Under the pieces are notes generated by a model. That model was not told the origin of the DNA, ran no database searches, and saw only the letters and a program-made list of their open reading frames with translations. A program made the translations under genes and the position numbers. Below, one piece after another: positions 1 through 52,226 of a stretch of 52,226 nucleotides of DNA (positions are counted from its first letter, which is position 1; every line of letters begins with the position of its first letter). Origin of the DNA: Flavobacteriales bacterium (GTDB lineage: Bacteria; Bacteroidota; Bacteroidia; Flavobacteriales_D; Crocinitomicaceae); NCBI GenBank assembly GCA_947475275.1, contig CANJNE010000007.1, forward strand, positions 1 to 52,226. The letters run 5' to 3'.

Positions 1-1693
1 CCGAATGGTTTGATGCAGAACTGTTTCGATTTTTCTCATTTACATGAGCTTTAAAAGTTGCAGAAACATCGAATGGTAACTTTTCACTCAGATGAATGAT
101 GAGGTTGTTTTCCTTTTTTGTATCAAAAATATGTATTTGTTCGCCATTTACTTCAATTATCCCATTGTCTCCAATTTGACCACCACCCTCAGGATAGAAA
201 GGTGTTTGATTGAATACCAATTGAAAGAATGATTTTTGTTTCTGACTGACTTTTCGATATTTCAAGAGCTTGATTTCTGCAAATAAATGGTCATAACCTA
301 TAAATTCAACGTTCGAATCAGATCCAACTTGAACCCAATCATCTGTTTCAATAGCGGTGGCTGCCCTAGAGCGATCTTTTTGTTTTTGAAGTTCGGCATT
401 GAATGCGTCTTCATCAATCGCTAAATCATTTTCTCTTGCAATTAATGAAGTCAAGTCAACAGGAAATCCATAGGTGTCAAAAAGCTCAAAAATTGCAATC
501 CCATCGATAATATCCTTGTTTTCTTTTTTTGTAGTTTGAATGATTCCATCAATTCGTTTTAGTCCTTGCTCTAAAGTTCTAAAGAAGCTAATTTCCTCTT
601 CACGAATGACTTGCTGAATGAGCTCGCGTTGATGCATGAGCTCTGAAAAAGAATCACCCATTATTTCCCCGAGTACTACAGATAAATCACATAAAAAGGG
701 TTCTTTCAATCCCAAAGTTTGGTATCCGTAGCGAACGGCACGTCTTAAAATTCTTCTGATGACATATCCAGCTCCAGTATTGGATGGAAGCTGACCGTCA
801 GCAATGGAAAACGAAATAGCACGCACATGATCCGCAATAACGCGCAAAGCGATATCAGTTTCTTCTTTAACGCCATATTTAAAACCAGAAACTTTTTCCA
901 TATACTGGATTAAAGTCTGAAATAAATCTGTATCATAATTCGAAGTTTTACACTGTAAAGCCATTGCCAGTCGCTCCAATCCCATTCCGGTATCGACATG
1001 CGTCTCAGGCAATGGTTCTAACGATCCATCTGCTTTTCGATTGAATTGCATGAATACGTTATTCCAAATCTCTACAACTTGCGGATGGTCGTTATTAACA
1101 AGCGTTTTTCCTGGTATTAATTGTCTTTCGGATTTACTTCTCAAGTCTACATGGATTTCAGTACATGGCCCACACGGACCTGTATCTCCCATTTCCCAAA
1201 AATTATCTTTTTTCGAAGCAAGAATAATGCGGTCTTCTGCAATGAATTTTTTCCAAATATCAAAACTCTCTTGATCTTTTGGAACATTGTCTTTAACATC
1301 ACCCTCAAACACCGTAACATATAACTTATCTTTTGGTATTTTGTATACTTCAGTTAATAATTCCCATGCCCAAGATATTGCATCTGCTTTAAAATAATCA
1401 CCAAAAGACCAATTCCCCAGCATTTCAAACATTGTATGGTGATAGGTATCAACACCAACTTCTTCTAAATCATTATGTTTGCCGGATACGCGTAGGCATT
1501 TTTGAGAATTTGCAACGCGACGATTTTTAGGCACAGCATTACCTAGGAAGAAATCCTTGAATTGGTTCATACCCGCGTTGGTGAACATAAGTGTTGGGTC
1601 GTTCTTAACTACCATCGGAGCAGATGGAACGATTTCATGAGCTTTTGAGGCAAAAAATTCAAAAAAATGATTCCTGATTTCGGCAACTTTCAT
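1..1693 (-). CDS. alaS: Alanyl-tRNA synthetase, N-terminal part (cut by window edge)
   Basis: The enzyme charges tRNA-Ala with alanine in the cytoplasm and hydrolyses mischarged Ser/Gly-tRNA. The reading frame is open from the ATG at 1693 to base 1, giving about 564 residues with no stop. It starts [14 protein letters not shown] and contains class II motifs typical of AlaRS ([45 protein letters not shown]) and the [17 protein letters not shown] stretch of the tRNA-binding region. The window ends inside the editing domain: the last residues, SSASNH, look like the start of its zinc-binding histidine motif. The full protein is usually about 870 residues, so roughly 300 residues lie outside. It is divergent from the CapA-like gene. 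Identification is very secure; only the 3' end is missing. Confidence 0.97.
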
Positions 1694-1732
1694 ATTTCGG
1701 TAATTGTTTGGGAAAAATCCTTAAAATTTAAG

Positions 1733-1740
1733 CAAAGCTA
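1733..1740 (-). promoter_or_regulatory. Candidate -7 box of the alaS promoter
   Basis: On the minus strand this reads TAGCTTTG, a full match to the Bacteroidota -7 consensus TAnnTTTG. A start about 6 bases downstream would give a leader near 34 bases before the alaS ATG at 1693. I see no good -33 TTTG at the usual spacing, so the call rests on the -7 box and its position. Confidence 0.45.
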
Positions 1741-1849
1741 ATAATTTCTTTCGTTTTTTGATCGAATACTCATTCAACCAAACTATCCATTTTATGAAAC
1801 TTTTTCAGACAAAACAAGTATGTTAACATGATTTCTAACAAATACTCAT

Positions 1850-2974
1850 ATGAGGTTATCTATAATTTTTGGTGCAATCGGATTAACAGCTTCCGGCTTT
1901 ATTTTTTTTGTTTTGCCATACTTAAATAATGATTTACCAAAATTAGTAAATCAAAAAAAGGATATTCTTCGAGATACTTTACCAATCGATAACGCTTCAG
2001 ATTCTACAATTACACTAGTTGCAGTAGGTGATATAATGATGGGTTCGAATTATCCGAGTGAATCATACCTCCCAGCTTCTGATAAGCTTCTTCTTGAACC
2101 ATTATGGGAGTATTTGCGAGGAGCGGATATCACTTTTGGAAATTTAGAAGGGTCCGTTTTAAACGCTGGTGGAACTGTTAAAAAATGTTCTGATCCATCA
2201 AAATGTTATGCTTTTAGGCAACCGGAATATTTTGTAGATCAACTTAAAGATGCGGGTTTTGATATGTTTTCAATCGCAAATAACCACATGGGGGATTTTG
2301 GAGATGAAGGTCGTTCCAATACACAAAAAGTACTGCGCGACAAAGACATTCGATATGCTGGATTGACAGCTTGCCCATGGGATACAATAACTGTTAAAGG
2401 AGTAAAAATTGGAATGACTGCTTTTGCTCCAAATACCGGATGTCTAAAAATAAAAGATTACACCAAACTTAAAGAAGTAGTTACTGAGTTGAACAATATT
2501 TGTGACATTGTTATTGTTTCTTTCCACGGTGGCGCAGAAGGCTCAAGTAAAACTCATGTTACCAAAGCTACTGAAATTTTTTACGGAGAGGATAGGGGTA
2601 ATGTCTATGAGTTCGCACACACAGCTATTGATGCGGGTGCCGATGTCGTTCTTGGACATGGACCTCATGTTACAAGGGCTATAGATTATTATAAAGGGCG
2701 ATTCATATCCTATTCGATGGGAAATTTCTGTACCTACGCTCAATTTAACCTAAAAGGAGTTAGCGGCATGGCTCCTCTTTTCAAATTAACTTTGAAAAAG
2801 GATGGCTCTTTTGTTAAGGGAGACATAATTTCTACCAAGCAAAATAGCCCAGGTGGACCTTTTCTCGATACTTTATTTGGTGCTTTTGAGCAAATAAAAA
2901 CTTTAACAAGTACAGATTTCCCATCACTTAAAGTGAAATTCAGTGATGACCATTCTTTTTGGTTTGAGGAATAA
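1850..2974 (+). CDS. CapA-family protein (poly-gamma-glutamate capsule synthesis-like, metallophosphoesterase fold)
   Basis: This 374-residue protein belongs to the CapA/PgsA family. An N-terminal hydrophobic segment (about residues 4-25) anchors it or exports it, placing the catalytic part outside the cytoplasmic membrane. The family signatures are in order: VAVGDIMMGSNYP (about 57-69), FGNLEGSV (about 97-104), FSIANNHMGDFGDEG, SFHGGAEGSS, VLGHGPHVTRA and ISYSMGNF. The Asp, Asn and His residues in them form the metallophosphoesterase-like metal site of the fold. There are no capB/capC/capD partners nearby, so capsule synthesis is not supported by context; many Bacteroidota have stand-alone CapA proteins of unknown substrate. 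It is convergent with the OmpA-like gene and divergent from alaS. The ATG at 1850 directly precedes the signal anchor. Family is sure, substrate unknown. Confidence 0.85.
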   Translation: MRLSIIFGAIGLTASGFIFFVLPYLNNDLPKLVNQKKDILRDTLPIDNASDSTITLVAVGDIMMGSNYPSESYLPASDKLLLEPLWEYLRGADITFGNLEGSVLNAGGTVKKCSDPSKCYAFRQPEYFVDQLKDAGFDMFSIANNHMGDFGDEGRSNTQKVLRDKDIRYAGLTACPWDTITVKGVKIGMTAFAPNTGCLKIKDYTKLKEVVTELNNICDIVIVSFHGGAEGSSKTHVTKATEIFYGEDRGNVYEFAHTAIDAGADVVLGHGPHVTRAIDYYKGRFISYSMGNFCTYAQFNLKGVSGMAPLFKLTLKKDGSFVKGDIISTKQNSPGGPFLDTLFGAFEQIKTLTSTDFPSLKVKFSDDHSFWFEE

Positions 2975-3056
2975 TACTATTAATTCTTATTTCAAAGCTT
3001 GAGACCTTGATAAAGGATAGAAGCCTAAATGATAATTTTCCTTAGTGCTAAAATTA

Positions 3057-4340
3057 TTAAAGACTCATTTTTGGTATTACTCTAAATTGAACCCTTCTGT
3101 TTTTGGCTCGACCTTCTGGGGTAGCATTTGAGTCTATAGGCTCATTATATCCCTTGTATTCAATCGTTATTCTAGTTACTGAAATTCCCATTGCAACAAG
3201 ATAGTTTTTAACGGCTTCAGCCCGTTTTTTCGATAAAATCTGGTTATAAGATGACGGTCCGGTATTGTCCGTATGACCTGTAACAACCAACTCCAAATCT
3301 TTATCTTCTTTCATCAGTTCAACGGCAGTATTAATTTTAAGCTTTTGTTCTGCAGAAATTATATAACTATCGAATGCAAAATTGATGTTGTCCAATTGAA
3401 TAGGCACAACTGTATCAATTTCAACTATGGGAACAGGGATTATTTCTTTTATTGGAACAACTACTGGAATTTCGGTTTTTATGGTGAAACTATAAACATC
3501 ATCATGTATTCCTTGAGTTCCACGATTTGATGAGAAATAACCAAGACTATCATTGACAGCAAACAAACTCAAATCATCAAAAGTTGAATTAATTGGCGCC
3601 TCTAAATGAATATCTTTCCCATCCTTGAACATGAACAAGTCATACCCCCCCAATCCAGATTTATTTGAAGTGTAATATAAGGTTCCTCCGTTGACCATGG
3701 GCATAATTTCTGCTGAGTCTGAGTTTACAAGTGCTGGTGTTGGATTACTCCAGTCTTTACCGTTATAATCGCTATAAAAAATGTCATAATTAGTTCCCCC
3801 TTTCAAATAATTAGAAGAAAAATACAACCTTTTCGATTGAGAGTCATAAAATGGATGCGTTACATTATAGTTGTCATCATTTAAAGGATATGACAATGGC
3901 GATGACCATTTTCCGGTTTCGGAAATACAATAAAAAATTCCTAGCTTCCCGGTTTTGGAAAAAGAGTTATTTGTAAAAAAGAACAAATTTCCATCATCAC
4001 TTATCGACACTGGTCCATCGTTTAAAGTAGAATTAACAGATGTTAAAGTATTATATTCTTTACTCAAAAGTTTTAATTCGTTTATCTTACAATCACTTAC
4101 TTCAAAAACATCAGAGAATGGCAATAGGGTAACTTCATCAAAAGGAATTTTTCCAGTTTCATCCTTGAGACCTGTGGAAACTAAAAATGACTTTCCATTC
4201 ATTATTCGATATCCATAATCATTGCCATCAGTATTAAAACACATCGTGTCTATGGTTACAACTTTCTTTTGCGCAAAGATTATATTACAACTAACTATAG
4301 TGGTAAAAAGAAGTAAAAAGTTAAAGAAGTTTCTTTTCAT
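3057..4340 (-). CDS. OmpA-family outer-membrane protein with WD40-like (PD40) repeats
   Basis: This 427-residue protein is the last gene of the adhesin locus. It has a signal peptide (MKRNFFNFLLLFTTIVSCNIIFAQ, residues 1-24 in two parts: charged start, hydrophobic core, cleavage after AQ). Residues about 120-290 carry PD40/TolB-like propeller repeats (PVSISDDGNLFFFTNNS, PFYDSQSKRLYFSSN, PMVNGGTLYYTSNKSG, FAVNDSLGYFSSNRG). Residues about 315-425 form an OmpA peptidoglycan-binding domain (FAFDSYIISAEQK, VTGHTDNTGPSSYNQILSKKRA, AKNRRVQFRV), with the Asp and Arg of the diaminopimelate-binding site. It follows the PorP/SprF gene by 8 bases. PD40-OmpA proteins often pair with PorP/SprF proteins in T9SS and gliding loci (SprE/PorE- or SprD-like roles), so anchoring an outer-membrane complex to the cell wall is a reasonable inference. 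Confidence 0.88.
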   Translation of the reverse strand: MKRNFFNFLLLFTTIVSCNIIFAQKKVVTIDTMCFNTDGNDYGYRIMNGKSFLVSTGLKDETGKIPFDEVTLLPFSDVFEVSDCKINELKLLSKEYNTLTSVNSTLNDGPVSISDDGNLFFFTNNSFSKTGKLGIFYCISETGKWSSPLSYPLNDDNYNVTHPFYDSQSKRLYFSSNYLKGGTNYDIFYSDYNGKDWSNPTPALVNSDSAEIMPMVNGGTLYYTSNKSGLGGYDLFMFKDGKDIHLEAPINSTFDDLSLFAVNDSLGYFSSNRGTQGIHDDVYSFTIKTEIPVVVPIKEIIPVPIVEIDTVVPIQLDNINFAFDSYIISAEQKLKINTAVELMKEDKDLELVVTGHTDNTGPSSYNQILSKKRAEAVKNYLVAMGISVTRITIEYKGYNEPIDSNATPEGRAKNRRVQFRVIPKMSL

Positions 4341-4348
4341 CTCATAGA

Positions 4349-5275
4349 TTAATTAAAGAACCTAGGGCTATCACCAGTTTTTAACTTCTTATTGAACTTC
4401 ATTCGCAAAGCCAATTCATGAGACTGAATCGAAACAGTCCTCATGCTATTTATCGGATATGAATAAGAATAACCAATTACAAACTTGTCTTTAATATTAA
4501 TTCCTAACAAGGCTCCAATATTTCCTTTCCATTGGTAGGTCAAACCAACATCTATTAAATTTTTAATCGTAGCAACAACATTCAGATCAATCAAAGCTGG
4601 TCCGCCATAACCTACTAAACCAAGAAGAGAAGGTCTAAGATCAAAGTTCTCATTGATGCTAAAGTTAGCACCACCATATGCGATTATACCACCTTTTTTA
4701 TCAATGAAATTTGTCATGTTCATTCGGTCGAATCGTAAAGATGCAACGCGAGGCATAGAAAGCCCTACGAAAAGTTTTTTGGAATAAGCTAAAAATCCAA
4801 AACCAGCATTGTAAGATAAACCAGTTGAAAGATTTTCCATCATGTCAGGGTCATTAGCAGTATAGGTTTCCAATTCTGAAGAAAGAACAGTATGATTTAA
4901 AGCAGATATTTTTAACCCTGCTGAAAGCTTCCAGTTTTCAGAAAGTTTCAAATGATATGCTCCCATTAAATCAAAACTTGTTGCATGTACAGGACCGGTT
5001 TGATCAGCAATAAAAGCTGCACCAACTCCAAAGTTGTCAAATGCCTTGTAATTCCCTGAAACAGTTGCAGTTTGAGGTGCTCCAGGCATTCCTACCCAAT
5101 ACTGGGTTCCCATAACAGAAACATCCGAATAATCATTTGCTCCTGCTTGAGCTGGATTTAAAACAAGGGCATTGAATCGATATTGTCTGAATGCAGGTAA
5201 TGTTTGACTAAAACTAGCAGATGTCACGGCAATAATAACCGCAAGTATTATGATTTTTTTATTCTTTAGATTCAT
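4349..5275 (-). CDS. PorP/SprF-family type IX secretion outer-membrane protein
   Basis: The family forms outer-membrane beta-barrels; SprF is needed for surface delivery of the giant adhesin SprB, and PorP is a T9SS component. The protein is 308 residues from the ATG at 5275, where a clean signal peptide begins (MNLKNKKIIILAVIIAV, cleaved after SFSQ). A longer frame reaches a TTG at 5323, but that start would lie inside the adhesin gene and bury the signal peptide, so I reject it. Family hallmarks: mature start TLPAFRQYRFNALVLNPAQAGA, then GNYKAFDNFGVGAAFIADQTGP, LKLSENWKLSAGLKISA, and repeated amphipathic strands ending in VIGYSYSYP. It lies 19 bases after the giant adhesin, the same pairing as sprB-sprF, so it probably serves that adhesin. 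Confidence 0.93.
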   Translation of the reverse strand: MNLKNKKIIILAVIIAVTSASFSQTLPAFRQYRFNALVLNPAQAGANDYSDVSVMGTQYWVGMPGAPQTATVSGNYKAFDNFGVGAAFIADQTGPVHATSFDLMGAYHLKLSENWKLSAGLKISALNHTVLSSELETYTANDPDMMENLSTGLSYNAGFGFLAYSKKLFVGLSMPRVASLRFDRMNMTNFIDKKGGIIAYGGANFSINENFDLRPSLLGLVGYGGPALIDLNVVATIKNLIDVGLTYQWKGNIGALLGINIKDKFVIGYSYSYPINSMRTVSIQSHELALRMKFNKKLKTGDSPRFFN

Positions 5276-5294
5276 AATTCTATTTTTTAAAATA

Positions 5295-8200
5295 TTATTG
5301 TTTAACCCTATTGATGTAAACAAATCCTTTGTTTATTTCTCCATCTAGAACAAGAATGTAATAGTAGGTTCCATCAGGTAATTCTTGACCATTATCTGAA
5401 CGTGTACCATTCCATGTATTGTCATATAAATCATTTTTGTAAACTGATAATCCATATCTATTGAAGACTTCTAATTCTCTTTCATTGAATGAGAAAAGAT
5501 TATTGATTTCAAACACATCATTGATGTTATTTCCATTAGGTGTGAATGCTTCTGGTATATCTGATAAGATAGGGTCTGCATCGTCATCACATGAGTCATC
5601 AATTCCATCATTGTCTGAGTCAATCCCATTTGTTTGAACTGTTACTGATACTGTCGCAATTGTAGTGTTCCCGTTAACATCTATCAGAGAAACAGTAACT
5701 GTGTTTAAACCTACATCGCCACAATCAAAATCACTTTGACTTAATGCAGTAGATGCAATACCACAATTATCATTTGAACCTAAATCAATATCTGCAAAAG
5801 TTATACTCGATAAACCTGATGAGTTTAAAGTCACTGTGATGTCTTGAAGCAAAGCAACAGGGTTAATCGCATCTGTTACTGTTACAGTTTGAGTAGCTGT
5901 AGAAACATTACCACTTGCATCTGTAGCTGTCCAGGTAACTGTTGTAATACCAACTGGGAATTCAATAGGTGCGTCGTTTACTAGGGTTGCGATTGAACAG
6001 TTATCTGAAGCGAAAGGATTTCCTAATATAACACCATTTGCTACACAGTTTCCTGTCGTATTCACATTCAATGAAGATGGAGCTATAATAATTGGAAGTT
6101 CCGAATCATTAACAGTAACATTTTGAGTAGTTGTAGCTGTATTACCCGATGCATCAGTTACTATCCAAGTAACAACTGTTAAACCTAAAGGATATACCGC
6201 TGGAGCGTTGTTGATAACACTCGCCACTGCACAGTTGTCATTAGTAACCGGTGTTCCCAAATTCACATTAATTGCTGAACAACCATTATTTGTAGTTGTG
6301 ATTATTGCATTAAGGGCCAAAATAGTAGGATTTGTTTGATCTGAAACAGTAACAGTTTGTGTTGCCGTAGCAGTATTCCCTCCAGCATCAGTGGCTGTCC
6401 ATGTTACGATAGTAGTACCAATAGGATAAGAAGTTGGTGCATTGTTGCTCACTGTTACAGCAGAACAATTGTCTGATGTTACTGGGGTTCCAAGTAAAAC
6501 TCCCGTGGCCGTACAACCGGCATTAGTTGCAGTTGTTATGGCTGAAGGAGCCACAATTGTTGGTGAAATTTGATCTATAACTGTAACAGTTTGTTGTGCA
6601 GTTGTTGAGTTACCGTTTGCATCTGTTACAGTCCAAGTTACAGTGGTACTTCCTGCAGGGAATGTTGATGGTGCGTTGTTTGTCACTGAAATAACCGAAC
6701 AATTGTCAGAGAATTGAGGCGTTCCTATATTTACATTAATTGCCGAACAACCATTGTTAGGTATTACTGTAACGTTAGCTGGTGCAGTAACTGTTGGTGC
6801 AGTTACATCATTTACTGTTACTGATTGCAATGCGGTCGTAGCATTTCCAGATGCATCTGTTGCCGTCCAAGTTATTATAGTTGTGCCTATTGGGTAGGAG
6901 GAAGGTGCATTATTAGTAACTGTTACTGCAGAACAATTGTCTGAAGTGACAGGAGAACCTAATGGAATTCCAGTTGCTGCACAACCTAAATCGGTTATTG
7001 TTGTAATGTTAGATGGCGCAACAATAGTTGGAGCCGTTTGATCCGTAACAGATACTATTTGTTGAGCTGTTGTAGAATTCCCACTAGCATCTGTAACGGT
7101 CCATGTTACCGTAGTATTTCCTGAAGGGAACGTAGCTGGAGCGTTATTAGTAACGGATACAACAGAACAATTGTCCGAATAAACAGGAGCACCTAAGATA
7201 ACATTTTGAGCATTACATCCTGTTATTGAAGAAACTGTAATGTTTGCTGGTGCAGTAACTATTGGAGCAGTGGCATCATTCACAGTTACAGATTGCAATG
7301 CAGTAGTTGAATTTCCAGCTGCATCCGTTGCTGTCCAAGTGATTATTGTTATACCTATTGGATAAGAGGAAGGCGCATTATTAACTAAAGTTACTGCTGA
7401 ACAATTGTCAGAAGTGACAGGATTACCCAATGCTATCCCTGTTGCTGCACAACCAGAATTGGTTGCGGTTGTAATGTTGGAAGGGGCAACAATTGTAGGA
7501 GCAGTTTGATCTAAAACAGTTACCGTCTGTATAACTGATGTAGAATTCCCACTGGCATCTGTTACAGTCCATGTTACCGTCGTATTTCCTGCAGGGTAGG
7601 TAGCAGGTGCATTATTGGTAACAGATACAACAGAACAATTGTCCGAATAAACCGGTGAACCTAAGTTAACATTTTGAGCATTACATCCCGTTATTGAAGA
7701 AACAGTAATGTTTGAAGGTGCTGTTACTACTGGCGGAATAATATCATTTACCGTAACCGTTTGTGTTGCTATTGAGGCATTTCCTGAGGCATCCGTGGCT
7801 GTCCAAGTAACTACAGTAACTCCGATTGGATATGATGATGGAGCATTGTTGCTTATCGTTACAGCAGAGCAGTTGTCAGAAGAAACCGGTGTGCCTAGTG
7901 AAATACCTGTTGCAGTGCATCCTAAATTGGTATTTGCATTAACAGCTGTTGGAGGAGTAATTGATGGAGCTACTAAATCTACAACTGTAACTATTTGGGT
8001 TGCCGTTGCTGTATTTCCAGCACCATCTGTTACTGTCCAAACTACATTGGTAACACCAATTGGTAATGTTGCAGGTGCATTATTAGTAACTGCACCGATA
8101 GTACAATTATCTGAAGCAAAGGCAGAACCAATACCAGAAACACTAACAATGCAATTTGTTCCAGCTGGTATAACAATATTTGCTGGAGCTATTAATGTTG

Positions 8201-11200
8201 GATTACCTTGATCAATTACTGTTACTGTTTGTGTAGCAGTCGCTGAATTTCCACTAGCATCTGTAACCGTCCATGTTACAGTAGTATTACCAAGTGGGAA
8301 TACTGAAGGAGCATTGTTTGTTACAGCAGCAACCGCACAATTGTCAGTAGTTAATGCTGTCCCTAATGCTACATTGAACGCCGTACAACTGCTGTTGGCC
8401 ACAACGGTAACCGATGCTGGTGCTGATATTGTAGGGTTGGTATTATCCGTAACGGTAACAGTTTGGGTTGCTGTAGAAACATTACCAGCTACATCAGTTA
8501 CTGTCCAAGTTACAATAGTTGTCCCAATTGGGAATGTTGCAGGTGCATTATTAGTAACAGAAGCAACTGAACAGTTGTCAGAGGTAGTTGGAGTACCCAA
8601 TAATACTCCTGTTGCTGCACAAGCTGCATTCGCATTCGTATTAACATTTGAAGGAGCTGCAATACTTGGTGCAATTAAATCAGAAACGATTACCGTTTGA
8701 ACTGCCGTACTTGTGTTTCCGTTACCATCATTGAAGGTCCATGTTATTGAATAGGTACCTTGAGTATTATAAGTTAATGGATCTGAAGTTGTTCCTGTTA
8801 CGCTTCCTGCACAATTATCAGAACTAATAGGAGCTGTGGCAGTTACTGAGCAAGAAGCTACAATTGCAGCTAATGAAGGCACAATTGGAGCTGTATTATC
8901 AGTTACTGTAACTGTAAAAGAACAATTCGCAGTATTTCCAGATGCATCTGTTGCTGTATATGTTACAGTTGTTGTTCCACTATTAAACGTACTGCCCGGT
9001 GCATGAGAAGCTACAACGCTAACAGCAGGACAATTGTCGGAAATAATTGGTTCTACCCAATTAACAACAGCACCGCAAATTGTTGAAGATGCTGATAAAG
9101 TAATATTGGTAGGACAATTAGTAATTACAGGTAACTCATCGTCAGTTATTGTAATAATGAATGACGTATCAATTGAATTTCCATTTGCATCGGTTAAAGA
9201 ATAAGTTTGAACAGTAATACCAACTGGGAAAATGTCTCCTGATGTCAAACCAGTACCGTCTGTTTGAGTGATTACCGCTCCACAAGCATCAAAGTAAGTA
9301 GGAATTGGATAAGTTACAACCCTACCGCACAATCCATTAACTGCCGATTCTGTAATATCAGATGGTACTGTTGCGAATCCAGGAGCCACATTGTCATTCA
9401 CTGTGACAACCGCTCCACATGTTGAAACATTACCATTTACATCTGTTACAGTTAAAGTAACATTGTTTACTCCAACATTGAAACAACCGAAACTTGTTTG
9501 TGATAGTGCAATAGAAGCAATTCCACAATTATCAAATGAGCCATTGTCAATCTGAGATGGTGTAACAATTGCCACTCCCGAAGGGTCAAGCTGTACAGTT
9601 ACATTTTGACAAAGTGCAGTTGGTGCAATAATATCTTCAACATTAACAATAGCTGCACAAGTTGAAACATTTGAATGTATATCAGTTACTGTCAAAATAA
9701 CAGGGTTTGCACCTACTTGCGCACAATTGAATGAAGTCTGAGATAATGCTAATGTTGCTATACCACAATTATCTGTTGAACCATTGTCAATTTGAACTGG
9801 TGTGATAGAAATGTTTCCTGTTGCATCAAGCTGAACGGTAATGTTTTGACAAAGTGGGCTTGGATTTTCAATATCAGTAACTGTTACTGTCTGCGTCGCA
9901 GTCGCTGAATTTCCAGCTGCGTCAGTAACTGTCCAAGTTATAGTTGTTGAACCTTCTGGGTAAATTGCAGGAGCATTATTTGTTACGCTTGCAACAGTAC
10001 AATTGTCAGCCGTAATTGGAGAACCAATTAAAACAGCAGAGGCTGAACACAATCCTGGATCTGTGGTAACACTAACATTAGAAGGAGCAGTTATAGTTGG
10101 ATTTTGATTATCAGTAACTACAACATTTTGTGTTGCTGTTGATATGTTTCCTGAACCATCTGTTACCGTCCAGGTCACTACAGTCGTGCCAACAGGGAAT
10201 GACGCAGGTGCATCATTGGTAACTGAAGCCACCGAACAGTTATCTGCCGTTACTGGGGTGCCTAATGCAACTCCAGTCGCTACACAAGATCCAGCATCTG
10301 CATTTACAGAAACATTGGCAGGTGCTGTGATAGTTGGATTTTGATTATCAAGAACAGTAACAGTTTGTGTTGCTGTAGCCGTATTTCCAGAACCATCTGT
10401 TACAGTCCAAGTAACTGTCATAGCACCTAAAGGATAGGTTGCAGGGCCATCATTTACAACAGATGCAACAGTACAATTGTCAGCTGTAATAGCCGAACCA
10501 AGAGTTACTCCAGATGCTGTGCATAATCCTGCATCAGCGTTTACAGTCACTGCTGAAGGAGCTGTGATTGTTGGATTTTGTATATCTGTAACATTAACTG
10601 TTTGTGTTGCAGTTGCTGTATTTCCAGAAGCATCGGTAACAGTCCAAGTTACTGTTGTTGATCCTAAAGGGAAAATTGCAGGTGCATTGTTCACAACAGA
10701 TGTTACTGAACAATTGTCAGCTGTAACTGCTGAACCAAGAGCTACACCAGATGCTGTGCATAAGCCTGCATCTGTGTTCACATTAACCGCTGCTGGCGCT
10801 GTGATTGTTGGATTTTGATTATCGGTAACAACAACATTTTGAGTTGCTGTAGCCGTATTTCCTGAACCATCTGTTACCGTCCAGGTCACTACTGTCGTAC
10901 CAATAGGGAAAGACGCAGGAGCATTATTGGTAACTGAAGCCACCGAACAGTTATCGGCTGTAGTTGGGGTTCCTAATGCAACTCCTGTCGCTACACAAGA
11001 TCCTGCATCTGCATTAACTGAAACGTTTGCAGGCGCTGTGATTGTAGGAGCAATTAAATCTTGAATGGTTACTAGAACGTTGTCTGTTGATGTACAACCG
11101 TTTTGAGTAGCAGAAAGTGTGAAAGTAGTTGTTGTAGGAACATTGAACGAAGGATTTAAAACACTGGATGTAAATCCTGCAGGGGTCGAAGTCCAAGCGA

Positions 11201-13274
11201 AAGGCGGAACAGTATTACCGGATATTACAATATTGTCAATATACCAGTTGTTAATATTCCAAACATCTCCGGAGAATCTAAATCTTATATAAAATAACTG
11301 ATTATCATATGCAGAAAGGTTCAAACCACTAACTGTTGTTGTTGGGACACTTGCAGTTGGGGTAATAGACCACAATGGATTCCATGTAATATTATCCAAT
11401 GATACTTCAGCACTTAAAACATAAGAACCTGTAAAATGATCTACATTATGATTAAATGACATCGTCAAACCGGTAAAACCTGTTCCATTAATTGCAGGCG
11501 AAAATGCGCTGGCGTCTATTATTGTACCAACTCCTCCTGATGACCATTGGAACATCAACTCAGGAGAAACACCACCAGCAATTGCGCTTGTATTAACTAC
11601 CCAACGGGTAGGATCATTTGTTAGCCAGTTTACAACACCTCCAAAGTTTTCGGAAAATGCATTTGAAGACATAGGAGCAACTGTTCCTGAAAGATTCACG
11701 TTGCCTGGACACAATGTTTGATCTGCACCAGCATTAACAGTAGGATTAGGATTAACAGTAATGGTTGTGGTTGCACAATTCGTACTCCATTGTACACCAT
11801 TAAAGTTACGTGCATAATATGTTGTTGTGGTGGTTGGGGAAACGGTTATTGAATTTCCTGTTCCAATCTGTCCAGTTGTAGCGCAACTTCCAGTAAACCA
11901 ATATACAGTACCTGACGCACCATTGGCTGTCAATGTTGTACTTTGGCCGTTACATATAGTTGAAGCACTTACTGTGATCGACGTCACATCAGGTGGAGGA
12001 GGTGAAGTACATGTTAAAGCAATATTAAATGCACTATTTAAACTGAATCCATGAACCAAAATATAATAATTTTGACCAACAACAGAAGTCCAAGAGTAAG
12101 ATGCTGAAGAACTCGCTGTACAAGCCGGTCCAAAGTCATCATTACCACCAACACATGTAAGTGTAGAACAATTGGGTCCTGAAAAAACACTGATTTTACT
12201 ATCCCATACAGTTGCACAAAGGGATGCGGTCATGATTTGACCATTCCCAGGAACAACGTACCATACGCCAGGCATTGATTGAATAGTTCCACATGTAAGT
12301 GCTTCACCTGTTCCTGAATTGGTTCCATTAATAGTCGTTCCTGCTAGTGTGGCTCCACAAGATATGGCTGTTGCATTACAAACCAAATCATTTGGTGGAG
12401 GAACAATTGCAGCAGCACATGTTAAGGATAAACTGAAGGCACTTGTTGTAGAGTATCCACTGATATTAATCCAATAGGTAGTGCCTAAAACAGATGGCCA
12501 AGAATAAGATGCAGAAAGTCCAGCGCATGCAGGGCCATTATCATCAATACCACCAACGCAAGTTAATGCAGTACAAGTTGCTCCAGAATATACTTGGATT
12601 TTACTATCCCAAGCTGTTGCGCACAAAGAGGCTGTTATGGTTTGACCCGTTCCTACAAAACGATACCAAACACCTGCACTACTTTGAGCAGTACCGCATA
12701 AGGTGGTTCCTTCATATGTCCCAGTTGATGTAGCATTAACAGTAGTACCTGCCGTGGTAGAACCACATGTTATGGTTGTAGCATTACAAACCAAATCATT
12801 TGCAGGTGCAGTAGGTCCTCCACCAATACAACAAACACTTCGGGTTCTGCTTATTGTATTTGAAGTACAAGCAGCCGGTCCTGCAGCGTGGGTATAAAAT
12901 CTTACTACTCCAGTAATAGTGGATACCCATGTAATTCCTGGTACCCCTCCCACACCAAATGTATATGCAACAGTACCTGTCGCATTGGAAATTGTTACGT
13001 AGTCAGTTAAATTTGAACTTCTGAAACGATACGTATTTCCAGCGATAACATTTACATTAGAATATTCACCAGCATAACCAACTGTTGTGATGGTTTGATA
13101 CGTACAGGTTGCCCCACAAGTTGGTGTAAAGGTTGTTCCAGGCCATAAACCGTAAGTTGCCGTCAAACATTGGCTGTGTGATTTTATACCGGATAATAAT
13201 GAAAACGACAAAGCAACCAACAGGATACCTTGTCTCATTGTATGTTTTCTTTTCATAAAATATTTAGAAGACAT
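5295..13274 (-). CDS. Giant HYR-repeat surface adhesin with T9SS type B sorting tail
   Basis: This is a 2659-residue secreted protein. Order: signal peptide (about 1-35, ending SHSQ); a Cys-rich N-terminal domain (about 36-150); two pre-peptidase-like beta domains each beginning NDLVCNAT (about 160-285 and 293-427); an Ig-like segment (about 430-515); a jelly-roll-like region with YIDNIVISG near its end (about 535-690); then about 23 tandem HYR-type domains (about 737-2547) with the signatures DNC, NNAP and TWTVTD.SGN; a calcium-binding motif DSDNDGIDDSCDDDADP; and a CHU_C/gliding-motility C-terminal domain (AFTPNGNNINDVFEI to the end) that directs export through the T9SS and surface attachment. 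The ATG at 13274 is used; ATGs at 13256 and 13238 are possible and keep the signal. The 149-codon gene upstream and PorP/SprF and OmpA-like genes downstream look like one operon. SprB-like adhesion or gliding is inference. Confidence 0.93.
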   Translation of the reverse strand: MSSKYFMKRKHTMRQGILLVALSFSLLSGIKSHSQCLTATYGLWPGTTFTPTCGATCTYQTITTVGYAGEYSNVNVIAGNTYRFRSSNLTDYVTISNATGTVAYTFGVGGVPGITWVSTITGVVRFYTHAAGPAACTSNTISRTRSVCCIGGGPTAPANDLVCNATTITCGSTTAGTTVNATSTGTYEGTTLCGTAQSSAGVWYRFVGTGQTITASLCATAWDSKIQVYSGATCTALTCVGGIDDNGPACAGLSASYSWPSVLGTTYWINISGYSTTSAFSLSLTCAAAIVPPPNDLVCNATAISCGATLAGTTINGTNSGTGEALTCGTIQSMPGVWYVVPGNGQIMTASLCATVWDSKISVFSGPNCSTLTCVGGNDDFGPACTASSSASYSWTSVVGQNYYILVHGFSLNSAFNIALTCTSPPPPDVTSITVSASTICNGQSTTLTANGASGTVYWFTGSCATTGQIGTGNSITVSPTTTTTYYARNFNGVQWSTNCATTTITVNPNPTVNAGADQTLCPGNVNLSGTVAPMSSNAFSENFGGVVNWLTNDPTRWVVNTSAIAGGVSPELMFQWSSGGVGTIIDASAFSPAINGTGFTGLTMSFNHNVDHFTGSYVLSAEVSLDNITWNPLWSITPTASVPTTTVSGLNLSAYDNQLFYIRFRFSGDVWNINNWYIDNIVISGNTVPPFAWTSTPAGFTSSVLNPSFNVPTTTTFTLSATQNGCTSTDNVLVTIQDLIAPTITAPANVSVNADAGSCVATGVALGTPTTADNCSVASVTNNAPASFPIGTTVVTWTVTDGSGNTATATQNVVVTDNQNPTITAPAAVNVNTDAGLCTASGVALGSAVTADNCSVTSVVNNAPAIFPLGSTTVTWTVTDASGNTATATQTVNVTDIQNPTITAPSAVTVNADAGLCTASGVTLGSAITADNCTVASVVNDGPATYPLGAMTVTWTVTDGSGNTATATQTVTVLDNQNPTITAPANVSVNADAGSCVATGVALGTPVTADNCSVASVTNDAPASFPVGTTVVTWTVTDGSGNISTATQNVVVTDNQNPTITAPSNVSVTTDPGLCSASAVLIGSPITADNCTVASVTNNAPAIYPEGSTTITWTVTDAAGNSATATQTVTVTDIENPSPLCQNITVQLDATGNISITPVQIDNGSTDNCGIATLALSQTSFNCAQVGANPVILTVTDIHSNVSTCAAIVNVEDIIAPTALCQNVTVQLDPSGVAIVTPSQIDNGSFDNCGIASIALSQTSFGCFNVGVNNVTLTVTDVNGNVSTCGAVVTVNDNVAPGFATVPSDITESAVNGLCGRVVTYPIPTYFDACGAVITQTDGTGLTSGDIFPVGITVQTYSLTDANGNSIDTSFIITITDDELPVITNCPTNITLSASSTICGAVVNWVEPIISDNCPAVSVVASHAPGSTFNSGTTTVTYTATDASGNTANCSFTVTVTDNTAPIVPSLAAIVASCSVTATAPISSDNCAGSVTGTTSDPLTYNTQGTYSITWTFNDGNGNTSTAVQTVIVSDLIAPSIAAPSNVNTNANAACAATGVLLGTPTTSDNCSVASVTNNAPATFPIGTTIVTWTVTDVAGNVSTATQTVTVTDNTNPTISAPASVTVVANSSCTAFNVALGTALTTDNCAVAAVTNNAPSVFPLGNTTVTWTVTDASGNSATATQTVTVIDQGNPTLIAPANIVIPAGTNCIVSVSGIGSAFASDNCTIGAVTNNAPATLPIGVTNVVWTVTDGAGNTATATQIVTVVDLVAPSITPPTAVNANTNLGCTATGISLGTPVSSDNCSAVTISNNAPSSYPIGVTVVTWTATDASGNASIATQTVTVNDIIPPVVTAPSNITVSSITGCNAQNVNLGSPVYSDNCSVVSVTNNAPATYPAGNTTVTWTVTDASGNSTSVIQTVTVLDQTAPTIVAPSNITTATNSGCAATGIALGNPVTSDNCSAVTLVNNAPSSYPIGITIITWTATDAAGNSTTALQSVTVNDATAPIVTAPANITVSSITGCNAQNVILGAPVYSDNCSVVSVTNNAPATFPSGNTTVTWTVTDASGNSTTAQQIVSVTDQTAPTIVAPSNITTITDLGCAATGIPLGSPVTSDNCSAVTVTNNAPSSYPIGTTIITWTATDASGNATTALQSVTVNDVTAPTVTAPANVTVIPNNGCSAINVNIGTPQFSDNCSVISVTNNAPSTFPAGSTTVTWTVTDANGNSTTAQQTVTVIDQISPTIVAPSAITTATNAGCTATGVLLGTPVTSDNCSAVTVSNNAPTSYPIGTTIVTWTATDAGGNTATATQTVTVSDQTNPTILALNAIITTTNNGCSAINVNLGTPVTNDNCAVASVINNAPAVYPLGLTVVTWIVTDASGNTATTTQNVTVNDSELPIIIAPSSLNVNTTGNCVANGVILGNPFASDNCSIATLVNDAPIEFPVGITTVTWTATDASGNVSTATQTVTVTDAINPVALLQDITVTLNSSGLSSITFADIDLGSNDNCGIASTALSQSDFDCGDVGLNTVTVSLIDVNGNTTIATVSVTVQTNGIDSDNDGIDDSCDDDADPILSDIPEAFTPNGNNINDVFEINNLFSFNERELEVFNRYGLSVYKNDLYDNTWNGTRSDNGQELPDGTYYYILVLDGEINKGFVYINRVKQ
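5632..11067 (-). repeat. Tandem array of about 23 HYR-type repeats (234-240 bases each)
   Basis: Within the adhesin gene the coding sequence repeats every 78-80 codons. I count 17 units of the canonical type (xxPTI.AP, one Cys before a GxxLGxP, DNCSV, NNAP, VTWTVTDxSGN, ATQTVTV) and six variant units: two adjacent and one final unit of the LCQNITVQLD/ALSQTSF kind, and three divergent units in the middle. The eight units at about 6111-7983 are almost exactly 234 bases each. Because of the array this region is prone to recombination and to misassembly from short reads. Confidence 0.9.
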
Positions 13275-13283
13275 TATTAAAAT

Positions 13284-13724
13284 TTAAAGATTGGTGTGAT
13301 ATTCCTCAAGGAAATTCAAGAGGTTTTGCCCTTCAGTGAATTGATTATTTACAAAAACAAAAGTTGCGCGGTCGTTCAATTTATCTTCAACAGTGCAATC
13401 AGCGCAGACTGAATTTAATTTCATTAGGTATTGATTGTAAATGTCACTTCCTAGATTTTTTGTTGTAATTAGAGATCTAATTTCACTGTCCAAAGTGATT
13501 ATTTTATTTACCATTTGATTTTCTGCACTAGCATTAGTTTCCTGGTAAACACTTTTTTCTTTTTCTGTAACAGCGTTTACTGAGACTTGTCCAATTGGAA
13601 ATTTTTCAGAATTTTGAGCCGAAACATTGGATCCAAACAAAGTGGTAAGTATTAAGGAAACAATACCTAAACGTGCTGTGTTAAAAATTTCTGGAGAACA
13701 TTTTTTTTGCGTACAATTCATCAT
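13284..13724 (-). CDS. Small secreted protein of unknown function, first gene of the adhesin locus
   Basis: I do not recognise a family. The product is 146 residues from the ATG at 13724 (a second ATG follows at once; a TTG at 13733 is less likely). A long n-region (MMNCTQKKCSPEIFNTARLG) precedes a hydrophobic core and a probable cleavage site after NVSAQ (about residue 37), so it is exported. The mature part is about 110 residues, predicted helical, with a CADC pair at about residues 107-110 and an acidic C-terminus. It ends 9 bases before the adhesin start, so the two are almost certainly cotranscribed and perhaps translationally coupled. Possible roles are chaperone, periplasmic partner or surface accessory of the adhesin; nothing in the sequence decides this. 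Confidence 0.8.
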   Translation of the reverse strand: MMNCTQKKCSPEIFNTARLGIVSLILTTLFGSNVSAQNSEKFPIGQVSVNAVTEKEKSVYQETNASAENQMVNKIITLDSEIRSLITTKNLGSDIYNQYLMKLNSVCADCTVEDKLNDRATFVFVNNQFTEGQNLLNFLEEYHTNL

Positions 13725-13839
13725 AATATTCAAGTAGTTTTAGTAATATTCTGGTAACTAAAAGTTTATTGTAACTTTTAATAACGAGAACCGTAAAGAT
13801 AAGGTTGAGAAGTATAACTTGTATACAAAAATTTTCATT

Positions 13840-13847
13840 CAAAGGTA
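13840..13847 (-). promoter_or_regulatory. Candidate -7 box for the adhesin operon
   Basis: On the minus strand this is TACCTTTG, matching TAnnTTTG. Transcription starting near 13833 would give a leader of about 110 bases that includes the inverted repeat at 13759-13780. No clear -33 element is seen at the expected distance. Confidence 0.45.
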
Positions 13848-14037
13848 TTTTATATTCAATATAATCCTTTAAATATTCATTCAGTTAGATGTTTTGTTTT
13901 TTGTTTAAGAATTAAATAATCTTTTGAATGTATGTTTTTACAAAAATCTCGATACTATTCATTTTATAATTATTAAAGTAATCTTAACTTTTTTTAAGAT
14001 TTTGAACGTAATGAATTTTCAAGACAAACTTTTCAAT

Positions 14038-14045
14038 TACATTTG
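14038..14045 (+). promoter_or_regulatory. Candidate -7 box for kup
   Basis: TACATTTG matches the TAnnTTTG consensus and ends 14 bases before the kup ATG, implying a leader of only about 8 bases. A TTTG at 14001-14004 is too far upstream to be a standard -33 element. Confidence 0.4.
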
Positions 14046-14059
14046 CTCAAAATTGAAAA

Positions 14060-16075
14060 ATGGCACTCAACACAAGTAAAGCGTCGCTCGCTGGAGTATT
14101 AATAACAATAGGAATTGTCTTCGGTGATATTGGCACATCACCTTTGTATGTTTTTCAAGCGATTACCGAAGGAGGTAAACACATTTCATATGAATGGATT
14201 ATGGGTGGTTTGTCTTGTGTTATCTGGACTTTAATCCTGCTTGCAACGACAAAATATATTTATTTTGCACTAAATGCTGACAACAAAGGTGAAGGCGGAA
14301 TATTTGCGCTTTTTGCGTTACTTAAGTCGAAAAGAATTCGTTGGGTAATTATTCCTGCTTTAATTGGTTGTGCTACACTCATGGCTGATGGTTTCATAAC
14401 CCCTGCGATTTCGATTTCATCAGCTGTTGAGGGGATCAATAATATCAATCCTGATTTTCCTGTTTTACCTGTAGTTGTAGGGATTATTATAGCTTTATTT
14501 GCTGTCCAACAATTTGGCACAGCGGCTATAGGTAAAGCATTTGGACCAGTCATGCTTGTTTGGTTTGGTTTCCTTGGATATTTAGGGCTGATTAATATTT
14601 CAGAAAACCCAGCTGTACTTGCCGCGTTCAATCCTTATTACGCATACAATTTAGTTGTTAATGTTGACGGTGGATTTTGGGTACTTGGGGCCGTTTTCCT
14701 TTGTACAACTGGAGCTGAAGCTTTGTATTCCGATTTGGGTCATTGTGGTAAGCAAAATACGCGAATAAGTTGGGGGTTAATGAGTGTGTTTTTAGTTCTC
14801 AATTACCTTGGTCAATCGGCTCTATGTTTATCTCCAGGGTTTAAACTTGAGGCGAAAGAGACTATTTTCTATGCAATGGTGCCTGAGAACATACTTCCAT
14901 TTGCTATAGGAATTGCAACTGCTGCAACGATTATTGCCTCACAAGCATTGATTACAGGTGTATTTACTTTAATGAATGAAGCCATTAAATTGAATTTGTG
15001 GACGAATTTAAAAGTAAAGTATCCTACCGATCACAGAGGTCAGATATATATTCCATTTATCAATTGGTTTTTGATGGCAGGATGTTTACTTGTAATAGCA
15101 GTATTTCAAAAATCAACAGCAATGGAGTCTGCATATGGACTGGCAATTACAATAAACATGGTTATGACATCCATATTATTATGTTACCTGTTATTGCTTA
15201 AATATCCAAAAATGAAAATATATTATCTGTTAATTTTCGGGGTATTTACTTTTATTGAATTGATATTTTTAATGTCTAACCTAGGAAAGGTAATTCATGG
15301 CGGTTGGTTTACACTAATTTTGTCTACTTCATTTTTTGCCATGTTATTTCTATATTTCAAAGCAAGGCAGTTGCGTAAAAATATAACGGCGTACATTCCT
15401 ATGCAAAAGGTAATCCCTTTGCTTAATGCAGTAAAATCGGACAATCAATTACCTTTCGAAGCTACCAATTTGGTCTACCCGACAAGAAGTAATTCACCAA
15501 CCAAACTGGATTCTACAGTATTTTACTCTTTGTTTAGAAAAAGACCAAGAAGGGTACAAGTTGTATGGTTTCTTCATATTGATATCATAAGCGATCCATG
15601 GGGTGTCCATTATACGGTTAATGAGATCATTGATAAAGGATGTTATTATGTAAACCTGCAGTTGGGCTTTAAAGAAGAACACAGAATTGAATACATGATG
15701 AAAAAAATTCATTCCAAAATGGTTGAAAAAGGTGAGCTCTCAGGGGAAAGTGCTTTTGAATCTGTGCGAGGTCAATTTGACCATCCAGATTTTAAATTTA
15801 TCGTTCTGAACTCCAGAATTTCCATGGATAATTTACTTACACCTTTTCAAGCCATTTGTGTTAAAGCTTATCGTTTTATTAAAGCAACTGGATTGAAACC
15901 AGCAGAAGACTTCGGATTGGACAAAACCAATGTAAAGGTAGAATACATACCTATTACCGTTACCAAGCAAGTAGATCAAGAAATGGTTGAGGATTATGAA
16001 GACTATTCAAGTAGCAATAAGTCTCACAACTTTAGAAAGTTCAATCCTGGTAATATTCATAATGTGGATGAATAA
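14060..16075 (+). CDS. kup: KUP-family potassium uptake permease
   Basis: The protein imports potassium, probably with protons, across the cytoplasmic membrane. It is 671 residues, a normal length for the family. The N-terminus shows the family signature (GVLITIGIVFGDIGTSPLYV, residues about 12-31), followed by about twelve membrane segments up to residue about 450, including FGPVMLVWF, GAEALYSDLGHCG and the conserved ADGFITPAISI. A hydrophilic cytoplasmic C-terminal domain of about 220 residues follows. It stands alone as a single-gene transcript between its own promoter region and a strong terminator at 16102-16130. Identification is secure. Confidence 0.96.
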   Translation: MALNTSKASLAGVLITIGIVFGDIGTSPLYVFQAITEGGKHISYEWIMGGLSCVIWTLILLATTKYIYFALNADNKGEGGIFALFALLKSKRIRWVIIPALIGCATLMADGFITPAISISSAVEGINNINPDFPVLPVVVGIIIALFAVQQFGTAAIGKAFGPVMLVWFGFLGYLGLINISENPAVLAAFNPYYAYNLVVNVDGGFWVLGAVFLCTTGAEALYSDLGHCGKQNTRISWGLMSVFLVLNYLGQSALCLSPGFKLEAKETIFYAMVPENILPFAIGIATAATIIASQALITGVFTLMNEAIKLNLWTNLKVKYPTDHRGQIYIPFINWFLMAGCLLVIAVFQKSTAMESAYGLAITINMVMTSILLCYLLLLKYPKMKIYYLLIFGVFTFIELIFLMSNLGKVIHGGWFTLILSTSFFAMLFLYFKARQLRKNITAYIPMQKVIPLLNAVKSDNQLPFEATNLVYPTRSNSPTKLDSTVFYSLFRKRPRRVQVVWFLHIDIISDPWGVHYTVNEIIDKGCYYVNLQLGFKEEHRIEYMMKKIHSKMVEKGELSGESAFESVRGQFDHPDFKFIVLNSRISMDNLLTPFQAICVKAYRFIKATGLKPAEDFGLDKTNVKVEYIPITVTKQVDQEMVEDYEDYSSSNKSHNFRKFNPGNIHNVDE

Positions 16076-16101
16076 TTAACTTTAATAAATAAGACATACA
16101 A

Positions 16102-16130
16102 AAAGAGGCTACCCCATGGGTAGCCTCTTT
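16102..16130. terminator. Bidirectional intrinsic terminator between kup and dnaK
   Basis: A perfect 13-bp stem (AAAGAGGCTACCC paired with GGGTAGCCTCTTT) with a 3-base loop lies between the convergent ends of kup and dnaK. The stem ends in A/T runs on both sides, so it can serve both directions. Confidence 0.92.
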
Positions 16131-16150
16131 CGATTTTATAAACAGTTAAT

Positions 16151-18043
16151 TTACTTTTTATCATTTACCTCTTCGAAGTCAACATCAGTTACTTCATCCG
16201 TAGGATTGGCCTCAGCAGCTTGAGCACCACCTTCTGATGAATTTGCAGCGTTGTACATGTCTTGAGAAGCAGCTTGGAAAGCTGTATTCAATCGTTCCAT
16301 CGCAGCATTAAGATTATCCGTGTTTTTGGCTTCGAATTCTTTTTTCAATTCTGCCAGTGCATCTTCGATAGGTTGTTTTTTATCAGCTGGGATTTTATCG
16401 CCGTATTCCTTTAACTGACGTTCTGTTTGGAAAATTGTTGAGTCAGCTTTATTGATTAGGTCAACATCATCACGGCGTTTTTTATCTGCCTCAGCGTTGG
16501 CTTCAGCTTCAGCTTTCATTCTTGCGATTTCTTCATCAGAAAGCCCAGAAGATGCCTCAATCTTGATTGATTGTTGTTTACCGGTTCCATTATCTTTTGC
16601 AGAAATGTTCATGATACCATTTGCATCAATATCAAATGTTACTTCAATCTGCGGAACACCTCTTTGTGCAGGTGGAATGTCGGTCAATTGGAAACGACCA
16701 AGCGTTTTGTTGTCCGCAGCCATTGATCTTTCACCTTGTAAAACGTGAATATCTACCGAAGGTTGATTATCAGATGCTGTTGAAAACACTTCAGATTTTT
16801 TAGTAGGTATGGTGGTGTTTGCTTCAATTAATTTCGTCATTACACCTCCCATTGTTTCAATACCAACAGACAATGGAATTACGTCTAAAAGAAGAACATC
16901 CTTTACCTCACCAGTTAAAACACCTCCTTGTATTGCAGCACCTACAGCAACAACTTCATCTGGATTAACACCTTTTGAAGGTGCTTTTCCAAAGAAACGT
17001 TCGACAGCATCTTGAATAATTGGAATTCGTGTTGAACCCCCAACCAAAATCACTTCATTAATATCGCTAGTTGATAATCCAGCATTTTTCAAAGCTGATC
17101 TGCAAGGTGCAATAGTTCTTTCAACGATTTCTGAAATGAGCTGCTCAAATTTTGATCTTTGTAGCGATCTCACTAAGTGCTTTGGAATACCATTTACTGG
17201 CATGATGTAAGGCAAATTGATTTCAGTAGAAGTTGTCGAGGACAATTCAATTTTTGCTTTTTCAGCAGCTTCTTTTAAACGTTGCAATGCCATTGGATCT
17301 TTACGCAAATCAATTCCTTCGTCGTTTTTAAATTCTTGCGCCAACCATGCGATAATAGCTTCATCAACATCATCACCACCAAGGTGTGTATCACCATCAG
17401 TAGCCAATACTTCAAACACCCCATCACCTAATTCCAAAACAGAAACGTCATGTGTTCCACCGCCAAAGTCGAAAACGACAATTTTTTGATCTATACCTTT
17501 TTTGTCTAAACCGTATGCAAGTGCTGCAGCTGTTGGTTCGTTGATGATTCGTTTAATTGTTAATCCGGCGATTTCACCTGCTTCTTTTGTAGCTTGTCTT
17601 TGTGCATCATTAAAATATGCTGGAACAGTAACAACTGCTTCAGTTACTTCTTGACCTAAATAATCTTCAGCTGTTTTCTTCATTTTTTGAAGAATCATTG
17701 CCGATATTTCTTGAGGAGAATAAAGTCTGTCATCAATTTTTACTCGAGGCGTATTGTTATCTCCTTTCACGACTTCATAAGGTACACGATCAGATTCTCT
17801 TTTGGTTTCATCAAATGAAGCTCCCATGAATCTTTTGATTGAAGAAATCGTTTTTGTTGGATTTGTGATGGCCTGACGTTTTGCAGGATCACCTACTTTT
17901 CGTTCTCCACCTTCTACGAAAGCAACAACAGATGGAGTTGTTCTTTTACCTTCTGAATTAGCAATAACTACTGGCTCATTTCCTTCCATTACAGAGACAC
18001 AAGAGTTGGTTGTTCCTAAGTCAATTCCAATTATTTTTCCCAT
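16151..18043 (-). CDS. dnaK: Hsp70 chaperone DnaK
   Basis: DnaK is the cytoplasmic ATP-dependent Hsp70 chaperone that works with DnaJ and GrpE. The protein is 630 residues. The nucleotide-binding domain begins [16 protein letters not shown] and holds the phosphate loops ([27 protein letters not shown]); the substrate-binding domain contains [20 protein letters not shown]; the helical lid and acidic tail end [12 protein letters not shown]. No dnaJ or grpE lies next to it here. A perfect palindrome at 18170-18186 lies about 130 bases upstream; I see no CIRCE (HrcA) element. It follows the rplT terminator, so it is its own transcription unit. Confidence 0.98.
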
Positions 18044-18169
18044 ATTACTTTTGTTAAAATTCAGTATTACGGCGGGGGAAAGTCAATCATTGTGCCATTG
18101 GAAAGTTTTAATAAAGAATGAATTTTTTGTCACTAAAAAACAGAAGTCAAATAAAAAAATAGGACGAAT

Positions 18170-18186
18170 TGTCAGTATTACTGACA
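18170..18186. repeat. Perfect palindrome upstream of dnaK
   Basis: TGTCAGT and ACTGACA are separated by ATT. The 10-mer TCAGTATTAC from its centre occurs again at 18061-18070, only 18 bases before the dnaK start codon. It could be a regulator-binding site for dnaK; there is no T run that would make it a terminator. Confidence 0.4.
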
Positions 18187-18226
18187 GTTATTTCAAGAAT
18201 TGAATGAATTCAACAAATGACAAAGT

Positions 18227-18258
18227 AAAAAAAAATCCCGATCGAAGACCAGGATTTT
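18227..18258 (-). terminator. Intrinsic terminator of the thrS-infC-rpmI-rplT operon
   Basis: Read on the minus strand, a 12-bp stem (with two G-T wobbles) and a TTC loop is followed by a run of nine T. It lies about 20 bases after the rplT stop. Confidence 0.85.
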
Positions 18259-18279
18259 GCGATATAGGGTTGAATACAT

Positions 18280-18627
18280 TTATTTTTTTATGGAATCCAC
18301 AACAGCTTTGAACGCATCTGGATGGTTCATTGCTAAATCAGCAAGAACTTTACGATTGAGTTCAATTCCACTTTTGTGAACAGCTCCCATGAATTGAGAA
18401 TAGCTCATTCCATGTGCTCTAGCGCCAGCATTAATTCGGGCAATCCAAAGAGAACGGAAGTTTCTTTTCTTTTGCTTACGACCTTCGTAAGCGTAATTTA
18501 AACCTTTTTCGATTGCATTTTTAGCAACTGTCCAAACGTTTTTTCTGCGGCCAAAGTATCCTTTGGCAAGCTTCATCATGTTTTTTCTACGCGCTCTTGA
18601 GGCTACGTGATTTACTGATCTTGGCAT
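18280..18627 (-). CDS. rplT: 50S ribosomal protein L20
   Basis: L20 is a primary 23S rRNA-binding protein needed early in large-subunit assembly. The 115-residue protein starts [24 protein letters not shown] in the family pattern (basic helical N-terminus, residues 1-60) and continues with [14 protein letters not shown] and [24 protein letters not shown] of the globular domain. It is the last gene of the thrS-infC-rpmI-rplT operon, 103 bases after rpmI, and is followed by a terminator. L20 often controls this operon by binding its mRNA; I did not find a clear leader structure here. Confidence 0.98.
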
Positions 18628-18730
18628 AATTTTGAGTTTTTTGACGACAAGTGTTCAAAATTTTGAATCTTAGTTACTCGTTGCCGGGTTAAACAATTCA
18701 TAAACCTGTTGTGTGAATCAGCAAAGCTGA

Positions 18731-18928
18731 TTACTTCATACACAACTGTAATTTCACATTTGACAAATCAGATTCGTGAACCAGACCTGCATGTGTTAAG
18801 TTACGCTTGCGTTTCGTCGACTTCTTGGTTAAGATGTGACTTTTGAAAGCGTGTTTTCTTTTAATTTTACCACTTCCAGTTACGGTAAACCGTTTCTTAG
18901 CACTGGATTTAGTTTTCATTTTTGGCAT
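18731..18928 (-). CDS. rpmI: 50S ribosomal protein L35
   Basis: L35 is a small, very basic protein of the large ribosomal subunit. The 65 residues begin [20 protein letters not shown], then [22 protein letters not shown], the expected family pattern and length. It lies 39 bases after infC and upstream of rplT, the standard order of this operon. Confidence 0.98.
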
Positions 18929-18967
18929 CTCTCTTCAATTTTAAAAGTTACCCCTATATCGGTTTTT

Positions 18968-19516
18968 TTACTTCTTTTTTGGGTTGATCATTATGATCAT
19001 TCGTTTGCCTTCTAATTTTGGCAACTGCTCAACCGCGCCAATATCGGCAAGTTCTTGAGCGAATTTTAACAATAATATTTCTCCTCTGTCTTTAAAAACA
19101 ATAGTTCGCCCTCTGAAAAACACATAGGCTTTAACCTTTGAACCTTCTTCTAAGAACTTCCTCGCGTGAGCCAATTTGAATTGAAAATCGTGATCGTCGG
19201 TATTAGGACCAAAACGAATTTCTTTCAACACCACCTTACTTTGTTTCGCTTTAAGTTCCTTTTGTTTCTTTTTTTGGTTGTACATGAATTTTCTATAATC
19301 CATGATTTTACAAACTGGCGGAACGGCATTTGGAGAAATTTCTACCAAGTCCAGTTCTTGTTCTTCTGCTAATTGAAGAGCGGCTGAAACGGACATTACT
19401 TGGGGCTCAGCGCCTTCTACAACCAAACGAATTTCACGTGTAATGATTTTCTCATTTATACGATGTTGATCCGCTTCTTCTCTTTTTACAAAAGGTTTTT
19501 TAGTGTTTTTTCTCAT
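18968..19516 (-). CDS. infC: Translation initiation factor IF-3
   Basis: IF-3 binds the 30S subunit, prevents premature joining of 50S and checks the initiator tRNA-start codon pair. The 182-residue product has the N-terminal domain ([14 protein letters not shown], residues about 22-35), linker with [12 protein letters not shown], and C-terminal domain ([29 protein letters not shown]). The start here is an ordinary ATG at 19516 rather than the rare AUU used for autocontrol in enterobacteria. It begins 8 bases after thrS. Confidence 0.97.
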
Positions 19517-19524
19517 TCAATAAT

Positions 19525-21477
19525 TTAAACATTTGTTGACAATTCTTCTTCAATAGTGGCTTCAACCAACTTGATAAACGCTTCAACCTTCATACTACCT
19601 TTGTCTCCTGCTCCTCTTTGTCTTACTGAAATCTCATCATTTTCAGCTTCTTTCTCTCCTACAACCAACATGAAAGGTACTTTGTTCAATTCAGCGTCTC
19701 TGATTTTCTTCCCTATTTTCTCGTTCCTATCGTCAACGGAACCGCGAATATCGTAATTATTTAGCAATTGTGAAATTTTTTCTGCGTACGCATTGTATTT
19801 GTCCGAAATGGGAAGTATCGCAAATTGTTCAACAGCTAGCCAAAGTGGAAAATCTCCCGCGCAATGTTCGAGCAGTACAGCAACGAATCTCTCCATTGAT
19901 CCAAAAGGCGCACGGTGAATCATTACTGGTCTGTGCTTTTGGTTGTCTGCTCCGGTATATTCCAATTCAAAGCGTTCAGGAAGATTGTAATCTACTTGAA
20001 TTGTTCCCAATTGCCATTCTCTTCCAAGTGCATCTTGCACCATAAAATCTAATTTTGGCCCATAGAATGCTGCCTCTCCGTAAGCTACAACTGTTGGCAA
20101 TTCCTTCTCAGCTGCTGCTTCAATGATTGCGCTTTCTGCTTTTTCCCAATTCTCATCTGATCCTATGTATTTCGCTAAATTTTCTGGGTCACGCAGAGAA
20201 ATTTGAGCCTTGAAATTTTTGAAATCTAAGGTTTTAAGTACATAAAGCACAATGTCAATAACATTTTTAAATTCGTCTTTAACTTGTTCTTGGGTACAAA
20301 ATATGTGCGCATCATCTTGCGTGAATCCGCGTACTCGTGTTAAACCATGTAATTCACCGGATTGCTCGTAGCGATATACCGTACCAAATTCAGCAAAACG
20401 AGCTGGCAATTCTTTGTATGATCTTGGTTTAGCTTTGAAAATCTCACAATGATGCGGACAATTCATTGGTTTTAAATAGAATTCTTCGTCTACATCCGGA
20501 GTCCGAATAGGTTGAAACGAATCGGCTCCGTATTTGGCATAATGCCCAGACGTTACATACAATTCCTTATTACCAATATGTGGGGTAATTACTTGATCAT
20601 AACCAGCTTTTCGTTGTGCCTTTTTAAGAAAATTCTCTAGTCTTTCTCTCAAAGCTGCACCCTTAGGTAGCCACATTGGAAGACCTTGACCAACTTTTTG
20701 AGAAAAAGTAAACAATTCAAGTTCTTTACCCAACTTTCTGTGGTCTCTTCTTTTAGCCTCCTCTAGTTTTTCGAGGTATTCAGTTAATTCTGCTTGCTTT
20801 GGGAAGGTAATTCCATAAATCCGGGTTAATTGTTTGTTTTTCTCGTCACCTTTCCAATATGCTCCCGCAATCGCTGTAAGTTTAACAGCTTTAATAAATC
20901 CAGTATCGGGTATATGTGGGCCACGACATAAATCGGTAAAGTTTCCTTGTGTATAAAATGTGATCGTTCCATCTTCCAAACCTTCTAACAATTCTAATTT
21001 ATAGGGATCGTTTTTTTCTTTGAAATAGGAAATGGCATCCGATTTTGAGATTTCTTTTCTCTCAAAGGCAAGCTTATCCTTTGCCAAATCCTTCATTTTC
21101 TGTTCAATTTTCTCCAAATCTTTTTCCGAAATAGTGTAATCCATGAAGTCTATATCGTAATAAAATCCATTTGCAATAGGAGGACCAATTGCCAATTTGA
21201 TTCCGGGATAGTGAAACTCCAAAGCTTCTGCCATAAGGTGAGCGGAAGAATGCCACATCGTTGATTTTCCTTCGCCATCGTTCCATGTTAACAATTGCAG
21301 TGAACTGTCATTGTTTATTGGACGAAATGCATCAATCACTTCACCATTTACGTTGGCTGCTAGAACGTTTCTAGCCAAACCTTCAGAAATACTTTTTGCA
21401 ACATCTAAAGCAGTTGAGCCTTTTTCGAATTGTCGAACAGAACCGTCAGGAAGAGTTATATTAATCATCGGCGACAT
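19525..21477 (-). CDS. thrS: Threonyl-tRNA synthetase
   Basis: The enzyme charges tRNA-Thr. Domains in order: TGS domain ([24 protein letters not shown]), editing domain with [11 protein letters not shown] (zinc/editing histidines), class II catalytic core with [11 protein letters not shown] (zinc cysteine), [14 protein letters not shown] and [13 protein letters not shown], and an anticodon-binding domain ([16 protein letters not shown]). The first in-frame start at 21492 is a TTG that lies within the TATATTTG promoter box, so it cannot be translated from this promoter. I choose the ATG at 21477 (MSPMINIT); the ATG at 21468 is equally possible and gives the commonest N-terminus. About 650 residues, normal for the family. 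It heads the operon with infC, rpmI and rplT. Confidence 0.97.
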
Positions 21478-21489
21478 TATTTTGGAAAA

Positions 21490-21518
21490 CAAATATAGTC
21501 AAACCATTGATTTCGCAA
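21490..21518 (-). promoter_or_regulatory. Promoter of the thrS operon
   Basis: On the minus strand, TTG at 21518-21516, an 18-base spacer, and TATATTTG (21497-21490) fit the Bacteroidota promoter pattern TTG/TTTG-N18-20-TAnnTTTG. The predicted start is only a few bases upstream of the ATG at 21477. Confidence 0.65.
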
Positions 21519-21561
21519 TGAAATCAACCTTTGTAAGATTCAACGAAATGCTTTTTTAATA

Positions 21562-21584
21562 CACAAAAAGCTTCTTTTTTTGTG
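21562..21584. repeat. Inverted repeat in the thrS-comEC gap
   Basis: CACAAAAA and TTTTTGTG, 7 bases apart, lie 17 bases upstream of the comEC ATG and between two divergent genes. It could be an operator or an RNA hairpin in the comEC leader. Confidence 0.35.
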
Positions 21585-21601
21585 ATAAACTAACCTGCTT
21601 A

Positions 21602-23572
21602 ATGCAAAACCTTGATATTACTATTCACAAACGACCATTTGTGTTGCTTTCAATCCTATTGGTTACAGGAGTTTTAATCTCATTTTTTTATGGAGAAATT
21701 TCAAGGTTTTTGGTCATATCTGTTTTAATTTCTTCCTTTATTTTATTGATTTCGATTAACAGTTTCCGCACTCCCATACTTGGATTTGTTTTCATTTCAA
21801 TTTGTTGCATTTGTTTAGGAATTGTTCTTACTTCCAATCGCTTGAATCGGGAAAGCATCAAGTTCTTCGATGATAAATACAGTGAGGACGCCATCCTTGG
21901 GATAACTTTGACTGAAGTTCAACCTTCTCAAAAAAAATGGATCAAGGCATTAGGTGAAATTCGATTTATACATATTGGCAAGTCTGATCAAAAAGTCTCA
22001 GTGCCTTTGGTTTTGTTTATTGAAAAATCTAAATACATACCAAATCAAGGAGATAAGCTACTTATAAGTACTGCGATTACAGCAATTAAAAACAAAAATA
22101 ATCCGGGAGAATTTGATGGAGAAAGTTATTGGAAAAGAAAAGGATATCATAAAATAGCATTTGTAAAATCACATGAGGTAAAGCTACTTGAAAAAGGTGA
22201 AAGTACTTGGATTTCTGAACTTCCATTGGTATTAAGAAATTATTTTGCATCCATTTTATCATCTTATTTGACTGGAGATGAACTGGCAGTTGCCCAAGCA
22301 CTTATTCTCGGTGACAAAGGTTTGATAAGTCAAGAGGTTACCATGCAATTCACTAACACAGGTGCGATGCACGTTTTGGCAGTTTCTGGGCTACATATTG
22401 GCATAATCATGCAAATACTAATGAAATTTCTTGAATTTTTTTCGAGATATATTTCCAAGAGAAATGCCTTGATAGCTGTTATTATAATAATGTGGGTTTA
22501 TGCCTTAATTACTGGTTTATCCCCATCTGTCTTACGAGCTGTTTTTATGTTTACTGTTCTTGCAGTATCTCAACTTTCAGGATTCAACTACGATCCATAT
22601 AACAGTCTGTTTTTTACGGCATTTGTTATTGTTGTAATCGATCCATTGACCATTTTCGACATTGGATTTCAACTTTCTTTTTTGGCAATGCTTGGGATAT
22701 TTCTGTATTATTCAATTATTAGATCAGGCATCTATTTTAAAAACAAACTGTTTCATCTTGCTTGGGAAGGGAGTGCGATTGGTTTTGCAGCACAAATCAT
22801 GACAACTCCACTGAGTCTGTATTATTTTCATCAATTTCCAAACTATTTTATACTTTCCAATTTGGGTTTAATGGCCACATCTGGTGCGGTTTTAGGACTT
22901 GGGTTAGCATTGTTTGCATTTAGTTGGATTCCTTGGATCAATTTATTCATCTCTTTTTTACTCTTTTTAAGTTTGTTTTTATCTCTCAAATTTCTTGGGT
23001 GGGTTGCAGGACTTCCAAGTGCTGTCGCGTATGGTTTTAATTTGCCTTTTTGGATTGTTATAGGTTTGTTTGTTCTTGCGATACTTTATGCTTTTTTTCG
23101 GGAAAACAGATTCTGGAGTTTATCGCTTTGGTTGTTTTTTTTGATGTTCTTTGGACATATTGTCGTGAACAGAAATCTTGCATTAAATAAGAACGAAATA
23201 TGCATTTATAATAATACTTCACCCATTGTAACCGCAAAGATTGGACAAAATATTTTTTGTTTTTATAGTGACGAAGAAACTGCCCTAGACAAAGTAAGCA
23301 TGTTGGTGTCTGCCTATCAAAAATGCAATCCGGGAGCTATTCATTTTTATCCGATAAAAAAGAAAAATTATCACATTGATATTGAAAAGCATAAAATATC
23401 AACTAAAATGAAACAAAAGGAAATTTCTTTTAATATTGATCAATATTCTATTGATATCAAACTGAAAAGAGGGAAATGGATTGATAGTATCTTCATTTCA
23501 AATTCGAAGAAAAAAGATGCAAATAGAAAATTTAACATTAAGGATGGGGCAATAACAATCCCTATAGATTAA
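21602..23572 (+). CDS. comEC: ComEC/Rec2-family DNA-uptake channel protein
   Basis: ComEC forms the inner-membrane channel through which single-stranded DNA enters competent cells. The 656-residue protein has two N-terminal membrane segments, a soluble OB-like region (about 55-200) with NKNNPGEFDGESYWKRKGY, then the Competence domain (about 225-520) with ALILGDKGLISQEV, FTNTGAMHVLAVSGLHIGI, TGLSPSVLRAVFMF and FDIGFQLSFLAMLG. The last about 130 residues are hydrophilic and lack the HxHxDH motif of the metallo-beta-lactamase-like domain seen in Bacillus-type ComEC; the nuclease-like domain is therefore absent, as is common in this phylum. It overlaps the convergent downstream gene by 4 bases at the stop codons. 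Confidence 0.92.
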   Translation: MQNLDITIHKRPFVLLSILLVTGVLISFFYGEISRFLVISVLISSFILLISINSFRTPILGFVFISICCICLGIVLTSNRLNRESIKFFDDKYSEDAILGITLTEVQPSQKKWIKALGEIRFIHIGKSDQKVSVPLVLFIEKSKYIPNQGDKLLISTAITAIKNKNNPGEFDGESYWKRKGYHKIAFVKSHEVKLLEKGESTWISELPLVLRNYFASILSSYLTGDELAVAQALILGDKGLISQEVTMQFTNTGAMHVLAVSGLHIGIIMQILMKFLEFFSRYISKRNALIAVIIIMWVYALITGLSPSVLRAVFMFTVLAVSQLSGFNYDPYNSLFFTAFVIVVIDPLTIFDIGFQLSFLAMLGIFLYYSIIRSGIYFKNKLFHLAWEGSAIGFAAQIMTTPLSLYYFHQFPNYFILSNLGLMATSGAVLGLGLALFAFSWIPWINLFISFLLFLSLFLSLKFLGWVAGLPSAVAYGFNLPFWIVIGLFVLAILYAFFRENRFWSLSLWLFFLMFFGHIVVNRNLALNKNEICIYNNTSPIVTAKIGQNIFCFYSDEETALDKVSMLVSAYQKCNPGAIHFYPIKKKNYHIDIEKHKISTKMKQKEISFNIDQYSIDIKLKRGKWIDSIFISNSKKKDANRKFNIKDGAITIPID

Positions 23573-24471
23573 AGCGTTTTCTCCTCAATTTTTACAATTC
23601 TCAACCATCTGTCAAAGAATATCTTCAACTCATGTTCAATAAAAGTTCCATCGGATAAATCTTCTGAATATGCATAGTCTAAATGGTAACCGCTTATACA
23701 TTCATCACCAATGGCATTTAGTGAAACTTCGCCGATGATTTCTGAAAACTCTTCATTTATCTCTGCGTAACTTTTACCATGAAAATTTCTTGTTGTGAGT
23801 ATTCTAATTAAATCATTAAACTGAATAGAGTTATTTTCATTTGCAAGTTTCATTATTTCCAATGTTTGAAAAATGATGGCTTGTTTTTCAATGGAACTTT
23901 CCGATTCCAATCCACTTTTTATATAATTGTAAAACTCTATTTCCTTCGGTTCAGCATAAAACCCTTTGTTTAAAAAGGACTCTTCAAAAAAATAAATGAG
24001 GTAATAATCCATATGTTTTTGAGGAAGTTCAATACTCTCAAATATTTCTATTTCTTGGATCTTTAACGCTGATGAAACATTTACCATTGCTTGATAAAAG
24101 TTAACCGTATCACCATCTTGAACAGAAAAAAAATGGTTTTCAACATAAATTACTTTGTTGGTATCACTTTGTGCAATTTGTCGTGCTGATAAAATCTGAT
24201 TTTCGAGGTTAGCGTCAATTTTTTTAAGGTTTTCATTATTCAATTTAATCATGTATAACGAATCTAAAATCTTATAGCTTGATGGTTTTAGTATTTGAGT
24301 TTGGCCAAAAGCATGTGACTCATAGTTTTTGCCCACGCTTTTCATTTCATTCTCAAAATGCTGTTCAACGGCTGCGTGTCTTCTAATTTTAAAGGACTCA
24401 GGAGATTCAACGTTTACATACTTTAATCCACATGCGGAGGCCAGAAAGAAAAGATAAATAAGTAAACGCAT
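23569..24471 (-). CDS. Putative lipoprotein of unknown function
   Basis: I do not recognise the family. The 300-residue protein starts MRLLIYLFFLASACGLKY, a short hydrophobic signal with a Cys at residue 14 preceded by ASA, consistent with lipoprotein processing. The rest is charged and mostly helical, with several acidic stretches and a C-terminal segment (DECISGYHLDYAYSEDLSDG) rich in aromatic and acidic residues. It overlaps comEC by 4 bases tail to tail, and has its own candidate promoter. No function is proposed. Confidence 0.7.
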   Translation of the reverse strand: MRLLIYLFFLASACGLKYVNVESPESFKIRRHAAVEQHFENEMKSVGKNYESHAFGQTQILKPSSYKILDSLYMIKLNNENLKKIDANLENQILSARQIAQSDTNKVIYVENHFFSVQDGDTVNFYQAMVNVSSALKIQEIEIFESIELPQKHMDYYLIYFFEESFLNKGFYAEPKEIEFYNYIKSGLESESSIEKQAIIFQTLEIMKLANENNSIQFNDLIRILTTRNFHGKSYAEINEEFSEIIGEVSLNAIGDECISGYHLDYAYSEDLSDGTFIEHELKIFFDRWLRIVKIEEKTL

Positions 24472-24506
24472 TTCACAATAAAAAACTAACTATAACCAGT
24501 CTAAAC

Positions 24507-24514
24507 CAAAGATA
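24507..24514 (-). promoter_or_regulatory. Candidate -7 box for the putative lipoprotein gene
   Basis: The minus strand reads TATCTTTG, a full match to TAnnTTTG, about 36 bases upstream of the ATG at 24471. No clear -33 element is visible. Confidence 0.4.
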
Positions 24515-24648
24515 AAAATTAAAACGTTATTTCATATTTTGGTTTGCTGAATTATACTTTGACGAATATCAATATGCAACATGATGTTTGTCATATTTGT
24601 TTCACAACGGTTATTGAAACTTTGTAATAACTTACAAAAGAAGATACA

Positions 24649-25032
24649 ATGGCGACGAAAGAAAAAATATACAAGCAACATGAAGAAAACAACCTTTGGA
24701 TAAATACATTGGATTTTTACGAACAAGAAATTTCAATACTTAAAGGACGCTTGGATGAATTGGCCCAAAAGAATACCTCAAAGGAGGTAATGCAACAGAT
24801 CGAGCATTTTCAAAATCAATTTATCATTCAAAGGAACAATCTTGATAATATATTACATGCAGTTAAAATTAATGAAGCTGATTTGATAGCAACAATAGAA
24901 AGTAATCCTACCGCAGCGGACCATAAAAAAGTTGAATACCACGAAAGGGAACATGACTTGGTAAGCACATTCGAAAAGAATTTCAATGCGTTGAGGCAAG
25001 AGTTTAACAAATTTGCCTCAAAGTGGATGTAA
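24649..25032 (+). CDS. Small coiled-coil protein of unknown function
   Basis: This 127-residue soluble protein is not assigned to a family. It is almost wholly charged and helical: a first heptad-rich helix (NLWINTLDFYEQEISILKGRL region, about 14-40), a second (MQQIEHFQNQFIIQRNNLDNIL, about 48-69, here quoted only to mark the start and end residues M and L) and a third (about 95-127). There is no signal peptide or membrane segment, so it is cytoplasmic. It has its own terminator at 25060-25079 and a divergent lipoprotein gene upstream. Similar short proteins are common as unannotated genes in Bacteroidota; I give no function. Confidence 0.75.
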   Translation: MATKEKIYKQHEENNLWINTLDFYEQEISILKGRLDELAQKNTSKEVMQQIEHFQNQFIIQRNNLDNILHAVKINEADLIATIESNPTAADHKKVEYHEREHDLVSTFEKNFNALRQEFNKFASKWM

Positions 25033-25059
25033 ATTGAATAAGATGATAAAGTAATGGCG

Positions 25060-25079
25060 GGCGATTAATCGCCTTTTTT
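25060..25079 (+). terminator. Intrinsic terminator after the small coiled-coil gene
   Basis: GGCGATTAATCGCC is a 14-base perfect palindrome (5-bp GC-rich stem with an A/T loop) followed directly by six T, 27 bases after the stop at 25032. Confidence 0.75.
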
Positions 25080-25108
25080 GTTAGCATTTGAACATTTTGA
25101 TATCTTTG
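25077..25108 (+). promoter_or_regulatory. Promoter of the cysteine desulfurase operon
   Basis: TTTG at 25077-25080, a 20-base spacer, then TATCTTTG at 25101-25108: both elements of the Bacteroidota promoter are present at the right spacing. The start point would be close to 25115, leaving a leader of about 11 bases before the ATG at 25126. Confidence 0.75.
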
Positions 25109-25125
25109 AGAAAAATTTCAAAAAT

Positions 25126-26265
25126 ATGCGTGTGTATTTGGACAATGCAGCAACTACCCCTATCGCTCCAGAAGTTGTAGAAGCCATGCTCCCCGTAATA
25201 AAAGAAGGTTTTGGAAATCCATCTTCAACGCATTATTATGGTAGACAAATCAAGGCATTAATTGAAACCTCACGTCGAACAGTTGCAAAACATCTTGTTT
25301 GCGAACCATCTGAAATTCTTTTTACTTCCGGAGGAACAGAAGCCGACAATATTGCTTTGTATAGTGCGGTAAATCAAATGGGTGTAAATCACATCATTAC
25401 CTCTTCAATTGAACATCACGCAGTAGGTCATACTGCCGAAGCCATTGCTAAATCAGGAAAGGCTTGCGTAAGTTTTGTTAAAATTGATAACAGAGGTAAT
25501 GTTGACTTAGCTGATTTAGAGCGATTATTGCAATTGGAGGGTAAAGCTATTGTTTCGTTAATGCATGCAAATAATGAAATAGCAACACTTTTACCATTAA
25601 AAGAGGTCAGTAGCTTGTGTAGAAAATATAATGCATTGTTTCATTCTGACACCGTTCAAACGATGGGTCACTATCACTTCAATTTAACAGAATTGGATAT
25701 TGACTTTATAACTTGTGCTGCACATAAATTTCATGGACCAAAGGGTGTAGGTTTTTTGTATGTTAATAAAAAAGTAAAAACAGAAACTTTAATCCACGGT
25801 GGATCTCAAGAAAGGGGGCTGAGAGGTGGTACTGAGAATGTGTATGGAATTGTTGGTCTAGCAAAAGCAATTGAACTGGCATATGAAGATCTTGAGGTTC
25901 ATCATCATCATGTACTTGGTTTGAAGACCTATATGATTGAGAGGCTTCAACAAATGTTTGAAAACATTGATTTTCACGGAGAGATCATTCCCGAAAAATC
26001 TTTGTACACTGTTCTAAATGTTTGTTTTCCCAAAACTGAAAAAGCGGGTATGTTACTGTTTTCTCTTGACTTGAAAGGTGTTGCCGTGAGTGGTGGATCC
26101 GCATGTACTTCCGGCGCAACCAAAGGTTCACATGTTTTAGAGGGTATTGTTGCCGATATGACGCGCCCCAATGTTCGCTTTTCATTTTCCCGATACACAA
26201 CAAAAGCGGAAATAGATTTTGCCCTAGAACAAGTTCAATCTGTTTTCACTATTGCTTTAGCCTAA
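25126..26265 (+). CDS. Cysteine desulfurase (NifS/IscS family)
   Basis: This PLP enzyme takes sulfur from cysteine, leaving alanine, and passes it on as a persulfide for iron-sulfur clusters or thiolated tRNA. From the ATG at 25126 it is 379 residues and starts with the family pattern MRVYLDNAATTPIAPEV. Visible motifs: TSGGTEADNIAL, HHAVG, MHANNEIATLLP, the PLP lysine in AAHKFHGPKG (Lys201), RGGTENV, and the catalytic cysteine in GSACTSG (Cys327). A TTG at 25078 upstream in the same frame lies in the promoter and is rejected. The active-site loop SACTSGATKGSHVL differs from E. coli IscS (SACTSAS...), fitting a NifS/IscS-like group. No iscU or sufE is adjacent; the next genes are a glycosyltransferase and a Gre-like protein. 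Confidence 0.93.
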   Translation: MRVYLDNAATTPIAPEVVEAMLPVIKEGFGNPSSTHYYGRQIKALIETSRRTVAKHLVCEPSEILFTSGGTEADNIALYSAVNQMGVNHIITSSIEHHAVGHTAEAIAKSGKACVSFVKIDNRGNVDLADLERLLQLEGKAIVSLMHANNEIATLLPLKEVSSLCRKYNALFHSDTVQTMGHYHFNLTELDIDFITCAAHKFHGPKGVGFLYVNKKVKTETLIHGGSQERGLRGGTENVYGIVGLAKAIELAYEDLEVHHHHVLGLKTYMIERLQQMFENIDFHGEIIPEKSLYTVLNVCFPKTEKAGMLLFSLDLKGVAVSGGSACTSGATKGSHVLEGIVADMTRPNVRFSFSRYTTKAEIDFALEQVQSVFTIALA

Positions 26266-26269
26266 TTTT

Positions 26270-27397
26270 TTGGATCAGCATAAAAAGCATATTCTGATTT
26301 TAAGTTCTTGGTATCCAAATCGATACCAACCATTTCTGGGAAATTTTGTGCAAAACCAGGCCGAAATTTTGTCGTCTTTATTTAAAGTTTCGGTGCTTTA
26401 TATCCACTCCGATGCAAAATGTAAATCCATTGAAACAGATATTAAACACAAAAATTCTTTAACGGAGGTTGTTGTTTATTATCCAAAAAAATCAAACCCT
26501 ATTGGCTCATATAGGGCTGCAATTCAAGCTTTAAAAAAAGGTCTTTCACTGGTTAATGACATTGATTTAATTCATGGTCATGTCATGCTACCCAAAGGTT
26601 ATTTATTCCTTAAAGCAAAAGCGATTTTAAATAAACCTTTAATCATTACCGAACACAGTTCCATTTTTCTTCAAAATAGTAAAAGGCAAATTGGTTATAG
26701 AAATCGTTTTTTGCTTAGCAGGATCGATAAAAAAGCTGATCAAATTATCGCCGTTTCTGATAAATTGAGAGCGTCAATGATGCATTTCTTTCGGAGAACT
26801 GATATTCAAATAATCGGCAATCCTGTTAAAACTGATTTATTCCAGTTAAAACCGACTATTCAGTCAAGTTCAACAACATTTCTGCATGTGTCAACCCTGG
26901 ACGTTCTCAATAAGAATGTAGAGGGAATAATATCTGCAATTGAAATTTTACTGAAAAATGGCCATACCAATTTTTGTTTGAGAATTGTGAGCGATGAAGA
27001 TTATACTTCATTGAATAGTATTATCAAAGCAAAGGCAATTGATGCATTTGTGAAATTTTACGGTCCATGCAGCGCAGAAGAATTGGTGCATCATTACCAT
27101 GAGAGTGATGCTTTTGTATTGTTTTCTAATTATGAAACATTTTCTATTGTTATTGCTGAGGCTTGGTCATCTGGCTTGCCAGTAATTTCAACACCAGTTG
27201 GCATTGCTTCCAACCTTCAGGATGAATTAGGAATTCAAGTTGGGGTTAATGATATTCCTGCACTTGCGAATGCCATGCTGACCATTATGGCAGGAAAAAA
27301 GTTCAACAACGGAAAAATTCGCGAATTTGCTCTTCAGTATTCAGAACTGAACATCCTTTCCCAAATTCAAACCATTTACAATAAATACCTTGGATAA
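26270..27397 (+). CDS. Glycosyltransferase family 4 (GT-B fold), TTG start
   Basis: The 375-residue protein is a retaining sugar transferase using a nucleotide sugar; the acceptor is unknown. The N-terminal Rossmann half begins KHILILSSWYPNRYQPFLGNFVQNQAE, and the C-terminal half has FYGPCSAEELVHHYHESDAFVLFS and the EX7E signature in YETFSIVIAEAW, then GLPVISTPVG. The first strand begins at residue 6, so translation must start here although the only start codon in frame is a TTG at 26270, 4 bases after the desulfurase stop. The next ATG is near residue 103 and would remove half a domain. Cotranscribed with the desulfurase and the downstream Gre-like gene. No other cell-envelope sugar genes are adjacent. 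Confidence 0.85.
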   Translation: MDQHKKHILILSSWYPNRYQPFLGNFVQNQAEILSSLFKVSVLYIHSDAKCKSIETDIKHKNSLTEVVVYYPKKSNPIGSYRAAIQALKKGLSLVNDIDLIHGHVMLPKGYLFLKAKAILNKPLIITEHSSIFLQNSKRQIGYRNRFLLSRIDKKADQIIAVSDKLRASMMHFFRRTDIQIIGNPVKTDLFQLKPTIQSSSTTFLHVSTLDVLNKNVEGIISAIEILLKNGHTNFCLRIVSDEDYTSLNSIIKAKAIDAFVKFYGPCSAEELVHHYHESDAFVLFSNYETFSIVIAEAWSSGLPVISTPVGIASNLQDELGIQVGVNDIPALANAMLTIMAGKKFNNGKIREFALQYSELNILSQIQTIYNKYLG

Positions 27398-27836
27398 AAT
27401 AGCCATTCATAATGCATTAATTTCTTTAATAGAAGATAAATACAAAGTGCTCAAGAAAGAGCTGTCAGACATTTTGGAATCTACAGCAAATGAATCAAAA
27501 AGTACTGTGGGTGATAAACATGAAACTGGTCGCGCTATGGCTCAGCTGGAACAGGAAAAATTGTCGAATCAAATGGCAGAATTGGAGCGAGTTAAAGCGT
27601 TTCTATTTCAGATCAATCCCAATATAAAATGTACGAAAGTATTGGCAGGAAGTCTTATTGAAACGAATTTGGGCTGGTATTATATTTCGGCTGGATTTGG
27701 GGTCATTCAGCATGATGGAAAACAAGTATTTACCATGAACATTCAGGCGCCACTAGGTAAGCTGCTAGCAGGAAAAATTGCTGGTGATGTAATTAATTGG
27801 AATGGTAAAAATTTAATAATTATAAATATTCATTGA
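27390..27836 (+). CDS. GreA/GreB-like protein, TTG start
   Basis: The 148-residue protein resembles transcription elongation factors GreA/GreB in layout: an N-terminal helical hairpin (about 1-75, with NESKSTVGDKHETGRAMAQ in the turn region) and an FKBP-like C-terminal half ending APLGKLLAGKIAGDVINWNGK, close to the Gre SPLGxALLGKxxGD motif. The Asp/Glu pair at the tip of the Gre hairpin cannot be confirmed by eye, so transcript cleavage activity is uncertain. The start is a TTG at 27390 overlapping the glycosyltransferase stop by 8 bases; the first ATG (about residue 49) would delete the hairpin. Related proteins in Bacteroidota are sometimes labelled 3-oxoacyl-ACP synthase, which the sequence does not support. 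It ends exactly where the convergent T9SS gene ends. Confidence 0.75.
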   Translation: MDKIAIHNALISLIEDKYKVLKKELSDILESTANESKSTVGDKHETGRAMAQLEQEKLSNQMAELERVKAFLFQINPNIKCTKVLAGSLIETNLGWYYISAGFGVIQHDGKQVFTMNIQAPLGKLLAGKIAGDVINWNGKNLIIINIH

Positions 27837-29657
27837 TTACCTTACAACATGCAAGAAACCATGACCCTCAAATGGTTCATTTTGTATTCCTGTAGCTTTG
27901 TATTTGTAAAAATAAACGCCGTCATTCACGTAAATATCATCAATCGTTTTTCCATTCCAAACGGCATTGGCGTCATTACTTTTATAGACAATTTGTCCCC
28001 ATCGATTGAGTATTGTTAAATCCAACTCAACAATATTTAATAACTTGAATTCATAAAAATCATTTATTCCATCTCCGTTCGGAGAGAATACATTTGTAGC
28101 TTCCAATCCAACGGGTAAAACTGGCGGTATCACTGGTGGCTCGAGCACTTCAATTTGAACGTAAGCGGTATCGAAACAATTACCATTTTGAGCAACCAAC
28201 ATTACGGTATAAACCCCAGTTGTGTCGTAAGTTTGCTGTTGTGCTGATAAATCAGTAGTATTGGCCGTTTGACCATTTCCGAAATACCATTGGTAACTCG
28301 AGCCAAATTGACTGTTATTTTGGAAATTTACTGTAAGCGGGTAAATTCCAGATGTTGGATTTGCTGTGAAGTCGGCATTGGGTGTATTGTTCGGATTAAC
28401 AAAAGCAGAATCATACATGTAACAGCCAGCTGATTCGATTTCAAGGTAATACCAACCTACCGGTAAATCTGTCCATACGGATGCGTTGATGAAGTTGGTG
28501 CTATTTTGTCCGGGGCCGGTCCAAGTGTAACTCGGTGGATCTATGAAAGTTCCGCTTGTAATCGCAGAAACATAGCCATTGTTAAGGCCGCAGTCTGCTG
28601 GTCCAATAAATATATCATCAATGTTCCAATCCATGGGAATGACAGTAACATTTACATTATCAGTTGCATTGCATCCATATTCAGAAGTTGCGGTAATGGT
28701 GTATATTCCTGATGCGTTTGGCACAAGTGCAGGTGTTGATGTACCATCAGACCAAATCCAATCAGTTACGTTAACATTGGCGGTGGCATTAATGGTTGCA
28801 GTTTCATTTGCACATATCGTAATATCTGGACCAGCAGAAACTTGAATGGTATCGTAGAAAACAGTAATGGAATCTTCTGCTAAACAAATTGGTGCAAAAA
28901 AGATGTCGTCTACGGCAAAATCGTTACCTGAACCAACCACGCTTTGGTTAACAATTGAAAGTATCGCTGTTGTGCTTATCCCCGAATTCCAGAAACCGGT
29001 ATTCTCTTCCCAAACACATGCAGTAGGGTTGGTTGGAACGATTGCAGATATGGGAATATTATTGATGTACAATTGTAAATCTGAGGTTGCAGTTGTATTT
29101 AATGCATTCATTTGCCAAAACGAAAACGCATAATTTGTATTTGGCGTAACAGCTACAGTTTGTGACCAAACAATGGTATTCGGAGCAGCGGCGCCATTCG
29201 CGATGAGCATATTTCCATTTCCGGTTGTATGATCTCCGCAATTCATAAAGTTATTGTGAACCAGTGAAGGAGAAGTTGAAATGGCATATTGACCTTCGCT
29301 AGAAAGCAAACCATAAGTTCCGCCTGTTCCTGGAATATATGATGATGTAAAGTTGTTTGAAATTGCGGTGGTTCCGCCCTGGAAATTTCCATTCAAAATG
29401 ATATTGTTTCCTGTTAATCCAGCTGACACGTTGTATGTTCCATTCGAACTTACAGTAATTTGATTGGAGAAGGATCCCGTAGACCATTGGTAATAATCGT
29501 ATCCGAGAGCAGCCACTAAGGTTAGCGTTTGGCCTTGACAAAGTATAGTGTCATTTCCAAGTTCGATTGGAGGCTCACTTCCATTGCATTGGGCAATAGA
29601 TGAGGTTTGAACAAACAAAAGAATTGTAACAATCAAATAAAATCTAACTAAACTCAT
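27837..29657 (-). CDS. Secreted PKD-domain protein with T9SS type B sorting tail
   Basis: The 606-residue product is predicted to be exported by Sec and then by the T9SS. It has a signal peptide (MSLVRFYLIVTILLFVQ, cleaved after SIAQ), an Ig-like/PKD-like segment (ELGNDTILCQGQTLTLVA, about 30-80), a jelly-roll-like region with VDDIFFAPICL (about 85-265), further Ig-like parts, a PKD domain (about 425-510; DFTANPTSGIYPLTVNFQN, YQWYFGNGQ), and a CHU_C tail (NVFSPNGDGINDFYEFKLL, WNGKTIDDIYVNDGVYFYKYKA). No catalytic motif is visible, so it is probably structural or adhesive. It lies 40 bases after bshB1 on the same strand and may be read from the ccsBA transcript. Confidence 0.88.
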   Translation of the reverse strand: MSLVRFYLIVTILLFVQTSSIAQCNGSEPPIELGNDTILCQGQTLTLVAALGYDYYQWSTGSFSNQITVSSNGTYNVSAGLTGNNIILNGNFQGGTTAISNNFTSSYIPGTGGTYGLLSSEGQYAISTSPSLVHNNFMNCGDHTTGNGNMLIANGAAAPNTIVWSQTVAVTPNTNYAFSFWQMNALNTTATSDLQLYINNIPISAIVPTNPTACVWEENTGFWNSGISTTAILSIVNQSVVGSGNDFAVDDIFFAPICLAEDSITVFYDTIQVSAGPDITICANETATINATANVNVTDWIWSDGTSTPALVPNASGIYTITATSEYGCNATDNVNVTVIPMDWNIDDIFIGPADCGLNNGYVSAITSGTFIDPPSYTWTGPGQNSTNFINASVWTDLPVGWYYLEIESAGCYMYDSAFVNPNNTPNADFTANPTSGIYPLTVNFQNNSQFGSSYQWYFGNGQTANTTDLSAQQQTYDTTGVYTVMLVAQNGNCFDTAYVQIEVLEPPVIPPVLPVGLEATNVFSPNGDGINDFYEFKLLNIVELDLTILNRWGQIVYKSNDANAVWNGKTIDDIYVNDGVYFYKYKATGIQNEPFEGHGFLHVVR

Positions 29658-29697
29658 GAAATAAAGACTGAAATTGAAAGAAAAAGGTTGTATTGAT

Positions 29698-30426
29698 CTA
29701 TGATAAATCCATCAAATTATTCACGCCAACTGTCCTGCTCGAGGTAAATCCTTCAGCATATTTAAAACCAGAAGGCCTTCCAAACTGCATCATTCGACCT
29801 GTAATAAACTCAAAAAAATCTTCTCCAGAAATTGGCGTTTTTGGTTCTGTTGAATCTGGATCAAAAAACTGAGTTTTATAGGCTTTTATTGCATCAATTT
29901 TCCTTTCAACAAAGGCAGTCACATCAACTACAAAATCAGGTTTATGGTAGTAATCTTGAATGTAATGAAACAATGCTTGAGGTCTGTGAGGTTTTTGTTG
30001 CTCATCGTTATGATTAGTGATGATTTTAGGAAGTCCAGAAAGAAATGCAGCATCTGCAACCAATTTGGCAGCTCGACCGTGGTCGGGATGTCTGTCTTCA
30101 ATTGCATTAGCCAAAATTATTCTTGGTTGATATTTTCGAATAACCTCAATTATTTTCAATTTGTTGGCGCTATTGTTTTCAAAAAAACCATCTTCAAGCC
30201 CAAGATTCTCACGCACATGAAGTCCCAATATTGTTGACGCATTTGCCGCTTCTGATTTTCTGGTGATTTCATCACCTCGTGTTCCAAGTTCACCTTTTGT
30301 TAAATCTACAATCCCAACTGTCATTCCCATGGAAATATGCTTCATGAGTGTTCCAGATGCGGATAATTCGACATCATCAGGATGGGCGGCAAAAGCCAAA
30401 ATATCTATTTGTTTAACAGTGTTCAT
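29698..30426 (-). CDS. bshB1: Bacillithiol biosynthesis deacetylase BshB1
   Basis: BshB1 is a zinc-dependent PIG-L/LmbE-type enzyme that removes the acetyl group from GlcNAc-malate, the second step in making the thiol bacillithiol. The 242-residue protein shows the zinc motif AHPDDVE (residues 14-20), DLTKGELGTRG (about 41-51), and DRHPDHGRA (about 107-115), all typical of BshB1 rather than other LmbE relatives. It overlaps the end of ccsBA by 4 bases (ATGA), so the two genes are translationally coupled. bshA and bshC are not in the window. Confidence 0.93.
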   Translation of the reverse strand: MNTVKQIDILAFAAHPDDVELSASGTLMKHISMGMTVGIVDLTKGELGTRGDEITRKSEAANASTILGLHVRENLGLEDGFFENNSANKLKIIEVIRKYQPRIILANAIEDRHPDHGRAAKLVADAAFLSGLPKIITNHNDEQQKPHRPQALFHYIQDYYHKPDFVVDVTAFVERKIDAIKAYKTQFFDPDSTEPKTPISGEDFFEFITGRMMQFGRPSGFKYAEGFTSSRTVGVNNLMDLS

Positions 30427-33400
30427 GCTTCTTCATTTAAAACAACTCCTAGGTTAGATTTGAAAGATTTGTTTCTCCATGCCGCAAATGCCGTATATAA
30501 AACGAATATAATGAAAGTTGTTATCAACCAAGCAGGTATTGCGCCCAAACCTTCACCTTGTGCATAGGAATGAAGACCTACGAGGTAGAAATTTACACCG
30601 AAAAATGTAAAAAGTATCGCAGCATATCCCCAAAGACTTAACGCATTAAATAAGAATTTACCATTTAAAGCTGGAATGTATCGCAAATGGAGAATTACCG
30701 CATAAACCAAAACCGAAACAAGTGCCCATGTTTCCTTTGGATCCCACCCCCAATACCTTCCCCAGGATTCATTTGCCCAAATACCGCCAAGAAAAGTACC
30801 GATGGTTAACATGAATAATCCAACGGTCATGGTCATTTCTGAGATGTATGTGATTTCACTGATATGAATATTTACCAGTTTAGAATTTTTTGCAGTTCGA
30901 AAAATGTATAGCGTTAAATTGAAAAAACCGAGGATTGCTGATAATCCTAGGAAGCCATAACTGCCAGTAATGATGGCTACGTGTATCATTAACCAGTAGG
31001 ATTTTAATACAGGTTGGAGCGGAGTAATTTCAGGATCCAACAAATTCATTTGGGTTACCCAAATCATTAAACCGGCTAAAAGCGCAGTTCCTGCCAAAAC
31101 AGACGGATTTTTTCTTGAAAAAATGAATCCGGCAAGCATGGTAACCCAGGCAATAAATACAACAGCCTCATAACCGTTACTCCATGGTGCGTGCCCTGAG
31201 ATGTACCAGCGCATTGCAAGCCCAGCGCCGTGATAAAGGAAAATTAAAATCAGAAAGGCCGTAAATACTTTTCCAATTACACGAATAATCTTTGAAACCT
31301 TCGAACTGGTTTTTAGGAAAATACTAATGAAGAAAATTATTAAAGAAAACAATCCAATTAAAAAATAACTGTTTTGTGCCGACTTAAAAACATTGAGTTT
31401 GTTGTAACTGATCTCCAGGTCTACTGCATATTCGGAAGGCACTACATTTTTTCCTGAAACGCGTTGGATTTGCTTCAGTTTATTTAATTCTACTGTAGCT
31501 TTTGTGTAATCGTTTGACTTGGCTGCTAAAAACACTTCTTTGAAGTAACCCATTGCGGTATAGAATGCGGCGGAATCACCTTTAAATAACCTTTCATCTA
31601 GTGGAACGTACCATGTGTTGTTTTTATCCTCCTTAAGCGGAACCAAACGCATGTAATCCCAAGAAGGAAATGTATTAATCAACTGAAAACGATCAGTCAA
31701 CTTCAAAAGGTTTTTATCAAATTCATTTCGTTTGGATTCAAGTTTCTGAAAAGCAACTTCATATTCTTTTGCCCATTTGAATTCATTCTTATCTGTTATC
31801 AAATCCTTTATAGATGCATAGCTCTCCAATTTAAGTTCAGCTCTTAATGCGGAGGGAACCTGAATAATTTTTTTATCCATCCAAGAGCCAGGGGAGAGGT
31901 GCATGCTCATTATGGTTTGAACAGCATTTAATTCTTCAAATTTGTCTGCTCTGTATATTTTTCTCAACAAGTTCAAACACATCGTGTGCAATGGAACAAT
32001 TCGTCCTTGATCTGCTCCCATTGGAACTTGAACGAGCAGGTGACCCAAGGCATCCGAATGCTCTTCCGAAATAATAATTGGTTCGGTTGGAGCTGTTAAT
32101 TCTTGGTTTTCTACCTCATGGTTGTGGCCTTCATGTTGCGCCGATGCATTGAATCCAAAAGGTAAGAGTAGGAGAAGCATTAAAATATTTGTAATCTCGT
32201 TTCTTTTTTGTTGCAATTTTTTAAGCTTATCATTTAAAGCCCTGAATCTACCAGCAGGTGAAAACAACGAAAGGACCATTCCAATGGCCATGAGCAGATA
32301 TCCTAAATAAGTAATGTTCGTACCCCACCAGTCGGCATTGACGCTAAGCCTTGTTCCTTCTTCATTTTGAGGTGTTTCCGGATTATCAAGATCGTAGGCG
32401 GACTGGAAAAAACGATATCCATTATAATCCATGACATGGTTCATGAATATGCGCTGATTTCTCGTGTAATTGTTAACTGAATCTAAAATAGTTACTTCAC
32501 TTGCAAAAGATGAAGGTGCATTTGATCCGGGGTAATTTTCCAATTTGAAGTCGTTACATTTAACTGCAAATGGCAATTCAATTTGCATAGAGCCGTATTC
32601 CATTTCATAGGTTAATCCATTGAGTTCAAAAACTTCATGATCAGGAATTTGGGAAATCCCACCCTTTAATATAACCTCTTTCGACTTGTCGCCATCGGAA
32701 ACTTTGACAGTCAGGTAGTCTGTTCCAACATTTCTTTTGCCAGAAGGCATTAACATTAATTTGGTGTTTTTCAATAAGTTTTTAAATACAAACTGCTGAT
32801 CTCCAATATTGTAGAGTGTTGTGGTCATGAAAGGGGCTTCTTGTTTTGCTGGAATTTCAACATAAGCTGTATCGGGAACGGGTTGTCCGGATTGTCTGTA
32901 TTTTGTCATTTGTGACATTGGGAGGTAACGAACCGGATAATCCGATTTCATAGTTATGGTATTACCTTTTTTATAAAGCATTACCCCTGGCATGGCGTCT
33001 TTTTTATCGAAAGAAATAGGAATGTCGCCAACCATCAGGAAATTGCCTTCACTTAGGTAATTAGGACGCATGCCGTCTGTCACGATTTCCAAACTTGTTG
33101 CCTTTATCGAATCATTTGTTACAAGTGAGTCAATCATTTTCTTTTGGAAATTGACATAATCAATATTAATAGGAGTATTATGATTCGGAAATTCAACCGG
33201 AATGGAGAAGTCGTTGGAAGTAATTTCGGACAAAAACATTTTCTCCGCATAAGTATACTGAAGTTTACCGTCATTAATTTTTAACCAAAGATGAGGATCA
33301 CTTGAATATATCGAATTGGATTGCTGTCCTTCGGGAATAATCATTAGTCCCTCAAAACTCACATATCGCGTAACTGCGGCTCCTATAATAATTACCAAAA

Positions 33401-33653
33401 ATGATATATGAAAGGTGAACATGGCGATTTTCTCTCTCTTATACATCTGGTACCTAAAAATATTAGCAATTAAATTCACACTTAGGAATAAGAGTAAAAT
33501 TTCGAACCAAAGGGCATTGTAAATGATAAGTTTAGCGGCTTGAACGTCGTATGCGGATTCAATAAAAGTCGCTGCGGCGATAGCAAACAAGAAGATAATC
33601 ATAGCAACTGCCATCATCCGCATTGAAAAAAGTGCTTTTGAAATTTTTTCCAT
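30423..33653 (-). CDS. ccsBA: ResB-CcsA fusion for cytochrome c biogenesis (System II)
   Basis: CcsBA carries heme across the membrane and joins it to apocytochrome c. The 1076-residue protein is a natural fusion: N-terminal ResB-like part with membrane segments at about 10-30, 45-65 and 75-100 and an extracytoplasmic region; a middle soluble region (about 500-745) that includes a His-rich stretch HEGHNHE; and a C-terminal CcsA part (about 770-1060) with the tryptophan-rich heme-handling motif (WGRYWGWDPKETWALV, about 970-985) and many membrane segments. Fusions of this kind are normal in Bacteroidota. The start ATG at 33653 is close to a -7 box. It is coupled to bshB1 by a 4-base overlap. 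The thiol link between heme ligation and bacillithiol is only an inference. Confidence 0.93.
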   Translation of the reverse strand: MEKISKALFSMRMMAVAMIIFLFAIAAATFIESAYDVQAAKLIIYNALWFEILLLFLSVNLIANIFRYQMYKREKIAMFTFHISFLVIIIGAAVTRYVSFEGLMIIPEGQQSNSIYSSDPHLWLKINDGKLQYTYAEKMFLSEITSNDFSIPVEFPNHNTPINIDYVNFQKKMIDSLVTNDSIKATSLEIVTDGMRPNYLSEGNFLMVGDIPISFDKKDAMPGVMLYKKGNTITMKSDYPVRYLPMSQMTKYRQSGQPVPDTAYVEIPAKQEAPFMTTTLYNIGDQQFVFKNLLKNTKLMLMPSGKRNVGTDYLTVKVSDGDKSKEVILKGGISQIPDHEVFELNGLTYEMEYGSMQIELPFAVKCNDFKLENYPGSNAPSSFASEVTILDSVNNYTRNQRIFMNHVMDYNGYRFFQSAYDLDNPETPQNEEGTRLSVNADWWGTNITYLGYLLMAIGMVLSLFSPAGRFRALNDKLKKLQQKRNEITNILMLLLLLPFGFNASAQHEGHNHEVENQELTAPTEPIIISEEHSDALGHLLVQVPMGADQGRIVPLHTMCLNLLRKIYRADKFEELNAVQTIMSMHLSPGSWMDKKIIQVPSALRAELKLESYASIKDLITDKNEFKWAKEYEVAFQKLESKRNEFDKNLLKLTDRFQLINTFPSWDYMRLVPLKEDKNNTWYVPLDERLFKGDSAAFYTAMGYFKEVFLAAKSNDYTKATVELNKLKQIQRVSGKNVVPSEYAVDLEISYNKLNVFKSAQNSYFLIGLFSLIIFFISIFLKTSSKVSKIIRVIGKVFTAFLILIFLYHGAGLAMRWYISGHAPWSNGYEAVVFIAWVTMLAGFIFSRKNPSVLAGTALLAGLMIWVTQMNLLDPEITPLQPVLKSYWLMIHVAIITGSYGFLGLSAILGFFNLTLYIFRTAKNSKLVNIHISEITYISEMTMTVGLFMLTIGTFLGGIWANESWGRYWGWDPKETWALVSVLVYAVILHLRYIPALNGKFLFNALSLWGYAAILFTFFGVNFYLVGLHSYAQGEGLGAIPAWLITTFIIFVLYTAFAAWRNKSFKSNLGVVLNEEA

Positions 33654-33670
33654 AGTATTTACCTAGGTTA

Positions 33671-33678
33671 CAAAAGTA
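33671..33678 (-). promoter_or_regulatory. Candidate -7 box for ccsBA-bshB1
   Basis: The minus strand reads TACTTTTG (TAnnTTTG), 17 bases upstream of the ccsBA ATG. No good -33 partner is visible. Confidence 0.4.
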
Positions 33679-33790
33679 ACTAAAGCAATGTAAACTTATA
33701 GAGAAATCAAGCGAAGTTTTAATACAGATTTTGCTTCAATGTATTAAACATGTTATTGGGTTTGAAATCCCCTTAATTCATTGAAGTTTA

Positions 33791-33821
33791 TTGTCCTTGC
33801 GCTATTCAAAATCTACTTTTG
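33791..33821 (+). promoter_or_regulatory. Promoter of hsp20
   Basis: TTG at 33791-33793, a 20-base spacer, and TACTTTTG at 33814-33821 match the Bacteroidota promoter. The leader would be about 47 bases. I see no separate heat-shock operator. Confidence 0.6.
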
Positions 33822-33874
33822 AAAAAGTATCATTCACGGATGATTATCAAATGTTTAACCTTTAAAAAAGTATT

Positions 33875-34351
33875 ATGAGTTCATTATTGACACGTTCGAG
33901 ATTGTTTCCGGCTACTACTGCCAGTTTATTTCCATCACCAGTTAATATTTTTGATGATGTTTTGAATACAGATTTGCTCGATTGGGCCGATAGAAGTTTA
34001 CTTTCTCTTGGAACTACACTTCCTTCAGCAAATGTTATTGAAACTGAAAAAGATGTTGAAATCGACTTGGCAGCTCCAGGATTGAAAAAAGACGATTTTA
34101 AAATTGAATTGAACAACAACGTTTTGTCTGTTTCAACGGAAAAAAAGGAAGAACAAGTTGAGCAAAGTAAGGAGGGTAATTACAAACGACAAGAGTTCAG
34201 TTATTTATCATTCTTCAGATCATTTCAAATGCCAGATGCCGTTGATGATAAGAAAATCGATGCTTCATACAAGGACGGTATTTTACGTATTGTAATGGCT
34301 AAGAAAAAAATTGATGCACCTAAAGCGGTAAAAACCATCGAGGTAAAATAA
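33875..34351 (+). CDS. Small heat-shock protein (Hsp20/alpha-crystallin family)
   Basis: An ATP-independent holdase that binds unfolding proteins. The 158 residues comprise an N-terminal arm (about 1-48), an alpha-crystallin domain (about 49-145; PSANVIETEKDVEIDLAAPG, NNNVLSVSTEK, FSYLSFFRSFQMPDAVD, ASYKDGILRIVMAKK) and a short tail. The typical C-terminal I-x-I/V motif is not clear; the end reads AVKTIEVK, which could serve as one. Single-gene unit with its own promoter and a strong terminator. Confidence 0.95.
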   Translation: MSSLLTRSRLFPATTASLFPSPVNIFDDVLNTDLLDWADRSLLSLGTTLPSANVIETEKDVEIDLAAPGLKKDDFKIELNNNVLSVSTEKKEEQVEQSKEGNYKRQEFSYLSFFRSFQMPDAVDDKKIDASYKDGILRIVMAKKKIDAPKAVKTIEVK

Positions 34352-34374
34352 CCGATAATGTATCAATCGTAGGG

Positions 34375-34402
34375 AAAGGAGGCTTTTTAGGAAGCCTCTT
34401 TT
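34375..34402 (+). terminator. Intrinsic terminator of hsp20
   Basis: An 11-bp stem (AAAGGAGGCTT with AAGCCTCTTTT, one G-T pair) with a 6-base loop, ending in T-rich sequence, 24 bases after the hsp20 stop. Confidence 0.85.
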
Positions 34403-34437
34403 CTTTTTAAAATTTTGAATGTAAAGGAAAGCGTAAA

Positions 34438-34506
34438 TTAGTCTTTCAAACAACGAACAGAATAACCATATCCTTTAAGAGATGAATCTTTAGTTAAGCT
34501 TGGTTC
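34438..34506 (-). pseudogene. Remnant of a FISUMP-domain gene (C-terminal end)
   Basis: On the minus strand a stop-bounded stretch of 22 codons ends GYGYSVRCLKD and a stop codon. That ending is the hallmark of the Fibrobacter succinogenes major paralogous (FISUMP) domain, typically GFSVRC[LV]KD at the protein terminus in Bacteroidota. Just before it the frame is broken by a TAA (34507-34509), after which YLDI can still be read in frame. The rest of the domain is gone. I read this as a decayed gene end. It is short, so chance similarity is not excluded. Confidence 0.45.
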
Positions 34507-34547
34507 TTAAATGTCAAGGTAACTTGATTCTTTTAATTAAAAGCAAA

Positions 34548-35495
34548 CTAATTTGTTTCAAGAAAATCTATAACATGCTTCTCTATTCTGGTATTGATAT
34601 CTGAAGATTCTGATTTCTCAAAGGTTTTTCCTGTAATTCTTTCGTAGAGTTCAATATACCTATCGGTAATAATTTTCACAAAATCATCTGGCATTTCCGG
34701 CATCAATTGTCCTTCTAATCCTTGAAATCCATTTTCGATGAGCCATTGCCTAACGAATTCTTTGGAAAGTTGTTTTTGAGCTTCGCCTTTAGCTTGGCGT
34801 TCTTCGTATCCCTCTGCATAGAAATAACGGGAAGAATCAGGCGTATGAATTTCATCAATTAAAAATACTTGCCCGTTTCTTAAACCGAATTCATACTTTG
34901 TATCCACTAAAATTAGCCCTCTTTCGGCTGCCATTTCGGTTCCTCTTTGAAAAAGAGCCCGGGTATAAGACTCCATTTGGCGGTAAATTTCTTCAGGGAC
35001 AATATTTTTTGAAATAATATCTTCTCGAGAAATGTCTTCATCATGTCCTTCATCGGCTTTTGTAGCAGGTGTAATTATCGGCTCTGGAAAACGATCATTT
35101 TCCTTCATGCCTTCAGGTAATGTTACACCACACAATATTCTTTTTCCAGATTTGTATTCTCTAGCTGAATGACCGGCAAGATATCCGCGAATGACCATTT
35201 CAACACGAATAGGTTCGCAGGCATAGCCAACTGCTACAGAAGGATCTGGAGTTCCTATTAACCAATTAGGAACAATGTCTTTGGTTGCATTGAGGAATAA
35301 TGTAGCAACCTGATTCAATACTTGACCTTTAAATGGAATTCCTTTAGGAAGAATATGATCAAAAGCAGATATCCTGTCCGATGCTACCATCACCATGATA
35401 TCATTATCCAAAGTATAAACATCGCGAACTTTACCTTTATAAACCTTTTTTTGACCAGGAAAATTGAAGTTACTCTCTGTCAGTGCCTTTGCCAT
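34548..35495 (-). CDS. purC: SAICAR synthetase (purine biosynthesis)
   Basis: PurC joins aspartate to CAIR with ATP in the eighth step of IMP synthesis. From the ATG at 35495 it is 315 residues ([27 protein letters not shown]). Motifs: [76 protein letters not shown] and [12 protein letters not shown]. The frame stays open 25 codons further into phoH but that extension is lysine-rich and out of family; I reject it. The chosen start overlaps the end of phoH by 26 bases, so it is translated from the phoH transcript. Confidence 0.97.
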
Positions 35496-36486
35496 AATTT
35501 CTTTTTTTTGTTTCTGCGTATTCTTCCTTTTTTTGTCTTTCTTCAGCTTCCATTTTATCAAAAGCATCAATGATTCGCTTCACCAAACTATGTCTGATTA
35601 CATCGTTCTGCCCTAATCTCACAATGCCTATTTCTTCGACTTCTTTCAAAACATCTAGTGCATATGAAAGACCGGACTTTTGACGATGAGGTAAATCTAC
35701 TTGAGACATGTCACCTGTTATTACAAATTTGGCGGTCATTCCCATTCGGGTCAGGAACATCTTCATCTGCATTGCGGTTGTATTCTGAGCTTCATCCAGA
35801 ATCACAAACGCTTTGTCTAAGGTTCTACCTCTCATGAACGCAAGTGGCGCAATCTCTATAATGCCAAATTCAATCATGTCTGCCAATTTTTCTGGCGGAA
35901 TCATGTCACGAAGCGCATCGTAAAGGGGCATTAAATAAGGGTCGAGTTTTTCTTTTAAATCACCAGGTAAGAATCCAAGATTTTCGCCAGCTTCAACGGC
36001 AGGACGTGTAAGGACAATACGTTTCACCTCTTTCGCTTTCAATGCCCTAACAGCTAATGCTACAGCCGTGTATGTTTTTCCAGTTCCAGCAGGTCCAACT
36101 GCAAAAACCATATCATTTTCATTGACAGCTTGAACCAATTTCTTTTGATTCAGGGTTCGCGCTTTAATTTTTACGCCACCATTGCCATGAACAAGGGTTT
36201 CAGATCCATCATCTGTCGAAATCATTGATGAACCATCGTCCATCATCAAATTATCGATGTTGTTTTCTGTAAGGCTGTTGTATTTGTGAAAATGTTGAAC
36301 GATTAAATCAAATTTGCGTTCGAATTCATCCATCACCTCTTCATCGCCAGTTATGGTTAATTCATTTCCTCTTGAACTGATTTTAAGTTTTGGAAAAAAA
36401 CTTTTTATGTGTTTGAAAAGCGAGTTGTTAACGCCAAACAATTCAACAGGATTGATTTTCTTAATTTCTATCTTTCTTTCGTGCAA
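35470..36486 (-). CDS. PhoH-family ATPase/RNA-linked protein
   Basis: PhoH-like proteins are cytoplasmic P-loop ATPases linked to RNA metabolism. The 338-residue protein has an N-terminal KH-like region (about 1-80), Walker [12 protein letters not shown] (about 127-137), [20 protein letters not shown] just before it, the PhoH signature [16 protein letters not shown], Walker [12 protein letters not shown], and [14 protein letters not shown]. The lysine- and glutamate-rich C-terminus overlaps purC. The start is a TTG at 36486: a stop precedes it within 10 codons and no ATG occurs before about residue 52, which would cut the KH-like region. Confidence 0.9.
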
Positions 36487-36533
36487 TCTAAATATTTTGA
36501 ACCCGGTTTAACTTAATTTATTTTCAGAAGAAT

Positions 36534-36541
36534 TACTTTTG
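36534..36541 (+). promoter_or_regulatory. Candidate -7 box for the SAM hydroxide adenosyltransferase gene
   Basis: TACTTTTG matches TAnnTTTG and lies 48 bases upstream of the ATG at 36590. The -33 region has only TTTA-like sequence. Confidence 0.4.
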
Positions 36542-36589
36542 ACAAATTTATAAATTATTCTACTCCATAATTAAAGGGTTTTAGGGAAT

Positions 36590-37447
36590 ATGCAAATAAT
36601 AACATTAACAACTGATATGGGTTATCGCGATCATTATGTTGCTGCGATAAAGGGAAGTATTTTAAAATATTGCCCCCAAGCCAATATCATTGACATTTCT
36701 CATACTATAAAACCCTTTGACGTTGCAGAAGCAGCAATGTATTTGAGTTATTGTCTTGATGATTTCCCCGATGATACCGTTCATGTGATTGGAGTAGACA
36801 GCGAGCCTATGATAAATTTTGGTGGTTCGGAAGGCTCTTTCCCATCTATTATGCGTTTTAAGAACCAATATTTTGTAGCCACTGATAATGGTTTTTTTGG
36901 AGCTTTGCTTGGAGAAAATGAGCATCAAGGATTTTATAGAATTGATGATGTATTGTCTAACGTAGAATTGTTTAAGTTTCCAACCAAAAACATGTTGGTC
37001 CCGGCAGCGTGTAAAATTTTGAACGGCGAAAGCATTGAAAAAATTGCTTCTGAGTTTCATACCTTCAAAAAAGCCTTCGTGCGCACTGCAATTTTAGAAT
37101 CCAATTTGATTAAGGGAAATGTAACGGTAATTGATAGCTACGGCAATCTTATTACCAATGTACATAAATCATTATTTGATAGATTTGGAAAGGATGTTCC
37201 ATTTACTATTTATTATCGCAATAAGGAATATCATATAGATGTTATTTCTCCAACCTATAATTCTGTCCCTCCAGGTGAGCGTGTAGCAATTTTTAATGAC
37301 GCAGGAATGCTCGAAATAGCTGTGAATCGAGGCGCAAACACTTTAACTGGTGGCGCTGAAAAACTATTTGGAATACGTGTTGGTGATGTAGTCCGAATAG
37401 AATTTACCCCAAGAGGTTCAAGATCAACAATTGATTCCTTCTTTTAA
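36590..37447 (+). CDS. SAM hydroxide adenosyltransferase (DUF62 family)
   Basis: These enzymes use water/hydroxide to split S-adenosylmethionine into adenosine and methionine and are related to the SAM fluorinase and chlorinase. The 285-residue protein begins MQIITLTTDMGYRDHYVAA with the family's Asp near residue 9, followed by ANIIDISHTIKPFDVAEAA, HVIGVDSEP, FVATDNGFFGALL and the C-terminal barrel with VTVIDSYGNLITNVHKS and FGIRVGDVVRIEF. The fluorinase-specific 23-residue loop was not identified, so hydrolysis rather than halogenation is expected. The next gene starts on the base after its stop. Confidence 0.88.
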   Translation: MQIITLTTDMGYRDHYVAAIKGSILKYCPQANIIDISHTIKPFDVAEAAMYLSYCLDDFPDDTVHVIGVDSEPMINFGGSEGSFPSIMRFKNQYFVATDNGFFGALLGENEHQGFYRIDDVLSNVELFKFPTKNMLVPAACKILNGESIEKIASEFHTFKKAFVRTAILESNLIKGNVTVIDSYGNLITNVHKSLFDRFGKDVPFTIYYRNKEYHIDVISPTYNSVPPGERVAIFNDAGMLEIAVNRGANTLTGGAEKLFGIRVGDVVRIEFTPRGSRSTIDSFF

Positions 37448-37756
37448 ATGGTTTCCAGAATAGTTAAATTGGAATTTCATCCGGAAAAAATGAAAGATTT
37501 TCTGGACTTTTTTGATGAGGTGAAATTCACGGTTAATACTTTTCCCGGTTGTAAAGGCATGCAGTTATTGAGAGTTAAAAGCAACGAGAACATTGTGTTT
37601 ACTTACAGCATTTGGGAAAGTGAAGCAGATTTGGAAAATTACCGCACTTCGGAAACATTTTCTAAGATTTGGCCTGTAATTAAACAGTGGTTTGCTGCAA
37701 AACCTGAAGCTTGGACGCTCAAAAATCACTTCGATGGCCTTGATTTATTAAATTAA
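37448..37756 (+). CDS. Small ABM-like (dimeric alpha/beta-barrel) protein
   Basis: The 102-residue protein resembles the antibiotic-biosynthesis-monooxygenase fold: strand-helix-strand with VSRIVKLEFHPEKMKDFLDFFDEV, FPGCKGMQLLRVKSNENIVFTYSIWES and DLENYRTSETFSKIW. Such proteins are heme-degrading enzymes, monooxygenases or unassigned. No cofactor site can be seen. It starts directly after the DUF62-family stop, so the pair is an operon with likely translational coupling. Substrate unknown. Confidence 0.8.
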   Translation: MVSRIVKLEFHPEKMKDFLDFFDEVKFTVNTFPGCKGMQLLRVKSNENIVFTYSIWESEADLENYRTSETFSKIWPVIKQWFAAKPEAWTLKNHFDGLDLLN

Positions 37757-37841
37757 TTTCAAGCTTTCAATGAAAAATTTTAATAAAAACGGTGCTTTAT
37801 GAAATATAAACGTACCTTTACTTAAATTTAATAACAAAATA

Positions 37842-38033
37842 ATGAGTAAAGGAGTTGTAAAATTCTTTAATGAAACAAAAGGATTCGGTTTCATTATTGA
37901 TACGGATTCTAGCAAAGAATACTTTGTGCATGTTTCCGGTTTGGTTGACAAAGTCAAAGAAAATGACGAAGTTGAATTCAACCTTGAAGAAGGCAGAAAA
38001 GGATTGAATGCAGTAAATGTGAAATTAGCGTAA
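37842..38033 (+). CDS. Cold-shock domain protein (CspA family)
   Basis: This 63-residue single-domain protein binds single-stranded RNA/DNA. RNP1-like KGFGFI and RNP2-like FVHVSGL are both present, and the N-terminus MSKGVVKFFNETKGFG is typical. A weak -7-like box TACCTTTA lies at 37813-37820. It is followed by a strong terminator and stands alone. The leader is short and I see no thermosensor structure. Confidence 0.95.
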   Translation: MSKGVVKFFNETKGFGFIIDTDSSKEYFVHVSGLVDKVKENDEVEFNLEEGRKGLNAVNVKLA

Positions 38034-38064
38034 TAAATATATTTAGCGTTTCTTTTAATTCTTG

Positions 38065-38087
38065 AAAGTCCCTTTTGGGACTTTTTT
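38065..38087 (+). terminator. Intrinsic terminator of the cold-shock gene
   Basis: AAAGTCCC, a TTTT loop, and GGGACTTT form an 8-bp stem followed by further T, 32 bases after the stop. Confidence 0.9.
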
Positions 38088-38168
38088 CGTTAATAAACTT
38101 TTGATTTTTCCATATTGGATTGGTGGAAACTCTGTCTATTTTCTAAAGTTAGGATTAAAATGAAATCG

Positions 38169-38176
38169 TAACTTTG
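38169..38176 (+). promoter_or_regulatory. Candidate -7 box for gldF
   Basis: TAACTTTG matches TAnnTTTG and is 23 bases upstream of the gldF ATG. No TTTG occurs at -33. Confidence 0.45.
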
Positions 38177-38198
38177 TAAAGTTTTTAAAAATGAACAC

Positions 38199-38930
38199 AT
38201 GAGAGCATTGTATTTCAGGGAAATTAAAAGTTTCCTGAGTTCTATTATCGGTTACATTTTTATATTTATCTTCTTGGTAGCCTCTTGGATTTTCCATTGG
38301 GTCATTACTTATGAAACCAATTTGCTTCAAGGGAATCAGGCGGATTTGATACCATTTTTTAATCTTTCACCCTTAATCCTTTTGGTTTTAATTCCAGCAA
38401 TAACGATGCGATCGATTGCTGAAGAACGTAGGACAGGGACCATAGAATTGCTTTTTACAAGACCCATTTCTGATCTTAAAATTTTACTAGCAAAATATTT
38501 CGCAGGAGTAACATTAATGGTTGTTGCCATTTTACCAACGATTGTCTATTACTTTTCCATGTATTACTTGGGTGACCCAGTTGGGATTATTGATGAAGGT
38601 GCGACATTTACTTCATACATTGGTCTTATATTGGTTGGTTCCTGTTTTGTAGCCATTGGTACTTTTGCATCTTCTCTAACAAGTAGCCAGATTGTAGCTT
38701 TTATAATTTCGATGTTCTTATGCTGGATTTTCTATGATGGTTTTATGCTTATTGGTTCGTACAATTTGCTTGGGGAGTTTGATTTTGTTGTGAAATACGC
38801 TAGTTTGTCCTATCATTTTGATGAAATCAAAAAAGGAATCATTGTTACAAATGATATCATCTATCTGATCAGTATAATCGTATTGTTTTTAACTGCTTCT
38901 TTGGCCGTAATTAAAACCTTAAAGAAATGA
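38199..38930 (+). CDS. gldF: Gliding-motility ABC transporter permease GldF
   Basis: GldF is the membrane part of the GldAFG ABC transporter, needed for gliding in Flavobacterium johnsoniae. The 243-residue protein has six membrane segments and the ABC-2 permease signature (TMRSIAEERRTGTIELLFTRPISDLKILLAKY, residues about 68-100, here broken: AEERRTGTIELL is the core). It overlaps gldG by 4 bases (ATGA). The ATPase gene gldA is not next to it, which is usual because gldA lies elsewhere in flavobacteria. Whether this organism glides cannot be told from sequence. Confidence 0.92.
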   Translation: MRALYFREIKSFLSSIIGYIFIFIFLVASWIFHWVITYETNLLQGNQADLIPFFNLSPLILLVLIPAITMRSIAEERRTGTIELLFTRPISDLKILLAKYFAGVTLMVVAILPTIVYYFSMYYLGDPVGIIDEGATFTSYIGLILVGSCFVAIGTFASSLTSSQIVAFIISMFLCWIFYDGFMLIGSYNLLGEFDFVVKYASLSYHFDEIKKGIIVTNDIIYLISIIVLFLTASLAVIKTLKK

Positions 38931-40723
38931 CAAAGAAAGGATCAAGTAAGTTTACCAATCGCCTTTTTAGTTGGGCATTCTTTTGGATTGTTCTGCTTGC
39001 CATAGTATTCTTGAATATCATTAGTAATTATGTCAATTACCGCATTGACATGACCCAAGATGGCCGTTATACACTTTCGGAAGACACGAAGAAGTTTCTA
39101 GAAAATCCAAAAAATCTTAAGAACAGACTAAATGTAAAAATATATTTGGACGGCAAATTGCCCTCTGAACTGAGAACATTTCGTAATGCCATAGAAGAAA
39201 AGTTGAATGAATTCAGGGAAATAGCTGGGGATCGAATAGAATATGAATTTATAGACCCAAATGTTGGTACAGAGCAGGAACAGTATGAATTGCAGCAGTC
39301 TTTAGTAGCTTCTGGAAAAGGAATTTTTCAATTAGATATGGTTTATGAGTCTGAAGGAGATCAGATAAAAATGGAAGTATGGCCTGGTGCCGTTTTCGAG
39401 TATGGAGGTGCAACAGTAGGTTATCTTCAATTTCTGCCAGGAACGCCGAAAGGTGTGACGTACCAGCTGTCTCAAGTTGTTGAATCAATTGAAAATTCAC
39501 TTATAAATTTGGAATACAATTTAATTAGTTCAATCCGCAGAGCAGTAAAGGATAAAAAACAACGTATCGCATTCTTACAGGGGCATGGTGAATTAGATTC
39601 TGATCATACAGTTTTAGCACGAAGAAGTATAGGATCTAATTATAATGTTACTGAAATTACTATTAATGACTCAATCGCCGCATTGAATGATGTAGATGGG
39701 CTCATCATTGCCTCTCCAAAAACACCTTTCACAGATAAAGAATTGTACGTGATCGATCAATTTGTGATGCGTGGCGGTAAATTGATGTGTTTACTCGACG
39801 CGGTAGAACTCAATGAAGACTCCTTAAATGCAAATGGAAATGCGCATACGGTTAGACTTGAAACCGGAATTGACGACATGCTTTTTGATTACGGTTTGAA
39901 ACTGAACGACAATTTGGTGGTTGATGCAGATAACTGTATGGAAAAAGTATTGTATTATGCTAATATTCCATCAATTCCTAAATGGTTTTTTTATGTACTT
40001 GCAGAACCTACTCTCCACCCCATTTCCAAAAATGTTGAAAGAGTATCTTTAAAATATACGAGTGAAGTCGAAATATTGGATTTGCCCGGAGTTACTATCA
40101 CCCCAATTCTTACTTCTTCAACTAATAGTAATGTAACAGGTTATGCTCCATTGGTTAGTTTGGGAATGCCAATGAATTATGGAGACAATCCAGAGTTAGT
40201 TCCAAATCTTCAAGATGAATCCAATAAGCATGTACTAGCAGCAATTGCTGAAGGAACTTTTTTGTCTAGATTTAGAAATCGTATAATTGATGACCAATAT
40301 CTCACTGCAATAGAAAGCGATCCAGAATTGAAACGCAAATATAAAAAGTTGAATAGTAGCTCGAAACCAGGCAAAATTGTACTGATTGGAAACGGCAGAT
40401 TTATCTCAAATTCACTAAGAGTTAATGCACAAGGACAATTGTTCCCATCCTTGCAATTAGATGAAGATTTATATTTTTATCAAGGAAAAAGTCAATTAGT
40501 TGGGAATAAGGAGTTTTTTGAAAATTTAGTTGATTATACAATGGATGAAGGTACTATATTGAACTTGAGAACGAGAAAAGTTGACATTTATGCTCTGGAT
40601 AAGTACAAAGTAAAAAATGAAGGAAAGTTTTACAAAGCCATTAATATTATTATTCCTGTTCTTTTGGTTGGTCTTTTTGCAGCATTAATGTTGTTTATTA
40701 GAAAAAGAAAATATGCGAAATAA
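38927..40723 (+). CDS. gldG: Gliding-motility ABC transporter component GldG
   Basis: GldG is the extracytoplasmic, membrane-anchored partner of GldF. The 598-residue protein has a membrane segment at about 12-33, a domain beginning NIISNYVNYRIDMTQDGRYTLS (broken here: MTQDGRYTLS is the conserved part), KIYLDGKLPSEL, the segment IAFLQGHGELD (about 213-223), IASPKTPFTDKE, and a C-terminal membrane segment (about 572-592) followed by RKRKYAK. The layout matches the GldG family. It starts within the gldF stop (ATGA). Confidence 0.93.
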   Translation: MTKKGSSKFTNRLFSWAFFWIVLLAIVFLNIISNYVNYRIDMTQDGRYTLSEDTKKFLENPKNLKNRLNVKIYLDGKLPSELRTFRNAIEEKLNEFREIAGDRIEYEFIDPNVGTEQEQYELQQSLVASGKGIFQLDMVYESEGDQIKMEVWPGAVFEYGGATVGYLQFLPGTPKGVTYQLSQVVESIENSLINLEYNLISSIRRAVKDKKQRIAFLQGHGELDSDHTVLARRSIGSNYNVTEITINDSIAALNDVDGLIIASPKTPFTDKELYVIDQFVMRGGKLMCLLDAVELNEDSLNANGNAHTVRLETGIDDMLFDYGLKLNDNLVVDADNCMEKVLYYANIPSIPKWFFYVLAEPTLHPISKNVERVSLKYTSEVEILDLPGVTITPILTSSTNSNVTGYAPLVSLGMPMNYGDNPELVPNLQDESNKHVLAAIAEGTFLSRFRNRIIDDQYLTAIESDPELKRKYKKLNSSSKPGKIVLIGNGRFISNSLRVNAQGQLFPSLQLDEDLYFYQGKSQLVGNKEFFENLVDYTMDEGTILNLRTRKVDIYALDKYKVKNEGKFYKAINIIIPVLLVGLFAALMLFIRKRKYAK

Positions 40724-40726
40724 GCC

Positions 40727-41758
40727 ATGAAAAAAAGTGTACTATTAATTGTTTCATTGCTGATATTGGTTGGATTAGGTTGGTTTGCCTTCAGTTTAAT
40801 GAAACAAAAGCCCAAATCAGATTCGGAACTTATAGAGTTTGCCGTTGCTGATACCGCGAGTATTGATAAAATTGTTATTCAAGACCCAAATACCAATGCC
40901 TTCACACTGCAGCGAAGCGGAAAAATATGGACTGATGGTGATGGAGGCTGTATCAATCAGCAAAGTGTTCAGTTTATTTTAGAAACGTTTAAAAAAATAG
41001 AATTCAAAGGCTATTTACCAGATAATTCTCAAGATAAAATTGAGCAATTGATGTCTACACAGCACACTAAGGTAATGATTTACAAAAATGGAGATTGGAT
41101 AAAAACCTGGTTTATTGGACCTCCTGCACAAGACCATTATGGCCAAATCATGCTTTTGGATGATGCAACTTATGGTAAAAGTGCACACCCCGTAATCATG
41201 AAAATTCGAGGCGAAAATGGGATAATTGAACCAAGATTTTTTGCCGATCCTAGAAAATGGATGTGTACCAATATTTTTAGTTTGAGTTCCGATAAAATAG
41301 CATCAATATCGGTCAAATTTAATGACAAGCCTGAAATGAGTTTCAGTTTGAATAAGAGCGGTGGCGATATTCAAGTATTCCAGCAAAATCAGCGGCTATC
41401 AATAAAAGACACCGCAAGAGTTTACAGATATCTTCAGAATTATAAAAAAATTCATTTCGAGTTGCCTAATTATGAGTTGAATACACTCCAATTGGATAGT
41501 TTAAAAAAGACGGTTCCTTTCGCTGTGCTGACAGTAAAGGAAACGAATGGTAAAGGAACAATCTTGAAGATGTTTAGAATAAAAACAACAGATAAAAGAC
41601 CAAATGAATTCGGCGAAATCGTAGATAATGATTTGGATAGGTTTTGGTGCCAATTGCCCAATGGAAGTATTGTGAAATGTCAGTATTTTGTTTTCAATCC
41701 TTTGCTTTATGGTAACGTTTATTTTCCCATGTCGAACCCAGTGTTAAAGACACCTTGA
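40727..41758 (+). CDS. Membrane-anchored DUF4340-like protein linked to gldFG
   Basis: The 343-residue protein has an N-terminal membrane anchor (VLLIVSLLILVGLGWFAF, about 4-21) and a soluble extracytoplasmic region with two repeated units resembling DUF4340 (IDKIVIQDPNTNAFTLQRSGKIW and IASISVKFNDKPEMSFSLNKSGGDIQVF). DUF4340 proteins commonly accompany GldF/GldG-type ABC transporters in other bacteria. It starts 3 bases after gldG, so it belongs to the same operon. The precise function is unknown; a role as transporter accessory is inference. Confidence 0.75.
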   Translation: MKKSVLLIVSLLILVGLGWFAFSLMKQKPKSDSELIEFAVADTASIDKIVIQDPNTNAFTLQRSGKIWTDGDGGCINQQSVQFILETFKKIEFKGYLPDNSQDKIEQLMSTQHTKVMIYKNGDWIKTWFIGPPAQDHYGQIMLLDDATYGKSAHPVIMKIRGENGIIEPRFFADPRKWMCTNIFSLSSDKIASISVKFNDKPEMSFSLNKSGGDIQVFQQNQRLSIKDTARVYRYLQNYKKIHFELPNYELNTLQLDSLKKTVPFAVLTVKETNGKGTILKMFRIKTTDKRPNEFGEIVDNDLDRFWCQLPNGSIVKCQYFVFNPLLYGNVYFPMSNPVLKTP

Positions 41759-41818
41759 TTGTTAATAAAAAATTATAAAAAAAGAGACACTGGTTCGTAC
41801 CAAAACCTCTTGGTTTCT

Positions 41819-41826
41819 TAGTTTTG
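41819..41826 (+). promoter_or_regulatory. Candidate -7 box for dnaN
   Basis: TAGTTTTG matches TAnnTTTG, 16 bases before the dnaN ATG. A gene pair that lies so close may still be partly read from gldF. Confidence 0.4.
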
Positions 41827-41842
41827 AATAAAATTTGAAAGA

Positions 41843-42961
41843 ATGAATTTCGTAGTATCCAGTAGCGCTTTATTGAAACATCTTCAGAGTATTTCCGGAG
41901 TATTAAGTACCAGCAATGCTTTGCCAATTTTAGATAATTTTTTGGTTGAGGTAGGTGATGGTAAGTTAATCATTTCTGCATCTGATTTAGAAACCACCAT
42001 GCGGACGAGTATGGAGGCTGAAACGAAGGAGCAAGGAAAAATCGCTATACCTGCAAAATTACTTCTTGATGTTTTAAAAGCCCTGCCAGATCAGCCTTGC
42101 ACCTTTCTAATAAATCCGTCCAATTTTTCAATTGAGATTTCGTACGATAATGGGAAGTCAAAAATGACAGGTTTCAATGGTGATGATTATCCAAAAACAC
42201 CTACAATTGAAAATAGCAATCAATTAAAAGTTTCAGGTGAAATAATTTCAAAGGCGATTAATAAAACACTTTTTGCTACAGGTAATGATGAATTACGCCC
42301 CGTAATGAGTGGTGTGTATTGTCAGTTCAGTCCTCAAGATATTACTTTTGTTGCTACCGATGCACACAAATTGGTGAGATACAGTAGAACGGATTCTCAG
42401 GCTACAGGTAGTTCAGCGTTTATATTACCAAAAAAGCCGTTGAACCTTATTAAATCCAATTTAACAGGTAGTGAAGAGGTTCTTGTTGAATACAACGAGA
42501 GCAATGCGGTTTTCACGTTTAATGATATGGTGATGGTTTGTCGTTTAATTGATGGTAAATATCCAAACTATGAAGCGGTAATTCCAAAAGAAAATCCTAA
42601 TGTACTTACAATAGATCGCGCTCAGTTTTTAAGTTCAATTCGTCGTGTTTCGATTTTTGCTAACAAAACAACACATCAAATTAAATTGAAATTAGCCGGT
42701 TCAGAATTGTCATTATCAGCAGAAGATATTGATTTTGCTAATGAGGCAAATGAGAGATTAACCTGTCACTACGATGGTGATGATATGGAAATCGGGTTTA
42801 ATTCTCGCTTTTTAATGGAAATGTTGAATAATCTTGATGGAGCAGAGGTGAAACTTGCTATGAGCGAACCTTCTCGTGCAGGATTATTGATGCCGGCAAA
42901 TGGTGACAATCAAAATGAAGATATTTTAATGCTTGTGATGCCCGTAATGCTGAACAGGTAA
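41843..42961 (+). CDS. dnaN: DNA polymerase III beta sliding clamp
   Basis: The clamp encircles DNA as a dimer and holds the replicative polymerase. The 372-residue protein has three repeated domains of about 120 residues, starting MNFVVSSSALLKHLQSISGVL, with the second domain at TFVATDAHKLVRYS and the third ending LMLVMPVMLNR (the MPVML end contributes to the partner-binding pocket). dnaN directly downstream of gldG and its partner is a conserved arrangement in Flavobacteriia as far as I recall. dnaA is not adjacent, so this is not a dnaA-dnaN origin region. Confidence 0.98.
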   Translation: MNFVVSSSALLKHLQSISGVLSTSNALPILDNFLVEVGDGKLIISASDLETTMRTSMEAETKEQGKIAIPAKLLLDVLKALPDQPCTFLINPSNFSIEISYDNGKSKMTGFNGDDYPKTPTIENSNQLKVSGEIISKAINKTLFATGNDELRPVMSGVYCQFSPQDITFVATDAHKLVRYSRTDSQATGSSAFILPKKPLNLIKSNLTGSEEVLVEYNESNAVFTFNDMVMVCRLIDGKYPNYEAVIPKENPNVLTIDRAQFLSSIRRVSIFANKTTHQIKLKLAGSELSLSAEDIDFANEANERLTCHYDGDDMEIGFNSRFLMEMLNNLDGAEVKLAMSEPSRAGLLMPANGDNQNEDILMLVMPVMLNR

Positions 42962-43066
42962 TTGCATTTAGCTTAATATCCTCCCATTAACAGAAGTAAT
43001 TTTAATTTAAACTAAAAAACGCTTCATCCTTTGGGTTTTTTAATTTAGTGAATATTACTAAAATCC

Positions 43067-43074
43067 TACATTTG
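43067..43074 (+). promoter_or_regulatory. Candidate -7 box for the first Crp/Fnr gene
   Basis: TACATTTG matches TAnnTTTG. TTTAG at 43044-43048, 18 bases upstream, is a near -33 match. The ATG at 43091 follows after about 16 bases. Confidence 0.5.
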
Positions 43075-43090
43075 TATCAAATGAAATATT

Positions 43091-43783
43091 ATGTTGGATA
43101 AGTCCCATAAAAATGTTACTTGTGACACTTGTGGTGCGCGAAGATTTTCATTATTCAATAATGTTTCGGAAGTCGAATTAAATGGTCTTGATCACGCCAA
43201 AAGCTGTTCCTATTATAAAAAAAACCAAGCCTTGTTTGTGGAGGGTAGTTATCCGAGAGGTGTATTTTGCATCAACCAAGGTAAGATCAAGGTATTTACA
43301 CTAGGCGATGAAGGAAAAGAGCAAATTATCCATATTGCGAAACAAGGTGAAATCATTGGATTTAGATCGATGTTTAGTGAGGAGCCTTACAAGGTTTCGG
43401 CATCAACCTTAGAGGAAAGTAACATTTGTTTTATAGGGCGTGATGAGTTTCTAAATATGATTGATACCAATCAAACATTGAGAAACGGCATCATTAAAGA
43501 ATTGTCCAAAGAATTGGGTGAAAGAGCCTTGTTCATAACCAATATGGCCCAGAAGTCTGTTCGCGAGCGATTGGCTTTTGCATTATTGATTTTAGATGAA
43601 ATTTATGGCGATGAACAAATTAACCTAACTCGGGAAGATTTAGCCAATTTCGTTGGAACAGCAACAGAGACATTGATCCGACTCTTACGAGATTTTAAGG
43701 ACGAAGGTATTATTGAAACACATACCCGAAAAGTACAAATCATAAATAAAGATAAATTGTTGATTTTGGCAGGAAAAAAATAG
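43091..43783 (+). CDS. Crp/Fnr-family transcription regulator with N-terminal CxxC
   Basis: The 230-residue protein has an N-terminal segment with CDTCGARRFSLF (Cys11 and Cys14), a cyclic-nucleotide-binding-type beta domain (about 35-150; GVFCINQGKIKVF, EQIIHIAKQGEIIGFRSMF), a dimer helix (about 150-180; MAQKSVRERLAFALLIL), and a Crp-type helix-turn-helix (about 185-215; LTREDLANFVGTATETLIRLLRDFKDEG). The CxxC resembles the N-terminal Cys cluster of FNR-type sensors, but I cannot place all four cluster cysteines (others at about 39 and 61 are possible), so redox or oxygen sensing is tentative. Single gene, transcribed away from dnaN. Confidence 0.9.
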   Translation: MLDKSHKNVTCDTCGARRFSLFNNVSEVELNGLDHAKSCSYYKKNQALFVEGSYPRGVFCINQGKIKVFTLGDEGKEQIIHIAKQGEIIGFRSMFSEEPYKVSASTLEESNICFIGRDEFLNMIDTNQTLRNGIIKELSKELGERALFITNMAQKSVRERLAFALLILDEIYGDEQINLTREDLANFVGTATETLIRLLRDFKDEGIIETHTRKVQIINKDKLLILAGKK

Positions 43784-43838
43784 TAAAAAAACTATATTTC
43801 ATTGCTATTTCTGAACATAGTAGCTAGTCTAATGTTGA

Positions 43839-45086
43839 CTACTCCATGACAATTATTTTATTTACGAATTGTAAATTTTCTCCAAGGAACACAAGGCTAT
43901 AAATTCCCGGTGTAATATTTTTTAAGGAACTTATATCCCCTTCTTGATTTATTTCAATTGGATAGCTTCTTCCATGAATATCAATCAAAGTGATTTGATA
44001 ATTTGATACATCTGCAGAGAAATGAAGTGAAGTTTGATTGGATACCGGATTTGGATACACTTGTAACGCATCGATTTCGGATTGCTCTTCGATATTTAAA
44101 TATTCCAACCTAAATCGAGCCAATCCGCCATTGTCTGTACCAACCCAAATATTATCCGTTGAATCTCTTGTAATGCAATGAATATAATTATTAGGAAGAG
44201 GAGAATTTTGCACGTCAAAATTGACCCAATCCGAATTGTTGGTTCGAACGATTACTCCGTTTTGATGGGATCCAATTAAATAGTGCTGATGACGATCAAT
44301 CTCAAATGCAGTTAAGCTGTTTGTGGGTATTGATGAATTGGAAACGTTAAATGTTAACCAAATTTGATTTCCAGTTTCGGTGAAAAGACCTTGAGCAGTT
44401 GATGCAAACCAAGGATTATATAACGCATCGTATTGAACGGAAATGGATGAATTGTCAGGTAAATTTGACGTTGCCAAGGTATAAATTATTGGATTGTCAT
44501 TTACAATATAGAATATTCCACCATTGATAGTAGTCACGCAAGGAATTCCCGTTTGATCAAAAGCTAAAGAGGTAATGTTATTGGACAGTAATCCTGAATT
44601 GGCAATCGTCCAAGTTGTCCATGTATTCCAGTCATACCTGCACAAGCCTTCAACAGTTCCTACCCACAGTTCATGGGATGGGGAAAAACCAATAGTTCTG
44701 ATGAAATTGTCGGCAATATCAGAATTAGAAGTATTGTAGTTTGTCCAAAAAGAGCCATCAAATTTAAAAATGCCACTTAGTGTTGTGCCAATCCAAATGT
44801 GGTTGTTGTGATCTACAGCTAAGGCTCGGATGTAATCATCTGTTAATTCGGAATTCTGCGTGTTGAAGCTATTCCAAGTTCCTTGATTGTAATTGAACAA
44901 TCCGTGATCCGTTCCAATCCAAACCGTATTATTAGAGTCAACTACTAAACAGCGAACAGTATTGTTGGTTAGTGGAGAATTAGTAGTGTCGAAAATTTCC
45001 CAATCCGAGGTGATTTGACTTAAAAAAAAACTTCCGTTACCAAATAGCAACGGAAGCATTAAGATTAATTTTAAGCGAAAACGCAT
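43839..45086 (-). CDS. Two-component-regulator-type propeller protein with T9SS type A tail
   Basis: From the ATG at 45086 the protein is 415 residues with a signal peptide (MRFRLKLILMLPLLFGNGSFF, cleaved after FLSQ). A TTG at 45095 is possible but adds only three residues and overlaps the upstream gene. Residues about 30-330 are seven blades of about 43 residues each with the Reg_prop signature (WIGTDHGLF, WIGTTLSGIF, WVGTVEGLC, CVTTINGGIF, WFASTAQGLF, YLIGSHQNGV, WVGTDNGGLA). Residues about 343-415 are a T9SS type A tail (VYPNPVSNQTSLHF, PGIYSLVF). No kinase or membrane segment is present, so this is a free secreted propeller. It follows the lysyl-oxidase gene by 1 base. Confidence 0.9.
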   Translation of the reverse strand: MRFRLKLILMLPLLFGNGSFFLSQITSDWEIFDTTNSPLTNNTVRCLVVDSNNTVWIGTDHGLFNYNQGTWNSFNTQNSELTDDYIRALAVDHNNHIWIGTTLSGIFKFDGSFWTNYNTSNSDIADNFIRTIGFSPSHELWVGTVEGLCRYDWNTWTTWTIANSGLLSNNITSLAFDQTGIPCVTTINGGIFYIVNDNPIIYTLATSNLPDNSSISVQYDALYNPWFASTAQGLFTETGNQIWLTFNVSNSSIPTNSLTAFEIDRHQHYLIGSHQNGVIVRTNNSDWVNFDVQNSPLPNNYIHCITRDSTDNIWVGTDNGGLARFRLEYLNIEEQSEIDALQVYPNPVSNQTSLHFSADVSNYQITLIDIHGRSYPIEINQEGDISSLKNITPGIYSLVFLGENLQFVNKIIVME

Positions 45087-45087
45087 G

Positions 45088-47190
45088 TTATTCAATAATC
45101 ACTCGAGTTGGATAATTTTTACCTTCAAAATGGATATTGAAAATGTATACACCTTTTGCCAAACCTTTCGTTTCAATAGGTAATTGGTTAAATCCTGCTT
45201 GATGTTCAAACGAATTTTCATAAACTTTCGAACCGACCATATTCAATAATTCTGTTGAAATTGAACCTTCAAAAGGTGTTTCAAATGCTACATTAAATAC
45301 CCCACCATTTGGATTTGGCGCAATGCGAATTGAATTTTTAAAAGGTACATTCTCACCAATTGCAGCGCAAGAACTCACAACAGCCTCAACGGGAACCAAA
45401 TCGCTCGGACAGGTACTATTTTGAGTATGGATTTCCCAGTCGTAGAAGAAGTAGTAATAAGATGCGCCAGCTGAAGCACCAATTATAGATAAAACACCTT
45501 GTAAATCATAAGGATAAGTTGCACTGTTGTTATTTCTGTATAATCCACCGGTACTGATGTTCTTACCAACCAACCTCAAATTGTTTGCAACAGGAACATC
45601 AAAATTCAAATCCACACGACTCGATCCAGCAGGGACATTTGCAGTGGTCGTTTGCAGAACTGCACCCAATTCATCTTGTAAATCAACCGTTATAGAACCC
45701 GCGCTTTGAGAATAAACCAATACAGATTGTAAGTTGAACGGTATTAAACTGTTAAAAATTTCGTATTGTTCGGTATTTACCCAACCGCCACCGCCAATAC
45801 CATTGGTATGGGGTTCTGCATTAACAGAATCTGTATAAACATCTGTATTTTGAACGTAATATGTTGTAGAAGAAGTCAAATTAGGTGTTGTAAATGAAGG
45901 TCCTGCACCAACGAAATTTCCTGCTGCGTCATACCATGTAATATCGCCAGATGCAGTCGCTGTAAGTTCCATTGTTCCAGAAACACAAATAGTATCGCCA
46001 ACAGCACCTGGTGGGTTAGGAGCTACGTTGTTTACTACAAACGGGTCAGAAATATTAGTTCCACAATAATTGGTTACTTCACACGTATACGAACCGGCTT
46101 GTGTAATGGTAATTGATTGTGTACTATCACCTGTTGACCAAAGGTAATTGGTCCCGGCTGTAGCGGTTAAGGTAATCGTTTGACCATCACATAAATTATT
46201 GGAATTATCTGAAGAAATGATTGGTGCTTGAGGGCTACCAGCTGGGTGCTGCAAGGTTAAGGTTACAGGAACAGCCGTATAATTGTTATCGTCATTTTCC
46301 TCTAAAAAGATATTGTTTTTATCGACTTCCATTACGATATAATAATCGCCGTTGCACGTGTTGGGCGGAATATTGATCCACATGCCGTCAAGATGTTTTC
46401 CATAAACGTCGGTCCAACCAGATGAGATTCCCTGCTCGATAACCGAACAGTTATAATTTCCACCACCTAAATTCCAGTTAGGGAAGTTGACATTGTACAA
46501 AACATTACCACCCATGTAAACCGTGTTTTCATCTCTACAATGACCATCATAAGTACTTCCAGGGGTTCCGCATTGACCATAATCCATCAAACAAAAACCA
46601 ATTTTTGCTCCTGTTCCAACTATTGGCCAATTCAAAGGATTGGGATCAGAGGTTTGAATTCTTAAAGTCATTACTGCCCAATCGTCAACGTGATTGTGAC
46701 CGTGAGCTGGGTGATAAGTAACACTTCCCGCATATTGGTCCACGAAGGTCATCGCATTACCATCTTTTTTATAAATACGTTGAGTGATCAATTGCTTTGG
46801 ATTAGTATAACCATTCGGACATGTAAATGCACCAGTTGCATTCACATTGAATACGGTATCGCTGCCGCATAAGAACGTTCTTTTTCCATTTACATCTTGT
46901 CCGCGAACAGTAAATGAACCATGGCCAATGTTTGGGGTGGAACCTGTTACTCTAAGACGACCATCATCCGAACCTTGACCCGTATAATTTGTTCCAGCGC
47001 CAGTTTGTGGATACTCAGTATAACCATTATTAGTAATTCCTTTCCAGGATGCTGTAATGTCAGGTAAAAGCAAACAATTCGCAGTTCCGTCTTCACAAAC
47101 ACAGGAAGTGGCGTTGGTGGTTGTGCACTGAGAAAAGTAAATATTTGGCAATAAGAATATTATAACAAAAGAGAGTAGTAGTTTTTTCAT
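45088..47190 (-). CDS. Secreted lysyl-oxidase-like protein with T9SS type A tail
   Basis: From the ATG at 47190 the protein is 700 residues; a TTG at 47196 is rejected because MKKLLLSFVIIFLLPNIYFSQ is a complete signal peptide. The lysyl oxidase (LOX) domain is at about 45-310. It has YHPAHGHNHVDDW (His160, 163, 165, 167), matching the HxxHxHxH copper motif of animal LOX; GAKIGFCLMDY with Lys196, aligned with Lys320 of human LOX; and QGISSGWTDVYGKHLDGMWINI with Tyr263, aligned with Tyr355. Lys320 and Tyr355 form the lysine tyrosylquinone cofactor. Ig-like parts (about 315-445), a further beta region, and a T9SS type A tail (APNPNGGVFNVAF to RVIIE) follow. It probably oxidises lysine side chains or amines outside the cell. 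It is the first gene of a two-gene unit with the propeller protein. Confidence 0.88.
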   Translation of the reverse strand: MKKLLLSFVIIFLLPNIYFSQCTTTNATSCVCEDGTANCLLLPDITASWKGITNNGYTEYPQTGAGTNYTGQGSDDGRLRVTGSTPNIGHGSFTVRGQDVNGKRTFLCGSDTVFNVNATGAFTCPNGYTNPKQLITQRIYKKDGNAMTFVDQYAGSVTYHPAHGHNHVDDWAVMTLRIQTSDPNPLNWPIVGTGAKIGFCLMDYGQCGTPGSTYDGHCRDENTVYMGGNVLYNVNFPNWNLGGGNYNCSVIEQGISSGWTDVYGKHLDGMWINIPPNTCNGDYYIVMEVDKNNIFLEENDDNNYTAVPVTLTLQHPAGSPQAPIISSDNSNNLCDGQTITLTATAGTNYLWSTGDSTQSITITQAGSYTCEVTNYCGTNISDPFVVNNVAPNPPGAVGDTICVSGTMELTATASGDITWYDAAGNFVGAGPSFTTPNLTSSTTYYVQNTDVYTDSVNAEPHTNGIGGGGWVNTEQYEIFNSLIPFNLQSVLVYSQSAGSITVDLQDELGAVLQTTTANVPAGSSRVDLNFDVPVANNLRLVGKNISTGGLYRNNNSATYPYDLQGVLSIIGASAGASYYYFFYDWEIHTQNSTCPSDLVPVEAVVSSCAAIGENVPFKNSIRIAPNPNGGVFNVAFETPFEGSISTELLNMVGSKVYENSFEHQAGFNQLPIETKGLAKGVYIFNIHFEGKNYPTRVIIE

Positions 47191-47276
47191 TTTCAAAAAT
47201 TTAGGCTGAATTTATAAAAAATAAATCCATTAGTATTAAAATCATATTAAATTTTCAAGGAATCAATTTCTGAATC

Positions 47277-47294
47277 AAGTAACAAATGTTACTT
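47277..47294. repeat. Palindrome upstream of the DUF983-Crp/Fnr operon
   Basis: AAGTAAC and GTTACTT are separated by AAAT. The 7-4-7 symmetry is typical of Crp/Fnr-type operators. It lies 20 bases upstream of the -7 box at 47314 and 41 bases before the DUF983 ATG, overlapping the -33 position. Confidence 0.5.
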
Positions 47295-47313
47295 TGTATC
47301 TAAAAGGAGTTCC

Positions 47314-47321
47314 TAACTTTG
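47314..47321 (+). promoter_or_regulatory. Candidate -7 box for DUF983-Crp/Fnr
   Basis: TAACTTTG matches TAnnTTTG, with TTTG at 47293-47296 as a possible -33 box (17-base spacer, slightly short). Confidence 0.5.
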
Positions 47322-47334
47322 TAATAAAAAAGAA

Positions 47335-47739
47335 ATGTTCGGAAAGGGAAGTAAGCTTTACAGTATTTTTAGACATAAGTGTCCACGTTGTCAAGAAGGT
47401 GATTTTTTCGTTTCACATCCTTATAATTTATCGAAAGCTGGAGATTTGCATGAATCATGTTCAAACTGCGGATTAAAATATGAAGCTGAACCTGGTTTTT
47501 ATTATGGCGCTATGTATGTCGCTTACGCACTTACCGTTGCTCTATTTGTAACCATTTGGGTATCTTTTATTTTGTTTTTACCTTCCTTTTCTGTAGGATG
47601 GCAAATCGGTTCTATTATTTTTTTTACATTAATTTTAGGGCCTTATTTGTATGCAATGTCCAAAATTATTTGGGCGAACTTTTTCTTTTCTTATGAAAAA
47701 AATGCCGATTTCCACAGAACAGCATCAAAAGATAAATAA
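47335..47739 (+). CDS. DUF983 family membrane protein
   Basis: The 134-residue protein starts with a zinc-ribbon-like segment (CPRC at about 16-19 and CSNCG at about 42-46), then two membrane helices (about 60-82 and 86-108), and a charged C-terminus. The family is uncharacterised; it is often near cytochrome oxidase genes in other groups, though not here. The downstream Crp/Fnr gene overlaps its end, so they are one operon. Confidence 0.85.
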   Translation: MFGKGSKLYSIFRHKCPRCQEGDFFVSHPYNLSKAGDLHESCSNCGLKYEAEPGFYYGAMYVAYALTVALFVTIWVSFILFLPSFSVGWQIGSIIFFTLILGPYLYAMSKIIWANFFFSYEKNADFHRTASKDK

Positions 47740-48352
47740 TTTATTTTCCGGTATTTTGCAGCCGGAATTAATAGAAGAGCTTCAAGAGAAAAGCGCCCTT
47801 CATTACTACGAATCAGAAGAATATATTTTGCATGTTGGAGACCAAATGTCATTTATTCCAATCATTCTTAATGGTTCAATAAAGGTGCTTAGGGAAAACA
47901 ATGAGGGAGAGGAACTTTTACTTTATTATATAGAAGGAGGCGACACCTGTGCAATGACTTTGCAATGTTGTATGCGTAAATCTAAAAGCGAGGTTAAAGC
48001 ATTAGCAATCGAACCTTCGTTGGTATTGATGATTCCAATTGAAAACATGGAGATTTGGATGGAGAAATACCCATCATGGAGGGCATTTATTTTGCAAAGT
48101 TACCATTCAAGAATGATGGAGTTGCTAGAAACAATAGATGCAATGGCATTTATGAAATTGGATGAGCGTTTGCTAAAATATCTCATTGATCAAGCTAAAA
48201 TTACCGGTAGTTTAGAATTGTCATTAACGCATCAACAAATAGCGGAGGATTTGAATTCCTCTAGGGTTGTGATTTCTAGATTATTGAAACAACTTGAATT
48301 GAAAGGAGGAATTCAGTTGTTTCGAAATAAAATTGTTCTTTCCTCTATCTAG
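47693..48352 (+). CDS. Crp/Fnr-family transcription regulator
   Basis: The protein is about 219 residues from the ATG at 47693; an ATG at 47702 is equally possible. The frame is open back to 47651, but that would overlap DUF983 by 89 bases. Domains: cNMP-binding-like beta region (about 30-125; YILHVGDQMSFIPIILNGSIKVL, GDTCAMTLQCCMRKSKSEVKA), dimer helix, and a helix-turn-helix (about 170-205; LTHQQIAEDLNSSRVVISRLLKQLE). The segment TCAMTLQCCM has three cysteines close together. This subgroup is common in Bacteroidota. It probably controls its own operon through the palindrome at 47277-47294 (inference). Confidence 0.9.
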   Translation: MKKMPISTEQHQKINNLFSGILQPELIEELQEKSALHYYESEEYILHVGDQMSFIPIILNGSIKVLRENNEGEELLLYYIEGGDTCAMTLQCCMRKSKSEVKALAIEPSLVLMIPIENMEIWMEKYPSWRAFILQSYHSRMMELLETIDAMAFMKLDERLLKYLIDQAKITGSLELSLTHQQIAEDLNSSRVVISRLLKQLELKGGIQLFRNKIVLSSI

Positions 48353-48368
48353 TCCATACTGATTTCAT

Positions 48369-48376
48369 TAACTTTG
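48369..48376 (+). promoter_or_regulatory. Candidate -7 box of the sulfotransferase-phosphodiesterase operon
   Basis: TAACTTTG matches TAnnTTTG and lies 26 bases before the ATG at 48402. It indicates that the three following genes have their own promoter. Confidence 0.45.
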
Positions 48377-48401
48377 AATTTCAAACAACACCATTAAAAC
48401 T

Positions 48402-48959
48402 ATGGAAGAAATTCTCGTTGTTACCGGTTTGCCTCGCTCGGGAACTTCATTAATGATGCAACTTATAAATAGGGCAAATATTCCGATTCTTTCAGATGGA
48501 AAAAGGGAAAGTGACATAAGTAATCCAGAAGGTTATTACGAATTGGAAGCTGTAAAAGGAATTGTTGCTGATAACAGTTTTCTGAAAGAAGCACCAGGTA
48601 AAGCAGTTAAAATTGTTGCCCCGTTGCCAATGTATTTAGATTTAAAATTGAAATACAAAGTTGTTTTTATGAGAAGGGAAATGGATGAAATTTTGCGTTC
48701 TCAGGAAAAAATGCTTCAAAAAGACCAGATCAGCGAAAGAGAAAAATTCAGAACCATTTATGAATTTCATTTGAAGAAAACTTACCGATTTTTATTGGAA
48801 AATGATATTCCCTTTATTGATGTCAATTACAATAGGTTGATGGTAGACTCTGAGAAAGAACTTGAAAAGTTTAAGGATTTTCTCAATTTAAACGCAAGCT
48901 TACAAGAACTTTTAGAAGTAGTTCGTCCGGACTTATACCGCAATAGAAATGAAAAATAA
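48402..48959 (+). CDS. Small sulfotransferase-like P-loop protein
   Basis: The 185-residue cytoplasmic protein has the 5'-phosphosulfate-binding loop of PAPS-dependent sulfotransferases (VVTGLPRSGTSLMMQLI, about 6-22) and a 3'-phosphate-binding type segment VVFMRREMDEILRSQEKM (about 87-104). It is shorter than usual sulfotransferases (250-300), so substrate-binding parts may be reduced. It lacks a signal peptide. The last 11 bases overlap the following 57-codon gene. The acceptor is unknown; the neighbouring phosphatase-superfamily protein suggests they act in the same pathway. Confidence 0.8.
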   Translation: MEEILVVTGLPRSGTSLMMQLINRANIPILSDGKRESDISNPEGYYELEAVKGIVADNSFLKEAPGKAVKIVAPLPMYLDLKLKYKVVFMRREMDEILRSQEKMLQKDQISEREKFRTIYEFHLKKTYRFLLENDIPFIDVNYNRLMVDSEKELEKFKDFLNLNASLQELLEVVRPDLYRNRNEK

Positions 48960-49122
48960 AAGCAATTCAAAAAAAATACTTTATGGAGGAAAACCTTATA
49001 ATGTCCCTCCAGGTGGATCACTAGGTTTATTGGCTTTGGGCAATATTGGGGTAAGAGCATGGAAGGAATCTCGCGATAACTATTTAGAAAAAAATCCAAT
49101 TCAGCGTGAAGAAAAGAAATAA
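48949..49122 (+). CDS. 57-residue protein of unknown function between sulfotransferase and phosphodiesterase genes
   Basis: I recognise no family. The frame starts with ATG at 48949, overlapping the sulfotransferase by 11 bases, and ends with TAA at 49122, overlapping the next gene by 17 bases. The product begins with a lysine-rich part (MKNKSNSKKILYGGKPYNVP), then a Gly/Leu-rich neutral stretch (PPGGSLGLLALGNIGVRAWK, about 20-39) and a charged tail ending REEKK. The double overlap, the codon use like its neighbours, and the position in a tight operon argue that it is real. The central stretch is too short and too polar for a sure membrane helix. Confidence 0.75.
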   Translation: MKNKSNSKKILYGGKPYNVPPGGSLGLLALGNIGVRAWKESRDNYLEKNPIQREEKK

Positions 49123-51517
49123 GGTTTTGTTGGTAGGATGGGATTCTGCTGATTGGAAAGTTATTGACAAGTTAATGGCTCAAGGTAAAATGCCGGCCTT
49201 GAAAAGTCTTATTGATAGCGGTGTTCGAGGAAAAATTGCAACGATGGATCCTCCATTGTCTCCAATGCTCTGGACTTCAATGGCTACTGGTAAAAGACCT
49301 TTTAAACATGGAGTTCTTGGGTTTGTTGAACCTGATGGCCAGGGAGGTATTAGGCCAGTTTCTTCGAGATACAGAAAGGTAAAGGCAGTATGGAACATGT
49401 TGACCATGGAAGGAATCAAATCCAATATTGTTGGATGGTGGCCTAGTAATCCTGTGGAGTCAATCAATGGTTGTATGGTTTCTAATCTTTTTCAGCAAGA
49501 GAAGAAAGGCTCCGAATTGCTAGATGTTTCGAATTGGCCTGTTGCTGAAGCATCAGTCTATCCAGAAAGTTTAATAGATCAACTTAAAGATTTACGTGTT
49601 CACCCTCTTGAAATAAGTTTGAATTTAATATCTCCGTTTGTACCTGATGTATTGAAAATGGAAAGGCAAGAGGATCAAAAATTGATGATTCTTTCAAAAT
49701 TCTTGGCCCATGCTACAACAGTTCATGCTGTTGCAACCGAATTGATGGAAACTCAAGAATGGGATTTTACTGCCGTCTATCATGACGCTTTAGATCATTT
49801 TAGCCATGGTTACATGCGTTTTTATCCGCCAAGAAGAGAGCATGTCGAGAAGGAGGATTATGATCTTTATAAAAATGTTGTTGATGGCGCATACATTTTT
49901 CATGACATGATGCTTGAAAGATTGCTAGGTATGATTGATAATGATACCACGGTAATTGTTGTTTCTGACCATGGTTTTCATTCTGATCACTTAAGACCAA
50001 TCTCAATTCCTAAGGTTCCTTCAGGTCCAGCAATTGAGCATGCACCATATGGTATTTTCGTAGCAAAAGGCCCAGGAATTAAAAAGGGAGAGCAGATTTT
50101 TGGCGCAAGTGTATTGGATGTTACACCAACTTTATTGGCAATAATGGATTTACCTATTGGTAAAGATATGGATGGAAAACCATTAACATCAATTTTTGAG
50201 GGTGAAAAAGAACTAAAGTATATCGAAAGCTGGGAAAATGTAGATAAATATGGTGGTGAACTTTTAGACACCGCTAACAATCAAACCTCCAACAATGAAG
50301 CAGCTCTTCAACAGTTAATAGATCTGGGTTATATTGACGATGTTGCTCAAGGTGAAGGAGGTAGTGATCAAATAAAAGCACAGATAAAAGAAAATAATTT
50401 TTATCTAGCCAAATCATATGCAAGCGCAGGTTTCAATGAAGAATCTTTGGAAATACTTCTTGAAATTGAGGACAAATCCAAACCGGATTATCGAATTCTT
50501 ACAGACATCGTGAATTGTGCTATTCGAACCAAAAGATACAATCTTGCCAAGGAATACATTGCATTCATTAGGAAAGCAAAAGTATTAGGTGAAAATCAAT
50601 TGGATATCATGGAAGCCAAAATTCAGATTGGAATGAATCAACCAATGGAAGGTATTCAATTGTTGAACAAAGTATTAAAAGAAATGCCTGATTCCATTGA
50701 TTTGTTGATGGATTTAGGAAGGGTATACAATGCCATTCAAAAAAAGCAAAATGCACTTGATTGTTTCAATAGAGTGCTCAATTATGATCCTGAAAATGCA
50801 TACGCATACTATGGTAAAGGCTTGGCATATTTGAGAGCCGAAGACTATGAAAATGCTGTTGAAGAATTTCTAAATGCTATAGAACGTTTGTATCATTTCC
50901 CTGTTGCCCATTTGCATCTAGGTGAAACATTAGCCTTAATGAAGGAATATCAAGCCGCGATTGATACCCTCGAATTGGTGCGAACAATGATGCCAAGGGT
51001 AACAAAGATTTATCGATGGTTGCTTGATCTTTATGAAGTTACCGAAAATGAGCAAAAAACTAGAGAATATAAAGCCATTTTGTCTAAAATACAATTGGGA
51101 ACAAAAACGATTATTAGTGGCCTTCCTGGTGAAAAATTATTCCAAGCTTTGGAGTCCTTGTCTAACAAAAATGTGCATATCGGAAATTCAAAAGATGTGT
51201 TCAATTCTCAGGTTCTTAATGTGATGAACCCCGATTGGCTGTCTGAATATACTGGCGATGTCATCTACGTGCCTATGCAATATTTTGGAGCATTAAACGC
51301 CAAGTTTGAATACAAGTTTATTTTTATTAAAGATGAACCTGAGCAAGTTATGGATTATATGAATGGATTGATGAAAATGAGGAAAAGTTCTTTCAATCCT
51401 GAATTATTAGCTGACCTGCTAAATTTGGAGAAAGGAACGATGTCGTGGTTCAATCAGCAACCTAATTTGGATATATCCTACATAAACGATATCCGTAAAT
51501 TGGATGTTTTTGTTTAA
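49106..51517 (+). CDS. Alkaline-phosphatase-superfamily (type I phosphodiesterase) protein with TPR repeats, GTG start
   Basis: The 803-residue protein starts with GTG at 49106 (MKKRNKVLLVGWDSADWK) and has no signal peptide, so the catalytic domain is cytoplasmic. The metal site of the alkaline phosphatase superfamily is visible: Asp13, nucleophile Ser52 in LSPMLWTSMATG (where nucleotide pyrophosphatases have Thr), Asp/His in YHDALDHFSHGY, Asp/His in VVSDHGFHSDH, and His in IEHAPYG. Residues about 1-375 are catalytic. Residues about 415-690 contain TPR repeats (for example LLMDLGRVYNAIQKKQNALDCFNRVLNYDPEN as two helices, AYAYYGKGLAYLRAEDYENAV). A final domain of about 110 residues is unassigned. 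Substrate unknown; the overlap with the sulfotransferase module suggests a related substrate. Confidence 0.85.
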   Translation: MKKRNKVLLVGWDSADWKVIDKLMAQGKMPALKSLIDSGVRGKIATMDPPLSPMLWTSMATGKRPFKHGVLGFVEPDGQGGIRPVSSRYRKVKAVWNMLTMEGIKSNIVGWWPSNPVESINGCMVSNLFQQEKKGSELLDVSNWPVAEASVYPESLIDQLKDLRVHPLEISLNLISPFVPDVLKMERQEDQKLMILSKFLAHATTVHAVATELMETQEWDFTAVYHDALDHFSHGYMRFYPPRREHVEKEDYDLYKNVVDGAYIFHDMMLERLLGMIDNDTTVIVVSDHGFHSDHLRPISIPKVPSGPAIEHAPYGIFVAKGPGIKKGEQIFGASVLDVTPTLLAIMDLPIGKDMDGKPLTSIFEGEKELKYIESWENVDKYGGELLDTANNQTSNNEAALQQLIDLGYIDDVAQGEGGSDQIKAQIKENNFYLAKSYASAGFNEESLEILLEIEDKSKPDYRILTDIVNCAIRTKRYNLAKEYIAFIRKAKVLGENQLDIMEAKIQIGMNQPMEGIQLLNKVLKEMPDSIDLLMDLGRVYNAIQKKQNALDCFNRVLNYDPENAYAYYGKGLAYLRAEDYENAVEEFLNAIERLYHFPVAHLHLGETLALMKEYQAAIDTLELVRTMMPRVTKIYRWLLDLYEVTENEQKTREYKAILSKIQLGTKTIISGLPGEKLFQALESLSNKNVHIGNSKDVFNSQVLNVMNPDWLSEYTGDVIYVPMQYFGALNAKFEYKFIFIKDEPEQVMDYMNGLMKMRKSSFNPELLADLLNLEKGTMSWFNQQPNLDISYINDIRKLDVFV

Positions 51518-51592
51518 ACTTTCTAGTTTTTAATGAAAATAAATCGATTTTTTTACTTAAAATTGCCACAGTTAACTTAAAATTATTTTCAT

Positions 51593-52226
51593 ATGAAAAA
51601 AAATCTACAATCTAGATTGTCAAAGTACACTGCTGCGGCTACTGCAGTTGTTGGAGCTGTTGCTGGGGCAAATGGACAAGTTGTTTACACAGACATTAAT
51701 CCTGATGAGGTTCATGATGCTGCAAACAATGGTGGTCCTGAATTTGGTCTATTAGACTTGAACAATGACGCTACTTTAGATTTCTTTGTTTATTCAATTG
51801 ATACTACCCTTGGTGGTACAACTAATGTTAAAACTACCTTGGTAGCACCTTATGGTACTTTAGGAAATGCAGTTGCTGGAGATACGCCTTCTGGTTATGA
51901 TTATGCATTTGCTATGACATCTGGAACAAACATTGATGCTGCTACTGCATGGATTGTACCTGCATCTTCTGGTGCTTTATCTATGGCTCTTAATGTAGAT
52001 GGCGTTTTCCCTTATACATCATACTGGGCAAACGGTGTTACTGACAGATACCTTGGTTTGAAGTTCTTCGTTAATGGAAATGCACACTACGGTTGGGCAC
52101 GTTTAGACGTAACTGCTGATGGAGATGTATTCGTAATGAAAGATTATGCTTACAACGCAACTCCAGGTGCTGCAATTCAAGCTGGTCAAATGGCTGGAAT
52201 GAATTCAACTGAAATGGAAAACAATC
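51593..52226 (+). CDS. Secreted protein, probably T9SS-exported (cut by window edge)
   Basis: The frame starts with ATG at 51593 and runs to the window end (about 211 residues, no stop). A long signal peptide (MKKNLQSRLSKYTAAATAVV, cleaved about ANGQ) is followed by VVYTDINPDEV, a calcium-type LDLNNDATLDFF segment and a domain ending GWARLDVTADGDVFVMKDYAYNATPGAAI. This N-terminus and the GWARLDV-DYAYN end are common in Bacteroidota secreted proteins that carry a T9SS type A tail; the tail should lie just outside, after MNSTEMENN. Function unknown. It begins 75 bases after the phosphodiesterase gene, and no strong -7 box is visible between them. Confidence 0.8.
   Translation, partial: MKKNLQSRLSKYTAAATAVVGAVAGANGQVVYTDINPDEVHDAANNGGPEFGLLDLNNDATLDFFVYSIDTTLGGTTNVKTTLVAPYGTLGNAVAGDTPSGYDYAFAMTSGTNIDAATAWIVPASSGALSMALNVDGVFPYTSYWANGVTDRYLGLKFFVNGNAHYGWARLDVTADGDVFVMKDYAYNATPGAAIQAGQMAGMNSTEMENN

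Follow-up and report, generated by a model that had tools for sequence, protein, structure and literature searches.

A lysyl oxidase family protein with a type IX sorting tail and a linked beta-propeller partner in a Crocinitomicaceae genome

Results

Two adjoining genes encode a lysyl oxidase family protein and a propeller protein

The window, a stretch of 52,226 nucleotides from a Crocinitomicaceae genome (contig CANJNE010000007.1), carries two adjoining genes on the same strand (Table 1). The upstream gene encodes a protein of the lysyl oxidase (LOX) family in which the LOX domain is followed by two Ig_7 stretches and then by a type IX secretion system (T9SS) sorting domain. The downstream gene encodes a beta-propeller protein with a sorting tail of the same type. 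Its ATG lies one base after the LOX stop codon, and an alternative TTG start 9 bases further upstream would overlap that stop.

An earlier note on this DNA, made from the letters alone, had located the histidine motif and the two putative cofactor residues of the LOX protein, and all of them were found at the residues it gave (HPAHGHNH at 160-167, Lys196 and Tyr263). The Sec signal that it proposed is likewise recognisable by eye in the sequence as a predicted signal peptide.

Table 1. Features of the LOX-propeller locus, in window coordinates.
Feature	Position	Strand	Basis
LOX gene, 700 aa, lysyl oxidase family and T9SS cargo (predicted)	45088..47190	-	ATG start; profile matches, motifs
Sec-type signal peptide, residues 1-21 (MKKLLLSFVIIFLLPNIYFSQ, then C)	47128..47190	-	Recognised by eye in the sequence, predicted
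LOX catalytic domain (predicted), residues 22-320	46231..47127	-	Conserved block in alignment A1; LOXL2 by profile and fold (Z 10.2)
HPAHGHNH, residues 160-167, predicted copper-site His cluster	46690..46713	-	Conservation; register with 5ze3
Lys196 within GAKIGFCL, counterpart of the lysine tyrosylquinone (LTQ) lysine	46603..46605	-	Conservation; register with 5ze3
Tyr263 within DVYGKHLDGMW, counterpart of the LTQ tyrosine	46402..46404	-	Conservation; register with 5ze3
Ig_7 domain (CHU_C-associated), best stretch residues 391-449	45844..46020	-	Pfam match
T9SS type A sorting domain of LOX, residues 625-699	45094..45318	-	PF18962 / TIGR04183
Partner gene, 415-aa Reg_prop beta-propeller with T9SS tail	43839..45086	-	Pfam/NCBIfam matches, model
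T9SS type A sorting domain of the propeller protein	43848..44060	-	Profile matches

Many other large open frames across the order contain a counterpart of the Ig-like tail (45370-46020, residues about 391-607) that the LOX protein carries. Elsewhere in the window, genes at 38199-40723 match the gliding-motility proteins GldF and GldG just under the respective cut-offs, close to the gene for a DNA polymerase beta clamp.

Profile and fold identify the protein as a lysyl oxidase

By sequence and modelled fold, the protein at 45088-47190 is a lysyl oxidase. The Pfam profile PF01186, by which the earlier note had proposed that membership be checked, scored it at 29.3 bits, above its cut-off of 20.4. 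All 23 rows of alignment A1, the set of relatives from which the LOX family profile was built, also matched PF01186, with E values of 0.01 or lower. In the window protein the Pfam alignment covers residues 245-309 only, the half that contains the tyrosine, and the His/Lys half was therefore examined separately.

When the A1 family profile was compared with human LOXL2 (5ze3), it gave a match with E 1.9e-5. The Tyr block accounted for 27.1 bits, and the His/Lys block taken alone was weak at 3.3 bits. Both motif blocks nevertheless fall on 5ze3 in order and in register, with GAKIGFCL lying over GHKASFCL of LOXL2. A phmmer search of the PDB with the single LOX protein retrieved no LOX structure up to E 10, the T9SS tail being its sole match.

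The AlphaFold model of the LOX domain was mediocre (mean pLDDT 66.6), with model residues 181-229 and 235-248 below a pLDDT of 50; the latter segment includes Tyr263 (model residue 242). A Foldseek search with this model placed LOXL2 at the top with a probability of 0.99 and E 6e-3. No match reached E 0.001, and besides LOXL2 none among the 50 matches listed exceeded a probability of 0.11. Superposition with VIA-align gave a Z score of 10.2 against LOXL2 5ze3 (rmsd 3.4, 173 aligned residues), the next best structure scoring 5.2. Comparison of the predicted structure with human LOXL2, also foreseen in the earlier note, thus returned that enzyme as the top match in spite of the mediocre model, and the Pfam score, the profile match to LOXL2 and the fold together bear out the family assignment.

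Active-site residues are retained among relatives

Residues of the predicted active site were counted in 54 LOX rows, some of which are cut by contig ends; two further loci (L027 and L030) were excluded because they are without the His/Lys part. Lys196 was kept in all 54 rows, and each of the 50 rows that reach position 263 has the tyrosine. All 53 rows that span His160, His163 and His165 have these residues. His167 is present in 53 of 54 rows; in the remaining one, L094, the codon contains an undetermined base.

The comparison was extended to five more distant bacterial LOX proteins, from Streptomyces clavuligerus, Gemmatirosa and three Bacteroidota (L031, L032 and L033). These have in common with the window protein the three core histidines (His163, His165 and His167), the lysine, the tyrosine, Asp261 and the cysteines at 200 and 248. 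The first histidine of the motif, His160, is present in the window's clade and absent from all five. The predicted copper-histidine cluster and the predicted pair of LTQ residues that had been read from the letters are hence conserved in close relatives and, in their core, in distant ones.

In 17 of 19 relatives compared, the LOX domain was 79-95% identical to that of the window; the two most divergent (L007 and L008) stood at 57-58%. The Ig tail and the propeller were less conserved than the LOX domain in 19 of 19 relatives, with propeller identities of 28-85%, and the sorting tails also change faster. For the whole LOX gene, comparison with locus L002 gave a dN of 0.05 and a dS of 1.7; the synonymous distance of the LOX domain by itself was saturated (3.9) and was set aside. 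L002 encodes a LOX that is 93% identical and a propeller that is 80% identical to those of the window, and its Sphingomonadales label looks wrong for the contig.

The LOX protein carries a type IX sorting tail in a genome with SprA

The earlier note had assigned the protein to the cargo of the T9SS. Its sorting tail scored above both relevant cut-offs (PF18962, 36.2 bits against 27; TIGR04183, 29.7 against 23), and the genome encodes the translocon protein SprA (TIGR04189, 2,431 bits against a cut-off of 200). At E 1e-3 the genome contains 100 matches to the sorting tail, and a full-length PorZ is found elsewhere in it (521.6 bits, G000:C137). Because SprA, the many tail matches and PorZ all occur in the same genome, the predicted cargo status of the LOX protein is well founded.

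This LOX type is rare across the phylum and occurs mainly in one family

In a draw across the phylum, the LOX profile matched 4 of 395 Bacteroidota genomes, one of which (G130) did so by short, weak matches only; PF01186 itself also matched 4 of 395. At the level of the order, the LOX profile was found at E 1e-10 in 50 of 399 genomes and 7 of 70 genera, and 47 of the 50 positive genomes belong to the window's family. This LOX type is therefore sparse in the phylum and concentrated in a single family. The relative L005 (71% identical) is recorded as Crocinitomicaceae as well. The window genome carries one LOX, a second being absent from it by our searches, and no relatives were found on plasmids at 1e-5.

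The propeller gene is linked to LOX

Linkage between the two genes was assessed at 56 distinct loci, contigs with two ids being counted once. Three more distant LOX loci (L101-L103) were kept apart from this set, and L009 and L010, which match the Ig tail only, are not LOX loci. L006 and L099 belong to the same genome and could be two fragments of a single gene. At six of the 56 loci the LOX gene is cut by a contig end (L026, L098, L099, L107, L108 and L109), and these were not counted for adjacency. In all of the 50 others a propeller gene adjoins LOX on the same strand; this figure includes L093, where a partial propeller was found by tblastn. The propeller lies downstream of LOX at 48 loci and directly upstream at two (L007 and L008), and a comparison of the ORFs indicated that the two frames mostly overlap or abut. 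L087 has an assembly gap within LOX.

Co-occurrence was examined in 60 genomes, the window's included, by searches with both proteins. The 20 genomes that have this LOX type, among them two where the LOX gene is cut at a contig edge (G011 and G046), are the same 20 that have the propeller at E 1e-60 or better. Four further genomes of the 60 gave weak propeller matches only (1e-23 to 1e-27). One genome, G019, has two LOX genes (on C46 and C220), each adjoining a propeller of its own.

The two genes occur together at 35 loci, and at 17 of these the fetched stretch contained no match at 1e-15 to any of the 15 further window genes tested; the LOX-propeller pair therefore persists when its surroundings change. 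It also persists in three other families (G041, G046 and G055). Without a functional tie between the two genes, this persistence and the reversed gene order of L007 and L008 would be difficult to account for. The adjacency and co-occurrence counts are in part non-independent events, since close relatives share ancestry.

No propeller was found in the flanks of the three more distant Bacteroidota LOX genes (L101-L103), and G044, a genome with one of the distant LOX genes of another type, has no close propeller anywhere. The propeller is thus not a requirement of LOX chemistry. What most strongly hints at a function for the LOX of the window is the companion propeller gene, on which the earlier note is silent.

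The partner resembles ligand-binding propellers

The model of the propeller protein was confident (mean pLDDT 83.7). Its sequence shows seven W-x-GT-type repeats, consistent with one seven-bladed propeller. Foldseek ranked the periplasmic sensor domains of BT4663 (4a2m) and BT3049 at the top, followed by PorZ (5m11). BT4663 senses heparin and heparan sulphate. From this likeness of fold, the partner may be a ligand-binding and perhaps a glycan-binding protein.

The best NCBIfam match of the propeller was T9SS_PorZ (NF052228). At 82 bits against a cut-off of 260, and with a separate full PorZ in the genome, we rejected an identification of the partner as PorZ itself.

The mature part of the window propeller is poor in lysine (0.3%, one residue outside the signal and the tail). 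We considered whether such depletion might shield the partner from oxidation by LOX. Across 47 propellers lysine averages 2.17%, and in 30 T9SS cargo ORFs of the genome, chosen by their tail pattern from 20 stretches, it averages 2.2%; 3 of these 30 are as low as the window propeller or lower. The notion of a shield was dropped. We also discarded the idea that LOX acts on the propeller by way of a conserved lysine: none is widely kept, the best column holding lysine in 37 of 48 propellers.

Discussion

Lysyl oxidases in Bacteria, Bacteroidetes included, were published in 2015, in a paper that describes the key residues as widely conserved (Grau-Bove et al., PMC4448552). The family and its active-site residues being already described, the value of the present locus lies in the partner, the architecture and their testability. 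A Bacteroidetes LOX with a T9SS tail or a linked propeller was not found among the papers listed by searches of open-licence literature, judged by title or the start of the abstract, which is no proof of absence; as far as that literature goes, the T9SS architecture and the linked propeller would be the new part. One passage of PMC4448552 states that the first histidine of the motif is absent from bacterial sequences. With that residue present in 53 of 53 covering rows, the window's clade is a small exception to the statement.

We consider it probable that the protein is a true member of the LOX family which is delivered to the cell surface by the T9SS and forms a two-gene functional unit with the adjoining propeller protein. 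On this account LOX would be exported through the Sec pathway by means of its signal, and would fold in the periplasm with formation of disulfides and loading of copper on the histidine cluster. Lys196 and Tyr263 would then be self-processed to lysine tyrosylquinone, as the chemistry of the family suggests. The folded enzyme may pass through SprA, steered by its C-terminal tail, and would be attached or released at the surface. Its substrates there would be primary amines, the likeliest being side chains of lysine or polymers that bear amines, and their oxidation would yield aldehydes together with hydrogen peroxide and ammonia. Judging from its fold and its strict linkage to LOX, the propeller, which has a like tail, most likely binds some ligand at the surface, be it a glycan or not; we propose that in this way LOX is brought to act at its substrate.

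Amine oxidase activity of the LOX protein is likely by analogy, since the archaeal enzyme is active. According to PMC6452851, the LOX of Haloterrigena has activity with copper that 3-aminopropionitrile inhibits, and it oxidises glycine, taurine and several aminoglycosides, a relaxed specificity. A different course would be that the retained LOX fold lacks the quinone and serves at the surface as a structural or metal-binding domain. The two cysteines that flank the Tyr motif in LOXL2 are missing from the window protein, and the low profile score of the His/Lys half would fit such a loss. We regard it as highly improbable, because a purely structural role would not need the lysine and the tyrosine, and both are retained in every covering row, down to 57% identity of the domain, as well as in the five more distant bacterial proteins.

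Several roles at the surface can be envisaged for an active enzyme. In a narrower form of our preferred explanation, LOX oxidises lysines of the cell's own T9SS proteins, and the resulting aldehydes join these proteins to one another or to aminated polysaccharide and harden an adhesive coat. Such LOX chemistry is known in animals, the enzyme would share its export route with the genome's other T9SS-tailed frames, and the partner resembles ligand-binding propellers. The T9SS cargo of the genome is, however, not rich in lysine in the 30 ORFs sampled, the window propeller has a single lysine outside its signal and tail, and the propeller alignment has no widely conserved lysine. We hold this form only tentatively, as one possibility. 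A more elaborate version, in which the two proteins make up a dedicated Bacteroidota surface machine whose propeller docks the T9SS-exported LOX on a glycan or surface polymer and which builds covalently cross-linked extracellular material by the chemistry of collagen and elastin, seems to us unlikely.

Alternatively, the enzyme could oxidise free or polymer-bound amines without any cross-linking, yielding ammonia as a nitrogen source and peroxide that harms neighbouring cells. The relaxed specificity of the archaeal enzyme is in line with this, as is the suggestion in PMC6452851 that it contributes modestly to the supply of nitrogen. A dedicated surface propeller would rather point to a bound than to a diffusing substrate, and among nine neighbouring genes, three of which have no NCBIfam match, none was named as a family of amine uptake or breakdown. 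On balance we judge this reading somewhat doubtful. The propeller could also be a PorZ-like helper of secretion or sorting instead of working with LOX at the substrate, as its best NCBIfam match and the presence of 5m11 among the Foldseek matches would allow. Its score so far under the family cut-off, in a genome that has a full PorZ of its own, makes such a helper role improbable.

The delivered two-gene unit that we favour can be set against known systems. With human LOXL2 and LOX the window protein shares the fold, the histidine cluster and the LTQ lysine and tyrosine in order and register (5ze3), and it has all four histidines of the human HxxHxHxH motif as given in a passage of PMC4448552, the first included. 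It differs from LOXL2 in sequence (21% identity over the 173 aligned residues), in the absent pair of cysteines around the tyrosine, and in having Ig_7 and a T9SS tail, in contrast to the SRCR domains that PMC4448552 reports for LOXL2. The Streptomyces and Gemmatirosa proteins resemble it in their three core histidines, lysine, tyrosine and two cysteines. Compared with bacterial and archaeal LOX proteins, that of the window is longer by the Ig_7 and T9SS tail regions, and it has the first histidine and a linked propeller partner; prokaryotic LOX is described in PMC4448552 as mostly of LOX-only architecture, with three sequences excepted. The partner, for its part, shares the Reg_prop beta-propeller fold with the hybrid two-component sensor BT4663 (4a2m) and with PorZ (5m11), but consists of one propeller with a T9SS tail and lies far under the PorZ family cut-off.

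The role of prokaryotic LOX is posed as an open question in passages of both PMC4448552 and PMC6452851. A partner that is present or absent together with this LOX type provides a concrete handle on that function, and placing the enzyme in a known secretion system makes surface delivery directly testable.

LOX domains in other settings were also encountered among the more distant loci. In L031 (1-3339, genome G044) a more canonical LOX domain (109.6 bits) is combined with PKD domains, a MopE putative metal-binding motif and a dockerin, and in L101 (6017-7411) a LOX domain follows a proprotein convertase P-domain within one protein.
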